Source: Nisaea sediminum | GTDB lineage: Bacteria > Pseudomonadota > Alphaproteobacteria > Thalassobaculales > Thalassobaculaceae | Direction: 5' to 3' | Assembly: GCF_014904705.1 (NCBI RefSeq) | Contig: NZ_JACZCQ010000005.1 | Span: forward strand, 62,001-126,000 | Length of the DNA stretch: 64,000 nucleotides | Shown here: one piece after another, positions 1-64,000 of the stretch | Numbering within the stretch: the stretch's first letter is position 1 | Layout: each line of letters begins with the position of its first letter | The notes under the pieces: generated by a model | What the model saw: the letters and a program-made list of their open reading frames with translations, nothing else | Database searches by the model: none | Told to the model about the DNA's origin: nothing | Program-made: the position numbers and the translations under genes

Positions 1-751
1 AGACCGCGAGACAGTCGTCGCAGCCGTAGATCCGGTTGCCCATCGCTTCCCGGAATTCCTCCGGAATGTGTCCCTTGTGCTCGATCGTCAGGTAGGAGAT
101 GCAGCGCCGCGCGTCGAGCGCGTAAGGGCGCGGAAAGGCGTCGGTCGGGCAGATATCGAGGCAGCGGGTGCAATTACCGCAATGGTCCGTCTCGGCCGCA
201 TCCGGCACCAGCTCCATGTCCGTGAAGACCTCGCCGAGGAAGACCCAGGAGCCGTGCTCGCGCGAGACCATGTTGGTGTGCTTGCCCTGCCAGCCGAGCC
301 CAGCGGCGGCGGCGAGCGGTTTCTCCAGTACGGGCGCCGTATCGACGAAGACCTTCACCTCGCAGCCATACTGCTCGACCATCCAGCGCGCGAGGCGCTT
401 CAGGCGCTTCTTGATGAGGTCGTGGTAATCCTTGTTGCGGGCATAGACAGAGATGTTCGCCCGGTCGCGGGCGCCGAGATTCTCCATCGGGTCATGATCG
501 GGGCCGTAATTCTGCGTCAGGACGACGACCGACCGCGCGCCCTCCCAGATCGCCCTCGGCGCGATGCGGCGCTCCAGATGGGTTTCCATCCAGGCCATGT
601 CGCCATGCTCGCCGCCAGCGACGAATTCCCGGAGCCGGTCCTGTTCGCGGGTGCCGACCTCGGCGCGGGTGATGCCGACAGCGGAAAACCCGATGGCTGC
701 CGCCTCGTCCTTGATGCGCTGCTCTGGCTTGATCCGCCGTTCCGGCTCCAT
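1..751 (-). CDS. queG: Epoxyqueuosine reductase QueG (C-terminus cut by window edge)
   Basis: QueG is a cobalamin-dependent iron-sulfur enzyme that reduces epoxyqueuosine to queuosine in tRNA, the last step of the pathway. The visible protein (about 250 residues) has the QueG N-terminal region and a first 4Fe-4S motif, [12 protein letters not shown], followed by [11 protein letters not shown] and the start of the second cluster, GCDDCLAV, where the window ends. The ATG at 751 has a GGAG element just upstream, inside the 3' end of tgt. It lies 10 bases after the tgt stop, so it is the last gene of a yhhQ-queA-tgt-queG operon. The remaining C-terminal part lies outside the window. Confidence 0.9.
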
Positions 752-761
752 CCGCGCTCCG

Positions 762-2926
<2,165 letters not shown>

Positions 2927-2935
2927 CGGGTTCCG

Positions 2936-3511
2936 TTAAGCGGCGGGATCCGCCGCCGGTTCATCCCGCTGGAAACGCTGGGGCAGGACGGCGATGAAGG
3001 CCCGGAACGGGACCAGAAGCACCGCCGCCATGGCGAGCTTCGCGCCGTAGTCCCCGACCGCCCAGGTCACCCAGGGCAGGCCCGTCGCATAGAAAGCGAG
3101 GGAGAAGAAGAGCGCGGTATCCAGCGCGGAGGAGAGCAGCGAAGAGATCAGGGGCGCCTTCCACCAGCTCTGCCGGCGCAGCTTGTCGAACACCCAGATA
3201 TCGAGGAGCTGCGCGGTCAGGAAGGCGGTACCGGAGGCGAGCGCGATGCGCTGGTCCGCAAACCAGAGCGACAGGGCGACGCCGAGCGCGAAGCCGGTAT
3301 AGACGACCTTGCGGGCCGGACCCGGTCCGAAGATACGGTTCACCAGGTCGGTCACCAGGAAGGCGATCGGATAGGTCAGCGCGCCCCAGGTCAGCCAGTC
3401 GTTGATCGGATAGTTGACCGCGATATTGGAGACGAGGACGACGACACCCATGGCGGTCATGCCGGCGATGAGGCCGGTGCGGCCGAACACGGCCGTGTTG
3501 GAAGTGCTCAT
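2936..3511 (-). CDS. yhhQ: Queuosine precursor transporter (YhhQ/VUT family)
   Basis: This 191-residue membrane protein with about six hydrophobic segments belongs to the YhhQ family, whose E. coli member imports preQ0 and preQ1. Characteristic segments include the N-terminal ASNIAV-like stretch VSNIAVNYP, TYPIAFLVTDLVNR and DIWVFDKLRR. It is the first gene of the minus-strand queuosine operon; the ATG at 3511 has a strong AAGGAG at ideal spacing. Placement with queA, tgt and queG supports the precursor-salvage assignment over other VUT transporters. Its 5' leader carries a pair of 20-base direct repeats. Confidence 0.9.
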   Translation of the reverse strand: MSTSNTAVFGRTGLIAGMTAMGVVVLVSNIAVNYPINDWLTWGALTYPIAFLVTDLVNRIFGPGPARKVVYTGFALGVALSLWFADQRIALASGTAFLTAQLLDIWVFDKLRRQSWWKAPLISSLLSSALDTALFFSLAFYATGLPWVTWAVGDYGAKLAMAAVLLVPFRAFIAVLPQRFQRDEPAADPAA

Positions 3512-3829
3512 CGAAGAGCTCCTTTTCTGTTCCTGCCGTCACGGGAAGCCATGCCGGCTTGAAATAGGTCCTGCCGGTGCGGGAAGCCTCACTGGCCGAA
3601 CAGTGCGGCGGGTTTTAGGAGCCTGCTCGCGTTTTGTCGATGGAAATCGATACTCGGGGAAACGGCCCTACGCCCAACCGGACTGTGCAATTTGAGCTTT
3701 CCTTCTCGCGGGTGGCGCGATCAAATGCACTCTACATTTCTCTTGAGGGTGCGCTGCATGCGCGATCCGGCTGCAGTTCCTGACGCCTGAAAGAGATAGG
3801 CATTGGCCGGAGAGAGGCAGAAGGCCTGG
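3512..3829. promoter_or_regulatory. Divergent control region between yhhQ operon and sensor kinase, with direct repeats
   Basis: This 318-base gap separates two divergent transcription units. It contains an imperfect direct repeat at 3531-3550 and 3569-3588 (17 of 20 bases identical, TCCTGCCG...CGGGAAGCC, 38-base period), which on the minus strand lies in the leader of the queuosine operon. Between the repeats the minus strand can form a CCGGC/GCCGG stem. No sequence resembling a known preQ1 riboswitch class was recognised, and no convincing -10/-35 pair was assigned. Function of the repeats is unknown; a repressor site or a leader RNA structure are both possible. Confidence 0.4.
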
Positions 3830-6800
3830 ATGATCTCCTCAGTGAAGCCCGCGCTCCTTGCCGCAATCCTTGCGGCCCTGTTCTACCCATTCATTCTCGC
3901 TCCGGGGTTCGCGCAGAATGTTGAGCCGGTCGCACACCTCGATCTCACAGGCGAAGAACGGGACTGGATCAAGTCGAACCCCGATGTTCTGGTCGCCTTC
4001 GATCCGTTCTATGCGCCGTACAGCTTCCTCGGCAACAAAGGAGGCTATACGGGGCTCGCGCCGGAACTGTTTGCGCAGATCGGCAAATTGACGGGACTGA
4101 ATTTCCGGGCCGCTCAGGTACGCGACTGGAACGACATTCTGGACAAGGCCCGCTCGCGAAACATCGATGTCGTGGCGACCGTCGTCGAGACCGCCGCGCG
4201 GCGCGAATTCCTCGACTTCACCGACCCCTTTCTGCCGACACCGCTCGTCATCATGGCCCGGACCGGCGACTACAGCGTTCTCGGGCCGGAGTCCCTTTCC
4301 GGCAAGACGGTCGCCCTGGTGCGCGGTTATTCGACCACCGACCGGGTTCTGGCGGACCATCCCGACATCATAACGCGCTTCGTCGACTCGCCTCTGGAGG
4401 GACTTCAGGATCTCTCGGTCGGACGCGCTGACGCCTATGTCGGCGTCGTCGGGGTCAATACCTATCTCGTCCGGCACAATGGGCTCGCGAACATCCGGAT
4501 CGCGTCCGAATACGAGCTCGGCCTTGGCGAAACGGCACAAAGCATCGGCATCCGGCCGGATCGGCCGATCCTGAGACGGATCCTGCAGAAGGCGGTTCGC
4601 TCACTTGGGGATGTCCAGCAGACGGTGACCTATCAGAAATGGATACCGATCCTGCAAACCGTGGTCGAGGAGACCAGCAGCGCTCCCTTCGAGTTGACCG
4701 ACGAGGAGCGGGCCTGGCTTCGGAAGTTCGGTCCGATCCGGATCGGCACCAACAACGCCTGGGCGCCTCTCGACTATGCCGATGCCGACGGCAACCCGGA
4801 AGGCATCGGCGCCGGTTTCCTCGAAGCCATCGACCGCAGGTTGGGACATGTGATCGAGATCGTGCCCGGCCCATGGCCGGAGATCTACGCAGCCGCGGAA
4901 ACCGGTGCGCTTGACGGGATCGCGGGCATCACGCCCACGGAGGCCCGGAAGCGGGCCTTCACCTTCACGGATCCCTATATAGAAGTCCCACACGTCATAT
5001 TCGCGCCGGTCGACGAACAGCGGCTCCCGTCCCTCGATGCACTCAGCAACAAACGCGTCGGGATCGAGGCAGGCTTCTTTCTCGGCGACCTGATCGAACA
5101 GCGCTATCCCGGCGTGACGGTCGTCCGTTTCGAGACAACCGGCGACGCGCTGACCGCCGTTTCGAAAGGCGAGGTCGACGCCTATGTCGGCAACCGCGCC
5201 GTCGCGAACTATGCCATTCACGCGGGACTTATCACGAACCTGAAGGAACACGGCACGATCTCGGAAACCTCCTCGATCAACGCCTTCGGCTTCGCAAAGG
5301 GCCGGGAGGTGCTGCGCGACATTTTCCAGAAAGCTCTCGACAGCATTACCGTCCGTGAGAAGCGCCTGATTTCCGGTCAATGGGTTTCTGTCGAGAGAGA
5401 GCGAACACCGTTTTACCTGACACCGGCGGAGCGGCAGTGGCTGCTCCGGCATCCGACGATCCGCGTCGCCGGCGACAGGGACTACGCGCCGATCGAGTTC
5501 ATCGGCGAAGACGGAACCTATCAGGGCCTTGCTCCGGACTTTCTGGCGAAGCTGTCCGAGATGCTCGGCATCAGTTTCGTCTATGACACCAAGTCGAGCT
5601 GGCCCGAAGCTCTGCGCAAGCTCGAGAATCGCGAACTGGATATCGCCTCCGCTGCAGCCGCAACGGATACACGCCGCGCATATGCCAGCTTTACGTCACC
5701 CTATCTCCAGCTCCCTGTCATGATCTTCGGACGGAAGGGCGGCTTCTTCGCGGCGAATCTGGACGATCTCTCAGGCAGAACAGTTGCCGTGGTCCGTGGC
5801 TACGCAGATACCGAACTCGTCATGAGCGGACATCCGGAGCTTTCCTTCGTTCAGGTCGGGACCGTCGCCGAAGGTACCGAACTCCTGCTCGCCGGCCACG
5901 TCGACGCCTTTGTCGGGAGCGTTCTGACGACGGTCCATACGCTCCGCGAAGACGGGAACAACGCGCTCATGGTGATGGGAAAGACCCCGTTCTCCGTCAA
6001 TCTCTCGATCGCCGTAAGGAAGGACTGGCCGGTGTTCACTTCGATCGTCCGCCGGGCGGTCAGCCACCTGTCAGCGACCGAGCGCACCGAGATCGTCAAC
6101 AAATGGATCGGTCTGCGGATCAAGGAGCCGATCGACATGCGGCTGCTGCTGCAGCTCAGCCTCACGGCCTTCGCGATCATGGCCGCGGCGGCGGTCTGGA
6201 TCTATTTCCTCTGGCGCCGGACCCGGACGCAGACGGTGGAACTGGCCGAGAGGAACCTGGCGCTCGCCGAAGAATCCAGGACACGCCTCGCGGCGCAAAG
6301 GATCGCGGAACGCACGACGCAGGAGAAAGATCACCTTCTGGCGAACGTGTCACACGAAATCCGGACTCCGCTAAATGCCATCCTCGGCTATACGGAACTC
6401 CTGCAGGGCCGCATCGCTGCGCTCCGGGCCGGCGGCAAGATCGCCGAATATCTGGATGCATTGCGGATTGCCGGAACGCAGTTGCAGACGATCGTTCAGG
6501 ACCTGCTTGAGCTGGCCGCGAACCGTGGCCGTATCGAACTTGCCGAGGAACAAATCGCTCTCGACACCCTCTTTGCCAATGTACGGAGCCTTCTGGACGC
6601 AACGGCGGGGGAAGAGCCGTCTTGCGTGAAATGGCCGGAGCCGGTGGCCACGACCGTATTGGTGGACCCGCACCGGCTCTCGCAGGTCCTCGTAAATCTG
6701 CTCGACAATGCCCGCAAATTCTCGCCAGCCAATACCGAGGTCACGCTTACCGTTCGCACATGCAGCAACGGCGATCTGGAGATCCTCGTTCAGGATCATG

Positions 6801-7033
6801 GCATCGGAATAGACCCGGATATCCTGGACGATGTGATGGAGCCGTTCGTGCGCGGCGACGATCCCTTCGTGCGGACGTCGCAAGGATCCGGCCTCGGCCT
6901 GTCAATCTGCAAAGCCTTTGTTGAGGCTCATGGCGGCACCATCAGATTGCAGAGTGTCCGCGGCCAAGGCACGACGGCCATCGTACGCTTGCCGAAAAGC
7001 CGGGTCGTCCACCTCGAGCAACCCGCATCATAA
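3830..7033 (+). CDS. Sensor histidine kinase with three tandem solute-binding (SBP_bac_3) domains
   Basis: The 1067-residue protein has a signal peptide (about 1-28), then three periplasmic amino-acid-binding-protein-like domains at about 45-265, 295-512 and 537-755. Each is introduced by the same linker pattern LTxxERxWL (near 38, 288 and 528). One transmembrane helix follows (about 771-796), then a HisKA domain with phospho-acceptor His842 (NVSHEIRTPLNA) and a HATPase with N box NLLDNARKF, DHGIGID and GSGLGLS. There is no receiver domain. The architecture resembles BvgS/EvgS sensors, which normally carry two such domains. The ATG at 3830, preceded by AGAGAGG, is preferred to a TTG 27 bases upstream. 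No response regulator gene lies nearby, so it is an orphan in this window; its ligand is unknown. Confidence 0.9.
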   Translation: MISSVKPALLAAILAALFYPFILAPGFAQNVEPVAHLDLTGEERDWIKSNPDVLVAFDPFYAPYSFLGNKGGYTGLAPELFAQIGKLTGLNFRAAQVRDWNDILDKARSRNIDVVATVVETAARREFLDFTDPFLPTPLVIMARTGDYSVLGPESLSGKTVALVRGYSTTDRVLADHPDIITRFVDSPLEGLQDLSVGRADAYVGVVGVNTYLVRHNGLANIRIASEYELGLGETAQSIGIRPDRPILRRILQKAVRSLGDVQQTVTYQKWIPILQTVVEETSSAPFELTDEERAWLRKFGPIRIGTNNAWAPLDYADADGNPEGIGAGFLEAIDRRLGHVIEIVPGPWPEIYAAAETGALDGIAGITPTEARKRAFTFTDPYIEVPHVIFAPVDEQRLPSLDALSNKRVGIEAGFFLGDLIEQRYPGVTVVRFETTGDALTAVSKGEVDAYVGNRAVANYAIHAGLITNLKEHGTISETSSINAFGFAKGREVLRDIFQKALDSITVREKRLISGQWVSVERERTPFYLTPAERQWLLRHPTIRVAGDRDYAPIEFIGEDGTYQGLAPDFLAKLSEMLGISFVYDTKSSWPEALRKLENRELDIASAAAATDTRRAYASFTSPYLQLPVMIFGRKGGFFAANLDDLSGRTVAVVRGYADTELVMSGHPELSFVQVGTVAEGTELLLAGHVDAFVGSVLTTVHTLREDGNNALMVMGKTPFSVNLSIAVRKDWPVFTSIVRRAVSHLSATERTEIVNKWIGLRIKEPIDMRLLLQLSLTAFAIMAAAAVWIYFLWRRTRTQTVELAERNLALAEESRTRLAAQRIAERTTQEKDHLLANVSHEIRTPLNAILGYTELLQGRIAALRAGGKIAEYLDALRIAGTQLQTIVQDLLELAANRGRIELAEEQIALDTLFANVRSLLDATAGEEPSCVKWPEPVATTVLVDPHRLSQVLVNLLDNARKFSPANTEVTLTVRTCSNGDLEILVQDHGIGIDPDILDDVMEPFVRGDDPFVRTSQGSGLGLSICKAFVEAHGGTIRLQSVRGQGTTAIVRLPKSRVVHLEQPAS

Positions 7034-7075
7034 CCGTTCAAGATCCGCCCGCCGAATGATCAATTCGTTCGATTT

Positions 7076-7107
7076 AACATCAATCAGCCAACAAAAACAT
7101 CAATCAG
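7076..7107. repeat. Tandem 12-base direct repeat, 20-base period
   Basis: AACATCAATCAG occurs at 7076-7087 and again, identically, at 7096-7107. The start-to-start distance of 20 bases is about two DNA helical turns, as expected for a pair of sites bound on one face of the helix. The repeats lie in an unusually AT-rich stretch about 85-115 bases upstream of the predicted start of transcription of the first small gene, a typical activator position. No matching known operator was recognised. Confidence 0.6.
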
Positions 7108-7156
7108 TCGATTTATTAATTCCGTACGGTCATTAATTTGGTGTTAAAAGAGCCAA

Positions 7157-7185
7157 TTAACTCGTTATCTTGATCGGATTATGTT
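7157..7185 (+). promoter_or_regulatory. Predicted promoter of the first small gene
   Basis: TTAACT at 7157-7162 and TATGTT at 7180-7185 are separated by 17 bases, giving a plausible sigma-70 type promoter about 25-30 bases before the ATG at 7216. An imperfect inverted repeat (TTAATTTGG at 7134-7142, CCAATTAA at 7153-7160) overlaps the -35 element and could be an operator. Confidence 0.4.
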
Positions 7186-7215
7186 CTGTACATCATCGGA
7201 TCAAGGAGACGAGAG

Positions 7216-7410
7216 ATGAGCAGATCCCAGATAAGGACTCCGACTGTCGCAGAGATCAATTCCGGTGTTGCCGCCGGAAAGCGGGAACGCTCCGAAGCCC
7301 TTTGGGCGATTCTTTCCGGACTGAGTGCACTCGTCCGCAAGCACTTTGAATGGCGCGAGAATATGCGCCGCATCGCGATCAACGGTCGCTGCCCGAACTG
7401 CAGTTGCTAG
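7216..7410 (+). CDS. Small protein of unknown function (64 aa), paralogue of the next gene
   Basis: The 64-residue basic protein starts at an ATG preceded by AAGGAG. Its central pattern AAGKRERSEALWAIL is shared with AAGRAERSKAVHEAL in the next gene, so the two are related. This style of short protein (AEI/AEG, RSxA, amphipathic helix) is widespread in Alphaproteobacteria without known function. It ends in GRCPNCSC, a cysteine-rich tail absent from its paralogue, which might bind metal or form disulfides. No signal peptide or membrane segment is present. Function not assigned. Confidence 0.6.
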   Translation: MSRSQIRTPTVAEINSGVAAGKRERSEALWAILSGLSALVRKHFEWRENMRRIAINGRCPNCSC

Positions 7411-7603
7411 GGCCCGAAAACGGCTCTCGGCACCCATGCGGATCGCGAATGCTTTACATATGAAACATTCTGTTTCCGCATGCCATCTTTGCTGCAATGC
7501 AATATGGATACCGAAACCCTGATCGGTTACATTGCCGATAGTGGGAAACGCAGAAGCCAAGCAGCAACAACAATCGGGCGCGCCTTTAGACAGGAGCACT
7601 GTA

Positions 7604-7816
7604 ATGACTGCGAAGAGCCCAAAAATCGAACGCCAGACCATCAATCACGCCGAAATCGAGCGCTACATGGCCGCCGGCCGGGCGGAACGGTCCAAGGCCG
7701 TTCACGAAGCCCTCAAGATGGTCGGCCGCGGTATCGCGACGCTGTTCGACCTGCATGCCGTGATGCAGAAAAAGGTCAGCTTCGAGCCCACCGTCAAGGC
7801 GGCCCCGAAGCACTGA
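7604..7816 (+). CDS. Small protein of unknown function (70 aa), paralogue of the previous gene
   Basis: The ATG at 7604 is chosen because an AGGAG lies at normal spacing; an upstream in-frame ATG at 7532 lacks one. The 70-residue product shares the AAGRxERSxA pattern with the 64-residue protein upstream and continues into a hydrophobic amphipathic segment (MVGRGIATLFDLHAVM). It lacks the cysteine tail. The 190-base gap between the two contains no obvious terminator. It converges on the benzoate-CoA ligase gene across a strong hairpin. Function not assigned. Confidence 0.6.
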   Translation: MTAKSPKIERQTINHAEIERYMAAGRAERSKAVHEALKMVGRGIATLFDLHAVMQKKVSFEPTVKAAPKH

Positions 7817-7830
7817 TCCCGATCACCGGA

Positions 7831-7862
7831 CCGGGAAACCGCCGGATCAGGCGGTTTCCCGG
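7831..7862. terminator. Perfect 13-bp hairpin between convergent genes
   Basis: Bases 7831-7843 and 7850-7862 are perfectly complementary around a six-base loop (GGATCA). The loop contains the stop codon of the benzoate-CoA ligase gene (7847-7849), so one arm lies inside that gene. There is no T tract on either side, so it may act as a bidirectional mRNA 3'-end barrier rather than a classical intrinsic terminator. Confidence 0.5.
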
Positions 7863-9391
7863 AGCTTGAAGCGCTGGATCTTTCCGGTCGCGGTCTTCGG
7901 CAGCGTGTCGGTAAAGATGATCCAGCGCGGATACTTGTAGGCCGCCAGGTCAGCCTTGACGAACGCGGTCAGACTCTCGGTCAGCTCCGCGCTTTCGGTC
8001 ACGCCTTCGACGAGCACCACGTAGGCCTTCGGCTTGATCAGACCGTCATGATCGGGATGGCCAACCACAGCCGCCTCCAGCACAGCTTCGTGCTTCAGCA
8101 GCGCCCCTTCAACCTCGAAGGGCGACACATAGATCCCGCCGACCTTCATCATGTCGTCATTGCGGCCGCAATAGGTATAGACGCCGTTCTCGTCGGCCAC
8201 GTATTTGTCGCCGGTCCGTGTCCAGGGGCCGCGGAAGGTGTCGACGCTCTTGGCGCGCTGGTTCCAGTACATGATCGCCGAGGTCGGACCGGAAACCTCC
8301 AGGATCCCCATTTCGCCCGGCTTGCAGAGCCCGCCCTCGTCGTTGACAAGCCGCAGATCGTAACCGGGCACCGCCTTGCCCGAACTGCCGGGATAGATCT
8401 CGCCGATCCGGTTCGAGAGGAAAATGTGCAGCATCTCGGTGCTGCCGAGCCCGTCGAGGATTTCCGGGCCGACGCGCTTGCGCCAGCGGTTCAGCAACTC
8501 TTCCGGCAGCGCCTCGCCTGCGGACACACAAAGCCGCATCGCGTGCTCGCCCTGTCCGGGAAGGTCCTTGGAGGCGAGCAGCATGCCGTAGAGCGTCGGC
8601 ACGCCGAAGAAGATGGTCGGCTTCTGCTCACGCAGGATGCGCGAAACCGAGACCGGGTCCGGCGGCCCTTCGAGCAGGATCGTCGTCGCTCCGACCGCGA
8701 AGGGAAAGGTCAGCGCATTACCGAGCCCGTAGGCGAAGAACAGCTTCGCCGCGGAATAGACAATGTCGCTCTCGGAAATCCCGAGGGTCGGGATGGCATA
8801 GAGATCCGCCGTGGCAAGCAAGTGTGAATGCAGATGCACGGCGCCCTTCGGCATGCCCGTCGTGCCCGAGGTGTAGAGCCAGAAACACATGTCGTCCGGC
8901 ACCGTCTCGGCCGCCGCTGTGTCTGTTCCAGGCGTCGCCAGGAAGTCCGCGAAGGAGGTATGCCCGCCGGACTCTCCACCGGAGACCACGACCAGGCGCG
9001 GGGTATTCGCCTCAGCCAGCACGCCGTCTTTCAGATTTGCCGAAACGAACAGAGCCTCCGCGCGGGAGTCCGAAAGGATGAACGCATAATCGCGCGCCGC
9101 CAGCCGGGTGTTGACCGGAACCGGAATGACGCCGGCCCTGATTGCACCCAGAAACGCTGTCGGGAAATCGATCGTGTCATGCAGGGCGAGAATGACGCGC
9201 TGCTCTCGCCGAATGCCCGCGGCCCGGAGCGCGTTTGCAAAGCGCTCCACCCGGTCCGAAAGCTGCTGATAGCTGTAGCTGCCGCTGCCGTCGATGACGG
9301 CGATCTTGTCCCCGCGCCCGGCCTCCAGATTGCGGCCGATCAGATCCTCGGCCGCGTTATAGAATCGCGCCGCCCCGGCGTTTTCCGCCAT
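7847..9391 (-). CDS. Benzoate-CoA ligase family protein
   Basis: This 514-residue AMP-forming acyl-CoA synthetase activates a carboxylic acid, most likely benzoate or a substituted benzoate, to its CoA thioester. Visible motifs are the P-loop-like YTSGTTGMPKGAVH, the adenylate-binding DGLGSTEMLHIF, TRTGDKY and the C-terminal lysine motif LPKTATGKIQR. The ATG at 9391 has GGAGGG upstream. The benzoate assignment rests on overall resemblance to BclA/BadA ligases and on the nearby BoxR-type regulator. A 100-base gap separates it from the upstream flavodoxin gene and both probably form one minus-strand unit. The downstream box oxygenase genes are not in this window, so the pathway cannot be confirmed here. 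Confidence 0.85.
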   Translation of the reverse strand: MAENAGAARFYNAAEDLIGRNLEAGRGDKIAVIDGSGSYSYQQLSDRVERFANALRAAGIRREQRVILALHDTIDFPTAFLGAIRAGVIPVPVNTRLAARDYAFILSDSRAEALFVSANLKDGVLAEANTPRLVVVSGGESGGHTSFADFLATPGTDTAAAETVPDDMCFWLYTSGTTGMPKGAVHLHSHLLATADLYAIPTLGISESDIVYSAAKLFFAYGLGNALTFPFAVGATTILLEGPPDPVSVSRILREQKPTIFFGVPTLYGMLLASKDLPGQGEHAMRLCVSAGEALPEELLNRWRKRVGPEILDGLGSTEMLHIFLSNRIGEIYPGSSGKAVPGYDLRLVNDEGGLCKPGEMGILEVSGPTSAIMYWNQRAKSVDTFRGPWTRTGDKYVADENGVYTYCGRNDDMMKVGGIYVSPFEVEGALLKHEAVLEAAVVGHPDHDGLIKPKAYVVLVEGVTESAELTESLTAFVKADLAAYKYPRWIIFTDTLPKTATGKIQRFKLRETA

Positions 9392-9491
9392 ACGTCCCTC
9401 CCAATTCGACCTCCCGCGAGGCCATGACATGCTGGGCGCCGTTCTCCGGCGCTCCGTTTCTTCAGGTTTTAAATTGTTCCGCCCGAGGAGA

Positions 9492-9956
9492 TCAGGCGGC
9501 CGCCTTGGCCTCCATGACGGAGATCCAGCCCTCGATCCACTCGATCGCCTCGTCCTCGGCGAGATTGCCGGAATTGGCGTCGTGGATATGCCGTTCGATC
9601 ACGCGCTCTGCGCCACACTCGGCGAGGATGGTGTCGAACTTCTGGCCGGCGAAATTGAAGGTGTCCTCGTAGGTCATGTCGCCGAGACCGAAGACCGCGA
9701 AGCTGACGCGGGACAGATCGGGCTTGTTCGCGACCAGCGCCTCGTAGAATTCCGTGCCGTTGTCCGGGATCTCGCCATAGCCGTAGGTCGAGGTGCAAAT
9801 GATGAACTGCCCGCCCTCGTCGAACACTTCCGGACCGAAATCGCCCATCAGCGTCGCTTCGGCATCGATGCCGCGATCCGCCAGGGTATCGACGATTTCC
9901 TGTGCGCAGAGATCCGCCGTACCGCCTTGCGTGGCAACGAGAATTTTCACCGTCAT
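9492..9956 (-). CDS. Flavodoxin-domain protein
   Basis: The 154-residue protein is a single flavodoxin-like domain. It starts MTVKILVATQGGTADLCAQE, where the phosphate-binding loop of FMN is expected, and has TSTYGYGEIPDNG and VFGLGDMTYEDTF at the two isoalloxazine loops. It would carry electrons by bound FMN in the cytoplasm. It shares a promoter region with the divergent BoxR-like regulator and precedes the benzoate-CoA ligase, suggesting it serves an aromatic-degradation redox step; that role is inferred from position only. An MioC-like role is an alternative. Confidence 0.85.
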   Translation of the reverse strand: MTVKILVATQGGTADLCAQEIVDTLADRGIDAEATLMGDFGPEVFDEGGQFIICTSTYGYGEIPDNGTEFYEALVANKPDLSRVSFAVFGLGDMTYEDTFNFAGQKFDTILAECGAERVIERHIHDANSGNLAEDEAIEWIEGWISVMEAKAAA

Positions 9957-10017
9957 GCTTCCACCACTCCTTCTTGCCCGGTCCGCGGTTCGATAAAGTG
10001 ACCTAAATCAGACACGC

Positions 10018-10046
10018 ACTATAATTCATGTTACAGCGTGGAGCAA
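10018..10046 (-). promoter_or_regulatory. Predicted promoter of the flavodoxin/benzoate-CoA ligase unit
   Basis: On the minus strand TTGCTC (10041-10046) and TATAGT (10018-10023) are separated by 17 bases, a good sigma-70 type match about 60 bases before the flavodoxin ATG. The direct repeat ATAATTCA at 10021-10028 and 10052-10059 flanks the element and could be the binding site of the divergent BoxR-like regulator. Confidence 0.5.
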
Positions 10047-10117
10047 AGAATGATAATTCAGGTACTATTGGCTTGTGACACGCCCGCGACAGACGAGCAA
10101 AGGTCGACCCGGAGCCC

Positions 10118-11017
10118 ATGAGGCAGAGACAGCATAGCGAGACGATACCGCCGCGCCGCAGCGCTCTCGGGATCGAGGATTACCTCGCCCGCTTGGGCGA
10201 CCGCGTGCGCGCCGCCCGGGCCAAACGTGGCATGTCGCGCAAGATCCTCGCCCGCGACTCGGGCGTATCCGAACGCTATCTCGCCCAGCTCGAGAGCGGG
10301 CGCGGCAACCCTTCCGTCGCCGTGCTGCACCAGATCGCCGACGCCATGGACATGGCCGTGATGGAACTCGCCGACCCGCATGGCGGAACCGATCCGGCGA
10401 TGACCGAGATCCTCTCCCTGCTCGCTCCGTTGGATGCCGACGAGCTTTCCGAGGCGGCCCGGCTGCTGGATCGCCGCTTCGCCGGCAGCAGCACGCGGGG
10501 CCGTCGTATCGCTCTCATTGGTCTGCGCGGTGCGGGCAAGACCACGCTCGGCCGCGCGCTCGCGGAGAAACTCGGCGTTCCCTTCATCGAGCTGAACCGG
10601 GTGATCGAGAAGGATTACGGCGCCAGCATCGGCGAGCTGCTCTCGCTTTCCGGCCAGCCGGCCTTCCGGCGCTACGAGAACCGCTGCCTGAACCAGATCC
10701 TGTCGGAATATGACGAGGCGGTGATCTCCACCGGCGGCGGCATCGTCGCCAATCCCGAGACCTACACCATGTTGCTGCGCCGGGCGCACACGATCTGGCT
10801 GCAGGCGAGCCCGGAAGAGCACATGCAGCGCGTCGTCGAGCAGGGCGACATGCGGCCGATGGAACAGAACCGCGAGGCCATGACCGACCTCCGCGCCATC
10901 CTGGAAGCCCGCGCCCCGCTCTACAATCGTGCGGAAGCGAGTGTGGACACGGCGGGCGAAACGCTGGAGAGCAGCCTCGCAAAACTGACGGAAACCGCGC
11001 GCGGGCTGATCGGCTAG
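10118..11017 (+). CDS. boxR: BoxR-type regulator: XRE DNA-binding domain fused to shikimate-kinase-like domain
   Basis: The 299-residue protein joins an XRE helix-turn-helix (about 25-85, with MSRKILARDSGVSERYLAQ) to a shikimate-kinase-like domain with Walker A GLRGAGKTT at 135-143. This fusion is the architecture of BoxR/BzdR, repressors of benzoate catabolism in which the kinase-like domain senses benzoyl-CoA. It is divergent from the flavodoxin and benzoate-CoA ligase genes, as expected for their local regulator. The ATG at 10118 has GGAG six bases upstream. It ends convergently with the radical SAM gene, the stop codons overlapping. The gene symbol rests on architecture and context. Confidence 0.85.
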   Translation: MRQRQHSETIPPRRSALGIEDYLARLGDRVRAARAKRGMSRKILARDSGVSERYLAQLESGRGNPSVAVLHQIADAMDMAVMELADPHGGTDPAMTEILSLLAPLDADELSEAARLLDRRFAGSSTRGRRIALIGLRGAGKTTLGRALAEKLGVPFIELNRVIEKDYGASIGELLSLSGQPAFRRYENRCLNQILSEYDEAVISTGGGIVANPETYTMLLRRAHTIWLQASPEEHMQRVVEQGDMRPMEQNREAMTDLRAILEARAPLYNRAEASVDTAGETLESSLAKLTETARGLIG

Positions 11018-12159
11018 GCGAACGCCCCGATATCCACCGGCAGCCGCTTCTGCCCCCAGGTGCCCGGCTTCTCCTCGAACACGCCCGCGAGCCTGGTGCC
11101 GCAGGATGTGCAGCAGCCTTTTGCGTCCAGCTTCCAGTCCGAGAGCACGTACCAGTCGCGGCCGATCACCCGCTCGCCGCAGCCGCTACAATAGGTGCTC
11201 TGGCGGCCGAGATCGTGGACGTTGCCGGTATAGGCGTAGCGCACCCCGTTGCGGAGCGCGATGCGCCGCGCACGGGCGAGCGTGTCGAAGGGCGTGCGCT
11301 CCTTGTCCATCATCCGGTAGTCGGGATGGAAGGCGGAGAAATGCATCGGCACGTCGGGGCCGAGCTTTTCGACCACCCAACCGGTCATCTCGTCCAGCTC
11401 CCGCTCGCTGTCGTTCTCGCCGGGGATGATCAGGTTGGTGATCTCGAACCAGACATCCGTCTCCTCGCGGAGATAGACCAGCGTGTCGAGCACCGGGCCG
11501 AGCTCGCTCTTGGTCACCTGCTTGTAGAAATCCTCGGTGAAGGCCTTCAGGTCGACATTGGCGGCGTCCATGTGGCGGAAGAAGGCGGGCCGCGCCTTGT
11601 CCGTCAGATACCCCGCCGTTACCGCGACATTCTTCACCCCGGCCTCGCGGCAGGCGATGGCGACGTCGTCGGCATATTCGTGAAAGATGATCGGATCGTT
11701 ATAGGTGAAGGCGACAGAGCGGCAGCCGAGTTTGGAAGCGGCCCGGGCGATGGTCTCCGGCTGCGCCTCGGCCTGCATGGCGTCCATCTCCCGGCTCTTC
11801 GAGATGTCGTGGTTCTGGCAGAAATTGCAGGCGAGATTGCAGCCCGCCGTGCCGAAGGAGAGCACCGGCGTGCCCGGCAGGAAATGGTTCAGCGGCTTCT
11901 TCTCGATCGGATCGACGCAGAAGCCGGAGGAGCGGCCGTAGGTCGTCAGCACGATGCGGTCGTTCTGCCGCGCCCGCACGAAACAGAGCCCGCGCGCGCC
12001 TTCCTTCAGCTTGCAGTAGCGCGGGCAGAGCTCGCACTGCACCCGTCCGTCGGGCAGCATGCTCCAGAATTCGGTCTCGACAACCGGGCCCTTGCCGATT
12101 AACTCCGGCGGCGCGCTCTCGGCGAGGCTCGGCGCCGCGTCCGTGACAGTCTCACTCAC
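11014..12159 (-). CDS. amrS: AmmeMemoRadiSam system radical SAM enzyme
   Basis: The 381-residue protein is the radical SAM member of the AmmeMemoRadiSam trio, a conserved set of unknown biochemical role found with Memo- and AMMECR1-type proteins. The SAM-cluster motif is CNLACNFC within FGTAGCNLACNFCQNHDIS. Extra cysteine pairs occur at the N-terminus (CELCPRYCK, CFVRA) and at the C-terminus (CSGCGE, CTSCGT), suggesting zinc or auxiliary metal sites. It starts at a GTG at 12159 preceded by GGGAGAGAG. It is divergent from the AEC transporter and the Memo-AMMECR1 fusion gene, so the complete trio lies within 3.7 kb. Confidence 0.92.
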   Translation of the reverse strand: MSETVTDAAPSLAESAPPELIGKGPVVETEFWSMLPDGRVQCELCPRYCKLKEGARGLCFVRARQNDRIVLTTYGRSSGFCVDPIEKKPLNHFLPGTPVLSFGTAGCNLACNFCQNHDISKSREMDAMQAEAQPETIARAASKLGCRSVAFTYNDPIIFHEYADDVAIACREAGVKNVAVTAGYLTDKARPAFFRHMDAANVDLKAFTEDFYKQVTKSELGPVLDTLVYLREETDVWFEITNLIIPGENDSERELDEMTGWVVEKLGPDVPMHFSAFHPDYRMMDKERTPFDTLARARRIALRNGVRYAYTGNVHDLGRQSTYCSGCGERVIGRDWYVLSDWKLDAKGCCTSCGTRLAGVFEEKPGTWGQKRLPVDIGAFA

Positions 12160-12244
12160 CAGCTCTCTCCCTTGCGGGTTCGCGCCCGCTTCTTTCTGAC
12201 TTTATACTCCGATCCCTTCCGCTCCGCGACCACTCGAGGCCCAT

Positions 12245-13183
12245 TTGTTCGCCACCTTGATCCTGCCCATAGCGCCGATCTTCCTCTTGATCGTGCTCGG
12301 CCACCTGCTCCGGCGCGGCGGCATTCCGAGCTTCGAGTTCTGGAACCTCAACGACAAGCTGGTCTACTGGGTGCTGTTCCCCTGCCTGCTGTTCAACAAG
12401 ATCGCTGCGCTCGATTTCTCTGGCGGCGAACTCGGCGAGCTGGCCATCGCGATCTATGCCGGGTTCGGCGCCGCGATCCTCTTTTCGCTGCTGGTGCAGC
12501 CGCTCTTCCGCACCGAGAAGCCGCTCTGGACCTCGATCCTGCAGGGCTGCGCGCGGCACAACACCTTCATCGCGCTTGCCGTCGGCGAACAGGTGTTCGG
12601 CGGCGAGGTGCTCGGCAAGGCGGCGCTGGTGACGGCACTGCTGATCCCGGTCACCAATATCGCCGTTGTCAGCATCATGGCGGTCACTCTGGCGAAACGG
12701 GACGGCGGCAACCTCTTTGCGGCTGTGCTGAAGGATCTCGCGCGCAATCCGTTGCTGATCGCGGTCGGGCTCGGCTTCGTCTGCAACGGGCTCGGACTCG
12801 AGACCATCCCGGTTATCACCAAGATGACGACGATCCTCGGCGCCGCCGCCCTGCCCATCGTGCTGCTCTGCGTCGGCGCCAATATCCGCATCCGGGCGAT
12901 GGCGGCGGAGCTCCGGAGCACTTTCGTCGCCGTCTTCGGCAAGATGGTGATCTTCCCGGCGGGGATCGCGCTTGCCGGGCTCGCCATCGGGCTGGAAGCC
13001 GACCTCTTCCTTGCCGCCATGCTGTTCGGCGCCTCGCCGACGGCGGCTTCCGCCTACACGCTGGCCCGCGCAATGGGCGGCGACGCGCCGGCGATGGCGG
13101 GGATCGTGACGATCCAGACCGCGATCGCCTTCGTTTCGATGCCGGCGACCCTGCTGCTCGCACAATACATACTTGCGCTTTGA
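12245..13183 (+). CDS. AEC (auxin efflux carrier) family transporter
   Basis: The protein of about 312 residues has some ten hydrophobic segments and the AEC/malonate-permease family layout, with polar break segments such as FPCLLFNKIAALDF in the first half and LFGASPTAASAYTLAR in the second. Members export or import small organic anions; the substrate cannot be read from sequence. The start is uncertain: a TTG at 12245 gives the expected N-terminus (MFATLILPIAPIF) without a clear ribosome site. It lies between the divergent radical SAM gene and the Memo-AMMECR1 fusion, 38 bases before the latter, so may be co-transcribed with it. Confidence 0.85.
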   Translation: MFATLILPIAPIFLLIVLGHLLRRGGIPSFEFWNLNDKLVYWVLFPCLLFNKIAALDFSGGELGELAIAIYAGFGAAILFSLLVQPLFRTEKPLWTSILQGCARHNTFIALAVGEQVFGGEVLGKAALVTALLIPVTNIAVVSIMAVTLAKRDGGNLFAAVLKDLARNPLLIAVGLGFVCNGLGLETIPVITKMTTILGAAALPIVLLCVGANIRIRAMAAELRSTFVAVFGKMVIFPAGIALAGLAIGLEADLFLAAMLFGASPTAASAYTLARAMGGDAPAMAGIVTIQTAIAFVSMPATLLLAQYILAL

Positions 13184-13221
13184 CCCTCCCGCTCGCCGCG
13201 GTCCGTGCTTATATTCAAAGA

Positions 13222-14640
13222 ATGGAACAGATCATCGAAACCGCACCGAGCGTCCGGGCCCCGCATGTCGCCGGTGCCTTCTATCCGGACGCGCCGGATG
13301 CATTGGAAAACATCGTTGCGAACTGCCTGACCAAAGCCGCCGACACCCCGGTGCCGGAAGCGAAGGTCGTGATCGCGCCCCATGCGGGCTACGTCTTCTC
13401 CGGCCCGATCGCCGGGACCGCCTTCAAGCCGCTCGCGAAGCGCCGCGGCACGATCCGCCGCGTGGTCGTTATCGGCCCGGCGCACCGGGTCGGCTTCCGC
13501 GGCCTCGCGACCACCAGCGCCGACGCTTGGGCGACCCCGCTCGGCACCGTGCCCGTCGCCTGGGACGCGCTCCGCACCCTGCTGACACAGCCCGATTTCC
13601 ATGTCTCCGACCAGGTGTTCGAGGGCGAGCACAGCCTCGAGGTCCATGTCCCCTTCCTGCAGCAGGTGCTGGGTGAGTTCGAGATCGTGCCGATCCTCGT
13701 CGGCGAGGCCTCGCCGCAGCAGGTCGCCCGCGCCCTCGACGCGATCTGGGGCGGGCCGGAGACGCTGATCTCGGTCTCCTCCGACCTCTCGCATTTCCTC
13801 GATTACGACACCGCATGCAAACTCGACCGCGAGACGATGAAGCGCATCGAGCTGCTGAAGCTGGAGGAGATCGACGGCAAGGGCGCCTGCGGCCACCGCG
13901 CCATCGCCGGCGCGCTCGCCCTCGCGCGGCGGCACGATCTCCGGATCACCGGGCTCGACACGCGCAATTCCGGCGACACGCGCGGCGGCAAGGACCGGGT
14001 GGTCGGCTACGGCGCGGCGGCGATGGAATTTGCCGGCAGCGCCCGCCTGCCTGCCTCCGACCGCGAACAGCTGATCGAGGCGGCGCGCTTCTCTCTGCGT
14101 TTTGGTGCCGAGAACGGACGCCCGCCGGAAGCAGAGCTCGGCCGGAATCTCTCCCCAAGCCTGACCGCGATGCGGGCCAGCTTCGTCACGGTGAATATCG
14201 CGGGCAAGCTGCGCGGCTGCATCGGCAGCGTGATCGCGCACCAGCCGCTGCTGCTCGACGTCATCACCAACGCCTACAAGGCCGGCTTCGGCGACCCGCG
14301 TTTCCCGCCGCTGACGATGGAAGAGCTGCAGAGCGCCGACATCCACGTCTCCATCCTCTCCACCCCAAGGCCACTTGCCTTCAATGGCGAGAAAGACCTG
14401 ATCGCCAAGGCGCGCCCGGATGTCGACGGGCTGATCCTGCAGGACGGCAACAGGCGCGGCCTCTTCCTGCCGAGCGTCTGGGAAGGTCTGCCGAAATCGG
14501 AGGATTTCATCCGCAACCTGAAGCGCAAGGCGGGCCTGCCGATGGATTACTGGTCGGACGGGGTCCGGGTCTTCCGCTACACGACAGAGTCGTTCGGCGC
14601 GCCCTTCGCGGCGGCCGAAGCCGCGATCGAAACGGCGTAA
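13222..14640 (+). CDS. AmmeMemoRadiSam proteins B and A fused (Memo-like plus AMMECR1)
   Basis: The 472-residue product joins a Memo-like domain (about 10-270, including VIAPHAGYVFSGPIAG, EHSLEVHVPFLQ and SVSSDLSHF, histidine-rich as in the dioxygenase-like Memo fold) to an AMMECR1 domain (about 280-472, with the family signature KLRGCIGSV). The system is known from comparative genomics as three genes; here two are one polypeptide, supporting physical association of A and B. The ATG at 13222 is the first in the family's expected position but has only a weak AAAGA ribosome site. The next gene begins six bases after its stop. A degenerate copy of its last 120 bases recurs at 15383-15513. Confidence 0.9.
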   Translation: MEQIIETAPSVRAPHVAGAFYPDAPDALENIVANCLTKAADTPVPEAKVVIAPHAGYVFSGPIAGTAFKPLAKRRGTIRRVVVIGPAHRVGFRGLATTSADAWATPLGTVPVAWDALRTLLTQPDFHVSDQVFEGEHSLEVHVPFLQQVLGEFEIVPILVGEASPQQVARALDAIWGGPETLISVSSDLSHFLDYDTACKLDRETMKRIELLKLEEIDGKGACGHRAIAGALALARRHDLRITGLDTRNSGDTRGGKDRVVGYGAAAMEFAGSARLPASDREQLIEAARFSLRFGAENGRPPEAELGRNLSPSLTAMRASFVTVNIAGKLRGCIGSVIAHQPLLLDVITNAYKAGFGDPRFPPLTMEELQSADIHVSILSTPRPLAFNGEKDLIAKARPDVDGLILQDGNRRGLFLPSVWEGLPKSEDFIRNLKRKAGLPMDYWSDGVRVFRYTTESFGAPFAAAEAAIETA

Positions 14641-14645
14641 CACGG

Positions 14646-15338
14646 ATGAGCGCGCCAGCCGCGATGCCGAACTGGCACCTCCATCACATGAACGCTCTCG
14701 GCAAGCTCGACGCGCTGATGGGACCCGTCGAAGCTGCGGCAACGGATACCTACGGCCGTATTGCCCGCGTCTTCGAGCCTCCCGTCGTCGACATTCTGGT
14801 GCAGGCCGTATGGCAAAGCTCGGTGATCCCCGACCGCGGTCATACCGGCTTCGGCAACGAGGACTTGGTCACGCTCTGGCTCGCCCCCGGCCACCCGAAG
14901 CTCGAAGAGAATCTCGGCGAACCGCTGGCGAGGACCGTGGCGCACGAAATCAATCATGTGATGCGCTTCCGTTCGGCCGGAGGAACGAGAACGCTCGGGG
15001 ACCATCTGGTCTGCGAGGGGCTTGCCGGACGGTTCGTTGAGCAGCTTTTCGGCAATGTGCCGGAACCTTGGGAATGCGCCCTCTCTCCTCAGGAGCTCGC
15101 GCAGTATGTGTCGCGCGCACTCGAATGTTTCGACATTCCGGCCGGATACCGCTCGGAAGAGATCAGCATGCATGAATGGATGTTCGGCTCGGGGGACCTG
15201 CCATCCTGGCTGGGTTATACGCTCGGATACGAAATAATCGGCGCTTATCTCAAGGCGCGACCGGAGCTACAGGCCTCCGACCTGATTTCGATCCCAAGCG
15301 CCGACTTCAAACCCGCGCTGGCGGGACTGACCAGCTAA
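14646..15338 (+). CDS. Putative zinc metallopeptidase (DUF2268-like), copy 1
   Basis: The 230-residue protein has a zincin motif HEINH at residues 100-104 and a downstream glutamate in CEGLAGRFVEQLF, the pattern of DUF2268-type putative zinc proteases. No signal peptide is visible, so it should act in the cytoplasm. It starts six bases after the Memo-AMMECR1 stop and is probably co-translated with it. It is paralogous to the gene at 15599-16252, about half of aligned residues being identical, including VAHEIxHxMR, EGLAGRFVE and the C-terminal SAxFKP. Its TAA stop overlaps the stop of a cyclase-gene fossil on the other strand. Substrate unknown. Confidence 0.75.
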   Translation: MSAPAAMPNWHLHHMNALGKLDALMGPVEAAATDTYGRIARVFEPPVVDILVQAVWQSSVIPDRGHTGFGNEDLVTLWLAPGHPKLEENLGEPLARTVAHEINHVMRFRSAGGTRTLGDHLVCEGLAGRFVEQLFGNVPEPWECALSPQELAQYVSRALECFDIPAGYRSEEISMHEWMFGSGDLPSWLGYTLGYEIIGAYLKARPELQASDLISIPSADFKPALAGLTS

Positions 15339-15381
15339 TCCGGCTTCCCCGGCAAGGCGACGAGTTCCTTCGACCAGACCG
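15335..15381 (-). pseudogene. Fossil of the cyclase gene 3' end
   Basis: These 47 bases match the last 47 bases of the cyclase gene (16249-16295) at about 45 positions. Read on the minus strand they still encode LPVWSKELVALPGKPD and a TAG stop, identical to the intact protein's C-terminus. Nothing else of the cyclase gene is present; the sequence switches directly to AMMECR1-derived sequence. It is the right-hand end of duplication unit 1. Confidence 0.8.
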
Positions 15382-15382
15382 G

Positions 15383-15513
15383 AAGCGCAAGGCAGGCCTG
15401 CCGACAGATCGGCGACCGAATGGAATTCGAGTCTTCCACTACACATGTACCAATAGATGACTGAAGCCTCCGGGGCGCCCTTCGCGGCAGCCACGGAAAT
15501 GAGCCCTGTCTAA
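15383..15513 (+). pseudogene. Fossil of the Memo-AMMECR1 gene 3' end
   Basis: The sequence aligns with 14521-14640, the last 120 bases of the fusion gene. Recognisable coding remains are KRKAGLP, then IRVFHYT (intact: VRVFRYT), then after an insertion of about eleven bases GAPFAA in another frame, ending in TAA at 15511-15513. The reading frame is broken and no start exists, so it cannot be expressed as protein. It is the left-hand end of duplication unit 2 and lies 85 bases before peptidase copy 2. Confidence 0.75.
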
Positions 15514-15598
15514 ACCGATGCGACGACGGCGTCCGACGCTGAGCGAAGAACGACAGCAAAGGTTGCATTTATTTTCTTTTCACATCTAAATCCTGCGC

Positions 15599-16252
15599 AT
15601 GACTTGGCAGCTTCATTACCTTGATGCTCATCATCGGACCACACTGTTCCGATCCGCGATCGAATCAGCATTGAACGATGTCGAGACGCGATTGCGTGGT
15701 GTCTGCGAGCCGCCAATCGTCGACATCGTTGTCCGGCCTGTTCCAAATTCATGGGTCATCCCCGAAAAAGGACATTCCGGTCGTTGCAGCGGCGAGATCA
15801 TTGATCTTTATTTGGCTCCGGAACATCCGCTCCTCCCTGAGAATCTCGGGTGCTCCCTGTCCCGGATGGTAGCGCACGAAATTCATCACGCGATGCGCTA
15901 TCAGAGCATCGGATTACCAAAGACTTTAGGCGACTTGCTCGTGTCAGAAGGTTTGGCAGGAAGATTCGTGGAAGAACTCTTCCAGAGCGAACCAGAGCCT
16001 TGGGAACGGGCGATTTCCAAGTCGGAGCTAAGGCACTACGTCCCACTCACCCAATCCCAATTCGACGATGAAGAGTTCGACGACTGGAAGTGGATGATGG
16101 GAAGCGCTGAACTACCGCGCTGGCTCGGTTACTCGCTCGGCTATGCGTTGGTTGGCCAGTATATCGACGATCATCCGGACGCTCGTGCATCGACACTGGT
16201 CGCCACCCCGAGTGCCAACTTCAAGCCATTTCTCGCGAAACTCGCTGCCTAA
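15599..16252 (+). CDS. Putative zinc metallopeptidase (DUF2268-like), copy 2
   Basis: The 217-residue paralogue of the gene at 14646 keeps the zincin motif HEIHH (93-97) and the glutamate motif SEGLAGRFVEELF, so is probably active. It lacks a short stretch before the WMMGSAELP segment compared with copy 1. The ATG at 15599 has no clear ribosome site. Base composition is visibly less GC-rich than the neighbours and codon choice differs (TTT, ATT, TTA codons), hinting at relaxed selection or transfer from a relative. The TAA stop overlaps the convergent cyclase stop. Substrate unknown. Confidence 0.72.
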   Translation: MTWQLHYLDAHHRTTLFRSAIESALNDVETRLRGVCEPPIVDIVVRPVPNSWVIPEKGHSGRCSGEIIDLYLAPEHPLLPENLGCSLSRMVAHEIHHAMRYQSIGLPKTLGDLLVSEGLAGRFVEELFQSEPEPWERAISKSELRHYVPLTQSQFDDEEFDDWKWMMGSAELPRWLGYSLGYALVGQYIDDHPDARASTLVATPSANFKPFLAKLAA

Positions 16253-17565
16253 TCCGGCTTCCCCGGCAGGGCGACGAGCTCCTTCGACCAGACCGGGAGC
16301 GGCGTCTCGAAGCCCCGGACCCGGTACTCGCCGAGAGGCTTCAGCCGGTCCTCCGGTTTCGATTTCTCCGCCACGCCGGCATCGGCGAGCACTGTCGCGC
16401 CGACCTCCTTGGCGAGAACCTCGAAGCGGGCGGCGCGATTGACCGTGTCGCCATAGATCGTGAAGGCCTGCCGACGCTCGGACCCCACACGGCCGGTCGC
16501 GATCGGTCCGGCGGCGAGCCCGATACGAACGTGGAAACCGTTCTCCTCCGCCGCGGCCAGAAGATCCGAAGCCGCGTCGAGTGCCGCCCGTTCCGGATCC
16601 TTGATCTCGAGCGGCGTGTTGAAGGCGGCCAGCAGCCCGTCGCCGGTGAAGCTGATCACCACGCCCTCACGGGCGGAAATCACGTCGGAGGCATCGGCGA
16701 GGAAGGTGCCGAGGGTCTTGATCACCTCCGCCGGATCGCGCCCGTCCGCATAGTCGGTGAAATCCTGGATATCGAGCACCAGCGCGACGCCGTGGCGGAC
16801 CTGCGGCTTGAGAACGCCGCGGTCCGCCGCCAGCCGCTCGGCGATGGTCTCAGGCACGAAACGGCCGAAGGTCCGTACCATCTGCTCGCGGGCGATCTCG
16901 GCGCCGACCTGAGCGACGAAAACCTGCCGCGCCCGGTAGACCGCGAGGGCAAGGATCATGGTCGCCATCAGCAACAAGCCGGTTTCCTGGATCCGGCTGC
17001 CATAGCCGACGAAATCCGGAGACAGGAAGACCGAGAGGAACTGCTCCTCGGTTGCCTCGTGCGGCAGATCGCTCCAGGAGATGCGCCGCTCCATCCCAGC
17101 GATCGCGATCCCGAACGCGCCCAACCAGCCGACGATGGCCACCAGCCCGGACCAGGCGACGAGGCGCCAGGACAACGTCAGACAGGCCATCGCCACCAGG
17201 GGAAAGAGAAAATAGATGCCGAAGGAGCGGAACGCGATCACCTGCGGCAGGCCGGGCGCGGTGTTGCTCACCGGGATGATGACAAGGAAGGCGCAGACCC
17301 CGACGATGTCGACGGCATAGAGCGCGTATTTCAGCCACCAGCGATCGAACCGGGTTCCGATGACGGAATAGCTCGCGATGCCGAGCAGCGCGTAGAGAGA
17401 GAGCGCCGTAAGCCCGAGCGCGCTCGGTGTCGCGCCGACGGCACTCCAGGCAAGGATGAACCAGGCGATACCCGCGGCAACGGCAGCGGTCCGGCAAAGG
17501 ATGGCCAGTTTCCATCCCTGCCGCTCCGCGACCCTGAGGCGCGCCAGCGCTTTGCGATCAACCAT
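16249..17565 (-). CDS. Membrane-bound class III adenylate/guanylate cyclase
   Basis: The 438-residue protein has about six transmembrane segments in the first 215 residues and a C-terminal class III cyclase domain. Metal-binding aspartates are visible in VLDIQDFTDYAD and SFTGDGLLAAF, and the transition-state Asn/Arg pair in YGDTVNRAARFE. It should make cyclic AMP (or GMP) at the inner membrane face in response to an unknown signal sensed by the membrane domain. The ATG at 17565 is preceded by GGGG. The 3' end converges on peptidase copy 2 with overlapping stop codons, and a copy of that end is fossilised at 15335-15381. Confidence 0.88.
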   Translation of the reverse strand: MVDRKALARLRVAERQGWKLAILCRTAAVAAGIAWFILAWSAVGATPSALGLTALSLYALLGIASYSVIGTRFDRWWLKYALYAVDIVGVCAFLVIIPVSNTAPGLPQVIAFRSFGIYFLFPLVAMACLTLSWRLVAWSGLVAIVGWLGAFGIAIAGMERRISWSDLPHEATEEQFLSVFLSPDFVGYGSRIQETGLLLMATMILALAVYRARQVFVAQVGAEIAREQMVRTFGRFVPETIAERLAADRGVLKPQVRHGVALVLDIQDFTDYADGRDPAEVIKTLGTFLADASDVISAREGVVISFTGDGLLAAFNTPLEIKDPERAALDAASDLLAAAEENGFHVRIGLAAGPIATGRVGSERRQAFTIYGDTVNRAARFEVLAKEVGATVLADAGVAEKSKPEDRLKPLGEYRVRGFETPLPVWSKELVALPGKPD

Positions 17566-17627
17566 TCCCCGGTCTCCGGCGAAGGTGCGGGATGCACCCC
17601 GAAAGGGGGAATGTGGCGACTGGGGCC

Positions 17628-19205
17628 CTAGACCGCAAGCGCGCCCGCGAGCGGCGTCATCGGATGCGCCGCCGCCGAGGGCCCGTCCGGCCCGACCATC
17701 GCGCCGAGCGGGCAGGCATACATGATCGGATAGGTGGTCGGCGGCCAGCTCTCGGTCGGCGCCACCTGCTTCAGCGCCGCCAGGGTGGCCTCGTCCAGAC
17801 GGGCATCGGCGTAGATCGTGTCAATGGCGCCGAGATCGACACGCGGCGCGTCCAGCGCAGTGGCGAGATCCATGCCGAAATCGCTGACGAAGGAGCAGAG
17901 CTGGAACACGGCCGGCATGATCTTGCGCCCGCCCGAGGCGCCGAAGCCGAACCATGGCTTACCGTCCCTCGTCACCACCGCCGGCACCATGTTGCAGAGC
18001 GGCTTGGTATCCGGTTTCAGCGAGTTCGGCCGGCCCGGGCGCGGGTCGAACCAGTTGATGCCGTTGTTCATCATGATCCCGGTCTCCGGGAACAGCAGGC
18101 GGCTGCCGAAACGGGAGAGCAGGGTCGTCGTGATCATCACGATATTGCCTTCGGCATCGGCCGCCGCGATATGGCTTGTGCAGCTGCGATCTCCATGGTC
18201 GCCGGCGTGACCGAGATGTTCCATCCGGTACTCGTAGGCCGCTTTCAGCGTTTTCGCGTAGGCGGCATAGGTGGCCGCGTCCGGGGCCGCTGCGGAGAAT
18301 TCGGGAAGATCCTTCAGGGCGTCCGCGAAGCTCGGTCCGGCGGTGAGGCCCGCGGGAACATAGTAGGTCGCACCGCCGCGCGTCATCGAGATCGGCTCCT
18401 GGATCTCCGCCTCGTAGGCTTCGAGATCCGCCATCGAAAGGGTCGAGCCGAATCGCGCCGCATCCTTTGCGATACGTTCCGCGATCTTGCCGCGATAGAA
18501 GCTCCCGGCGCCGTCCCGCCCCAGCTCCTCGAGCGTGTCGGCAAGCTTGCCCATCGGGATGAATTTCGGTGCCGGGTTCGCATCCATCGCCGGCGGGCAA
18601 CCGTTCGGCAGCCAGATCTCGGCGCTGGTGGGGTATTTCCGGAGCGCCGGCATGTCGGCCCCGCACATCAGAGTCGTCCACCAGGTCACCCGGTGCCCGC
18701 GCCGCGCCAGCGCCGCCGAAGGCGCGACGATCTCGGCGAGGCTCTTGCTGCCGTACTTCTCCAGCGCGAGGGCATAGCCCGCCACCGTGCCCGGCACGGC
18801 GATCGAATGCGGTCCGTTGACGTTCCGGTCCTCGACCACCGCCGGCCAGCCGAACAGATCGGCGCCGGTGCCCTTGGCAAGCGCATATGTCGCCGTGTCG
18901 AGCCCCTTCGGGGACTTCATGGCGAAATCGACGACTCGGACGGCCTTTTCCTTCGCCGAATAGAGGGTGATGAAGCCGCCGCCGCCGAGGCCGCTCATCC
19001 AGGGTTCCGCGACGGTGAGTGCGAAAGCGGTCGCGATCGCCGCGTCCATCGCGTTGCCGCCCGCCTCCAGCATCGCCTGCCCGACCGCCGCCGCCTCGAC
19101 ATTCTGCGAAGCGACCGCGCCGCGCTTTCCGGTTGCCGCGGGCTTTTCGGCACGCCATGTCTCATAGACCCGCTCGGTGGCGGTGACGGAAGCGGGAAGG
19201 CTCAT
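17628..19205 (-). CDS. Gamma-glutamyltransferase family protein
   Basis: The 525-residue protein is an Ntn-hydrolase of the gamma-glutamyltransferase family, which hydrolyse or transfer gamma-glutamyl groups and mature by self-cleavage at a threonine. The expected cleavage point is CTSHIAAADAEGNIV; upstream features are GGNAMDAAIATAFALTV and GLGGGGFITLY, and downstream GSRLLFPETGIMMNNG and FGFGASGGRKIMP. No signal peptide is apparent from the ATG at 19205 (GGAG upstream), unlike classical periplasmic GGT, so a cytoplasmic amidase-like role is possible. The gene stands alone between the cyclase and a divergent secreted-protein gene. Confidence 0.85.
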   Translation of the reverse strand: MSLPASVTATERVYETWRAEKPAATGKRGAVASQNVEAAAVGQAMLEAGGNAMDAAIATAFALTVAEPWMSGLGGGGFITLYSAKEKAVRVVDFAMKSPKGLDTATYALAKGTGADLFGWPAVVEDRNVNGPHSIAVPGTVAGYALALEKYGSKSLAEIVAPSAALARRGHRVTWWTTLMCGADMPALRKYPTSAEIWLPNGCPPAMDANPAPKFIPMGKLADTLEELGRDGAGSFYRGKIAERIAKDAARFGSTLSMADLEAYEAEIQEPISMTRGGATYYVPAGLTAGPSFADALKDLPEFSAAAPDAATYAAYAKTLKAAYEYRMEHLGHAGDHGDRSCTSHIAAADAEGNIVMITTTLLSRFGSRLLFPETGIMMNNGINWFDPRPGRPNSLKPDTKPLCNMVPAVVTRDGKPWFGFGASGGRKIMPAVFQLCSFVSDFGMDLATALDAPRVDLGAIDTIYADARLDEATLAALKQVAPTESWPPTTYPIMYACPLGAMVGPDGPSAAAHPMTPLAGALAV

Positions 19206-19316
19206 TGAACACTCCGGGCATGGGGATTGCATGGCCGCAAGAAGCTGCGACGGACCGAGTGTGATGGGTAGAATGTGCAGAAATCAATTCCGCGCGTCAG
19301 AAAGGGTGACGTTCCA

Positions 19317-19985
19317 ATGAACGGCTTCGCGAAATCGATCTGTCTGGCTTCGGTCGCGCTGCTTGCCGCGCTGGGGTCGACGTCGCTCCAGCCGGCACCG
19401 GTTGCCGCGCAGGACAGCGAACCGGCCGCGCCCGAGGGTCTGAACGATGCCGATTGCGCAAAGGTCCCGGGCGGCAACGCGCCGGTGAACATCCTGGCAA
19501 GGATCGAAGGCGGCATGGCGGTCGAGAATCTCGAATTCACCTACTTCGGCAAGAAGCTGTTCCAGTTGACCCAGCAGGATTTCGATTATCTCAAACGGCT
19601 GATCCCCTATTGCCGCGAGCAGTCGACGGATCAGACGAACTACATCATCGACAGGCTGGCGGTTCTGATCCTCGAGGCACAGGCGACCCGGACGAAATCC
19701 ATCGAGTGGATCGAGAAGACCTCGGCGCAGCTCGACAAATTGCCGGCGACCAAGGAATCGATCGAGGAAGTCCATAACATCTGGGCCGAATTGCAGAACC
19801 GCCGGCTCGAGATGACGGCGGCCGACACCCGCTATCTCTCGAAAAAGATCGACGAGACGCGGGACCGGCTCTACCGGGAAGCGGACCTCGCGGCGCCCGG
19901 CCGGAACAAGCAGGATCCCACGCTCCAGGTCAGCCCGTTCCTTCCCGAGATTCCCACCGACGAGCGCAAACCCGATCCGAGCTGA
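19317..19985 (+). CDS. Secreted protein of unknown function
   Basis: The 222-residue protein starts with a clear signal peptide (MNGFAKSICLASVALLAALG, cleavage likely near APVAAQ-DS). The mature part is charged and largely helical, with two cysteines (DADCAK and IPYCREQ) that could form a disulfide in the periplasm, and a proline-rich acidic tail. I do not recognise a family. The ATG at 19317 follows AAGGGTGACG. It is divergent from the gamma-glutamyltransferase gene, with no evident operon partner. Confidence 0.7.
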   Translation: MNGFAKSICLASVALLAALGSTSLQPAPVAAQDSEPAAPEGLNDADCAKVPGGNAPVNILARIEGGMAVENLEFTYFGKKLFQLTQQDFDYLKRLIPYCREQSTDQTNYIIDRLAVLILEAQATRTKSIEWIEKTSAQLDKLPATKESIEEVHNIWAELQNRRLEMTAADTRYLSKKIDETRDRLYREADLAAPGRNKQDPTLQVSPFLPEIPTDERKPDPS

Positions 19986-20075
19986 GACGGCTCTCTTTTC
20001 GATTTTCCGCGTGCCAAGCAGGCGGCGGCGCGACACACTCCCCGGCACCAACAGAGTTCCACGGGGAGGATGACA

Positions 20076-20840
20076 ATGTCGGGAAACGGCAAGACCGCAA
20101 TCGTGACCGGCGCCGGATCGGGTGTCGGACGGGCCGTTGCGCTGGCGCTGCAGGGCGCAGGCTACAATGTCGCGCTGGCCGGCCGGCGTCTGGATGCGCT
20201 TGAAGAGACCGCCGCCATGGCGAAGACCGGCGGCGGCGCGATGCTCGCGGTGCCGACCGATGTCGGCAAAGCGGCGGATGTCGACGCGCTGTTCGACGCG
20301 GTGAAGAAGACCTTCGGGCGGCTCGACGTGCTGTTCAACAACGCCGGCATGGGCACGCCCGCGATTCCGATGGACGAACTGACGACAGAGCAATGGCAGG
20401 CCGTCGTCGACGTCAACCTGACCGGCTCATTCCTCTGTGCCCAACGCGCCATGAAAATGATGAAGCAGCAGAAACCCCAGGGCGGGCGGATTATCAATAA
20501 CGGCTCGATCTCGGCCCATGCGCCGCGCCCGAACTCGGCGCCCTATACCTCGACCAAGCACGCGATCACCGGCCTCACCAAGTCGATCTCGCTCGACGGG
20601 CGGCCGTTCGACATCGTCTGCAGTCAGATCGATATCGGCAATGCCGTCACACCCATGACCGAGCGCATGGTGAAGGGCGAGGGCGTGCCGCAGGCCGACG
20701 GGTCGATGAAGATCGAACCGCGGATGGACGTCGCCCATGTCGCCAGCTCGGTGCTCTACATGGCGAGCCTGCCGCTCGAGGCGAACGTGCAGTTCATGAC
20801 CGTGATGGCAACCAAGATGCCGTTCGTCGGCCGCGGTTGA
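20076..20840 (+). CDS. SDR family oxidoreductase
   Basis: The 254-residue protein is a classical short-chain dehydrogenase/reductase: cofactor motif [14 protein letters not shown] at the core strand, catalytic Ser in [10 protein letters not shown] and YTSTK as the Tyr/Lys pair. The substrate is not evident. The ATG at 20076 is favoured over the one at 20070 because GGGGAGG lies at proper spacing from the second. It converges on the mutT gene with a six-base gap and is otherwise single. Confidence 0.87.
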
Positions 20841-20846
20841 CCCCGT

Positions 20847-21263
20847 TCAGAGGAAATCGCGCAACATCGCCACCAGCGGCACGTCGGCGGGCGGCATCGG
20901 GTAGTCGGCAAGACGCATCGGCCGGACCCACTTGACCGCCTGCCCCTCGCGCGGGCGCACGTCGCCCCACCAGCGCCGGCAGAGATAAAGCGGCATCATG
21001 AGGTGGAAATCCTCGTAGGCGTGCGAGGCGAAGGTGAAGGGCGCGAGGCAGCTTTCCTTCGTGTCGATGGACAGCTCTTCCTGCAGTTCGCGGATCAGCG
21101 CCGCTTCGGGGCTTTCACCCGCATCGACCTTGCCGCCCGGAAACTCCCAGAGCCCGGCCATCGACTTGCCTTCCGGACGCTGCGCCAGCAACACCCGCCC
21201 GTCCGCATCAATCAGGGCCGCGGCGACCACAAAGACGACGGGCTTGTGCGCGCCGCCGCTCAT
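20847..21263 (-). CDS. mutT: MutT-type 8-oxo-dGTP diphosphatase (NUDIX)
   Basis: The 138-residue NUDIX hydrolase has the complete box GGKVDAGESPEAALIRELQE followed by EL, and the substrate-side residues ALIDADGRVLLAQRPEGK expected of MutT. It would remove oxidised nucleotides. The ATG at 21263 overlaps the stop of the upstream acetyltransferase by four bases; a longer in-frame extension upstream belongs to that gene's region. The order argJ-GNAT-mutT is common in Alphaproteobacteria and supports the assignment. Confidence 0.88.
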   Translation of the reverse strand: MSGGAHKPVVFVVAAALIDADGRVLLAQRPEGKSMAGLWEFPGGKVDAGESPEAALIRELQEELSIDTKESCLAPFTFASHAYEDFHLMMPLYLCRRWWGDVRPREGQAVKWVRPMRLADYPMPPADVPLVAMLRDFL

Positions 21264-21814
21264 ACCGACGCCTTCCCGGTGCGGGTCAGCCAGTCCGCGC
21301 GCTGCATGTCCAGCTTCACCATCTCTACCCTGTCCCCGAAATTGGGCCGCGGCACCTCGATGATCCCCGCGTTCCTCAGCCCGCATTTCTCCATCACCCG
21401 GATGGACGCCGGGTTTTCCGGCATCGCCGCACCCCAGATATTCTTGAGACCCAACGTTCCGAAACCGAAATCGAGCATGGCGGAAAGGGCCTCGCTGGCA
21501 TAGCCGCGCCCCCAGGCGGACTTGGCGTACCAGTAGCCGAAATGCGCCGTCTCTTCGGGATCGAAGCGCAGATCGATCGTGCCGACGATGGCGTCCGACG
21601 CCTTTTCGATCACCAGGAAGTAATGCCCCTTGCCCTCGGCGCGGCCGGTCCGGGCCCGCTCGATATAGGCGTCCGCATCGGCGCGCTTGTAGGGCCACGG
21701 AACCGAAGTGAGGTACTTGATGATGTCGAAATCGTTCATCCGCGCATAAAGCGCATCGCCGTCGGAGAAGGCCGGCGCCCTGAAGGCCAGCCGTTCCGTT
21801 GTCACCGATTCCAT
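21260..21814 (-). CDS. GNAT family N-acetyltransferase (RimJ/RimL-like)
   Basis: The 184-residue protein belongs to the Acetyltransf_3 group: TERLAFRAPAFSDGDALYARMND at the N-terminus is typical, with the acetyl-CoA loop in SAWGRGYASEAL and NPASIRVMEKCG. Such enzymes acetylate protein N-termini, amino acids or small amines; the substrate is not known. It lies 10 bases after argJ and overlaps mutT by four bases, so the three are one operon. Confidence 0.85.
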   Translation of the reverse strand: MESVTTERLAFRAPAFSDGDALYARMNDFDIIKYLTSVPWPYKRADADAYIERARTGRAEGKGHYFLVIEKASDAIVGTIDLRFDPEETAHFGYWYAKSAWGRGYASEALSAMLDFGFGTLGLKNIWGAAMPENPASIRVMEKCGLRNAGIIEVPRPNFGDRVEMVKLDMQRADWLTRTGKASV

Positions 21815-21824
21815 GACAGAAGCC

Positions 21825-23057
21825 TCAGCTGCGGTAATCCGCGTTGATGCTGATATAGCCGTGCGTCAGATCGCAGGTCCAGACCGTGGACTTGCCGGAG
21901 CCGACCCCGACGTCGACGTCGATGCCGATCTCCCGGCCCTTGAGATGCGCCGCAACCGGGGTCTCGTCATAATTCGGGTCGCGCATGCCGCCCACGGCGA
22001 TGTCGACGCCGCCGAAGCCGATCCGGATCTTCGAGACATCGATCGGCTGTTCGGACTTGCCGACCGCCATCACCACCCGGCCCCAGTTCGCGTCCTCGCC
22101 GGCGATCGCCGTCTTGACCAGAGGTGAGTTGGCGATCGCGAGAGCGATCTTGCGTGCCGAGAGATCGCTCTCCGCACCGGTGACGCGCACCTCGATCAGC
22201 TTTTGCGCCCCCTCGCCGTCGCGGACCACGAGCAGCGCCAGTTCCTTCAGCACTCCTTCCAGCGCCGCCTTGAACGCGTCGAGCGCCGGATCCTCCGCAG
22301 ACGATGGAGCGGCATTGCCCGCCTTGCCGGTCGCGAACAAGAGCAGCGTGTCGCTGGTCGAGGTGTCGCTGTCGACGGTGATCGAGTTGAAGGTCCGGTC
22401 GACCACCGGCGTCAGCACGGCTTGCAGAACATCGGACGGGATGGCGGCGTCGGTGAAGACAAAACTCAGCATGGTCGCCATGTTCGGCTGCACCATGCCC
22501 GATCCCTTGGCGATGCCGGCGATCTTCACAGCCTTGCCGCCGATCTCCGTCGTCGCGCCCGCGCCCTTGGCGAAGGTGTCCGTGGTCCGGATCGCGGTCG
22601 CGGCCGCGTCCCAGGCGCCATCCCGCAGCGCGTCCTTCGCTTCCGGAAGCTTGGCAATGATCTTGTCATGCGCCAGCAGCTCGCCGATGACACCGGTGGA
22701 GGCGACAAAGACCTCGTCCGGAGTACAGGACAGAAGTGCCGCCGCCGCCGAGGCAGTCTCCCGGACCGCGGCTTTGCCAGCCTCGCCGGTGAAGACGTTC
22801 GCGTTACCCGAATTGACCACGAGCGCACGCCCGCTGCCCTTCGGCAGGATCTCGCGGCACCAGGCGACCGGCGCCCCCGGCGTCGTCGAGCGGGTCAGCG
22901 TCCCGGCGACCGTGGTCCCCTCGGCGAGTTCGGCAACGAGCACATCGGGTCGGTTCTTGTACTTGATTCCGGCCATGACGGCAGCGGTCCGCACGCCGGC
23001 GATTGCGGGAAGCTCCGGAAAACTTTCCGGCGCGAGCGGTGAAACCTGATCGGACAT
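21825..23057 (-). CDS. argJ: Bifunctional glutamate N-acetyltransferase/amino-acid acetyltransferase
   Basis: ArgJ transfers the acetyl group from N-acetylornithine to glutamate, the recycling step of arginine synthesis, and may also acetylate glutamate from acetyl-CoA. The 410-residue proenzyme self-cleaves before a threonine; the expected site is visible in KGSGMVQPNMATMLSF (ATM). NSGNANVFTGEAG and the C-terminal VWTCDLTHGYISINADYRS are further family marks. It follows the parvulin-type isomerase gene by 28 bases and precedes the GNAT-mutT pair. Confidence 0.95.
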   Translation of the reverse strand: MSDQVSPLAPESFPELPAIAGVRTAAVMAGIKYKNRPDVLVAELAEGTTVAGTLTRSTTPGAPVAWCREILPKGSGRALVVNSGNANVFTGEAGKAAVRETASAAAALLSCTPDEVFVASTGVIGELLAHDKIIAKLPEAKDALRDGAWDAAATAIRTTDTFAKGAGATTEIGGKAVKIAGIAKGSGMVQPNMATMLSFVFTDAAIPSDVLQAVLTPVVDRTFNSITVDSDTSTSDTLLLFATGKAGNAAPSSAEDPALDAFKAALEGVLKELALLVVRDGEGAQKLIEVRVTGAESDLSARKIALAIANSPLVKTAIAGEDANWGRVVMAVGKSEQPIDVSKIRIGFGGVDIAVGGMRDPNYDETPVAAHLKGREIGIDVDVGVGSGKSTVWTCDLTHGYISINADYRS

Positions 23058-23085
23058 GGCGCGAAGATCCCTTGCGACGCGGCTG

Positions 23086-23997
23086 TTACTTCAGCTCTGA
23101 GCCGTCCGGCCCGAAGCGCTTGATCTCGACACCGCCGCGCAGCGCCTCGACCGTCTTCTGAAGGATCTCGCGGGTCATTTCCTGCGCGATCTGCGGCTGT
23201 ACCTGCTCGAAGCTCGGCGGCTCGATCGCGCGCCGGTCTTCGACCTTAATGACGTGCCAGCCGAACTGGGTCTTAACCGGATCTTCCGTAACCTCGCCCG
23301 GCTTCAGCGCGAAGGCGGCCTCCGAGAACGGGGGAACCATGGCCTCCTTGGTGAAATAGCCAAGGTCGCCGCCACTGCTGCCGGACGGACCGGTGGACTT
23401 CTCCTTCGCCAACTCGGCGAAGTCGGCACCCTTCTTCAGTTCCGCGATCACCTCGCGAGCTTCGGCTTCGGTGGTCAGGAGGATATGACGTGCCTTCACC
23501 TCCTCGCCGGTCTCCGTCGAGGTGGCAAGACTTTCCTCATAGCGCTTGCGGAGCGCCGCATCATCCATCTGGGCCGAGATTTTCTCGGTCAGGAAGACTT
23601 CCGAAATGATCTCGCTTTCGGCCTGCGCGACCCGCGCCTTCACGTCGTCGCGATCCTGCAGCCCGGCCTCGCGCGCCGCGTTCGCGATCAGGCGCGCATC
23701 GATCGCGCGATCAAGCATCGGCGGATAGATCTGCTCCATCGGCGCCTGCTGGTACTGCTGCGGCAGTTGCTGGATCTGCGCCAGAATCTCGGCGAGATAG
23801 ATCGGCTCACCGTTGATCGTCGCGACGATTGTCGTGGCCGGATCGATGGCCGCCTGTTCCGCCGGAACGGTCTTGGCCGCGGCGCCGGACTGCTGCGCGG
23901 CGGCCGGCGGGACAAAGGTGGCCAGCATCCCAAGGGCCGCCGGTATCAACACCGCCTTCACGGAACGCGCTGCACGCGGGAAGCAAGTCAAGATCAT
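23086..23997 (-). CDS. Periplasmic parvulin-type peptidylprolyl isomerase
   Basis: The 303-residue protein begins with a signal peptide ([20 protein letters not shown], cleavage near PPAAAQQ). A SurA/PrsA-like helical chaperone region and one parvulin domain follow, with [21 protein letters not shown] and [14 protein letters not shown]. It should help folding of exported proteins. The ATG at 23997 is chosen for the signal peptide; a longer in-frame extension exists but looks non-coding. It is next to argJ and, in many Alphaproteobacteria, directly divergent from secA; here three genes intervene. Confidence 0.9.
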
Positions 23998-24131
23998 GTC
24001 AGTGCCTTTCGCCGGGCACCGCCCGCGCTCTCGGGAAATCTCGGGCACGGCGCGCACCCGCCGCACGGTCAGAAGCAGGCCTATCAGATCGCCTGAGGAG
24101 CGGCAAGGCGCCTTATCGCTCCGGGGGCGGC

Positions 24132-25013
24132 TCAGGCTTTCTGGAACGGAAGGATCAGGTCGAAGCCCAGCCACTCCGCCGGAGACCGGTGGTCGCTGAA
24201 GTCGCTGTTGTCGGCGCGGATCAGGACGATCGCGCCGTCTGTATCGTCACTGCCGCCGAACAGTGGCAGATCCCGGCGCACGGTTTCGATGATGCGGCTG
24301 GCAATGACCGCGCCATGGTCCCCGGTATCGACGAAGACACCGGGCTTCGGCTCATGCACCGCAGCCTCGCCGCGCACGTCGAACACCACACCGGTGGCGC
24401 TGAAATCAATCCGGTCGAGAAACTCCGCCTCGCCGATGGATATCTCGGCCGCGCCGCGCAGCTCGTCATAGCGCGCCGAGATGTTCTTGAAAGCCAGCCC
24501 CGTTGGCAGCCGGTCCGGAGTCCCACCCTGGCGAACGTAGCGTTCCCGGGCCGGACGCACCGCGCTCAGGGCGGCGATATGAAACCGCCTCTCCACATCG
24601 TGCGCCGCATTGTCCGGCACCTTCATAAGGCCATGCACCACCAGCCCGACATTGGTGACGGCCCGGCGGATCAGGCTGGTCAGATCCTCCGCAAGCAAAA
24701 CAGCGGTCGAGCGGGAAATCAGGACATCTTCATTGCTTTGCGGCGCGGGGTTCTGTGTGGCGCCCGCATAGGCCCTGGCGGCATAGGACGCTTGCGGCCC
24801 CGGCGCGGTGCCCGACAGACGGATCTCGACGCTTTCGTCGTCCGGATGCTTCTTGTTCTGCTGATCTCCATGGGATGACTCGCCACCCGAACGCCGTTCG
24901 TCGCGACGGGGCGTGACGCGCTGATTCAGCGCTTCGCCGGTGACCGGGCGGTTTGTCCGCACTGTCGTCGGCGCGACCACCCCGGACGTATATCCGGTGA
25001 TCCGGTCAACCAT
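24132..25013 (-). CDS. Protein of unknown function (293 aa)
   Basis: I do not recognise this family. The first 75 or so residues are polar and low in order ([19 protein letters not shown]), the rest looks like a folded alpha/beta region ([49 protein letters not shown]). No signal peptide or membrane segment. The ATG at 25013 is preferred to one at 25064 because a predicted promoter (25068-25096) would place transcription start near 25061, leaving no leader for the longer form. It is the first of three genes interposed between the isomerase gene and secA. Confidence 0.65.
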
Positions 25014-25067
25014 CCGTCCACCCTTTCTAGGTAACGCAAGTTCATCAAACTTCACATGACGCAAAGA

Positions 25068-25096
25068 ATTTTAATCGAAATTAATGATAGTTTCAA
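25068..25096 (-). promoter_or_regulatory. Predicted promoter of the unknown gene at 24132-25013
   Basis: On the minus strand TTGAAA (25091-25096) and TAAAAT (25068-25073) are separated by exactly 17 bases, close to sigma-70 consensus. It lies in an AT-rich stretch about 50 bases before the chosen ATG at 25013. Confidence 0.55.
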
Positions 25097-25174
25097 TGCT
25101 TCAGCCTACTGCGAATCAAGTTTCCAGCGCTTTTCCGGCTGAACGGCTTCGGCCGCACTTGCCTTCAATGCATA

Positions 25175-25927
25175 TCAACGTGCGAAAAAGATATTCCGAC
25201 TATAACCATTGCGATGTACGAAACCCAGTTCGACATCTTCATGAAAGCCTGCTTTCTGCAAATCGCGCCTGAGATCGCGGTGCTGATCGATCTGATCCGA
25301 CAGCTCGATATTGATTCCCCGCAGGCGGGGATCGTCGAGCAACTTTCCGAGCCCTGACACAACAAGATGTTCGAGGCCGTCTACATCGATCTTGATAAAG
25401 GTTGGCGCCGCGACATTGTAGCTCGAGGCGAAATCTTCGAGCCGCATCGAAAAAACCCCCTGACGGAAATCAGGCTCTACCGGGTTCAGCGCTTCATCCA
25501 GAGATTCTCCGACGGAATGCCCGCTGCTTCCCGCCTCTCGGTTTCTGGCGAAAAGAATGCTCAGGCCGGTATGATCCAGAGCTCCGAGACAATATGGGAT
25601 CACCCTTCCGCTGAGGCCGTTCAACATGACGTTGCTGCATAGGAGCGCGAAGTTCCGCCCATCCGGCTCAATTGCATAACACTGCGCCCCACGCACTTTG
25701 GCCGCATAGATGCTGTAGGTGCCTACATTGGCTCCGACGTCATAAAGCACGTCGTCGGGAGAAAGCCTGTCGAGCCAGCGGATCGTCCCAGGTTCCTTGG
25801 ATAACAACGTCCTCGCCCTGTAGTCCGCGATTCTAGATGAACAATCGAACGATATCTCGACGTCACTCAGGACGATTTTACGGACCGGCCGCGTATTCCA
25901 GAATTCTTCAAGTCTTCCGGCCTTCAA
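25175..25927 (-). CDS. FkbM family methyltransferase
   Basis: The 250-residue protein has the SAM-binding motif VLYDVGANVGTYS (about 60-72), the acidic ribose-binding IEPDG and the FkbM-type core IKIDVDGLEHLVVSG. FkbM enzymes O-methylate sugars in polysaccharides and natural products; the target here is unknown. GC content is visibly lower than in surrounding genes, suggesting recent acquisition. It lies 60 bases downstream of the oxygenase gene on the same strand, so they may form a unit. Confidence 0.85.
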   Translation of the reverse strand: MKAGRLEEFWNTRPVRKIVLSDVEISFDCSSRIADYRARTLLSKEPGTIRWLDRLSPDDVLYDVGANVGTYSIYAAKVRGAQCYAIEPDGRNFALLCSNVMLNGLSGRVIPYCLGALDHTGLSILFARNREAGSSGHSVGESLDEALNPVEPDFRQGVFSMRLEDFASSYNVAAPTFIKIDVDGLEHLVVSGLGKLLDDPRLRGINIELSDQIDQHRDLRRDLQKAGFHEDVELGFVHRNGYSRNIFFAR

Positions 25928-25987
25928 GCCCGTTCTCCCGAAACGATCATCACGGCCGCTTCCGCGAACCGTCAGATATCAATTTGG

Positions 25988-26827
25988 CTAGGCCAGTAAT
26001 GCCTTGGCTCTTGCTTCGACGGCATCCCAGCTATTGTCCTCGCCTTCCTCGCGGTAACGAAGCGTCATCACGACGGCTCGGCGCGAGAGGCCTTCCGGTG
26101 CGCGAATACGCCCGATGGCATGGAACGAGTCCACCGATTTACAGAACATGCATGCTGTATTCGGTGCGTAGCTCGAGACGAAGAACGGTTCGGTATCCTG
26201 CCAGAACCGGTCAAGCACCTCCCGGGGCACTCGGTTCATGTTCGGGTCGAACCAGTCGGGTTTCCGTCCATCGCGAAACCGAAAGAAATACGTGCCGCCC
26301 CCATATTCCTTCCGCCAACCCTCCTGAGGAAAATAGAAGAGTATGGTGGCAATCTTACTCACCGTATCTGTGTGGGGTGAATTGAACTGACCATTGGCGA
26401 GACGTGCGAACTGCAGTCCCAACGTCATTCTTTCGTCGATGAGGTCCAGGAACCTACTTTCTTCGGAAAGCCGCTCGGAGAAATCACGCGGCAATCGCGG
26501 CGGGATTTTCGAAGCATCCCTGTACCGCTTCAGTCCGGGATACACGAGCCGGCCCACGCAACGCGCGAATTCTCGATTCAGCGTGCCTTTTACAAACTCC
26601 GACCAGGCCTTGGACTTCTTGGCGACGGCGAAAAAACCTTCATCCGACGAGCTCGCCGCAATCTTGCGATCGAGCCCGCCTTGCTCTCCCCAATGTTCGT
26701 TGGGGACAGGGAATTCGTCGCTGAGCCGGGTATAGAAATCGCCCGGGAAGACATCGCTGAACTGACGAACGAAGAAAGGGTCGTCGAACTTGACGAGTCC
26801 GTCCTCTTTAAACTGAGGAATGGGCAT
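25988..26827 (-). CDS. Putative 2-oxoglutarate/Fe(II)-dependent oxygenase
   Basis: The 279-residue protein shows the 2OG-Fe(II) facial triad pattern: H152-x-D154 in NSPHTDTVSK, and distal H236 in SVDSFHAIGRIR followed 13-14 residues later by the arginine pair in GLSRRAVVMTLRYRE that would hold 2-oxoglutarate. EYGGGTYFFRFRDG between them fits the barrel. It would hydroxylate an unknown substrate. The ATG at 26827 has GGAGAG upstream and is preferred to one at 26857. With the FkbM gene it suggests a small tailoring pair inserted beside secA. Confidence 0.75.
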   Translation of the reverse strand: MPIPQFKEDGLVKFDDPFFVRQFSDVFPGDFYTRLSDEFPVPNEHWGEQGGLDRKIAASSSDEGFFAVAKKSKAWSEFVKGTLNREFARCVGRLVYPGLKRYRDASKIPPRLPRDFSERLSEESRFLDLIDERMTLGLQFARLANGQFNSPHTDTVSKIATILFYFPQEGWRKEYGGGTYFFRFRDGRKPDWFDPNMNRVPREVLDRFWQDTEPFFVSSYAPNTACMFCKSVDSFHAIGRIRAPEGLSRRAVVMTLRYREEGEDNSWDAVEARAKALLA

Positions 26828-26995
26828 TCGCTTCTCTCCGTATCGAACAGACACCATCGAATGCTAGTCACACTATTAGATTATTCCCGTCAAGCTACGC
26901 GACCGGTAACGTGTTTGCCGCCCTTACCGGCTGCGAACGCGGTTCAAGTTGTGGAGATCTGGACGGTTGAAGTGCCGCAGGCACGCCGGGCCGCG

Positions 26996-27024
26996 TTGAC
27001 AGGAATTGCGCGACCCCCTATCTG
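26996..27024 (+). promoter_or_regulatory. Predicted secA promoter
   Basis: TTGACA (26996-27001) and TATCTG (27019-27024) are separated by 17 bases, a near-consensus sigma-70 type promoter. Predicted transcription starts near 27031, giving a leader of about 45 bases before the secA ATG. Confidence 0.7.
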
Positions 27025-27074
27025 TCAGCCACCCGGTCTATGGCCGGACACCTGTTTCCATATCAGAGGTCGGC

Positions 27075-29789
27075 ATGTTCGGCGCACTCGCCAAGGCCAT
27101 CTTCGGCTCGGAAAACGAGCGGACACTCAAACGCCTGCAGAAGACCGTTGACGAGATCAACGCCCTCGAGCCGGAAATCGCTGCACTCGACGACGCGGCG
27201 CTCGCGGCCAGGACCGACGCGTTCCGGGAACGGCTGAAGGCCGGCGCGACCCTCGACGACATCCTGCCCGAGGCCTTCGCAACCGTCCGCGAAGCGGCGA
27301 AGCGCGCGCTCGGGCAGCGCCATTTCGATGTCCAGCTGCTCGGCGGCATGGTCCTGCACCAGGGCCGCATCTCCGAGATGAAGACTGGCGAAGGCAAGAC
27401 CCTCGTCGCCACGCTCGCCGTCTATCTGAACGCGATCGAAGGCAAGGGCGTCCATGTCGTCACCGTGAACGACTACCTCGCCCGGCGCGACGCCGCCTGG
27501 ATGGGACAGGTCTACGATTTCCTTGGCCTTACGACCGGCTGCATCGTGCACGGGCTGACGGATGCCGAGCGCAAGGCGGCCTATGCCTGCGACGTCACCT
27601 ACGGGACCAACAACGAGTTCGGCTTCGATTATCTGCGCGACAATATGAAGTTCCGCCTGGAGGACATGGTCCAGCGCGACTTCAATTTCGCCATCGTCGA
27701 CGAGGTGGACTCGATCCTGATCGACGAGGCGCGGACTCCGCTGATCATCTCAGGCCCGGCCGAGGACAGTTCCGCGACCTACACGGCGATGAATGCCGTG
27801 ATACCCGGACTGGTTCCGGAAGATTACGAAAAGGACGAGAAGCAGCGGACCGTCGCCTTCACCGAGGCGGGCCAGGAGCACATAGAGGAGCTTCTGCGCG
27901 ACGCCGGGATGCTGCAGGAAGGCGGTCTCTACGACATCGCCAACGTCTCGCTGGTGCATCACGCAAACCAGGCGCTGCGTGCGCACCACCTTTTCGCCAA
28001 GGACACGGATTACATCGTCAAGGACGACAAGGTCGTCATCATCGACGAGTTCACCGGCCGCGCAATGGAAGGACGGCGCTATTCCGAGGGCCTGCATCAG
28101 GCGCTCGAGGCCAAGGAAGGCGTCACGATCCAGAACGAGAACCAGACCCTGGCCTCGATCACCTTCCAGAACTATTTCCGCCTCTATCCGAAGCTTGCCG
28201 GCATGACCGGCACGGCGATGACCGAGGCGACCGAATTCGCGGAGATCTACAAGCTCGAGGTCGTCGAGATCCCGACCAACGTCGATGTCGCGCGGAAGGA
28301 CCACGACGACGAGGTCTACCGGACCGCGGAAGAGAAATGGGACGCGATCATCGACACGATCGAGGAATGCCGGGGCAAGGGCCAGCCGGTGCTGGTCGGC
28401 ACGGTCTCGATCGAGAAGTCCGAGCTGCTCGCCGAGCTGATGAAGAAGCGCAAGATCCCGCACCAGGTGCTGAACGCGCGCTTCCACGAGCAGGAAGCCA
28501 CCATCATCGCCCAAGCGGGTCAGCCCGGCGCCGTCACGGTCGCCACGAACATGGCCGGCCGCGGCACCGACATCCAGCTCGGCGGCAATGCCGACATGCG
28601 GATCATGCTGGAACTCGGCCCGGAGCCGGATCCGGCGAAGGCCGAGACCATCCGCGGCGAGGTCGAGGCATCGAGGAAGCAGGTGCTCGATGCCGGCGGT
28701 CTCTACGTGATCGGCACCGAGCGGCACGAGAGCCGGCGGATCGACAACCAGCTGCGCGGCCGTTCCGGCCGTCAGGGCGATCCGGGCGCATCCAAGTTCT
28801 TCCTCTCGCTGGAAGACGACCTGATGCGCATCTTCGGGTCCGAGCGCATGGACGGCATGCTGCAGAAGCTCGGCCTGGAGAAGGGCGAGGCGATCGTCCA
28901 CAGCTGGATCAACAAGGCGCTGGAAAAGGCGCAGCAAAAGGTCGAGGCGCGAAACTTCGAGATCCGCAAGCAGCTGCTCAAGTATGACGACGTCATGAAC
29001 GACCAGCGCAAGGTGATCTTCGAGCAGCGCAAGGACATCATGCGCGCGCCGGAAGTCGCGGCCACGGTCGCCGACATGCGTCACGAGGTGATCGAGGACG
29101 TGGTCGCGCGCTGCATTCCGGAAGGCGCCTATTCCGAGCAATGGGACATTCCGGCCCTGCACGAGGAATGCCTCCGCCTGCTCGCCCTCGACCTGCCGGT
29201 CAAGGACTGGGCGGACGAGGAAGGCATCGCGGATCAGGAGATCCTCGAACGCATCACCAAGGCCTCGGACAACGCCATGGCGCAGAAGGCCGCGAATTAC
29301 GGCCCCGAAGTCATGCGCATGGCGGAAAAGAGCCTGCTGCTGCAGATCCTCGACCAGCAGTGGAAGGAGCATCTGCTCTCGCTCGACCATCTGCGCCAGG
29401 GCATCAACCTGCGCGCCTATGCGCAGAAGGATCCGCTGAACGAATACAAGCGCGAGGCCTTCAACCTGTTCGACGGCATGCTGACCGGCCTGCGGCAGAC
29501 CGTGACCGGCGTGCTCTCGCATCTCGAGATTCGCGTACAGGCTTCACCCGAGGAGATGGAAGCGCGGATGGCCGCCGAACGGGCTGCGCGCGAAATGCAT
29601 GAGGGCCGCGAGGATCCGGCGCTGCAGGGCGATGGCGAGGCTGCCGACGGCGAAACCATGGTCCGCAGCCGTCAAGGCGCCGCCGCGATCGATCCGAACG
29701 ACCCCGCAACCTGGGGCAAGGTGCCGCGCAACGCGGCCTGCCCGTGCGGGTCCGGCAAGAAATACAAACAGTGCCACGGCAAGATCTGA
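27075..29789 (+). CDS. secA: Protein translocase subunit SecA
   Basis: SecA is the ATPase that drives preproteins through SecYEG at the inner membrane. The 904-residue protein has Walker A MKTGEGKT (about 102-109), the [15 protein letters not shown] Walker B/DEAD region, [12 protein letters not shown] and [12 protein letters not shown] of the second motor domain, and a C-terminal zinc motif [13 protein letters not shown] that binds SecB and lipid. The ATG at 27075 gives the standard [11 protein letters not shown] start, with AGAGGT upstream. It has its own strong promoter and is followed by a hairpin. In relatives it faces the parvulin isomerase gene directly; here three genes separate them. 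Confidence 0.98.
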
Positions 29790-29818
29790 ACCGGGGCTGA
29801 CGTCCGGGACGCCCCGGT
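29790..29818. terminator. Hairpin between secA and the convergent PAS-like gene
   Basis: ACCGGGGC (29790-29797) pairs perfectly with GCCCCGGT (29811-29818) around a 13-base loop, immediately after the secA stop and just before the stop of the convergent gene. There is no T tract, so termination strength is uncertain. Confidence 0.4.
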
Positions 29819-29819
29819 G

Positions 29820-30290
29820 TCAGCGCATCAGAGAGACGACCGTTCCGCGGTTTTCCAGAACAGTCACTTCGGCCAGGCCGGCCAAGACAAGTTCGACGTC
29901 ACCGTCCGCTCCGCCGAACGGCAGGCAGATGATGCGTATTCCTGCCGCTGTCGAAAGCACTGGCTCGCGATCCTCCGCCGACCGCCGGATGCAACGGGCC
30001 ACTGCCGGCGGGAGACCGCCTTTCGGAGCGGTCGTCGCGCCGATCGGGTTGCCGCCGAGCAGATCGGCCGCAGCCTCACCCGCAAATTCAACCTGGAAGC
30101 GTTGCCTGTCCTGATAGGCGAGAACCACGTGCGGCATCTCGTCGACCAGATCCGACAGAAACAGATTTTCCGATAGCGGCAGCGATGCGTCGGTACGCGA
30201 GAACTCCCAGTAGGTTCTCAATCCCCGCAAGACCGAGTCCACCCGGTCAGTAGATCCTGCACGCCGTTCTGGCCTGAAATCCAAGATCAT
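29820..30290 (-). CDS. PAS-domain-like protein of unknown function
   Basis: The 156-residue protein resembles the alphaproteobacterial single-domain PAS-type proteins: RGLRTYWEFSRTDASLPLSE, LVDEMPHVVLAY and RFQVEFAGEAAADLLGGNP suggest the N-terminal half of a PAS fold, and VELVLAGLAEVT the end strand. It has no output domain. It could be a small sensor or adaptor; function not assigned. The ATG at 30290 follows GGAGGGG closely. It converges on secA. About 276 bases upstream are non-coding apart from a GGCC-rich hairpin near 30536-30550. Confidence 0.6.
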   Translation of the reverse strand: MILDFRPERRAGSTDRVDSVLRGLRTYWEFSRTDASLPLSENLFLSDLVDEMPHVVLAYQDRQRFQVEFAGEAAADLLGGNPIGATTAPKGGLPPAVARCIRRSAEDREPVLSTAAGIRIICLPFGGADGDVELVLAGLAEVTVLENRGTVVSLMR

Positions 30291-30566
30291 GAGCCCCTCC
30301 TTCGGCGTTGCCATGCGCCGTGGCTATGGACGGTCGAAGACGATTTTTCGCTCCTGCAGACCGCCTTTTGCCAGCTCCCCAATTCGTTTTCGTTCCGCGG
30401 ACAGACTGTCTTGATGACGTTTGCAGAGCCGCAGATCCGGCCGCATCCCTTAAGACGCAGCACCAGATCGTATGTGACATGGAACCCGACTGCAATGTGA
30501 CTTCCGGGCTGCAAATGTTTTTCAATTATGGATATCGGCCCGGCAGGCCGGTCGAATGCGCCTGCG

Positions 30567-31127
30567 TCAGAGGGCCGGGCGTTCGGCTGCGTCCCTGACG
30601 GCGGCGATCCTCTGGATACAGGCGGGACGCGGCGTGCTCACCGTCAAGTCCTCGAACGCCACCACCCGCAGCTCCGGACGGCAGAGGATCAGCAACTCCT
30701 CCCGGTGCAGCAGAAAGTCCGGGTTCGAGGGCCGCCCGTAGGCCTCGTTCCCCAGCGCGAAGGTCTCGTAAATGAGGATCCCGCCGGGCGCGACCGCCGC
30801 GATGATATCGCGCATGGCCGGACGGTAGAGATAGTTGGTGACGACCACACAGCCGAAGGTCCGGCTTTTCAGCGGCCACGGCCTCCCGGCCTCGAGGTCC
30901 GAGGCGACGAGTTCGACACGCGCATCCGCCGCCATATCGGCGACGCGCGAAATATCCTGATCCAGCAGGACGACCGGATTTCCCCGTGCCCGGAAAAAGC
31001 GACCGTGCCGGCCAGCGCCGCAGGCCACATCGAGGACCTCCGCATCCCGCGGAACCCGTTCGGCGAACCGCACGACCCATTCCGACGGTTTGGCCATTGG
31101 GCCTGCGGCGGAACTGACCGTGCTCAT
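30567..31127 (-). CDS. Class I SAM-dependent methyltransferase (TehB-like)
   Basis: The 186-residue protein has SAM motif VLDVACGAGRHGRFF, an aspartate after strand 2 (VLLDQDIS) and post-motif TNYLYRP. It resembles TehB-like/small-molecule methyltransferases; the acceptor is unknown. The ATG at 31127 overlaps the stop of the aminotransferase-SDR fusion by four bases (ATGA), so both are translated together and probably act on the same pathway. An internal ATG at 31097 is an alternative start. Confidence 0.8.
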   Translation of the reverse strand: MSTVSSAAGPMAKPSEWVVRFAERVPRDAEVLDVACGAGRHGRFFRARGNPVVLLDQDISRVADMAADARVELVASDLEAGRPWPLKSRTFGCVVVTNYLYRPAMRDIIAAVAPGGILIYETFALGNEAYGRPSNPDFLLHREELLILCRPELRVVAFEDLTVSTPRPACIQRIAAVRDAAERPAL

Positions 31128-33262
31128 GGTGCGGCCTCTGCGGATGCGACGACCGGAACGATCGCGCCGGAGTAACTGCATTCCGGGACGGCAAGGCGGA
31201 GAAAGACCGGGCCGGCGGCCTCGACCGGCGTGACGGAGCGGGGATCCTCGTCGGGAAAGGCCGAGGCGCGCATTCCGGTCTGCATCGCGCCCGGATCGAC
31301 TGCATTGATCTTGAGACCGAATTTGCGGTTCTCGGCGGCGTAAGCCCGCATCATCGCTTCAAGCCCCGCCTTGCTCGCCGCATAGGCGCTCCAGTCCGCG
31401 TGCGCCCCGCGCGCCGCACCGGAAGTGACGAAAATACAGCGTCCCGCGTCCGAGAATGCGAGGAAGGGATGCAACAGCCGCAGAAGCCGGAACGGCGCCG
31501 TCAGATTGACGCCGATCACCTCGTCCCAGACTTTTGAGTCGAGAGCCGCAAGTGGTTCCAGCTCGCCAAGCAGCGCCGCATTCAGAACGAGAATATCGAG
31601 CCGACCGCCCTGCCGCTCGATCTCGGCCATGAGAGCCGCTTCTGCCTTGCCGTCCGACCGCGACAGATCCGCGGCCACCGGGACCGCCCGGCCGCCTTCG
31701 GACTCGATCTCCGCCCTCCGCGCCTCCAGCGCCGCCGCGTCCCGCGCGACGGTCAGGACGGTCGCTCCCGCCCGCGCAAAGGTCCTCGCGACCTCGGCGC
31801 CGATCCCGCGCGAGGCGCCGGTCACCAGCGCGACCCGTCCGGCAAGCGGCTTGTCCGCCTCATGCACCGCTTCGGCAAGTTTCTGGTCCTCGGCAATAAT
31901 GCCGAGCTCGTGCCGGATGTCCTCGAGCGCCGCCTCCAGCGTGTCGACGATGTCGTCGACCTGTTCCTTCGTGACGACGAAGGGCGGCGCGATCAGCAGC
32001 GTGTCCCGGACGGCCCGCACGATGATGCCGCGCGCCTTGAGATTCTCGCGGCAGACCGCGGCGACAACGCCAGGCGGATCGAAGAATTGATGCCGCGCCT
32101 TGTCCTGGATCAGCTCCACCGCCCCAAGCAGCCCGAGCCCCCGCACCTCGCCGACCAGCGGATGCGCCGCGAGCCGGGCCAGCGTCGAACAGAAATAGGG
32201 ACCGATATCGTCCCGCACCCGTTCCACCAGCCGCTCTCGCTTCAGGATCGCCAGGTTCTCCAGCGCGACCGCCGCCGCGACGGGATGGCCGGAATAGGTG
32301 AAGCCATGCGCGAGACCGCCCTCGGCATCGCGCAGGACCTCTGCGATCGGATCCGAGATCATCAGGGCGGAGATCGGCTGGTAACCGGACGAGAGCCCCT
32401 TGGCCAAGGTCATGAAATCCGGGCTGAGACCGAACAGCTCGGCGGCCGACCAGGCGCCGAGCCGGCCGAAAGCGCTGATCACCTCGTCGAGCGCGAACAG
32501 CACGTCGTGCTTCTGGCAGATCCGCTGCACCTCCGCGAGATAACCCTCCGGTGGAAAGATCAGGCCGCCCGCGCCCTGGATCGGCTCGCAGATGAAAAGC
32601 GCGACATTCTCCGCGCCGAGTTCCTCGATCTTTCGCTCCAGCGCGAGCGCCGCCTGTGCGGCGAAGGCGGCTTCCGGCATCTCGTGGCCGTGCAGGAACC
32701 GGTAGGGTGCATGGATATGGGCGAAATCGGGCAGACCGGTACCGCCCTGCGCATGCATCGCGCCGATGCCGCCGGCACTGAGCGCCGCCAGGGTCGAGCC
32801 GTGATAGCCCTCCTCCCGGCCGATCACGATGCGCTTCTGCGGTTTTCCGACCTTCTGCCAGTAGAAGCGGGCGAGCCGTATCGCGCTGTCGCAGACTTCC
32901 GAGCCCGAATTGGCAAAGATCGCGGTGTTGAGATGCCCCGGCATCAGCGCGGCGAGAGTCTCCGCAAGCTCCGCCGTCGGCCCCGTGGTGGTATTGAAGA
33001 ATGTGTTGTAATAGGCCAGCCGCTGCATCTGCCTGGCGGCCACGTCGGCGAGCTCCTTGCGCCCGTAGCCGACATTGACGCACCAGAGGCCGGCCAGCGC
33101 ATCGAGATAGCGGTGCCCCTGGTCGTCCCAGAGATAGCAGCCCTCGCCGCGCTCTATGACAGTGGCGCCGCCGGAGGCTTCCAGTTCCCGATTGTCGGTG
33201 AAGGGATGCAGATGATGCGCGGCGTCGCGTTGCCCCAGCGTCCTGCCGTCCGTCTCGCTCAT
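31124..33262 (-). CDS. Class III aminotransferase fused to a short-chain dehydrogenase/reductase
   Basis: The 712-residue protein is two enzymes in one. Residues about 20-455 form a PLP-dependent class III (omega) aminotransferase, with DALAGLWCVNVGYGR, NSGSEVCDSAIRLAR, DEVISAFGRLG and the PLP lysine in TLAKGLSSGYQPIS. After a short linker, residues about 474-712 form a complete SDR: TGASRGIG, LNAAL, catalytic Ser614 in VTSGAARG and Tyr627/Lys631 in YAASK. The reading frame is continuous, with no sign of a frameshift join. A transaminase making an aldehyde or ketone that the SDR reduces is plausible but inferred. The ATG at 33262 follows a GGGGGA; another at 33286 is less likely. It overlaps the methyltransferase gene downstream. 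Confidence 0.88.
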   Translation of the reverse strand: MSETDGRTLGQRDAAHHLHPFTDNRELEASGGATVIERGEGCYLWDDQGHRYLDALAGLWCVNVGYGRKELADVAARQMQRLAYYNTFFNTTTGPTAELAETLAALMPGHLNTAIFANSGSEVCDSAIRLARFYWQKVGKPQKRIVIGREEGYHGSTLAALSAGGIGAMHAQGGTGLPDFAHIHAPYRFLHGHEMPEAAFAAQAALALERKIEELGAENVALFICEPIQGAGGLIFPPEGYLAEVQRICQKHDVLFALDEVISAFGRLGAWSAAELFGLSPDFMTLAKGLSSGYQPISALMISDPIAEVLRDAEGGLAHGFTYSGHPVAAAVALENLAILKRERLVERVRDDIGPYFCSTLARLAAHPLVGEVRGLGLLGAVELIQDKARHQFFDPPGVVAAVCRENLKARGIIVRAVRDTLLIAPPFVVTKEQVDDIVDTLEAALEDIRHELGIIAEDQKLAEAVHEADKPLAGRVALVTGASRGIGAEVARTFARAGATVLTVARDAAALEARRAEIESEGGRAVPVAADLSRSDGKAEAALMAEIERQGGRLDILVLNAALLGELEPLAALDSKVWDEVIGVNLTAPFRLLRLLHPFLAFSDAGRCIFVTSGAARGAHADWSAYAASKAGLEAMMRAYAAENRKFGLKINAVDPGAMQTGMRASAFPDEDPRSVTPVEAAGPVFLRLAVPECSYSGAIVPVVASAEAAP

Positions 33263-33363
33263 AATGTGTCCCCCACGCAACGACACACTGGCTAATTAGC
33301 AATTATTACACTATTTCGACCACATGCTATTTCATACTGACAGGACATGACTGGATCTGTTGG

Positions 33364-33816
33364 ATGATCAAATACCGACTGCGTTGCGACTCCGATCACG
33401 GCTTCGACGCCTGGTTTCCGAACAGTGCCGCTTATGACAAGCAAGCGGATCTGGGCCTGCTGACCTGTCCGACCTGCGGCTCGACATCCGTGTCCAAAGC
33501 CCTGATGGCCCCGAACGTCTCCAGTTCGAAGAAAAAGGCCGACCGCGAAGCCGAGGGCCAATCCGTTCCCGCCGTCAGCCAGATGACGCCCGAAATGGCC
33601 GCCATCCGCGAAAAGCTCATCGCGCTCCGGACCGAGGTCGAGAGCAAATTCGACTATGTCGGCAAGGAATTCGCCGAAGAGGCCCGGAAGATCCACTACG
33701 GCGAGAAGGATCCGCACGGGATCTATGGAGAGACTACGCCGGCCGAGGCGCAGGCCCTGCGCGAGGAGGGAATCGAGTTCGCACCGATACCCTGGGTGCC
33801 GAAAGGCGACGCCTAG
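33364..33816 (+). CDS. DUF1178 family protein
   Basis: The 150-residue protein starts MIKYRLRCDSDHGFDAWF and contains CPTCGS, two cysteine sites typical of the DUF1178 family and possibly zinc-binding. The C-terminal part has the conserved IHYGEKDPHGIYGETT and the end IPWVPKGDA. Function of the family is unknown. The gene converges on ubiG with overlapping stop codons. Upstream is a 10-base perfect palindrome, GCTAATTAGC, at 33290-33299. Confidence 0.88.
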   Translation: MIKYRLRCDSDHGFDAWFPNSAAYDKQADLGLLTCPTCGSTSVSKALMAPNVSSSKKKADREAEGQSVPAVSQMTPEMAAIREKLIALRTEVESKFDYVGKEFAEEARKIHYGEKDPHGIYGETTPAEAQALREEGIEFAPIPWVPKGDA

Positions 33817-34577
33817 GCGAGAGCTGACGGCTTCACCGCGAACATCGCGTAATTGATCGCAAGATCGGCCGACCGCGAGAAGCTGTCGGCCAGCGGGTCG
33901 AAGCGGATACCGGTCTGTTCCACAACTTTCAGCCCCGCCTCGGCCAGCAGACCGCGCAACTCGTCGGGCGTCAGGAATTGCCGCCAGTCATGGGTCCCCG
34001 GCGGGACCCAGCGCAGCAGATACTCGGCTGCGAACTTCCCGAAGAGCAGCGACTTCCCCGTCCGGTTCAGGGTGGTCACGAAGACCGCGCCGCCGGGCCG
34101 GACGAGCCGCGCCAGCGATGCGGCGAACAGCGCCGGGTCGGCGACATGTTCGATAACTTCCGAAGCGACCACCGCATCGAAAGCCTCCGGCATCTCCTCG
34201 GCAAGCGTCTCCGCGAGCGAGACACGGTAATCGATCTCGAGCCCGCCCTCGGCAGCGTGCACCGCCGCGGTGCGGATGGTCTTTTCCTCGGCGTCGATCC
34301 CGGTCATCGCCGCGCCCAACCTGGTCAGCGGCTCCGACAGCAAACCGCCGCCGCACCCGATATCCAGCATCCTGAGACCCGCGAACGGCACCGCGGCCTT
34401 GTCGTCGCGGGCGAAGTGATCGCCCATCCATTCGCGAATCAGCGCGAGGCGGACCGGCGTGAACTTGTGCAGCGGCGCGAACGGCCCGCGCATGTCCCAC
34501 CATTCTTCCGCCACCGCGGAAAAGCGCCGGACGTCCTCGGGATCGATCGTGCTCCTGGCCATATTCTTTTCAATCAT
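33813..34577 (-). CDS. ubiG: Bifunctional ubiquinone O-methyltransferase UbiG
   Basis: UbiG carries out both O-methylations of ubiquinone synthesis at the membrane surface. The 254-residue protein has the family start TIDPEDVRRFSAVAEEWWD, SAM motif LDIGCGGGLLSEPL, VVASEVIEHV and the membrane-associated HDWRQFLTPDEL region. The ATG at 34577 with GGAG is chosen; one at 34562 is also possible. It is divergent from lysC, an arrangement common in Alphaproteobacteria. Confidence 0.95.
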   Translation of the reverse strand: MIEKNMARSTIDPEDVRRFSAVAEEWWDMRGPFAPLHKFTPVRLALIREWMGDHFARDDKAAVPFAGLRMLDIGCGGGLLSEPLTRLGAAMTGIDAEEKTIRTAAVHAAEGGLEIDYRVSLAETLAEEMPEAFDAVVASEVIEHVADPALFAASLARLVRPGGAVFVTTLNRTGKSLLFGKFAAEYLLRWVPPGTHDWRQFLTPDELRGLLAEAGLKVVEQTGIRFDPLADSFSRSADLAINYAMFAVKPSALA

Positions 34578-34608
34578 GGGTGCTCCGATGCCGTGCCGGA
34601 ACCCGCGC

Positions 34609-34637
34609 TTGCCCGGGATGCGGCGTATCGCTATGTA
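34609..34637 (+). promoter_or_regulatory. Predicted lysC promoter
   Basis: TTGCCC (34609-34614) and TATGTA (34632-34637) are separated by 17 bases, about 70-80 bases before the lysC ATG. The downstream leader contains a short hairpin (GGAA/TTCC). Confidence 0.4.
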
Positions 34638-34715
34638 TAGCCTCGCCCGGGGCCATTAGGAATGTTCGCGTTCCGGTATTGGGCATTGGGGTACACTCCT
34701 GAAAAGCGGAACGAA

Positions 34716-35945
34716 ATGGCGCGTATCGTGCAAAAGTTCGGCGGCACGTCGGTCGCCGATATTGAGCGCATCAGAAATGTGGCGCTCCGGGTAAAGAAGG
34801 AAGTCGACGCGGGCAACGAGGTCGCGGTCGTCGTCTCGGCCATGGCCGGGGTGACCAACCAGCTCGTCGCCTATGCGCGCGAGATGAGCGTGCTGCATGA
34901 CGCGCGGGAATACGACGCCATCGTCGCGACCGGCGAACAGGTGACAAGCGGCCTCCTCGCGATGGCGCTGCAAAATCTCGGTATCAACGCCCGATCGTGG
35001 CTCGGCTGGCAGCTACCGTTCAAGACCGACGGCGTGCACAGCAAGGCGCGGATCGAGAGCATCGAGACCGCGGAGATCATCAAGCGCTTCGAACAGGGCC
35101 AGGTCGCCGTGCTGGCCGGTTTCCAGGGCATCGGCCCGGACAACCGGATCACCACGCTGGGTCGCGGCGGCTCAGACACCACGGCGGTCGCTCTGGCGGC
35201 GGCGCTGAACGCGGACCGCTGCGATATCTACACCGACGTCGACGGGGTCTATACGACGAACCCGCGGATCGTGCCCTCGGCGCGGAAGATCGAAAAGATC
35301 ACCTACGAGGAAATGTTGGAACTGGCCTCGCAGGGGGCCAAGGTACTGGAGACGCGCTCCGTCGCGCTCGCCATGCGGAACAATGTCAGGCTGCAGGTGC
35401 TCTCGAGCTTCGTCGACGCTCCCGGCACCCTGATCTGTGATGAGGATGAGATCGTGGAACAGAATGTCGTCAGCGGCATCGCCTACAGCCCCGAAGAGGC
35501 AAAAGTCACCGTGCGCCACGTGCCGGACCGTCCGGGCGTCGCCGCCTCCATCTTCGGCAGCCTCGCCGACGCGGCGGTCAATGTGGACATGATCGTCCAG
35601 AACGTGACCGAGGACGGCAACACCACGGACATGACCTTCACCATCGGCAAGACCGATCTGGAACGTGCCAAGCAGGTGCTTGAGAAGCTGCGCGACGAAC
35701 TCGGTTTCCGCGAGATCAATGCGGATCCGAATGTCGCGAAGGTCTCCGTCGTTGGCGTCGGCATGCGCTCGCAGCCGGGCGTCGCGAAGACCATGTTCCG
35801 CACGCTCTCCGACAAGGGAATCAACATCCAGGTGATCTCGACCTCAGAGATCAAGGTCAGCGTCCTGATCGCCGCCGAATATACCGAACTCGCGGTCCGC
35901 GCCCTTCATACCGCCTACGGCCTCGACGGCCCGCCGGCAAGCTGA
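34716..35945 (+). CDS. lysC: Aspartate kinase
   Basis: Aspartate kinase phosphorylates aspartate, opening synthesis of lysine, threonine, methionine and diaminopimelate. The 409-residue protein has KFGGTSVAD, GEQVTSGLL, GRGGSDTTAVALA and DVDGVYTTNPR in the kinase domain, and two ACT domains after about residue 260 (RPGVAASIFGSL, VSVVGVGMRSQPGVA) for feedback control. The ATG at 34716 gives the usual MARIVQKFGG start; an earlier in-frame ATG at 34662 is not supported. ptsP follows four bases after its stop. Confidence 0.96.
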   Translation: MARIVQKFGGTSVADIERIRNVALRVKKEVDAGNEVAVVVSAMAGVTNQLVAYAREMSVLHDAREYDAIVATGEQVTSGLLAMALQNLGINARSWLGWQLPFKTDGVHSKARIESIETAEIIKRFEQGQVAVLAGFQGIGPDNRITTLGRGGSDTTAVALAAALNADRCDIYTDVDGVYTTNPRIVPSARKIEKITYEEMLELASQGAKVLETRSVALAMRNNVRLQVLSSFVDAPGTLICDEDEIVEQNVVSGIAYSPEEAKVTVRHVPDRPGVAASIFGSLADAAVNVDMIVQNVTEDGNTTDMTFTIGKTDLERAKQVLEKLRDELGFREINADPNVAKVSVVGVGMRSQPGVAKTMFRTLSDKGINIQVISTSEIKVSVLIAAEYTELAVRALHTAYGLDGPPAS

Positions 35946-35949
35946 CCCG

Positions 35950-38220
35950 ATGACGGCGGCGGTCGAGCATAACGGCTTCGGCCGCAACTCCCGCTCCATG
36001 TTGCGCCGCCTGCGCGACGTGATGGCGGAGGCACGCGCGCCGCAGGACCGTCTCGACAGCATCACCTCGATCATTGCCGCCGACATGGCGGCGGAGGTCT
36101 GCTCGATCTACGTCCGCCGCTCGGACAACCTGCTCGAACTCTCGTCGACAGAGGGCCTCAACAAGGACGCGGTCCACCGGACCCTGATGCATTTCGGCGA
36201 GGGTCTCGTCGGGGACATCGCCGCTCGGGCCCAGTCGCTCGCCCTCTCCGACGCACAGTCGCACCCGAAATTCGCCTACCGGCCGGAAACCGGTGAGGAG
36301 ATCTACCAGTCGCTCGCCGGCGTGCCCGTCATGCGTGCCGACCGGGTCCTGGGCGTACTCGTGGTTCAGAACCGGTCCCGGCGGCAATATTCCGACGAGG
36401 AGATCGAGACCCTCGAAACCTTCGCCATGGTGCTGGCCGAACTGCTCGCCAACGGCGTGTTCGGCGATCAGGCCCCGAAGCACGACACGCCGCTCCGGCT
36501 CGCCGGCCAGACCGTCGCGCCCGGGATCGGAATCGGCGTCGCCTATTTCCACCAGCAGAGCACGGCCATCCGCCGTGTGGTCGCCGATAACCCGGCAGTC
36601 GAGAAAGACCGGCTGGAAACCGCGATGCGGGAAGTCCGCGATCACATCGACACACTGCTCGCGGCACCGGACCTCGCCGAGGTCGGCGAGCACCGGGACG
36701 TGCTCGAGACCTTCCGCATGATCGCGCACGATCGCGGCTGGCTGACGCGGATGAACGACGCCATCGACAACGGTCTGACCGCCGAGGCGGCGGTGCAGCG
36801 CGCCCGTGCCGACATGCGGGCGCGGCTCGGATCGGTGCAGAACCCCTACCTTCGCGAGAGGCTCGCGGATTTCGACGATCTCGCCAACCGCCTGCTCTCA
36901 AGACTCGCGGGCGAGGAGGAGAACGGCGACGCCGCGGCGATCGCCGAGGATCAGCCCTATGTCGTCGTGGCCCGCTCCATGGGGCCGGCAGAACTCCTGG
37001 AATACGACCGCCACAACCTGACGGGGCTCGTGCTCGAGGAAGGCTCTGCGACCGCGCATGTCGCAATCGTGGCCCGTGCGCTCGATATCCCTGTCCTCGG
37101 CAACATTCCGGGCCTGCTGAGCGAGGTCAATCCGGGCGACCGTCTGATCGTCGACGCCGACAACAATCAGGTCCTGCTGCGGCCCACCGAGGACGTGCAG
37201 GAGTATTTCCATGCCGGCCTGAAGGCGCGCGCGGAGACCAAGGCCCGCTACCAGGCCCTGCGGGATCTGCCGGCCCGAACCCTCGACGGCGTGGACGTCA
37301 CGCTCCTGCTGAATGTCGGATTGATGTTCGACCTGCAGCAACTCGACGCGACCGGTGCGGCCGGGATCGGGCTCTACCGCACCGAGATCCCGTTCATGGT
37401 CCGGCGCGACATTCCCGACGTCGAGCAGCAGACGGACGTCTACCGCCGGGTGCTGGAAGCCGCGAATGGCCGCCCGGTCACTTTCCGGACTCTGGATGCC
37501 GGCGGCGACAAACACATCCAGGCCTTCGATCACGATCCGGGCGACAACCCGGCGCTCGGCTGGCGCTCGCTCCGGATCTCGGTCGACCATCCGAGCCTGC
37601 TGAGAAACCAGCTCCGCGCGATCTTCCGCGCCGCGGCGGGCGCGCCCGTCGATCTGATGTTTCCGATGGTCTCCACGGTCGCGGAATTCGATGCCGCGCG
37701 GGCGATCCTCGACAGGGAACTCGAACGCGCCATCCGCCATGGGGCCCCCTTGCCGAGAAACCTTCGCCTCGGCAGCATGCTCGAAGTGCCGTCACTTGCA
37801 TGGCAACTTCCCGAGATCTTGAAGCGGGTCGATTTTCTTTCAGTCGGCAGCAATGATCTGCAGCAGTTCTTCTTCGCCGCCGACCGTGGAGACCAGCGGG
37901 TGACACATCGCTACGATCCAGTCTCCGTGCCTTTCCTCAGGCTGCTGAAACAGATCGCCGATGCCTGTCATGAAATGGATAAGCCATTGACTCTCTGCGG
38001 AGAGATGGCGGGCTCGCGGATCGGCGCACTGGCCCTGATCGGCATTGGCTATCGCCGCCTGTCGATGGCTTCGGCCTCTATCGGCCCCGTAAAAGAGACC
38101 GTAAGAGCAATCAATTACACCGATCTCGAAACATTTATGTCTAATTTATTGAAATCACGAGAAGGCCGTCTTGTGGAACATCTCAAGGCGTTTTCACGGG
38201 ATCATCAGATACCCGCCTGA
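35950..38220 (+). CDS. ptsP: Phosphoenolpyruvate-protein phosphotransferase PtsP (enzyme I-Ntr)
   Basis: PtsP starts the nitrogen PTS by autophosphorylating with PEP. The 756-residue protein has an N-terminal GAF domain (about 20-165, binding glutamine or 2-oxoglutarate in homologues) and the enzyme I core. The phospho-histidine is His370 in SATAHVAIVARAL; TGAAGIGLYRTEIPF, RTLDAGGDKH and LTLCGEMAG mark the PEP-binding barrel. It is translationally close to lysC (four-base gap), the order seen in many Alphaproteobacteria. The last 100 bases are AT-rich. Confidence 0.95.
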   Translation: MTAAVEHNGFGRNSRSMLRRLRDVMAEARAPQDRLDSITSIIAADMAAEVCSIYVRRSDNLLELSSTEGLNKDAVHRTLMHFGEGLVGDIAARAQSLALSDAQSHPKFAYRPETGEEIYQSLAGVPVMRADRVLGVLVVQNRSRRQYSDEEIETLETFAMVLAELLANGVFGDQAPKHDTPLRLAGQTVAPGIGIGVAYFHQQSTAIRRVVADNPAVEKDRLETAMREVRDHIDTLLAAPDLAEVGEHRDVLETFRMIAHDRGWLTRMNDAIDNGLTAEAAVQRARADMRARLGSVQNPYLRERLADFDDLANRLLSRLAGEEENGDAAAIAEDQPYVVVARSMGPAELLEYDRHNLTGLVLEEGSATAHVAIVARALDIPVLGNIPGLLSEVNPGDRLIVDADNNQVLLRPTEDVQEYFHAGLKARAETKARYQALRDLPARTLDGVDVTLLLNVGLMFDLQQLDATGAAGIGLYRTEIPFMVRRDIPDVEQQTDVYRRVLEAANGRPVTFRTLDAGGDKHIQAFDHDPGDNPALGWRSLRISVDHPSLLRNQLRAIFRAAAGAPVDLMFPMVSTVAEFDAARAILDRELERAIRHGAPLPRNLRLGSMLEVPSLAWQLPEILKRVDFLSVGSNDLQQFFFAADRGDQRVTHRYDPVSVPFLRLLKQIADACHEMDKPLTLCGEMAGSRIGALALIGIGYRRLSMASASIGPVKETVRAINYTDLETFMSNLLKSREGRLVEHLKAFSRDHQIPA

Positions 38221-38250
38221 GTCTTAAGTTCGAAAAATTCGAATAGAACG

Positions 38251-38279
38251 TTGATTCATTAGACAATTTAATCTAACTT
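38251..38279 (+). promoter_or_regulatory. Predicted promoter of the RodZ-like gene
   Basis: TTGATT (38251-38256) and TAACTT (38274-38279) are spaced by 17 bases in the AT-rich 165-base gap after ptsP. Just upstream, TTCGAA occurs twice (38229-38234 and 38238-38243) three bases apart, a possible operator. The leader would be about 100 bases. Confidence 0.45.
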
Positions 38280-38385
38280 GGCACCTAGAGCCTGGTTACT
38301 CCGTGGTGCTCCTGCGAGTTTTACTCAGTAGTCGCGCCAGAAATAGCGTGGTCGGGCGGATGAAATATTCGCGGGCAATTAGGTC

Positions 38386-39873
38386 GTGGATGAGATGAGC
38401 ACAAAGGCGAAGTTAAGACTCCGGCACATCGAAGATGCCGACAAGTCAAAAGCCGTGAACGTCACGCCCGAGCCGACGGCGCCGAAACTTGTCGCCTCGA
38501 AGCCGCTTGTTGCCGACAGCAAGAAAATCAAGACGTTAAGCGCTTCCACTGAACCTGCATTCGAAGGTGAATCCGGTTCGGCGGTTGGAATGCTGCTGCA
38601 ACGTGGCCGTATGGAGAGAGATCTCTCCTTGCAGGACGTCGCTCAGCAGTTGCGCATTCAGCGCAGTTACTTGCAGGCACTGGAAACCGGCGATTTCGAC
38701 AATCTGCCCGGTCTCACCTATGCCATCGGCTATGTGCGGAGCTACAGCCAGCTCGTCGGCCTCGACGCCGACAAGATGATCGCCGATTTCAAGGCGGAAG
38801 CGAAGAAGCTGCAGGAACCGACGCAGCTCTCCTTCCCCTCTCCCGCTCCGGAAGGCAAAGTTCCCGGCGGCGCACTGATGTTCGTCGGTGTCCTGCTCGC
38901 CGCTCTCAGCTACGGCGGCTGGTACTATTTCTCGACCACGGACACGGCGGTCTCCGACCTGACGCCGGGCATTCCGGACCGTCTCGCATTCCTGCTCGAG
39001 GAACCGGCGATCAAGTCTGCCGAGCCCGAGAGCGCGGCGGCACCCGCCACGACGACGGCTCAGGCCCCGGCTGCAACCGCAGCGCAGCCGGGCACGAAGA
39101 GCGCCGAAGCGCCGGTGCCGCAGCCGCAACAGTTTGCCGTCGCGACCGACCCCGCACCGGAGACGACGTCCGCGACAGAAACGGCGGAGACCGAGACCCG
39201 GGCCGAAGTTACCACCGCGAACGAACCGGTTCGGACAGAAACATCCGACACGCTCGAACCCGCAGTCGCCGATAGCCCGGTGGAGACCGCCTCGGTCGCG
39301 CCCGCGGTAACGGAGCCCGCGGCAGCGGAGATCGTTAAGGCAGAAGAGAGCGAGCCGGCCACACCGGTCTCGGAAACGATCGCGACGACGACCGCGACCG
39401 AGGAAACGGCCCCGACGGCGGCAGCGGCCGTGAGTGCGCCGACCGAAGTCGCCAGCGTTCCGGCGGCGGACCCGGCGCCGGTACCGGCCGCAACCGATAT
39501 TCCTGCCGTTCCGGAGGTTTCGCGCAGCACGTCGCAGTCCGCCGTGGATGCCGAGGCTGCCGCCATCGATTCCAAGCCGGCTCCGGCGCCCGCCGCATCG
39601 AGCGAGGGTCCGCATATCGTGATCAGCGCGACGGACGACAGCTGGGTGCAGGTGCGCGGCGAAGACGCAACGCCTCTCCTGACGCGCATCCTGCGCAAAG
39701 GCGAAGCCTATGAGGTCCCCGTGCGCAGCGGCCTCAAACTGTTCACCGGCAATGCGGGCGCACTGAAGATTTCCATCAACGGTGCCGAAGCGCCGAGCCT
39801 CGGCCCGTTCGGGAAGATCGCCCGCAACATCCCGCTCGACGAGAGCCTGCTGACCTTTACCGCGACCGACTGA
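38386..39873 (+). CDS. RodZ-like membrane protein with N-terminal helix-turn-helix and DUF4115 domain
   Basis: The 495-residue protein has a helix-turn-helix (about 62-130, LSLQDVAQQLRIQRSYLQAL, DNLPGLTYAIGYVRSY), one transmembrane helix (about 165-185, GGALMFVGVLLAALSYGGWY), a long Ala/Thr/Pro/Glu-rich periplasmic linker of about 200 residues, and a C-terminal DUF4115 domain (DDSWVQVRGED...GLKLFTGNAG). This is the RodZ layout, a protein that ties MreB to the cell-wall machinery. The start is ambiguous between GTG 38386 and ATG 38395. It precedes ispG, as RodZ often does. Confidence 0.82.
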   Translation: MDEMSTKAKLRLRHIEDADKSKAVNVTPEPTAPKLVASKPLVADSKKIKTLSASTEPAFEGESGSAVGMLLQRGRMERDLSLQDVAQQLRIQRSYLQALETGDFDNLPGLTYAIGYVRSYSQLVGLDADKMIADFKAEAKKLQEPTQLSFPSPAPEGKVPGGALMFVGVLLAALSYGGWYYFSTTDTAVSDLTPGIPDRLAFLLEEPAIKSAEPESAAAPATTTAQAPAATAAQPGTKSAEAPVPQPQQFAVATDPAPETTSATETAETETRAEVTTANEPVRTETSDTLEPAVADSPVETASVAPAVTEPAAAEIVKAEESEPATPVSETIATTTATEETAPTAAAAVSAPTEVASVPAADPAPVPAATDIPAVPEVSRSTSQSAVDAEAAAIDSKPAPAPAASSEGPHIVISATDDSWVQVRGEDATPLLTRILRKGEAYEVPVRSGLKLFTGNAGALKISINGAEAPSLGPFGKIARNIPLDESLLTFTATD

Positions 39874-39909
39874 TCCCGCGTTTCGGCGGAAACGTCATGA
39901 AGCCGCCGT

Positions 39910-39938
39910 TTACCCGCGGCGCCTGCTTGCTTTATAAG
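39910..39938 (+). promoter_or_regulatory. Possible ispG promoter
   Basis: TTACCC (39910-39915) and TATAAG (39933-39938) are separated by 17 bases, about 50 bases before the ispG ATG. The -35 match is moderate. Confidence 0.35.
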
Positions 39939-39988
39939 ACCCCGAACGCCATCTCGCAGTTAGCCTGAGAAAGCGAGCGGAACATCCC

Positions 39989-41131
39989 ATGAGCGTGCGG
40001 CCCTACCGCGACATCCACCGGCGCAAGTCCCGTCAGATCCGCGTCGGAAACGTGCTGGTCGGCGGCGATGCCCCGATCACCGTGCAGACCATGACCAACA
40101 CGCTGACCGCCGACGCCAAGGCGACGATCGCGCAGATCCAGGCCTGCGCCGACGCCGGGGCCGACATCGTGCGCGTCTCCTGTCCGGACGAGGCCTCGAC
40201 CGCGGCGATGCCGGAGATCGTCAAGGCCAGCCCGGTGCCGATCGTGGCGGACATCCATTTCCACTACAAACGCGCCATTGAGGCCGCCGAGGCGGGCGCC
40301 GCCTGCCTCAGGATCAATCCGGGCAATATCGGCAGCGCCGACCGGGTGCGCGAGGTGGTGAAGGCCGCCAAGGACCATGGCTGCTCGATCCGCGTCGGCG
40401 TCAATGCCGGCAGCCTCGAGAAACACCTGCTGGAGAAATACGGCGAGCCCTGTCCCGAGGCGATGGTTGAGAGCGCCTTCGACCATCTGAAGATCCTCGA
40501 GGACAACGACTTCTTCGAGACCAAGATCAGCGTGAAGGCCTCCGACGTCTTCCTCGCCGTCGCCGCCTATCAGGGTCTGGCAGACGCCTGCGACTATCCG
40601 CTGCATCTCGGCATCACCGAGGCCGGCGGGTTCCGCATCGGCTCGGTCAAGAGTTCCATCGGCATGGGCATGCTGCTCTGGAGCGGCATCGGCGACACGA
40701 TCCGCGTCTCCCTCTCCTCCGATCCGGTGGACGAGGTGAAGGTCGGCTTCGACATCCTGAAGTCGCTGAACCTGCGCCATCGCGGCGTGAACGTGATTTC
40801 CTGCCCGTCCTGCGCCCGCCAGCAGTTCGACGTCATCAAGACCGTCGAGGTTCTCGAGCAGCGGCTGTCCCACATCACCACGCCGATGACCCTCTCGGTG
40901 ATCGGCTGCGTAGTGAACGGCCCGGGCGAGGCGCGCGAGACGGATATCGGCTTCACCGGCGGCGGCAAGGGCACGCATCAGGTCTATATCGCCGGCCTGC
41001 CGCACCACCGGCTCAAGGACGAAAGCATCGTCGATCATCTGGTCTCCCTGGTCGAGGAGAAGGCGGCGGAGATCGAGAAGGAACTGGCCGCCGAACAGGC
41101 CGCCCTCGCGGTCTCTCCGGCCGCATCCTGA
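39989..41131 (+). CDS. ispG: (E)-4-hydroxy-3-methylbut-2-enyl-diphosphate synthase IspG
   Basis: IspG is the 4Fe-4S enzyme converting methylerythritol cyclodiphosphate to HMBPP in the non-mevalonate isoprenoid pathway. The 380-residue protein contains [27 protein letters not shown] and the cluster cysteines in ISCPSCARQ and [11 protein letters not shown]. Length matches the short bacterial form. It lies between the RodZ-like gene and hisS, a frequent proteobacterial order. Confidence 0.96.
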
Positions 41132-41253
41132 TCCGGACAACCGGATTGAGGACCTGAAATCATCTCATCCGTTTGAATCCGAGCCGATTTCGCGGCATAA
41201 ACCGAGCCGCCCGCACGCATCTCGCAGCGGGTGCGTTTGAAAGGACTGGACCA

Positions 41254-42498
41254 ATGGCGAAACTGCAACCCGTTCGCGGCACCCACGACCTGCTTGGCGA
41301 GGACGCGCGGCGGCATCGCCATGTTGTGGAAACCGCGCTCGCGACCGCGGCGCGCTACGGTTTCAGCGAGATCCAGACGCCGATCTTCGAATTCACCGAA
41401 GTGTTCGCCCGCACGCTCGGCGAGACCTCCGACGTGGTCTCGAAGGAAATGTACAGCTTCACCGACCGCGGCGGCGAGACCATCACCCTGCGCCCGGAAG
41501 GGACCGCCGGCGTCGCCCGCGCCCTGATCTCCGGCGGCCTGACCCAGGACCTGCCGTTGAAGCTGTTCTACCAGGGCCCGATGTTCCGCTACGAGCGCCC
41601 GCAGAAAGGCCGCCAGCGCCAGTTCCATCAGATCGGCGTCGAGCTGCTCGGCGTCCCGGCCCCGCAGGCCGATATCGAAGTCATCACCGTCGGCGCCGAC
41701 ATTCTCGACGCGCTCGGAATCTTCGACGGCGTCGTGCTGGAACTGAACACGCTCGGCGACACCGAGAGCCGGGAAGCCTATCGCATGGCCCTGGTCGAGT
41801 ATCTGATGGGCCACAAGGACGGTCTCTCCGAGGACAGCCTGCGCCGCCTCGAGGTGAACCCGCTGCGCATCCTCGACAGCAAGGACGAGGGCGACCGCGC
41901 GATCGTTGCGAACGCGCCGTCCTTCGGCGACTATCTGAACGAGGCGAGCCGCGACTTTTACGGCACGGTGAAGGCCGGTCTCGAAGCCGTCGGCGTGCCC
42001 TACCGGCAGAACGACCGGCTGGTGCGCGGGCTCGATTATTACTGCCACACTGCCTACGAGTTCGTCACCGACCGCCTCGGCGCGCAAGGAACGGTCATGG
42101 CCGGCGGTCGCTATGACGGTCTTGTCGAAATGATGGGCGGTCCCTCCACCCCCGGCGTCGGCTGGGCGGCGGGCATCGAGCGGATCGCGATGATGATCGA
42201 CGCACCGGCCGCCCCGGCGCGTCCGGTCGCGGTGATCCCGGTCGGCGAAGAAGCCTCGATCTCGGCGATCAAGCTCAGCCATGACTTGCGCAAAGCCGGC
42301 CTGGCTGTCGAAATGGGCTATTCGGGCAACCTTGGAAAACGCATGAAGCGGGCCAACAAACTCGGTGCCAGCCACGCCGTCATTCTCGGCGAGACGGAAC
42401 TCGAAAACGGCGTCGCGACCGTCAGGGACCTGGATTCAGGTACCCAGACCGAAATCGCGCTGGGCAAGATCGGGGACCATCTCAAAGCCGAGGTCTAG
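41254..42498 (+). CDS. hisS: Histidine-tRNA ligase
   Basis: HisRS charges tRNA-His. The 414-residue protein begins [14 protein letters not shown] and shows class II motif 2 region [20 protein letters not shown], the histidine-specific motifs [15 protein letters not shown] and [15 protein letters not shown], and motif 3 [10 protein letters not shown]. The ATG at 41254 is chosen over an upstream in-frame start at 41173, which the family does not support. hemA follows 12 bases after its stop. Confidence 0.95.
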
Positions 42499-42510
42499 CG
42501 AGGCCCGGTT

Positions 42511-43803
42511 TTGGCGGACCGCACCGCTTCCCCGCTTTTTCAGGACCTGCACCGTTTCGCTGTCGTCGGCGTCAACCACCGGACCTGCCCGGACGCGATC
42601 CGCGAGCAGCTCTTCGTCGCCGACGAGGAACTGCCCGTCGTCCTACGCTCGCTCCGGGTGTTCGGGGTTGAGGAGGCGATGCCGCTCTCGACCTGCGACC
42701 GGGTCGAGGTCGCGGGCGTCTTCCCGAACCCCGAGGAAGCGCGCAGCGTGATCGCGAAGATCCTCTGCGCGCCGGTCGGGCTCGACCCCGCCCTTCTGGA
42801 ACCCCTGCTCTACCGCCATGTCGGCGGGGACGCCGTCGCCCATCTCTTCCGGGTTGCCGCCTCGCTCGACAGCCAGGTGATCGGCGAGCCCCAGATCCTC
42901 GGCCAGATGCGGGCCGGCCACCGCCTCGCCCGCAGCCTGAAATCCTCCGGTCCGCTGATCGACGCGACCATGAGCGCCGCCTTCGAGGCCGCCCGGCAGG
43001 TCCGCCGCGAAACCCGTATCGCTGAAGGTCCGGTTTCCATCGCGGCCGCCGCCCTCGCCGTCGCGAAGGACGTCCATGGTGCGCTCGACAGCACGAAGGC
43101 GCTGCTTCTGGGGGCCGGCGAACTCGGACTGATCCTCGCCGAACAGCTGCATGACGGCCATGGCACGCCGGTCACGGTCATCGACCGGATCGACCGGCGG
43201 GCGCAGGCGACCGCGAAATCTCTCGAAGCGCATCACCGCCCGTTCAACGAGCTCTCCGCCGCGCTCACCGAAGCCGATATCGTGATATCCGCCATGGGCG
43301 AAGGCCGGGCAGTACTGAGCGCGGAAATGATCGGGAGCACCTTGCAGAAGCGCCGCTATCACCCGATCTTCCTGGTCGATCTCTCGGTCCCGCCGGATAT
43401 CGATCCTGCGGTCAACCGGATCGACGAAGCCTTCCTCTTCGACCTTGAGGATCTGGAGCGCACCGCCACCGAGGGCAAAAATGCGCGCCGGGCGGAGGCG
43501 GACCGGGCCCGCGAGCTGGTCGATGCGGCCGTCGCCCGCTTCCTCTCGGACCAGAGCGGGCGGACCGCGGCGCCGGCCATCGTACGCATCCGGCAACACC
43601 TCGAAGCGATGCGGACCGCGTTGCACGAGGAACAGCCGAACCTGACCGCAGAGGAAGCGACGCGTCTGCTGCTGAAGCGCATCCTGCATGCGCCGTCGGA
43701 GCATCTGCGGCGCCTCGCCGCCACCGAGACACTGGACGACCGGACCATCGCCACCCTGGTGGAGCTGTTCGGCCTACATGAAGAACAAGGAGAAGACGAG
43801 TGA
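42511..43803 (+). CDS. hemA: Glutamyl-tRNA reductase
   Basis: This enzyme reduces glutamyl-tRNA to glutamate-1-semialdehyde, the first step of the C5 route to tetrapyrroles. The 430-residue protein has [10 protein letters not shown], the catalytic cysteine in LSTCDRVEV, the signature [15 protein letters not shown] and an NADPH-binding domain ([14 protein letters not shown]). The usual STCNRxE motif reads STCDRVE, an Asn-to-Asp change next to the catalytic cysteine. The start is a TTG at 42511. It overlaps prfA by four bases. Most Alphaproteobacteria use aminolevulinate synthase instead, so its presence is informative. Confidence 0.93.
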
Positions 43804-44864
43804 GCCTGCAGGCAAATCTCGAACGCGTGCTCGCCCGACACAAGGAACTGGAAGCGATGCTGGCCTCCGGCAACGGCGTTGCCTCGCAGGACATCGCGAA
43901 ACTCTCCCGAGAGCTGTCCGAGCTTGCTCCCGTGGCCGAGAAGGTCACCGAACTGAAGGAGATGCGCAAGGAGCTCGAGGACGCGCGCGGCCTGCTCGAG
44001 GACCCCGACATGGAAGACATGGCGACAGAGGAGATCGAGCGCCTTGAGAAGGAACTTCCGGCGCTGGAGCGCGAGGTTCAGATCCTGCTGCTGCCGAAGG
44101 ACGAGGCGGACGAGAAGAACGCGATCCTCGAAGTCCGGGCAGGCACCGGCGGCGACGAGGCCGCGCTTTTCGCCAGCGATCTGTTCGGCATGTACCAGCG
44201 CTATGCCGCTCAGAAAGGCTGGAAATTCGAGATCATGGAGATCTCGGAGAACGATATCGGCGGCTACAAGGAAGCGATCGCCGAGATCAGCGGGCGATCC
44301 GTCTTCGCGCGGCTGAAATTCGAATCCGGCGTCCACCGGGTGCAGCGCGTGCCGGTGACGGAATCCGGCGGACGCATCCATACCTCCGCCGCGACAGTTG
44401 CCGTGCTGCCCGAGGCCGAGGACGTCGATCTCGATATCGAGGACAAGGATCTCCGGATCGACGTGTTCCGCGCCAGCGGCGCCGGGGGTCAGCACGTGAA
44501 CACGACGGAAAGCGCGGTCCGCATCACCCATATCCCGTCCGGCATCGTGGTCTCGCAGCAGGACGAGAAGTCGCAGCACAAGAACCGCGCCAAGGCGATG
44601 AAGATCCTCCGCGCCCGGCTCTACGACCACGAACGGCAGCGCCTCGCCGACGCACGCGCCGCCGACCGCAAGGGCCAGGTCGGCAGCGGCGACCGCTCGG
44701 AACGGATCCGGACCTACAACTTCCCCCAGGGCCGGGTCACCGACCACCGCATCAATCTGACGCTCTACAAGATCGACAAGGTGATCTCGGGCGAGGCGCT
44801 GGACGAGTTGGTCGACGCATTGACCGCCGAAGACGAAGCGGCCCGTCTCGCGGCGCTTTCCTGA
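43800..44864 (+). CDS. prfA: Peptide chain release factor 1
   Basis: RF1 ends translation at UAA and UAG. The 354-residue protein has the stop-codon recognition motif in [14 protein letters not shown] (PVT, of the RF1 PxT type) and the catalytic GGQ in [14 protein letters not shown]. It starts with a GTG inside the hemA stop (GTGA) and ends overlapping the prmC start (TGATG), so hemA, prfA and prmC are translationally coupled, a common proteobacterial operon. Confidence 0.96.
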
Positions 44865-45724
44865 TGACGCCGGAAGCAGATCCCACGATCGGCGAGCTGA
44901 TTACTGCCGCAACACGCCGTCTCGCCGCTGCCGGCGCCGACTCGCCGCGCCTTGACGCCCGCCTGCTGCTGGCCTGCGCGCTCGGCGAGAGCGGTCGGCT
45001 GCACGGCCGGGAAGACGAGACCGTACCGGCCGTGCCTGCCGCCCGTTTCGAAGCTCTCTTGGAGCGGCGTGGCGCCGGAGAGCCCGTATCCCGCATCCTC
45101 GGCAGCCGGGAATTCTGGAGTCTCGAGTTCGAACTCTCCCCCGCGACCCTCGATCCACGCCCGGACAGCGAGACCCTCATCGACGCACTTCGGGGCCTCT
45201 TTCCGGACCGTTCGGCATCGCTTCGCATTCTGGATCTCGGAACAGGTACCGGATGCCTGCTGCTCGCCGCGTTGAGCGAATATCCGAACGCCGAGGGCAC
45301 GGGAGTGGACATCGATCCGGACTGCGTCGCCGTCGCCAGCCGAAACGCGCAGAAACTATCTCTTTCCGACCGCGCACGAATGATCTGTTCCTCCTGGGGT
45401 TCGAACGTGACCGGTCTGTTCGACGTGGTGCTCTCGAACCCTCCCTACATCCCCACATCGGAGATTGATTCGCTGCAACCGGAAGTGCGGGAACACGATC
45501 CGAGAGGTGCGCTCGACGGCGGCACGGATGGGCTCGTTGCTTACCGTAACATCGCGGAAAGCTTGGATTCCCTTCTCTCCGAAAAGGGGATTGCCGTGCT
45601 CGAATTCGGTGAAGGCCAGGGTGACGATATTGCGCGCATCATGCGATCGGCAGGTCTCTTCGTGGCAGGTTTCCGGAACGATCTCGCGGGCATTCGGAGA
45701 TGCGTTCTGGTGCGTCGAACCTGA
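44864..45724 (+). CDS. prmC: Release factor glutamine methyltransferase PrmC
   Basis: PrmC methylates the GGQ glutamine of release factors. The 286-residue protein has SAM motif ILDLGTGTGCLLLAAL and the catalytic NPPY in VLSNPPYIPTSE. Its ATG overlaps the prfA stop, giving direct coupling with its substrate's gene. It is followed by a short hairpin (45738-45762) and 260 bases without a gene. Confidence 0.95.
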   Translation: MTPEADPTIGELITAATRRLAAAGADSPRLDARLLLACALGESGRLHGREDETVPAVPAARFEALLERRGAGEPVSRILGSREFWSLEFELSPATLDPRPDSETLIDALRGLFPDRSASLRILDLGTGTGCLLLAALSEYPNAEGTGVDIDPDCVAVASRNAQKLSLSDRARMICSSWGSNVTGLFDVVLSNPPYIPTSEIDSLQPEVREHDPRGALDGGTDGLVAYRNIAESLDSLLSEKGIAVLEFGEGQGDDIARIMRSAGLFVAGFRNDLAGIRRCVLVRRT

Positions 45725-45737
45725 CCCGCCGCGGGGA

Positions 45738-45762
45738 AAATCCCATTTGCATTACGGGATTT
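45738..45762 (+). terminator. Possible terminator after prmC
   Basis: AAATCCC (45738-45744) pairs with GGGATTT (45756-45762) around an 11-base loop, 14 bases after the prmC stop. The stem is short and the following sequence is only partly T-rich, so the call is weak. The rest of the gap up to 45986 shows only a repeated TTTTGGCTC near 45934 and 45952. Confidence 0.3.
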
Positions 45763-45986
45763 AGAACTTGGAATAGCTGTCTCAAACCGTTAGTCTCTTC
45801 TCATGCAACAGGTGCCGAGGGGGCAGACGCTGTTGCTGGAAACCATCCCGGTAAGAGATCAGCGCATCGGTTCGGAAATAGTCCGTCCGATGGTGACCGG
45901 ATGTTTCGATCACACACGCGGTGTGGATCGGTGTTTTGGCTCGGGCGCCATTTTGGCTCCCCTACACAACGGCAAAGTAATCGACC

Positions 45987-46721
45987 ATGAGACAAGGTCC
46001 CCATTCAAAGCGTGGGCGGGGTCGTGGCAACAATCGTCGCCCGAATGTCCCCAACAGGAATCAAACTTTCGACAGCAACGGGCCCGACGTCCGGATCCGC
46101 GGCAATGCGCATCAGGTCTACGAGAAATACCTGACGCTTGCCCGCGATGCGTCGACGGCGGGAGACCGGGTGCTGGCGGAAAGCCTCTTCCAGCATGCGG
46201 ATCACTATTTCCGCATCTACAGTTTGTACAATGAAGAGAACGAGGCACGCCGCAACGCCGCACAGCAGGAGAACGGCTCCCAGTCGGACTTCCACCAGCG
46301 TGGCGACAGCGACAATGACGGCGACGAGCCGGACGATCACGCGCGGCAGCAACAGCAGCAGCATCACCGGACCGACGACGATCAATCCGCGCCACGCAGG
46401 ACGCGCAGCGAGCGCCGGCAGGATGCCGAAGCGGCCGAACAGGATGACCCGCAGGACCGGACGGCACGGCCGCCGCGTCGGCGCCGGAACAGCGGCGGGT
46501 CTCCGGAAGCCGGAGCTGCCAGTTCGGACAACGACGCCGCTCTTCGCGCCATGCTCGGCGCCAGCGACTCGGGTCTGCCGAAGGCGGTCTCCGGCCCTGC
46601 CGCGGACGACGGCGAGCAGGCCGAAGCAAGCGAAGAGGCGAAACCGGTCCGCCGGCGCGGCCGCCCGCGCAAGGTAGCGGCTCCGGAGGAACAGGCCCTG
46701 CCGCTTGCCGGCGAGGACTGA
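45987..46721 (+). CDS. DUF4167 domain protein, RNA/DNA-binding-like composition
   Basis: The 244-residue protein has a conserved N-terminal DUF4167 region (about 1-85): basic RGRGRGNNRRPNVPNRNQTF, then GNAHQVYEKYLTLARDA and LFQHADHYFRIYS. The remainder is low-complexity, rich in Gln, Asp, Arg and Ser, ending with an AT-hook-like RRRGRPRKVA. Function is unknown; the composition suggests nucleic-acid binding. The position between prmC and clpB is conserved in Alphaproteobacteria. A strong terminator follows. Confidence 0.85.
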   Translation: MRQGPHSKRGRGRGNNRRPNVPNRNQTFDSNGPDVRIRGNAHQVYEKYLTLARDASTAGDRVLAESLFQHADHYFRIYSLYNEENEARRNAAQQENGSQSDFHQRGDSDNDGDEPDDHARQQQQQHHRTDDDQSAPRRTRSERRQDAEAAEQDDPQDRTARPPRRRRNSGGSPEAGAASSDNDAALRAMLGASDSGLPKAVSGPAADDGEQAEASEEAKPVRRRGRPRKVAAPEEQALPLAGED

Positions 46722-46741
46722 TACAGACAATACTGTCGATG

Positions 46742-46777
46742 AAAACCGGCCTGCGGAAACGCAGGCCGGTTTTTCTT
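46742..46777. terminator. Strong bidirectional intrinsic terminator
   Basis: CCGGCCTGCG (46746-46755) pairs perfectly with CGCAGGCCGG (46760-46769) around a GAAA tetraloop. AAAA before and TTTTTC after the stem extend it and give T-rich ends for both strands. It serves the DUF4167 gene (+) and the convergent acetyltransferase gene (-). Confidence 0.9.
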
Positions 46778-46786
46778 TGTCCGGGT

Positions 46787-47224
46787 TCAGAGAGTTTTGG
46801 TGAAGAAACGCGAGACCGAGGAGTTCAGGTAGCCGAGCCGCTCGTAAAAGGCATGCGCTCCGGCGCGGCGCTCCCCGGACGACAGCGAGACGGAGGTGCA
46901 GCCGAGGTCGCGGGCGAGACGCTCCGCCTCCGCCATCAGCAAACGCCCGGCGCCCGTTCCCCTGATCGTCTCGTCGACGACCAGCGCTTGAACGACCAGC
47001 CCCCGTCCCTTCTCGATCGACGGACGGTCGAAGCAGTGCAGATAGCCGATCAGCTTTTCGTCGAGAAAGGCGCCGAAAGCATGGTGGCCCTCTGCTTCCA
47101 GAACCGACTCGATACGGCTTGCGGCCGTCCCGGGATCAAGCTCATAGCCGAGCTGAACCGTCAGGCCGGCGACGGAAGGCGAATCTTTCGCGGTCAGGCC
47201 GCGGACGCTCGGTGTGGTTCGCAT
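46787..47224 (-). CDS. GNAT family N-acetyltransferase
   Basis: The 145-residue protein is a single GNAT domain with the acetyl-CoA loop VVDETIRGTGAGRLLMAEAE and the C-terminal AHAFYERLGY. The acceptor is unknown. It lies five bases after the MOSC-protein gene and is probably co-transcribed with it, ending at the shared terminator. Confidence 0.85.
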   Translation of the reverse strand: MRTTPSVRGLTAKDSPSVAGLTVQLGYELDPGTAASRIESVLEAEGHHAFGAFLDEKLIGYLHCFDRPSIEKGRGLVVQALVVDETIRGTGAGRLLMAEAERLARDLGCTSVSLSSGERRAGAHAFYERLGYLNSSVSRFFTKTL

Positions 47225-47229
47225 CTCGA

Positions 47230-47991
47230 TCAGAGGGCCTCTACCGGATCACCGACCTTCACGGCCCCGCTGCCGGTGACATCGACATAGATGCCGCAAT
47301 CGGTATGACCGAATCCGTTCTGCAGATCGCGCGGGATCGTCAGGTCGCGTTCCGCGGTCGACGGATCGACATTGGTCGCGGCGCAGCGTCCGATACGTTC
47401 GGCCACGGTCACTTCCGCATCTCCGATCCGCACCTTCCTGCCGACCCAGGTGAATTCCTCCCAGGCGGGCACGCCCTCGATCAGGATATTGCCGCGGAAA
47501 CGAAGCGGATCGACCTTGCGACCGACGACGCGCTCGAGATCGCGCACGCTTTCCAGATTGATGATCGAGACAAACGGCACCTTGACGTCGGAATAGGGCT
47601 GCTCGCCGCTCTCGACAATGCGCGGCTGGCCCCGGCTTTCCTTCGCCATAAAGGCGGCGAAGAACTGTTCCAGGACCGTCCGCCCATTGACGTCGGTGAG
47701 CTTGCCGCTGGAGACGTTGCGGCCCTTGCGCCAGATCTGCAGGATCTCGCTCGCGTCGTCGAAACGGGCCTCGAGCTGGGCGAGTTTCTCGACCTGGGCA
47801 AGCTGAAGAAAATTGGCTTTCGGTTTCCAGTCCCGATCACCCGCCTCGGCGCGCCGGGCGGCTCCGCCGTGCAGGATCCCGAAACGACGGTCATTGGGGA
47901 GCATGCGCCCCGCCTCGAGCGGAACGCTCTCCAAGGACTCTCCGGTCATGCCTTTGACCGGGAATCTGTAAATCGCGCTGACTTTTCCCAT
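47230..47991 (-). CDS. MOSC domain-containing protein
   Basis: The 253-residue protein has an N-terminal MOSC beta-barrel part (VSAIYRFPVKGMTGESLE) and a MOSC domain with FRGNILIEGVPAWEEFTW and a cysteine in RIGRCAATNVDP. MOSC proteins handle sulfur or act in molybdenum-cofactor enzymes; the exact role is unknown. The ATG at 47991 gives the family start; longer in-frame forms would run into the clpB promoter. It is divergent from clpB. Confidence 0.85.
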   Translation of the reverse strand: MGKVSAIYRFPVKGMTGESLESVPLEAGRMLPNDRRFGILHGGAARRAEAGDRDWKPKANFLQLAQVEKLAQLEARFDDASEILQIWRKGRNVSSGKLTDVNGRTVLEQFFAAFMAKESRGQPRIVESGEQPYSDVKVPFVSIINLESVRDLERVVGRKVDPLRFRGNILIEGVPAWEEFTWVGRKVRIGDAEVTVAERIGRCAATNVDPSTAERDLTIPRDLQNGFGHTDCGIYVDVTGSGAVKVGDPVEAL

Positions 47992-48044
47992 AGTGCACCG
48001 CACCATAAATGGCTTCGGAAGGCTGTCAACACGGATCGCGGCCT

Positions 48045-48072
48045 CTTGCGACCGGCAAGCGGCTCCCCATAT
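48045..48072 (+). promoter_or_regulatory. Heat-shock (RpoH/sigma-32) promoter of clpB
   Basis: CTTGCG (48045-48050), a 14-base spacer and CCCCATAT (48065-48072) match the sigma-32 consensus (CTTGAA, 13-14 bases, CCCCATNT) at nearly every position. Transcription would start near 48080, leaving a leader of about 160 bases before clpB. Confidence 0.75.
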
Positions 48073-48242
48073 CTCAGATGCGGGTTCCGGACGCCGCTTT
48101 CGGGTCATGGAACCTTCCCAGTCAGGGAGTAATCGGCGATGCTTAGAGGTCGCCGGGACTTTCTGAAAAATGGCTTCAGCACCGCCGGTTCGGGGTGTTC
48201 GGGGCTGTATCGGCAAACCTTGCGGTACGAAGGAGATATCCG

Positions 48243-50861
<2,619 letters not shown>

Positions 50862-50881
50862 GCAGCTCCGACCTGAAGGAG

Positions 50882-50912
50882 AAACGGCCCCCTGCAAGGG
50901 GCCGTTTTCTTT
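50882..50912 (+). terminator. Intrinsic terminator of clpB
   Basis: AAACGGCCCC (50882-50891) pairs with GGGGCCGTTT (50898-50907) around a six-base loop and is followed by TCTTT. It begins 20 bases after the clpB stop. Confidence 0.88.
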
Positions 50913-51024
50913 GGCGCTATGCCTCCGATTTCAGTCGATATGACCCTGGCAGCACGTAAGAAGCGATCGCAACGCCGCCTCCTCCGGTCAGCCCAGAACC
51001 GGAAGCAAACACTCGCTATCTGAC

Positions 51025-51294
51025 TTACTCGAGAGACAGATTGCTGTCCGCGTAAAGGTTTGTAGTCCCGAACCACTGGACGTCCTGCGTAAGTTCGCCG
51101 ACGAATATTGAGTCATCGCTATCCACGCACGGGACTAGATTATTCATGATCTCATTGCCGGCCTGGTCGGTTTCTATGATCCAGACGGTCGGCTGGAAGT
51201 GCCAGTATTTGCCGTAGCTCTTCAGCGCCGCCTCAAGGCAGGCTTCCTTGTCCCCGTCGTTCGGGAGGTAATAGGTAACTATATAATTTGCCAT
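51025..51294 (-). CDS. Small Cas2/VapD-fold-like protein (SinR-annotated type)
   Basis: The 89-residue protein starts MANYIVTYYLPNDGDKEAC and continues with ALKSYGKYWHFQPTVWIIET and DSDDSIFVGELTQD, the strand-helix pattern of the ferredoxin-like Cas2/VapD fold seen in many stand-alone small proteins often labelled SinR family. No CRISPR repeats or other cas genes are near. The fold call is by eye and should be tested. The ATG at 51294 is chosen for the family start. The gene is isolated, with lower GC than neighbours. Confidence 0.6.
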   Translation of the reverse strand: MANYIVTYYLPNDGDKEACLEAALKSYGKYWHFQPTVWIIETDQAGNEIMNNLVPCVDSDDSIFVGELTQDVQWFGTTNLYADSNLSLE

Positions 51295-51437
51295 TGAGCG
51301 TCCTTCTCTATGAAAGAGCACACTAATCATCCGTGTTGCCGGAGTCGATCTAGCCAGCCCTCGCATGCGCGATGCCAAGACCGGCCAAGACGAACGCATA
51401 AATCAGACGGAACCGGATTTACGATCTGTCGGAAAAA

Positions 51438-52064
51438 CTATCCCCGCTTCTCCAGCAGGAACCAGGTCATGTCGTCCGCCGGGAAGTTCGGGTCCCGGTG
51501 ATACATGAAGCCGTAATCGACCAGCGAGAGATCCGGGAAGCGCTCAAGCAGGTCGCCGGCGAAGTCGCGCTTGAAGAGCCGGTCCTCATGGCCCCTGTAA
51601 GGGATCGCGACCGGGGCCGGATTGTAATATTCCGAGACCGCGATGTAGCGCCCGCTCGCGGCATGGAGATTGTCGTAAACCTGCGGCAACGCGTCCGGGT
51701 TGATGTGGATGAGAACGCCCGAGGTGAAGGAAAGATCGTGCGGCGCCTCCACCTGCGGATCGAGGATCGAGCCGTGATGGACGTTCAAGCTTGGCTGCGT
51801 CTTCAGCGCCTTCACCGCCTCCGGATTGATCTCGATGGCCGAGAGTTTCGCTTCCGGCAGGAGGGTGCGCAGCGCCAGCATATTGAGGCCGATATTGGCG
51901 CCGAACTCGACCACCGAGCCGACCGTCCCCGCCCGCGCGAGGATGCGGGTGAACATGGCCGTGCGCGAGGCGAGGATCGCCGCGTCGCGGTTGCGGTCGA
52001 TATAGGCATTGCCGAACGCACCGGCCCAGAAAGCTTCCTGTTCGGTGCGGTAACTGTCGGTCAT
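51438..52064 (-). CDS. Pseudaminic acid biosynthesis-associated methylase
   Basis: The 208-residue SAM-dependent methyltransferase begins YRTEQEAFWAGAFGNAYIDRN, the mark of the methylase family found with pseudaminic acid genes, followed by SAM motif VVEFGANIGLNMLAL and HHGSILDP. It probably methylates a sugar of the nonulosonate glycan. It is the last gene of the minus-strand pseG-pseF-methylase unit, 29 bases after pseF. Confidence 0.87.
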   Translation of the reverse strand: MTDSYRTEQEAFWAGAFGNAYIDRNRDAAILASRTAMFTRILARAGTVGSVVEFGANIGLNMLALRTLLPEAKLSAIEINPEAVKALKTQPSLNVHHGSILDPQVEAPHDLSFTSGVLIHINPDALPQVYDNLHAASGRYIAVSEYYNPAPVAIPYRGHEDRLFKRDFAGDLLERFPDLSLVDYGFMYHRDPNFPADDMTWFLLEKRG

Positions 52065-52093
52065 CGGGTCTCTCCTGATCTCTCGTCCGGCAC

Positions 52094-52864
52094 CTATGCC
52101 CCGTCCGGGTAGGCGCCGTCCTCATTCTTCACCGGTTTCGGCTTGGCGGAAACCGTGCGGTTGATCTCGATCCAGTCCGGATGCGTCTCCAGGAGCGTCA
52201 GCACGTCGCGGTAGCCGAAGGCAGGGTTCCGCGGATAGAGCGCTTCGAGAATGCGGCGCACCAGTTCGAAATCCTCCGGCTGGTCGACGGTCCAGCGCTG
52301 CCCCTCGATCGGCGGCTCATGCCGCAAGATGCGGCAGGCGAAGCGCTCCGGGTGATTGTAGATGAACGGCGTCACATGTTCGCGTTCCTGATGCGCGACC
52401 GCCTCCGCATGCGCGGCAAAGAGCGCGTCTGCCCGCATCACCTCGGCATCGAGTCCTGCCGGCAGGGTCTGGCTGCCGGCATTGGAAACGTAATCCAGCG
52501 GTGGGTCGCTTTCTGTCAGGGTCCGGACGACCTCGTCGACGAGTTCCGGATCGACCAGCGGACAATCCGCCGTCAGCCGCACGACGATATCGGCCCCGGC
52601 CATCTCCGCCGCGCCGGCGAAGCGGGCGAGCACATCCTCCTCCGAGCCGCGCCAGAAGCGTAGCCCCTCGGTGCCGGCAAAGGCGGCCACCGGATCGTCG
52701 GTTTCATTCACGGTCGTCGCGAGTACGATCTCGTCGAGGGTCCGGCAGCGCCTCAGCCGCTCGACCTGATAGCCCAGCAACGGTTTGCCCAGCACCTCGC
52801 GCAGGACCTTTCCCGGGAGCCGCGTCGAGGTCATCCGCGCCTGTATGATGGCAACGATCTTCAC
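52094..52864 (-). CDS. pseF: Pseudaminic acid cytidylyltransferase (PseF-like)
   Basis: The 256-residue nucleotidyltransferase starts with VKIVAIIQARMTSTRLPGK, the CTP-binding signature, and has VVRLTADCPLVDPELVDEVV and RWTVDQPEDFELV. It would activate pseudaminic acid to CMP-Pse. Spore-coat-type cytidylyltransferases share the fold; the neighbours pseG and pseI decide the assignment. The GTG start at 52864 overlaps the pseG stop (GTGA). Confidence 0.85.
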   Translation of the reverse strand: MKIVAIIQARMTSTRLPGKVLREVLGKPLLGYQVERLRRCRTLDEIVLATTVNETDDPVAAFAGTEGLRFWRGSEEDVLARFAGAAEMAGADIVVRLTADCPLVDPELVDEVVRTLTESDPPLDYVSNAGSQTLPAGLDAEVMRADALFAAHAEAVAHQEREHVTPFIYNHPERFACRILRHEPPIEGQRWTVDQPEDFELVRRILEALYPRNPAFGYRDVLTLLETHPDWIEINRTVSAKPKPVKNEDGAYPDGA

Positions 52865-53889
52865 GCCGCGCCGCCTCCTCCGACGAACCCGAGCATCGCA
52901 TCTATGACCCGGTCCACGCCCTGCCCGTCGACCAGCGCCGCCGCAGCCCGGGAGAGCTTTTTCCGTTCCGCTACATCCTGCAAGAGGCGGACGGTGTCGG
53001 CGATGATCCTCTCCGGCGGACATTCCGCCAACCGTCCGAGATAAACCGCCGCACCTTCCGCCGCCATGCCCGTGCCGACCGGCTCTTCCACCGGCACGCT
53101 CGCGCCGAGGATCATCGGCGTGCCGTGCAGGGCGAGCTCCCCGACCGTCGAGCCGGCAGAGGAGAGCACGATATCCGCCGTGGCAATCAGGGCGCCGAGA
53201 TCCCGCACGCCGACGCGGTAGACCACGGAGCCCGAAATCAGCGCCTCGGGCCGCCAGGCATTGGCCGGACCGATCACCGCATCCACCTGGCCCCCCGTGA
53301 CTCCCGCCTCGGCCAGCGCCGCCGCCGCCGCGTCGACAAGCATGGCGAGATGCCCGTTCGGATCCGCGCCGCCGACCAGCGCGAGGATCCGCTTCGGCGT
53401 CTCGGAAATCTCCCGTTCTGCCAGGTCCTGGCGCAGGTCCGACCGGATCAGCGCATAGCGCGGCCCCGCCAGGATCTTGGCTGCGGTCCTGCCTTCGTAG
53501 CTTGCGGCGCTCGCCTGCACGTTCTGATTCAGGAGCAGGTCCACCGGATAGGCGTCCCTGTCGGACGCATCGTCGATCAGCAGTACGGGGGCGGCTTCGC
53601 GCGCCGTCGATGCAAATCCGGCATCGGCGAAGGGCCCGTCCAGCACCAGCCACGTCGCGCCGCGCTCTTGCGCCGCCGAAGCGAAGGCCCGTCCGTCGTC
53701 CGGATCCTCGAGGATGCGAAACTCGATCCCCGCCTGATTGAGGCGCACGGCGAGCTGGTCGGGCAGCGCATCACCGGAAAGGAACATCGCCTCGCCGCCC
53801 CGCGCACGCCATCCCTCGGCGAGAGCGAAGCAGCGCATCGCATGGCCGAGTCCGATCCGGGCATTGGCATCGGCGCGGATTGCGAGCAT
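52861..53889 (-). CDS. pseG: UDP-2,4-diacetamido-trideoxy-altropyranose hydrolase (PseG)
   Basis: PseG removes UDP from the altrose intermediate of pseudaminic acid synthesis. The protein of about 342 residues has a GT-B-like fold with MLAIRADANARIGLGHAMRC at the N-terminus, catalytic His in GLGHAMR, VGGADPNG and the UDP-binding SSAGSTVGELALHGTP. The ATG at 53889 fits the family start; a GTG at 53901 is an alternative. It overlaps pseF by four bases and is divergent from pseI across a 10-base inverted repeat. Confidence 0.9.
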   Translation of the reverse strand: MLAIRADANARIGLGHAMRCFALAEGWRARGGEAMFLSGDALPDQLAVRLNQAGIEFRILEDPDDGRAFASAAQERGATWLVLDGPFADAGFASTAREAAPVLLIDDASDRDAYPVDLLLNQNVQASAASYEGRTAAKILAGPRYALIRSDLRQDLAEREISETPKRILALVGGADPNGHLAMLVDAAAAALAEAGVTGGQVDAVIGPANAWRPEALISGSVVYRVGVRDLGALIATADIVLSSAGSTVGELALHGTPMILGASVPVEEPVGTGMAAEGAAVYLGRLAECPPERIIADTVRLLQDVAERKKLSRAAAALVDGQGVDRVIDAMLGFVGGGGAA

Positions 53890-53901
53890 CCCCGGACTCA
53901 C

Positions 53902-53953
53902 GTTGCGGCCATCCCTTCTATCCCCCGGTAAAAAAAGCTATTCTGGCCGCAAC
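53902..53953. promoter_or_regulatory. 10-base perfect inverted repeat in the pseG/pseI control region
   Basis: GTTGCGGCCA (53902-53911) is the exact reverse complement of TGGCCGCAAC (53944-53953). The arms are 32 bases apart, three helical turns, and frame the only non-coding stretch between the divergent pseG and pseI genes. A regulator binding both arms, or a transcript hairpin, are possible roles. Confidence 0.5.
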
Positions 53954-53975
53954 CCAAGCCGCTGTCACGGAAACC

Positions 53976-55037
53976 ATGGCGAAAGATTTCAAGATCAACG
54001 GCCGCCCGGTCGGACCGGACCATCCGCCATACGTGGTCGCCGAAATGTCCGGCAACCACAATGGAGAGATCGGCCGCGCCCTCGCCCTGATCGACGCCGC
54101 CAAGGCGGCAGGGGCGGACGCGGTGAAGATCCAGACCTACCGCGCGGACACCATCACGATCGACCATGACGGGCCCGAATTCGTCATCGAGAAGGGGCTC
54201 TGGGCCGGGCGACGGCTGTTCGAGCTCTACGAGGAGGCCCACACCCCCTGGGAATGGCACGAGGAGCTGTTCGCGCATGCGCGCGGGATCGGCATCACCC
54301 TCTTTTCCGCGCCGTTCGACCCGACCGCCGTCGACCTGCTGGAGAGCCTCGACTGCCCGGCCTACAAGATCGCCTCGCCCGAGATCGTCGATATCGACCT
54401 GATCGAGCGCTGCGCACGGACCGGCAAGCCGCTGATCATCTCCACCGGCATGGCGAGCTTCGAAGAGATCGAGGAGGCCGTCGCGGCCGCCCGCGGCGCC
54501 GGGGCGACGGAGATCCTCGTCCTGCATTGCATCAGCGGCTATCCGACGCCGGTCGACCAGGCCAACCTCGCCACCATCCCGGACCTCGCGGCGCGCCTCG
54601 ACGTCGCCATTGGCCTCTCCGACCACACAATGGACACGGTCGTCGCCGAGGCGGCGGTTGCGATGGGGGCCGTGCTGGTGGAGAAGCATTTCACCCTGCG
54701 CCGGGCGGATGGCGGGGTCGATTCCGCCTTTTCGCTCGAACCGGAGGAGCTGGCGACACTGGTCCGCAACCTTCGTGCCGTCTTCGACGCCCGCGGCAAG
54801 CCGAACTACCGGCCGACCGACGCGGAGAAGGAGATGCTGGCGATGCGCCGCAGCCTCTATGTCGTCGCCGACGTGTCTGCGGGCGGGGTTCTGACAGAAG
54901 CAAACATCCGCTCTATCCGCCCCGCGAACGGCCTGCCTCCGAAGCACCTCAAACAGGTGCTCGGCAAGCGCGCGACCCGTGCTCTCAAGCGCGGCGAACC
55001 GCTCGCCGGAGACATGATCGAGGGTTTTTCGGACTGA
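53976..55037 (+). CDS. pseI: Pseudaminic acid synthase
   Basis: PseI condenses the altrose sugar with PEP to give pseudaminic acid. The 353-residue protein has the NeuB-type barrel (VVAEMSGNHNGEIGRAL, AVKIQTYRADT, YKIASPEIVDIDLIE, VEKHFTLRRADGGVDSAFS) and a C-terminal SAF antifreeze-like domain (SLYVVADVSAGGVLT to GEPLAGDMIEGF). TYRADT and the SGNHNG motif favour PseI over NeuB. The ATG at 53976 is used; an earlier in-frame start is unlikely. The first TPR gene begins one base after its stop. Confidence 0.92.
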   Translation: MAKDFKINGRPVGPDHPPYVVAEMSGNHNGEIGRALALIDAAKAAGADAVKIQTYRADTITIDHDGPEFVIEKGLWAGRRLFELYEEAHTPWEWHEELFAHARGIGITLFSAPFDPTAVDLLESLDCPAYKIASPEIVDIDLIERCARTGKPLIISTGMASFEEIEEAVAAARGAGATEILVLHCISGYPTPVDQANLATIPDLAARLDVAIGLSDHTMDTVVAEAAVAMGAVLVEKHFTLRRADGGVDSAFSLEPEELATLVRNLRAVFDARGKPNYRPTDAEKEMLAMRRSLYVVADVSAGGVLTEANIRSIRPANGLPPKHLKQVLGKRATRALKRGEPLAGDMIEGFSD

Positions 55038-55038
55038 C

Positions 55039-56748
55039 ATGACCGAGGCAACGCCGCAGACCCTGCTGCAAGAGGCGCTGCAGAAACACCGGGCGGGCGA
55101 TCTGGTCGGTGCGGCGCCGCTCTACCAGCAGGTCCTGAAACTCTCACCGCACCATCCCGACGCGCTGCATCTGCTCGGGTTTCTGCTGCATCAGGCGGGA
55201 CAGTCCGGCGAAGGTCTGAAACTGGTCGACGCGGCGGTTGCGATCGCACCGCTGCATACCGATTTTCGCGGCAACCAGGCGCGGATCCTGCTCCATCTCG
55301 GACGCGAGGCCGATGCGGACAAGGCCTTCCGCGCGGCACTGATCGCCGCCCCCGCGAATCCGGACGCGCTTCTCGATCTTGCTGCCGCCCGGCGAAAAGG
55401 CGGCCAGGTCGTCGCGGCAACGAAGCTCTATGCCCGCCTTCTCTGTCTCACGCCGGCCGATCCGGCCACCCTGCTCGCCCAATCCGGCAACCTGATCGAT
55501 CTCGGACGCCACGACACGGCTGGCGCGCTGCTCAGAAAATGCCTGCTGCTCGCCCCTGCTCTGATCGAGACCGCCAACAGCTTCGCCTTCCTGCAGATCA
55601 CGATCCGCGACCTCGACCTGGCGCGAACCTGGTTCCGCCGCACGCTCGCGGCCCAGCCGCTCTATGCCGCGCCGCATTCCGGGCTCGCCGAGGTCTGCTT
55701 CTTCGAGAACGATCTTGAGGCCTGCCTTCGCCATTCGGAGCGCGCCCTCGAGCTCGCGCCGGACGACCCGCAGATCCATGTCCGGCACGGATTCCGCCTG
55801 CTTGCCGCCGGGCATGTCCGCGAGGGCTGGCAGGAGTTCGAGTGGCGCCTGAAGCGCGCCGACCGCATTCGGCGGGAAGGTTTGCCCCCGCGCTGGCGGG
55901 GCGAGCCCCTCGCCGGTAAGCATATTCTCGTCTGCGCCGAGGAAGGTGTCGGCGACGAGTTGCTCTATGCCTCCATGATCCCGGATCTCGTCGCCGCCGG
56001 AGCCGCCGTGGTGATCGAATGCGCTCCGCGTCTGCTGTCCGTCTTCACGCGGTCGTTCCCGGGCTGCGCGGTTCATCCCTACAAGCGGGAGGGAGACCGC
56101 TTCCGCCCGGTCCACCGCTATGACTGGCTTCCGAAAGATCCCCCGATCGACTATGCGATCGACGCGGGCAGCCTGCCCTCGATCCTGCGTCCCGACGTGA
56201 CGTCCTACGAGCATCAGCGTCCCTATCTCACCGCCGATGCAGAGCGCGTCATGGAGATGCGGGACCGCCTGGCCGCCCTGCCGCCCGGCCCGAAAGTCGG
56301 CTTCTCCTGGCGTTCCAAGGAGGTCGCTCCGTTCCGCAACCTCTACTACACCGGCCTCTCGGACTGGCGCGCATTGCTGACCGATCCCGCGATTCAGGTC
56401 GTCTCGATGCAGTACGGGAGAGGCTGGCGGGAGGAAATCGCGGCCGCGCAGAAGGCTTTCGGCGCCCGGATACACGTGCTCGCGGGGGTCGACCTGACCG
56501 ACGATTTCGAGGACATCTTCGCTCTCGGCGCTGCGGTCGACGGTATCGTCTGCCCGAGCACCACGCTCGTCTGGGTCGGCGCCGGGCTCGGCAGACCGGT
56601 CATGGAGTTCGGCGTCGAGCCGCATTTCGAGCTGATGGGCACTGGCCGGCATCCGGGCTTTCCAACCGTCCGCGTCTTCACCAAACCGGTGACGCATTCC
56701 TGGGAAGCCGTGACGGACGCCATTACCGATGCCGTGAAAACGCTGTGA
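55039..56748 (+). CDS. TPR-glycosyltransferase, FlmG-like, copy 1
   Basis: The 569-residue protein has about seven TPR repeats (1-265) and a C-terminal GT-B/GT9-like glycosyltransferase region (about 285-569) with HILVCAEEGVGDELLYASM, IECAPRLLSVF, YAIDAGSLPSIL, GFSWRSKE and VCPSTTLVWVGAGLG. The architecture matches Caulobacter FlmG, in which TPRs bind flagellin and the C-terminal domain transfers pseudaminic acid. Its ATG follows the pseI stop by one base, making a shared substrate very likely. No signal peptide: cytoplasmic. Paralogous to the next two genes. Confidence 0.82.
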   Translation: MTEATPQTLLQEALQKHRAGDLVGAAPLYQQVLKLSPHHPDALHLLGFLLHQAGQSGEGLKLVDAAVAIAPLHTDFRGNQARILLHLGREADADKAFRAALIAAPANPDALLDLAAARRKGGQVVAATKLYARLLCLTPADPATLLAQSGNLIDLGRHDTAGALLRKCLLLAPALIETANSFAFLQITIRDLDLARTWFRRTLAAQPLYAAPHSGLAEVCFFENDLEACLRHSERALELAPDDPQIHVRHGFRLLAAGHVREGWQEFEWRLKRADRIRREGLPPRWRGEPLAGKHILVCAEEGVGDELLYASMIPDLVAAGAAVVIECAPRLLSVFTRSFPGCAVHPYKREGDRFRPVHRYDWLPKDPPIDYAIDAGSLPSILRPDVTSYEHQRPYLTADAERVMEMRDRLAALPPGPKVGFSWRSKEVAPFRNLYYTGLSDWRALLTDPAIQVVSMQYGRGWREEIAAAQKAFGARIHVLAGVDLTDDFEDIFALGAAVDGIVCPSTTLVWVGAGLGRPVMEFGVEPHFELMGTGRHPGFPTVRVFTKPVTHSWEAVTDAITDAVKTL

Positions 56749-56847
56749 GACCATATCGGGCCGCATCCCGTTTCCGCTATATTGGGATTGTCCCGGCGCC
56801 GGTAACGGCCTGAACCAGCTCGCAAAAGGACGGATCCCGGTCAAAGC

Positions 56848-58665
56848 ATGTCCCCTCCGCAAACCCAGAGCCTGATGCAAGCGGCGCTTGCTCATCACCA
56901 GCAGGGCCGCCTGGCGGAAGCGGCCGCGCTCTATCAGAAAATCCTGCAGCAGAGCCCGAAACACCCGGACGCGCTCCATCTCTTCGGTGTCCTGATGCAT
57001 CAGGGCGGGCAGCACGAGGCGGGACGCCGGCTTGTCGGTGCCGCCATCGAGATCGCGCCCGACCGTCCGGAGTTTCTCAGCAACCTCGGTCAGATTCTGA
57101 AAGCGCTCGGCAAACCGGAAGACGCCGAGGCCGCTTATCGCAAAGCGCTGGAGAAGGACCCGGGATTCGTCGATGCGCTGGCAAATCTGGGGTCCCTGCT
57201 TCAGGAGCGCGGCGCCATCGCGGAAGCCATTGGCCTGCTCCGCAGCGCCATCGAAAAGGCTCCGAACCATGCGAATGCACACATGAATCTCGGCAACGCC
57301 CTGCGCCAGGACGGACTTGTCGAGGAGGCCGAGGCTGCGCACCGGACCGCGGCCCGGCTCGCCCCGCTGAGTCCGGAGGCCTACGCAAACCTCGCCACCA
57401 CGCTGATGGACAGGGACGCACTGGAGGAAGCGGGACGAGCACTCAGACGCGCGCTACTGCTCGCGCCAGCCCTGGCCGAAGCGGCGAACAGCGCCGGCTT
57501 CCTCGAATTCAACCGGCTCGACTACGTCGCGGCGCGGCGTTGGTTCACCCGCGCCGTCCTGCTCGCCCCGGGCTATGCCGCCCCGGAGACGGGTCTGGCG
57601 GAACTCGCCTATTTCTCCGGCGACATCGAGACATCGCTGAAGCATTCGGAGACCGCACTGCGTCTCGCTCCGGATGAACCGCAGATCCATCTCAGGCACG
57701 CGATCCGCCTGCTCGCCGCCGGACGTCTAGAGGAAGGTTGGCGGGAACGGGAATGGCGGCACAAGGCGCCCGACCGCGTCCGCCGGCTCGGCCTGCCGCC
57801 GATCTGGCAGGGCGAGCCGCTCAAGGGCAAACGTCTGCTGGTCTGCGCCGAGGAAGGCGTCGGGGACGAGATCCTCTACGCCTCGATCTATCGCGACGTC
57901 ATGAAGCTTGGCGCCGAGTTGGTCGTCGAATGCGACGCCCGGCTGCTGCCGGTGCTCGGGCGCTCTTTCCCCGATGCACTGGTACATCCCTATGCGCGCG
58001 CCGGAGACGGTTTCCGCCCGGTGCAGAAATACGACTGGCTTCCGCACGACAAGCCGGTCGACTACGCCATCGATGCCGGAAGTCTGGCGCTTCATTTCCG
58101 CCGGCGGCTCGAGGATTTTGCGGAGGAGCCCTACCTGAAGGCCGACCCGGAGCGCGTCCGGGCGGTCCGCGAGACGATCGAGGGAACGGGCGACGGGCTC
58201 AAGGTCGCGCTCGCCTGGCGCTCGCGCAACCGCACGGCCTTCCGAGACATTCACTACACGGCGCTGTCAGACTGGCTGCCGGTCCTGCGGGAACCGGGAA
58301 TCGACGTCTTCTCGATCCAGTATGGCGACGGCTGGGAAGAGGAGATCGAGAGCCTGTCGAAGGAAACGGGTTTAGGCCCGCATGTCCTGTCGGACCTGGA
58401 TCTGACCAATGATTTCGACGACATTCTTGCCCTCGTCTCCGCCGCCGATATCCTGATCTGCCCGAGCAGCACGCTCGGCTGGATCGGCGGCGCGCTCGGC
58501 AAGCCGACCTGGCTGTTTCACCCGGTCCCGCTTTTCGTGCAGTACGGCACCGACGGGTTCCCGGGTTTCCCGAGCATCCGCAGCTTTCCGAAAGCGGTCG
58601 GCACGTCCTGGCAGACAATCGTCGAAGCGGTTCGCATCGCCCTTGGCGATCTGAGAGCGCGCTGA
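56848..58665 (+). CDS. TPR-glycosyltransferase, FlmG-like, copy 2
   Basis: The 605-residue paralogue carries one more TPR than copy 1 (about eight, 1-300; repeats such as YQKILQQSPKHPDALHLFGV and NLGNALRQDGLVEEAEAAHR) and the same transferase domain: LLVCAEEGVGDEILYASIY, VECDARLLPVLGRSFPDALV, YAIDAGSLALHF and ICPSSTLGWIGGALGKPTW. It is closest to copy 1. A 99-base gap separates it from copy 1; its stop overlaps the start of copy 3 (TGATG). Acceptor protein unknown; flagellin is the best guess. Confidence 0.82.
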   Translation: MSPPQTQSLMQAALAHHQQGRLAEAAALYQKILQQSPKHPDALHLFGVLMHQGGQHEAGRRLVGAAIEIAPDRPEFLSNLGQILKALGKPEDAEAAYRKALEKDPGFVDALANLGSLLQERGAIAEAIGLLRSAIEKAPNHANAHMNLGNALRQDGLVEEAEAAHRTAARLAPLSPEAYANLATTLMDRDALEEAGRALRRALLLAPALAEAANSAGFLEFNRLDYVAARRWFTRAVLLAPGYAAPETGLAELAYFSGDIETSLKHSETALRLAPDEPQIHLRHAIRLLAAGRLEEGWREREWRHKAPDRVRRLGLPPIWQGEPLKGKRLLVCAEEGVGDEILYASIYRDVMKLGAELVVECDARLLPVLGRSFPDALVHPYARAGDGFRPVQKYDWLPHDKPVDYAIDAGSLALHFRRRLEDFAEEPYLKADPERVRAVRETIEGTGDGLKVALAWRSRNRTAFRDIHYTALSDWLPVLREPGIDVFSIQYGDGWEEEIESLSKETGLGPHVLSDLDLTNDFDDILALVSAADILICPSSTLGWIGGALGKPTWLFHPVPLFVQYGTDGFPGFPSIRSFPKAVGTSWQTIVEAVRIALGDLRAR

Positions 58666-60395
58666 TGCGGCGATCGGAACTCGACCGGGCGCTGGCCCTT
58701 CACAGACAAGGCGACCTCGCCGGCGCGGCCGCGGCCTACCGTGCGCTGATCGAGGAAACGCCGGACGATGCCGCACTCTGGGAATATTTGGCGGTCGCCA
58801 GCGCTTCCCGGCAGGACGGAGCGACCGAAGCGATCCAGTCCTTCCGCAAGGCCCTGATTCTCGCGCCCGCGAGCGCCTCCGCCCTCTTCAACCTTGCCGC
58901 ATTTCATGTCCGGTGCACGCAGGATCCCCTGGCGCTCATCGGCTTCCGCCGGGCAACGGCGGCCTCGGCCGCGAATGCGGAGGTCTGGATGCAGCGCGCG
59001 AACACCGCCATCCGTCTCGGCCGCAACGCCGAGGCCCTGGCGGCGCACCGGCAGGCCACCCGGCTTGCGCCGCTCGACCCGCACAAATGGGAGCAGCGCG
59101 CCACCCTGCTCCGCCGCGTGGCAAAACACGATGAAGCGGATCGGGCAACACGCACCGGTCTGATTCTGACTCCGGATGCTGCCAATCTCTGGGCCGCACG
59201 TTCCGCCGTCTTTTTCGAGATCGACCAAACCGGCATCGCCCTGCTTTGCGGCAGGCACGCCGTCATATCCGATCCCAAGAATGCCGACGGCCGCGCCAAC
59301 CATGCGCAGGCGCTCTACCGCGCGGGCCATTACAGCGAGGCGGTCAGAGAGGCCGGAGAGGCCTTCCGGCACGCCCCGGACAATCCGGTCATCGCCTTCA
59401 ATCTCGGGCTCTATCTGCTTACCGGCGGCAATCTCGCGCATGGCTGGCGGCTCTATGACGCGCGGTTGGTCCCCACCGCCAGGTTGCGGCATGGCCTGCC
59501 CCCACGGGTTTGGGTGCCCGGGGCTCCGCAATCGGGCCGCGATCTGATCGTGCCGGCTGAGCAGGGTCTCGGAGACGAGGTCCTCTTCGCCAGCTGCTTC
59601 GCCGATCTCGCGGCCGAGCTCGACGCCGGCCATCTCGACAGCGTAACCGTCGAATGCACCGATCGGCTGCGCACCCTGTTCGAACGGTCCTTTCCGGACT
59701 TCCGCTTTTTCGACCGACTGCGGAAACCGGAAAATCGCCTGTCTCCGGCCGACTACAGTCAGATCACGGCCGCCTCCGGCGCCGACTGTTTCGTGATGGC
59801 GGGAAGCCTGCCCGGCCTGTTCCGGAAGGCGCTCGAGAACTTCCCCGCCGGCACCGGGTTTCTCAAGCCCGATCCGGATCGGGTCGCTCACTGGCGCATG
59901 GAGCTCGAAAAGTTCGGTCCGCCACCCTATCTCGGTCTTTCCTGGCGATCCCGCGCCGGGCGCAACCTGAGTACGGTCTATTATCCGGGACCGGAGAACA
60001 TGGCTGCCGTCCTTCGGCTTGCCGGCGTGCGTTTCGTCACGCTGCAATACGATCATTCCGAGGATGAGGTCGCCGGAATGGAGAAAGCGAACGCGGTCGA
60101 GATCATGCGGCCGGACGGTATCGATCTGACGAATGACATCGACGACACCGTTGCGCTGATGGCTGCGCTCGATGCCGTCGTCGTTCCCAACAATCTGCTG
60201 ATGAGCCTCGCGGGGGCCCTTGGCAAACCCGCCGAAGCCATGGTTCATGCGGCGAACTGGACATTCCTCGGGACCGATCAGGTACCGTTCTGGCCGAGCG
60301 TCCACATCCACCGGCGAACCGACGTAGAAGGCCTCGACTGGGAGCCTCTGATGTCCCGGGTCGCCACCCGGCTGAAAACGAAGCTGAACCTCTGA
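58665..60395 (+). CDS. TPR-glycosyltransferase, FlmG-like, copy 3 (diverged)
   Basis: The 576-residue protein is the most divergent of the three. The TPR half (1-270) keeps the pattern RALALHRQGDLAGAAAAYRA, and the transferase half has IVPAEQGLGDEVLFASCFAD, VECTDRLRTLFERSFPDF, FVMAGSLPGLFRKALENFP, LGLSWRSRAG and VVPNNLLMSLAGALGKP. The usual CPS(S/T)T donor-site motif of copies 1 and 2 reads VPNNLLMS here, so donor or acceptor use may differ. It is translationally coupled to copy 2 and ends one base before the convergent transporter gene's stop. Confidence 0.8.
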   Translation: MRRSELDRALALHRQGDLAGAAAAYRALIEETPDDAALWEYLAVASASRQDGATEAIQSFRKALILAPASASALFNLAAFHVRCTQDPLALIGFRRATAASAANAEVWMQRANTAIRLGRNAEALAAHRQATRLAPLDPHKWEQRATLLRRVAKHDEADRATRTGLILTPDAANLWAARSAVFFEIDQTGIALLCGRHAVISDPKNADGRANHAQALYRAGHYSEAVREAGEAFRHAPDNPVIAFNLGLYLLTGGNLAHGWRLYDARLVPTARLRHGLPPRVWVPGAPQSGRDLIVPAEQGLGDEVLFASCFADLAAELDAGHLDSVTVECTDRLRTLFERSFPDFRFFDRLRKPENRLSPADYSQITAASGADCFVMAGSLPGLFRKALENFPAGTGFLKPDPDRVAHWRMELEKFGPPPYLGLSWRSRAGRNLSTVYYPGPENMAAVLRLAGVRFVTLQYDHSEDEVAGMEKANAVEIMRPDGIDLTNDIDDTVALMAALDAVVVPNNLLMSLAGALGKPAEAMVHAANWTFLGTDQVPFWPSVHIHRRTDVEGLDWEPLMSRVATRLKTKLNL

Positions 60396-60396
60396 T

Positions 60397-61332
60397 TCAG
60401 CGCGGCGCCGCAGCCTCCGCCGCCACTCCGGGCGCGCGCGTACGCTTGGCTTCGCGGTAGGTGATGTAAAGCCCGCTTGTGACGATGATCCCGGCGCCGA
60501 GAAAGGTCATGGCGTCCGGCAAGGTGCCGAAGATCAGGAAGGTCAGCAGGGTCGCCATCAGGAGCTGGCCGTAATTGAATGGCGAGAGCAGCGAGGCTTC
60601 TCCGAGGCGGAACGCTTTGATGACGAAGAAATGTCCGAGCCCGCCGAGAAAACCTACCAGGGCGAAGAGACCGTAATCGAGCAGGTTGTCCGGTAGTTTG
60701 TAGTCGAACGGCAGGATGAAGCTCGGAATGAGGGCGCCGATCAGCGCGATGTAGGTGATCGAGGTTTCGGCGGAATCGCTGCTGGAATATTTGCGCGTGA
60801 GGACCTGGTACACCGCGTAGAAGAAGGCCGTTCCGAGCACGCAAAGCATTGCCCAGTGGCTCTCCCCGCCGCCCGGGCGGATGATGATCAGAGCACCGCC
60901 GAAACCGACCAGCACCGCGACCCAGCGCCGCCATCCGACCTTTTCGCCGAGAAAAGGAACCGCGAGTGCGGTGACGATGATCGGCGAGGTGAAATTGATC
61001 GAACTCGCGACCGGCACCTCGATATAGCGGACGGCGAGGAAAAAGAGGCAAGTGCAGACGAACATCAGCACCGAACGGATGATGTGGACGCCCGGTTTCT
61101 GCGCTCTCAGAAGCCCGAGCCCATGGCTCGGCAGGAAGATCGCGAGGGCGAAGAGCAGGTGGCCGGCATAGCGCGCCCAGACGATCTGCGTGGTCGAGTA
61201 GTCCGCCGAGAGATAGCGTACGAGCACGTTCATGCAGGGCAACACGGTGATCGCGGCGAGCATGAAGAGGACGGCGGCGGTGAACGGCTTTGCGAGCGGC
61301 GCAGGAGCCGCTGCAGCGTGGTCTGATGTCAT
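60397..61332 (-). CDS. EamA/DMT family transporter
   Basis: The 311-residue membrane protein has ten hydrophobic segments in two EamA repeats (FTAAVLFMLAAITVLPCMNV starts the first, LCVLGTAFFYAVYQVLTRKY the second). DMT-type exporters move amino acids, nucleobases or similar small molecules; the substrate is not evident. It converges on the third TPR gene and is followed upstream by an unrelated acetyltransferase. Confidence 0.87.
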   Translation of the reverse strand: MTSDHAAAAPAPLAKPFTAAVLFMLAAITVLPCMNVLVRYLSADYSTTQIVWARYAGHLLFALAIFLPSHGLGLLRAQKPGVHIIRSVLMFVCTCLFFLAVRYIEVPVASSINFTSPIIVTALAVPFLGEKVGWRRWVAVLVGFGGALIIIRPGGGESHWAMLCVLGTAFFYAVYQVLTRKYSSSDSAETSITYIALIGALIPSFILPFDYKLPDNLLDYGLFALVGFLGGLGHFFVIKAFRLGEASLLSPFNYGQLLMATLLTFLIFGTLPDAMTFLGAGIIVTSGLYITYREAKRTRAPGVAAEAAAPR

Positions 61333-61415
61333 GTCCGAAGCCTAGGCGCGCCCGGTGCGTCGGGCAAATTCCAATGCGTCAGCACAGTGCGCCCCGAAGA
61401 GGCATGAGTATTGGC

Positions 61416-61937
61416 TTACTTTTTCAGCGTCGCCGGAGTGACCGTCAGATACATCGCATTCAGAGACTGGTCCGGGTGCCGACCCTTTTCCCGGAAGCCG
61501 GCGCGCTTGAGGGCAATGATCGCCGGCCAGTTGTCCGCGTGCGGGCAGGTGACGATACGGTCGATTTCGGGATCGCGGAACACCTGGGCCGCCAGCGCAC
61601 CGAGCATCCGGCGGCCGAGCTTCTTGTTCACCATGTCGGTCGCGCCGATCAGGAAATCGATCGCGCGCGTCCGCTCGGTCACGTCGGCAACCCCGGCCCA
61701 GCGCGCGTCGCCGTGGGCCCTGTAGACATGCACCAATCCGATCGGGCGGGCATCCAGTTCGGCGACAAAGAGCCCCGCATCCGGATCCCGCAGGACCTCT
61801 CCCAAGGTCTCGACGATATCCGAGAACAGCCGGTGGGTGCGGCGGGCGACATGCGGCGCGACGAGCCAGCGGCGGATTGTTCCCTCGTCGGCCGGTCCGG
61901 CCCGGCGGAGGACGATGTCGGCGACGTCAGCGGACAT
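61416..61937 (-). CDS. GNAT family N-acetyltransferase (AAC(6')-like)
   Basis: The protein of about 173 residues is of the Acetyltransf_8-like type: DIVLRRAGPADEGTIRRWL, GLFVAELDARPIGLVHVYRA, KLGRRMLGALAAQVFRDPE and NWPAIIALKRAGFREKG. Some relatives modify aminoglycosides, but housekeeping substrates are equally possible. The ATG at 61937 overlaps the end of the ABC permease gene by 11 bases; a TTG at 61955 is an alternative. It is probably co-transcribed with the transporter. Confidence 0.82.
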   Translation of the reverse strand: MSADVADIVLRRAGPADEGTIRRWLVAPHVARRTHRLFSDIVETLGEVLRDPDAGLFVAELDARPIGLVHVYRAHGDARWAGVADVTERTRAIDFLIGATDMVNKKLGRRMLGALAAQVFRDPEIDRIVTCPHADNWPAIIALKRAGFREKGRHPDQSLNAMYLTVTPATLKK

Positions 61938-62673
61938 CGGAGCCGAGAGCCGCAACAGTCGTCATATCCTTGCCCTTCACGTTCCGGGCGGCCTCCCGGC
62001 GATCCGGATTGAGCCTGTGCTCGATAAAGGCAACAAGGCGGGTCACGATGAAGACCAGCGTCAGGTAGAAGACGGCCGCGACAAGGAAGATCTCCAGCGG
62101 CTTGTAAGTCTGCGAGATCATCTTCCGCGCGATACCGGTCATCTCCAGCAGGGTGATCGTGCTGGCGAGCGAGGTCGACTTGATCATCAGGATAATCTCG
62201 TTGCCATAGGCCGGCAGAGCCTGGCGGATCGCCTGCGGGAAGACGATTCGGCGGAAGCGCATCAGCGCGTTCATGCCGCAGGCCTTGGCCGCCTCGACCT
62301 GTCCGAACGGCACGGAGAGAATGCCGCCGCGGATGATCTCGCTGGTATAGGCGCCGGTATTGAGCGTCAGGGCCAGGATGGCGCACCACCAGGCCTCCCG
62401 CAGCACCGGCCAGAGAAAGCTCTCGCGCACGACCTCGAACTGCCCGGTGCCGTAATAGATCAGAAAGATCTGCACCAGTAGCGGCGTGCCCCGGAAGACA
62501 TAGACGAACCCGTAAGCGAAGGCCGAGACCGGCCGGAAGGAGGACAGCCGCATCAGCGCGATGCCGACGGCGAGGAAGAATCCGGCGAAAAGCGAGGTCG
62601 CCGCGAGGCCCATCGTGACCGGAAGGCCGTCGAGGATCTTCGGCAGGGCTTCCGCCATCAGGTCGAGATCCAT
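61927..62673 (-). CDS. Polar amino acid ABC transporter permease (HisM-like)
   Basis: The 248-residue permease has about five membrane segments and the HisM/GlnP signature YVFRGTPLLVQIFLIYYGTG with the EAA loop GQVEAAKACGMNALMRFRRIVFPQA that docks the ATPase. It pairs with the preceding permease and binding protein for uptake of a basic or polar amino acid. The ATPase gene is not seen here; it may lie beyond the window. Confidence 0.92.
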   Translation of the reverse strand: MDLDLMAEALPKILDGLPVTMGLAATSLFAGFFLAVGIALMRLSSFRPVSAFAYGFVYVFRGTPLLVQIFLIYYGTGQFEVVRESFLWPVLREAWWCAILALTLNTGAYTSEIIRGGILSVPFGQVEAAKACGMNALMRFRRIVFPQAIRQALPAYGNEIILMIKSTSLASTITLLEMTGIARKMISQTYKPLEIFLVAAVFYLTLVFIVTRLVAFIEHRLNPDRREAARNVKGKDMTTVAALGSDVR

Positions 62674-62676
62674 CGC

Positions 62677-63390
62677 TCAGGCCCTCCGCACGCCGCGGTT
62701 GGCCCAGAGCTCGGCGAGCCCGAAGCCCTTGTTCGAAAAGGCAGTCAGCACGAGGTAGAGCACGCCCGCGGTCAGGTAGAAGGTGAAGGGCTTCTGCGTC
62801 GAGCCGCTGGCGACCGAGGCCTGCCGCATGATCTCGACGAGGCCGACGACGGAAATCAGCGAGGTGTCCTTCAGGGTCAGCTGCCAGACATTGCCGAGCC
62901 CCGGCAGGGCGAACCGTGCCACCTGCGGGATCATGATCCTTCGGAACAGAAGGAAGCGGCTCATACCGCAGGCCTTGGCTGCCTCGATCTGTCCCTTCGG
63001 GACCGAGAGCACGGCGCCGCGGATCACCTCGGTCGCATAGGCGCCGGAGATCGTGCCGAGCGCGATGGTGCCGATAGCGAAAGCGTCGAGCTCGATATAC
63101 TCGTCGTAGCCGAAAACCTTGGCGACCGTCATCACCGCCATGCTGCCTCCGAAAAACAGCAGATAGATGATCAGCAGATCCGGAACGCCGCGGATCAGTG
63201 TGGTGTAGGCCTCTCCGACGAAGCGGAGAACGAGATAGCGGGAGAGCTTGAGCGCAGCGCCGAACATGCCGATCACGATGCCGAGCAGGAAGGCGGCGCA
63301 GGCGACGGCGAGCGTCATCAGCATGCCGCGAACCATCTCGTCGCCCCAGCCGTCATCGCCCCATTGGAGCAGCAGCATCCAGTCAGGCAT
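62677..63390 (-). CDS. Polar amino acid ABC transporter permease (HisQ-like)
   Basis: The 237-residue permease resembles HisQ/ArtQ: TTLIRGVPDLLIIYLLFFGG and EAA loop GQIEAAKACGMSRFLLFRRI. It lies three bases upstream of the HisM-like gene, with which it would form the heterodimeric channel, and 80 bases downstream of the binding-protein gene across a hairpin. Confidence 0.92.
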   Translation of the reverse strand: MPDWMLLLQWGDDGWGDEMVRGMLMTLAVACAAFLLGIVIGMFGAALKLSRYLVLRFVGEAYTTLIRGVPDLLIIYLLFFGGSMAVMTVAKVFGYDEYIELDAFAIGTIALGTISGAYATEVIRGAVLSVPKGQIEAAKACGMSRFLLFRRIMIPQVARFALPGLGNVWQLTLKDTSLISVVGLVEIMRQASVASGSTQKPFTFYLTAGVLYLVLTAFSNKGFGLAELWANRGVRRA

Positions 63391-63419
63391 GCATCACGCC
63401 TCTTCGCGTCGTTTCTCAA

Positions 63420-63455
63420 GCACACGGCCGCCCCGAGGGACGGCCGTGCATTTTT
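63420..63455. terminator. Intercistronic hairpin between binding-protein and permease genes
   Basis: CACGGCCG (63423-63430) pairs with CGGCCGTG (63441-63448), with further weaker pairing inside. On the plus strand it is followed by TTTTT; on the minus strand, the coding direction, no T run follows. In the operon it may stabilise the binding-protein mRNA or lower permease expression, while stopping antisense transcripts on the plus strand. Confidence 0.5.
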
Positions 63456-63471
63456 CAGGTCACTCGGACGA

Positions 63472-64000
63472 TCAGTCCTTCGGCGTGCCGTCGAAGCCGA
63501 ACCACTTGGTGGAGAGCTTCGAGATGGTGCCGTCGGCGATCGCCGCGTTGATGGCCGCGGTGAACATGTCGGCCAGTTCCTGGTCGTCCTTGCGGATGCC
63601 CGCGCCGACGCCATTACCGAACGGACCGCCGTCCATCTTCGGGCCGGTCATGGTCATTTGCTTGCCCTTGTCGCCTTCGAGCAGCGGCACCCAGTAGGAG
63701 AGCGAGGCCAGCGCTGCGTCGATGCGGCCGGCCGCGAGATCGAGGTCGAGGTTCTCCTGGGTGTCGTAGGTCTTCACGGTGACCGTGTCGCCCATGAACT
63801 CGTTCAGGAAGTTCTCGTGCGTGGTGGAGATCTGCACGCCGACGGTCTTGCCCTTCAGCGCCGCCTTCATGGTGTCGATGGCGGCTTTCTCACCCGCGTC
63901 GATATCGGCCAGCGAGACGGTCGCGAGCTTGACGCCCAGATCGCTCAGCGGGCTGGATTTCAGCACCACGAAGGAGGCCGGGGAGCCCATGTAGTTGCGC
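63472..64000 (-). CDS. ABC transporter substrate-binding protein (N-terminus cut by window end)
   Basis: The visible 175 or so residues are the C-terminal two thirds of an SBP_bac_3 amino-acid-binding protein: YMGSPASFVV, KGKTVGVQISTTHENFL, DLDLAAGRIDAALASLSYW, GAGIRKDDQELADMFTAAIN and the end STKWFGFDGTPKD. The frame stays open to the window edge, so the start and signal peptide lie outside. It is the first visible gene of the HisQ/HisM-type transporter and resembles lysine/arginine/ornithine-binding proteins. Confidence 0.9.
   Translation of the reverse strand, partial: RNYMGSPASFVVLKSSPLSDLGVKLATVSLADIDAGEKAAIDTMKAALKGKTVGVQISTTHENFLNEFMGDTVTVKTYDTQENLDLDLAAGRIDAALASLSYWVPLLEGDKGKQMTMTGPKMDGGPFGNGVGAGIRKDDQELADMFTAAINAAIADGTISKLSTKWFGFDGTPKD

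Follow-up and report, generated by a model that had tools for sequence, protein, structure and literature searches.

Two diverged peptidase genes side by side in Nisaea: probably old alleles spliced end to end

The locus

The window, by which we mean the whole 64-kb stretch of DNA analysed, comes from a Nisaea genome of the family Thalassobaculaceae, and was compared with four congeners, G001 to G004, of which G002 is Nisaea denitrificans DSM 18348. Its gene order at the locus described here is Memo-AMMECR1, a first peptidase gene (pep1), a 260-base spacer, a second peptidase gene (pep2) and then, on the other strand, an adenylate/guanylate cyclase gene (Table 1). The spacer holds relics, or ‘fossils’, of the 3' ends of both flanking genes. 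The stop codons of the cyclase and pep2 overlap each other, and the cyclase fossil overlaps the stop codon of pep1 likewise. A scan of 14500-16400 revealed neither a sigma-70-like promoter nor anything like a terminator.

Table 1. Features of the AMMECR1-cyclase locus, in window coordinates
Feature	Position	Strand	Basis
Memo-AMMECR1 fusion gene, left neighbour, intact	13222-14640	+	PF01875 + PF01871
AMMECR1 3' end, intact source of the AMMECR1 fossil	14515-14640	+	self-alignment
pep1, predicted DUF2268 zinc peptidase, 230 aa, GC3 74%	14646-15338	+	PF10026, HEINH motif
Cyclase 3'-end fossil, overlapping pep1 stop codon	15335-15382	-	45/47 vs own cyclase
Junction microhomology GAAGCG	15382-15387	.	
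AMMECR1 3'-end fossil, decayed, 14-base insertion, in-frame stop	15383-15513	+	
pep2, predicted DUF2268 zinc peptidase, 217 aa, GC3 60%	15599-16252	+	PF10026
Adenylate/guanylate cyclase gene, right neighbour, intact	16249-17565	-	PF00211

Proteins of the DUF2268 family are predicted zinc peptidases, with an HExxH motif and a glutamate downstream of it. Against the PF10026 (DUF2268) profile the two peptidases score 102.8 and 98.7 bits (cut-off 23.6), and the motif is intact in both: HEINH with CEGLA in pep1, HEIHH with SEGLA in pep2. An earlier note on this DNA had described two HExxH peptidase genes in tandem, and such they are predicted to be, as members of DUF2268; a sequence search of solved structures with them gave no match at E 0.01. 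They share 49% of their residues.

The gene-end fossils and their junction

Bases 15336-15382 match the 3' end of the window's own cyclase at 45 of 47 positions, and their minus strand reads PVWSKELVALPGKPD-stop. The local score of this match is 84, and the maximum among 500 dinucleotide shuffles is 35. The second fossil is more worn. Its local alignment pairs 15378-15492 with 14516-14616: of 101 aligned bases 77 are identical, a further 14 are inserted, and the score is 51 (maximum 30 among 500 dinucleotide shuffles); aligned to its end, it is identical to the window's own AMMECR1 at 82 of 125. It is also patchy, with about 20 scrambled bases and the 14-base insertion lying between segments of higher identity. 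Neither match is due to chance. Both fossil segments thus align significantly when the locus is compared with itself, and the earlier note placed both relics—the cyclase end with its minus-strand reading, and the decayed AMMECR1 end—correctly to within a few bases. It was right, too, that the breakpoints fall inside both neighbouring genes, that those genes are intact, and that the unit measures about 0.9 kb.

The fossils meet in GAAGCG, a sequence common to AMMECR1 and to the cyclases of G001 and G004, which read GGAAGCG. In the window's cyclase the corresponding bases are today GGGAGCG, a difference of one, and so it has only AGCG in common at the junction. Taking GAAGCG as the junction homology therefore presumes that the parental cyclase read GGAAGCG, as those of G001 and G004 do. 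The earlier note had proposed AAGCG: microhomology there is, of GAAGCG with the presumed parental cyclase and of AGCG with the present one, but not of that exact extent.

A variable slot

Over most of the window G004 is the closest congener (about 92%), followed by G001 (about 84%) and then by G002 and G003. The Memo-AMMECR1 protein is 95% identical to that of G004 and 83-86% identical to those of G001-G003, and dS in AMMECR1 is 0.34 to G004 and 0.51-0.66 to the other three. Between AMMECR1 and the cyclase, the five Nisaea genomes have two, one, one, no and no DUF2268 genes; the slot is variable within the genus. G001 has the single-copy order that the earlier note had suggested looking for in a relative: some 40 bases separate AMMECR1 from a lone peptidase gene, and the stop codon of the cyclase that comes next overlaps that of the peptidase. 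The slot of G004 is nearly empty, with about 10 bases between AMMECR1 and cyclase. Inspection of these two loci, in G001 and G004, showed no fossil. In G003 the slot spans about 300 bases, contains repeats and gives no match to the peptidase; by eye, repeated GTCATCCCTGGGTCCCC-like elements are seen there (L029, about 2480-2760, minus strand). N. denitrificans (L028, about 2375-3460, minus strand) has one peptidase, a 77-base cyclase fossil, about 1 kb of other DNA, and then the cyclase, so that gene-end fossils occur separately in this genome and in the window. Its fossil matches the cyclase of G003 in 70 of 77 columns and its own cyclase in 58 of 69. Within the 1 kb behind the fossil is a 187-aa open frame that looks, by eye, like a GNAT acetyltransferase.

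Outside Nisaea the arrangement was not encountered. The pep1 query had matches in five of 81 genomes, the window's own included, and the pep2 query in five of 385 genomes of the class, again including its own, with the other four at 33-36%. Among the best 80 of 101 peptidase relatives, AMMECR1 or the cyclase occurs within flanks of up to 4 kb in N. denitrificans (L035) alone. Thirteen other genomes of the family contributed 14 AMMECR1 loci, whose flanks, taken to at most 1.5 kb, contain neither cyclase nor peptidase at E 1e-4. The peptidase is matched by 147 plasmid records, every one of them below 60% identity.

Relationship of the two peptidases

The earlier note explained the locus as one gene duplicated head to tail. 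Tandem duplication at short homologies produces a head-to-tail unit, truncated neighbours at the join, and copies that are each other's closest relatives. The Nisaea locus shares with it the truncated neighbour ends at the join, and differs in that the copies are not closest relatives. In trees of the peptidases, pep1 clusters with those of G001 and G002 and pep2 falls outside, with support of 100/97 in a 73-row tree and 99/99 in a 22-row tree. The first comprises 69 of the 80 peptidase loci and four Nisaea rows, leaving out L035 (the same genome as G002) and loci of at most 180 aa; the second comprises 18 near rows chosen by hand and the same number of Nisaea rows. The approximately unbiased (AU) test rejects a clade of pep1 and pep2 (p 0.004), as well as a tree constrained to join pep2 with G002 (p 0.008), and does not reject one that joins pep1 with G001 (p 0.22). 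The branch leading to pep2 is long—0.46 in the larger tree, 0.43 in the smaller—as it would be had pep2 diverged very fast after a plain duplication.

Four-fold sites speak to this last point, being unresponsive to selection on the protein. Between pep1 and pep2 only 20 of 59 are identical (chance, from composition, 27%), corresponding to a dS of 2.5 (2.47) and close to saturation. Among all peptidase pairs the smallest dS is 1.43 (G001-G002), and among pairs with pep2 it is 1.98. GC3 differs as well, at 60% in pep2 and 74% in pep1. Pep1 and the peptidase of G001 are themselves far apart, with 33 of 80 four-fold sites identical; set against the 41 window ORFs that have 40 or more such sites, only one value would be lower (0.39), a rough control because several of the 41 are shadow frames. 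That these two are unusually old alleles has no more than moderate support.

The age of the join

A duplication makes the genes and their join one age, and here they disagree. If the cyclase fossil dated from the time at which the peptidases split, its 45/47 would have a Jukes-Cantor probability of 2e-10 (dS 1.43) to 3e-16 (dS 2.47); a neutral fossil of that age would keep about 40-54% identity. The observed divergence of the cyclase fossil fits, instead, the timescale of the G004 split. A single duplication of about 0.9 kb at GAAGCG within one genome, with pep2 then diverging very fast, would predict exactly the structure seen, with fossils of both neighbours and a single-copy relative in G001. 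The nearly saturated four-fold sites set against so well preserved a fossil, the rejection of pep1 and pep2 as sisters, and the difference in GC3 make it very unlikely nonetheless. The earlier observation is confirmed, in short, and the earlier interpretation is half right: divergence of the peptidase copies most likely preceded their joining.

The cyclase fossil also hints at where the join was made. At two sites it carries the base of the window's cyclase where G001 and G004 both have another, which suggests that the join took place in the window's own lineage; only these two sites link it to that cyclase. One base of the fossil, within the microhomology, matches G001 and G004 and not the window's cyclase, and may derive from AMMECR1.

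The AMMECR1 fossil is weaker evidence of age: for a fossil as old as the peptidase split, its 82/125 has p 0.005 (dS 1.43), 3e-6 (1.98) or 3e-9 (2.47). Taken whole, it has also changed too much for the join to be no older than the split from G004 (p 9e-8 at dS 0.34), and at 86/125 it is slightly closer to the gene of G004 than to the window's own; for these two reasons its age or source is unsettled. It is more diverged than the cyclase fossil, both in full alignments (47/51 versus 82/125, Fisher p 2e-4) and in local ones (44/47, counted by hand, versus 77/101, p 0.01). Once the scrambled patch and the indel are set aside, post hoc, the difference is no longer significant (44/47 versus 68/81, both hand counts, p 0.17). 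A neutral model with one age for both fossils was rejected in its simple form; it accommodates the AMMECR1 fossil only if the patch and the insertion are single events, a choice made post hoc.

This unequal decay is what would be expected had the gene been duplicated long ago in the Nisaea ancestor and lost elsewhere, the cyclase fossil having been kept alike by gene conversion, and the position of pep2 below the clade of pep1, G001 and G002 is likewise that of an old paralogue. Such a history is highly improbable, requiring as it does a 47-base conversion tract and several losses, and an AMMECR1 fossil that retained 82/125 identity over a time that nearly saturated the four-fold sites; nor was a trace of fossils seen in G001 or G004. 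Fossils of different age or source would be permitted, too, by a true tandem duplication, after which ordinary homologous recombination in the flanks exchanged one copy for a diverged allele. The end structure would be the same, the slot is variable within the genus, and for the replacement of pep2 a long arm is available on the right in the cyclase. We nevertheless regard this as unlikely, since it needs two events where one suffices, and no intermediate was seen in the five Nisaea genomes.

How the alleles might have been joined

The origin that we consider probable is the end-to-end splicing of two old alleles belonging to one slot, rather than the copying of one gene. The structure, the fossils, the microhomology, the mismatch of ages and the tree are the observed parts of this account. 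Two haplotypes, AMMECR1-pep1-cyclase and AMMECR1-pep2-cyclase, their peptidases long diverged, would have met in one cell. The incoming fragment most likely ran from an AMMECR1 3' end through pep1 and 47 bases into the cyclase 3' end. Homologous recombination with the resident AMMECR1 would have anchored it on the left, and its free right end would have joined at GAAGCG within the resident AMMECR1 3' end, an instance of homology-facilitated illegitimate recombination. This would have displaced the resident AMMECR1 tail and pep2 downstream, the tail to decay and both peptidases to remain open. That the pep1 haplotype was the one to come in, that homology anchored it on the left, and that DNA uptake was its source are points that we infer. 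A transient circle of the unit, integrated by a single crossover, would be an alternative route to the same product. Part of the pattern could also come from a faster clock in pep2, or from gene conversion acting on the 47-base fossil, and no single-allele strain of the window's own species was seen among the genomes compared. The content of the N. denitrificans slot (peptidase, cyclase fossil, other DNA) would fit the same left-anchored scheme, making two cases.

Attempts to tell donor from recipient by a step in identity within AMMECR1 or the cyclase gave nothing clear. Compared with G004 in 200-base windows, AMMECR1 shows no such step, and a conspecific donor would leave none. In the N-terminal half of the cyclase (16801-17600), identity to G004 drops to 78-84% and that to G001 holds at 79-87%, with flanks at about 90% to G004; recombination or fast evolution is possible there.

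More speculatively, and with considerable doubt, the AMMECR1-cyclase gap may be a slot without an integrase where diverged peptidase alleles are swapped and stacked time and again in Nisaea, with the conserved neighbours as anchors for recombination, each stacking leaving a datable gene-end fossil. If so, the fossils could reveal the order and source of transfers.

Parallels and meaning

The splicing mechanism has been proposed elsewhere. For the effector-immunity arrays of the Vibrio cholerae type VI secretion system (T6SS), Kirchberger et al. (2017, PMC5361080) propose that a conserved upstream region serves as a homologous anchor and that the other end of the incoming module is attached by an illegitimate join. 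The old gene is pushed downstream, with a displaced 3' end in one proposed step, and diverged homologues are left in a row. The Nisaea locus resembles these arrays, as they are described there, in its proposed mechanism—anchor, illegitimate join and downstream displacement—and differs from them in comprising a single predicted peptidase gene, with both flanking genes intact and no known conflict function. In homology-facilitated illegitimate recombination, as outlined in PMC3240628, one end is homologous and the other is joined elsewhere, as proposed here; unlike that recombination, the Nisaea event is deduced from one product rather than observed. Merodiploids formed by transformation of Streptococcus pneumoniae (Johnston et al. 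2013, PMC3784515) also carry tandem alleles after DNA uptake. The model presented there involves repeats, and its units of self DNA are mostly large, with one small duplication, of 3.3 kb, reported without flanking repeats. Two tandem alleles are common to both; in Nisaea the unit is about 0.9 kb, the alleles are diverged and the join is at microhomology. A limited literature search (Nisaea; xenologous or joined copies) found no description of the Nisaea locus.

Adjacent homologous genes in bacteria are readily labelled tandem duplicates. Fossils of the neighbours provide an internal clock, and it is the disagreement of that clock with the pep1/pep2 pair that makes the pair look like joined alleles. 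Setting the age of a fossil against that of the copies could be applied to other adjacent pairs, to distinguish duplication from acquisition.

Other variable stretches of the window

Two further stretches differ among the congeners. At 4001-7000 lies a long gene (3803-7033; sensor-kinase-like by eye) that is 70-74% identical to G001, with no alignment to the matching stretches of G002, G003 and G004. At 25175-26857, two open frames align well only to G004 (79-84% at the DNA level), and G001-G003 align over at most 10%; the first of the two resembles, by eye, an FkbM-type methyltransferase.
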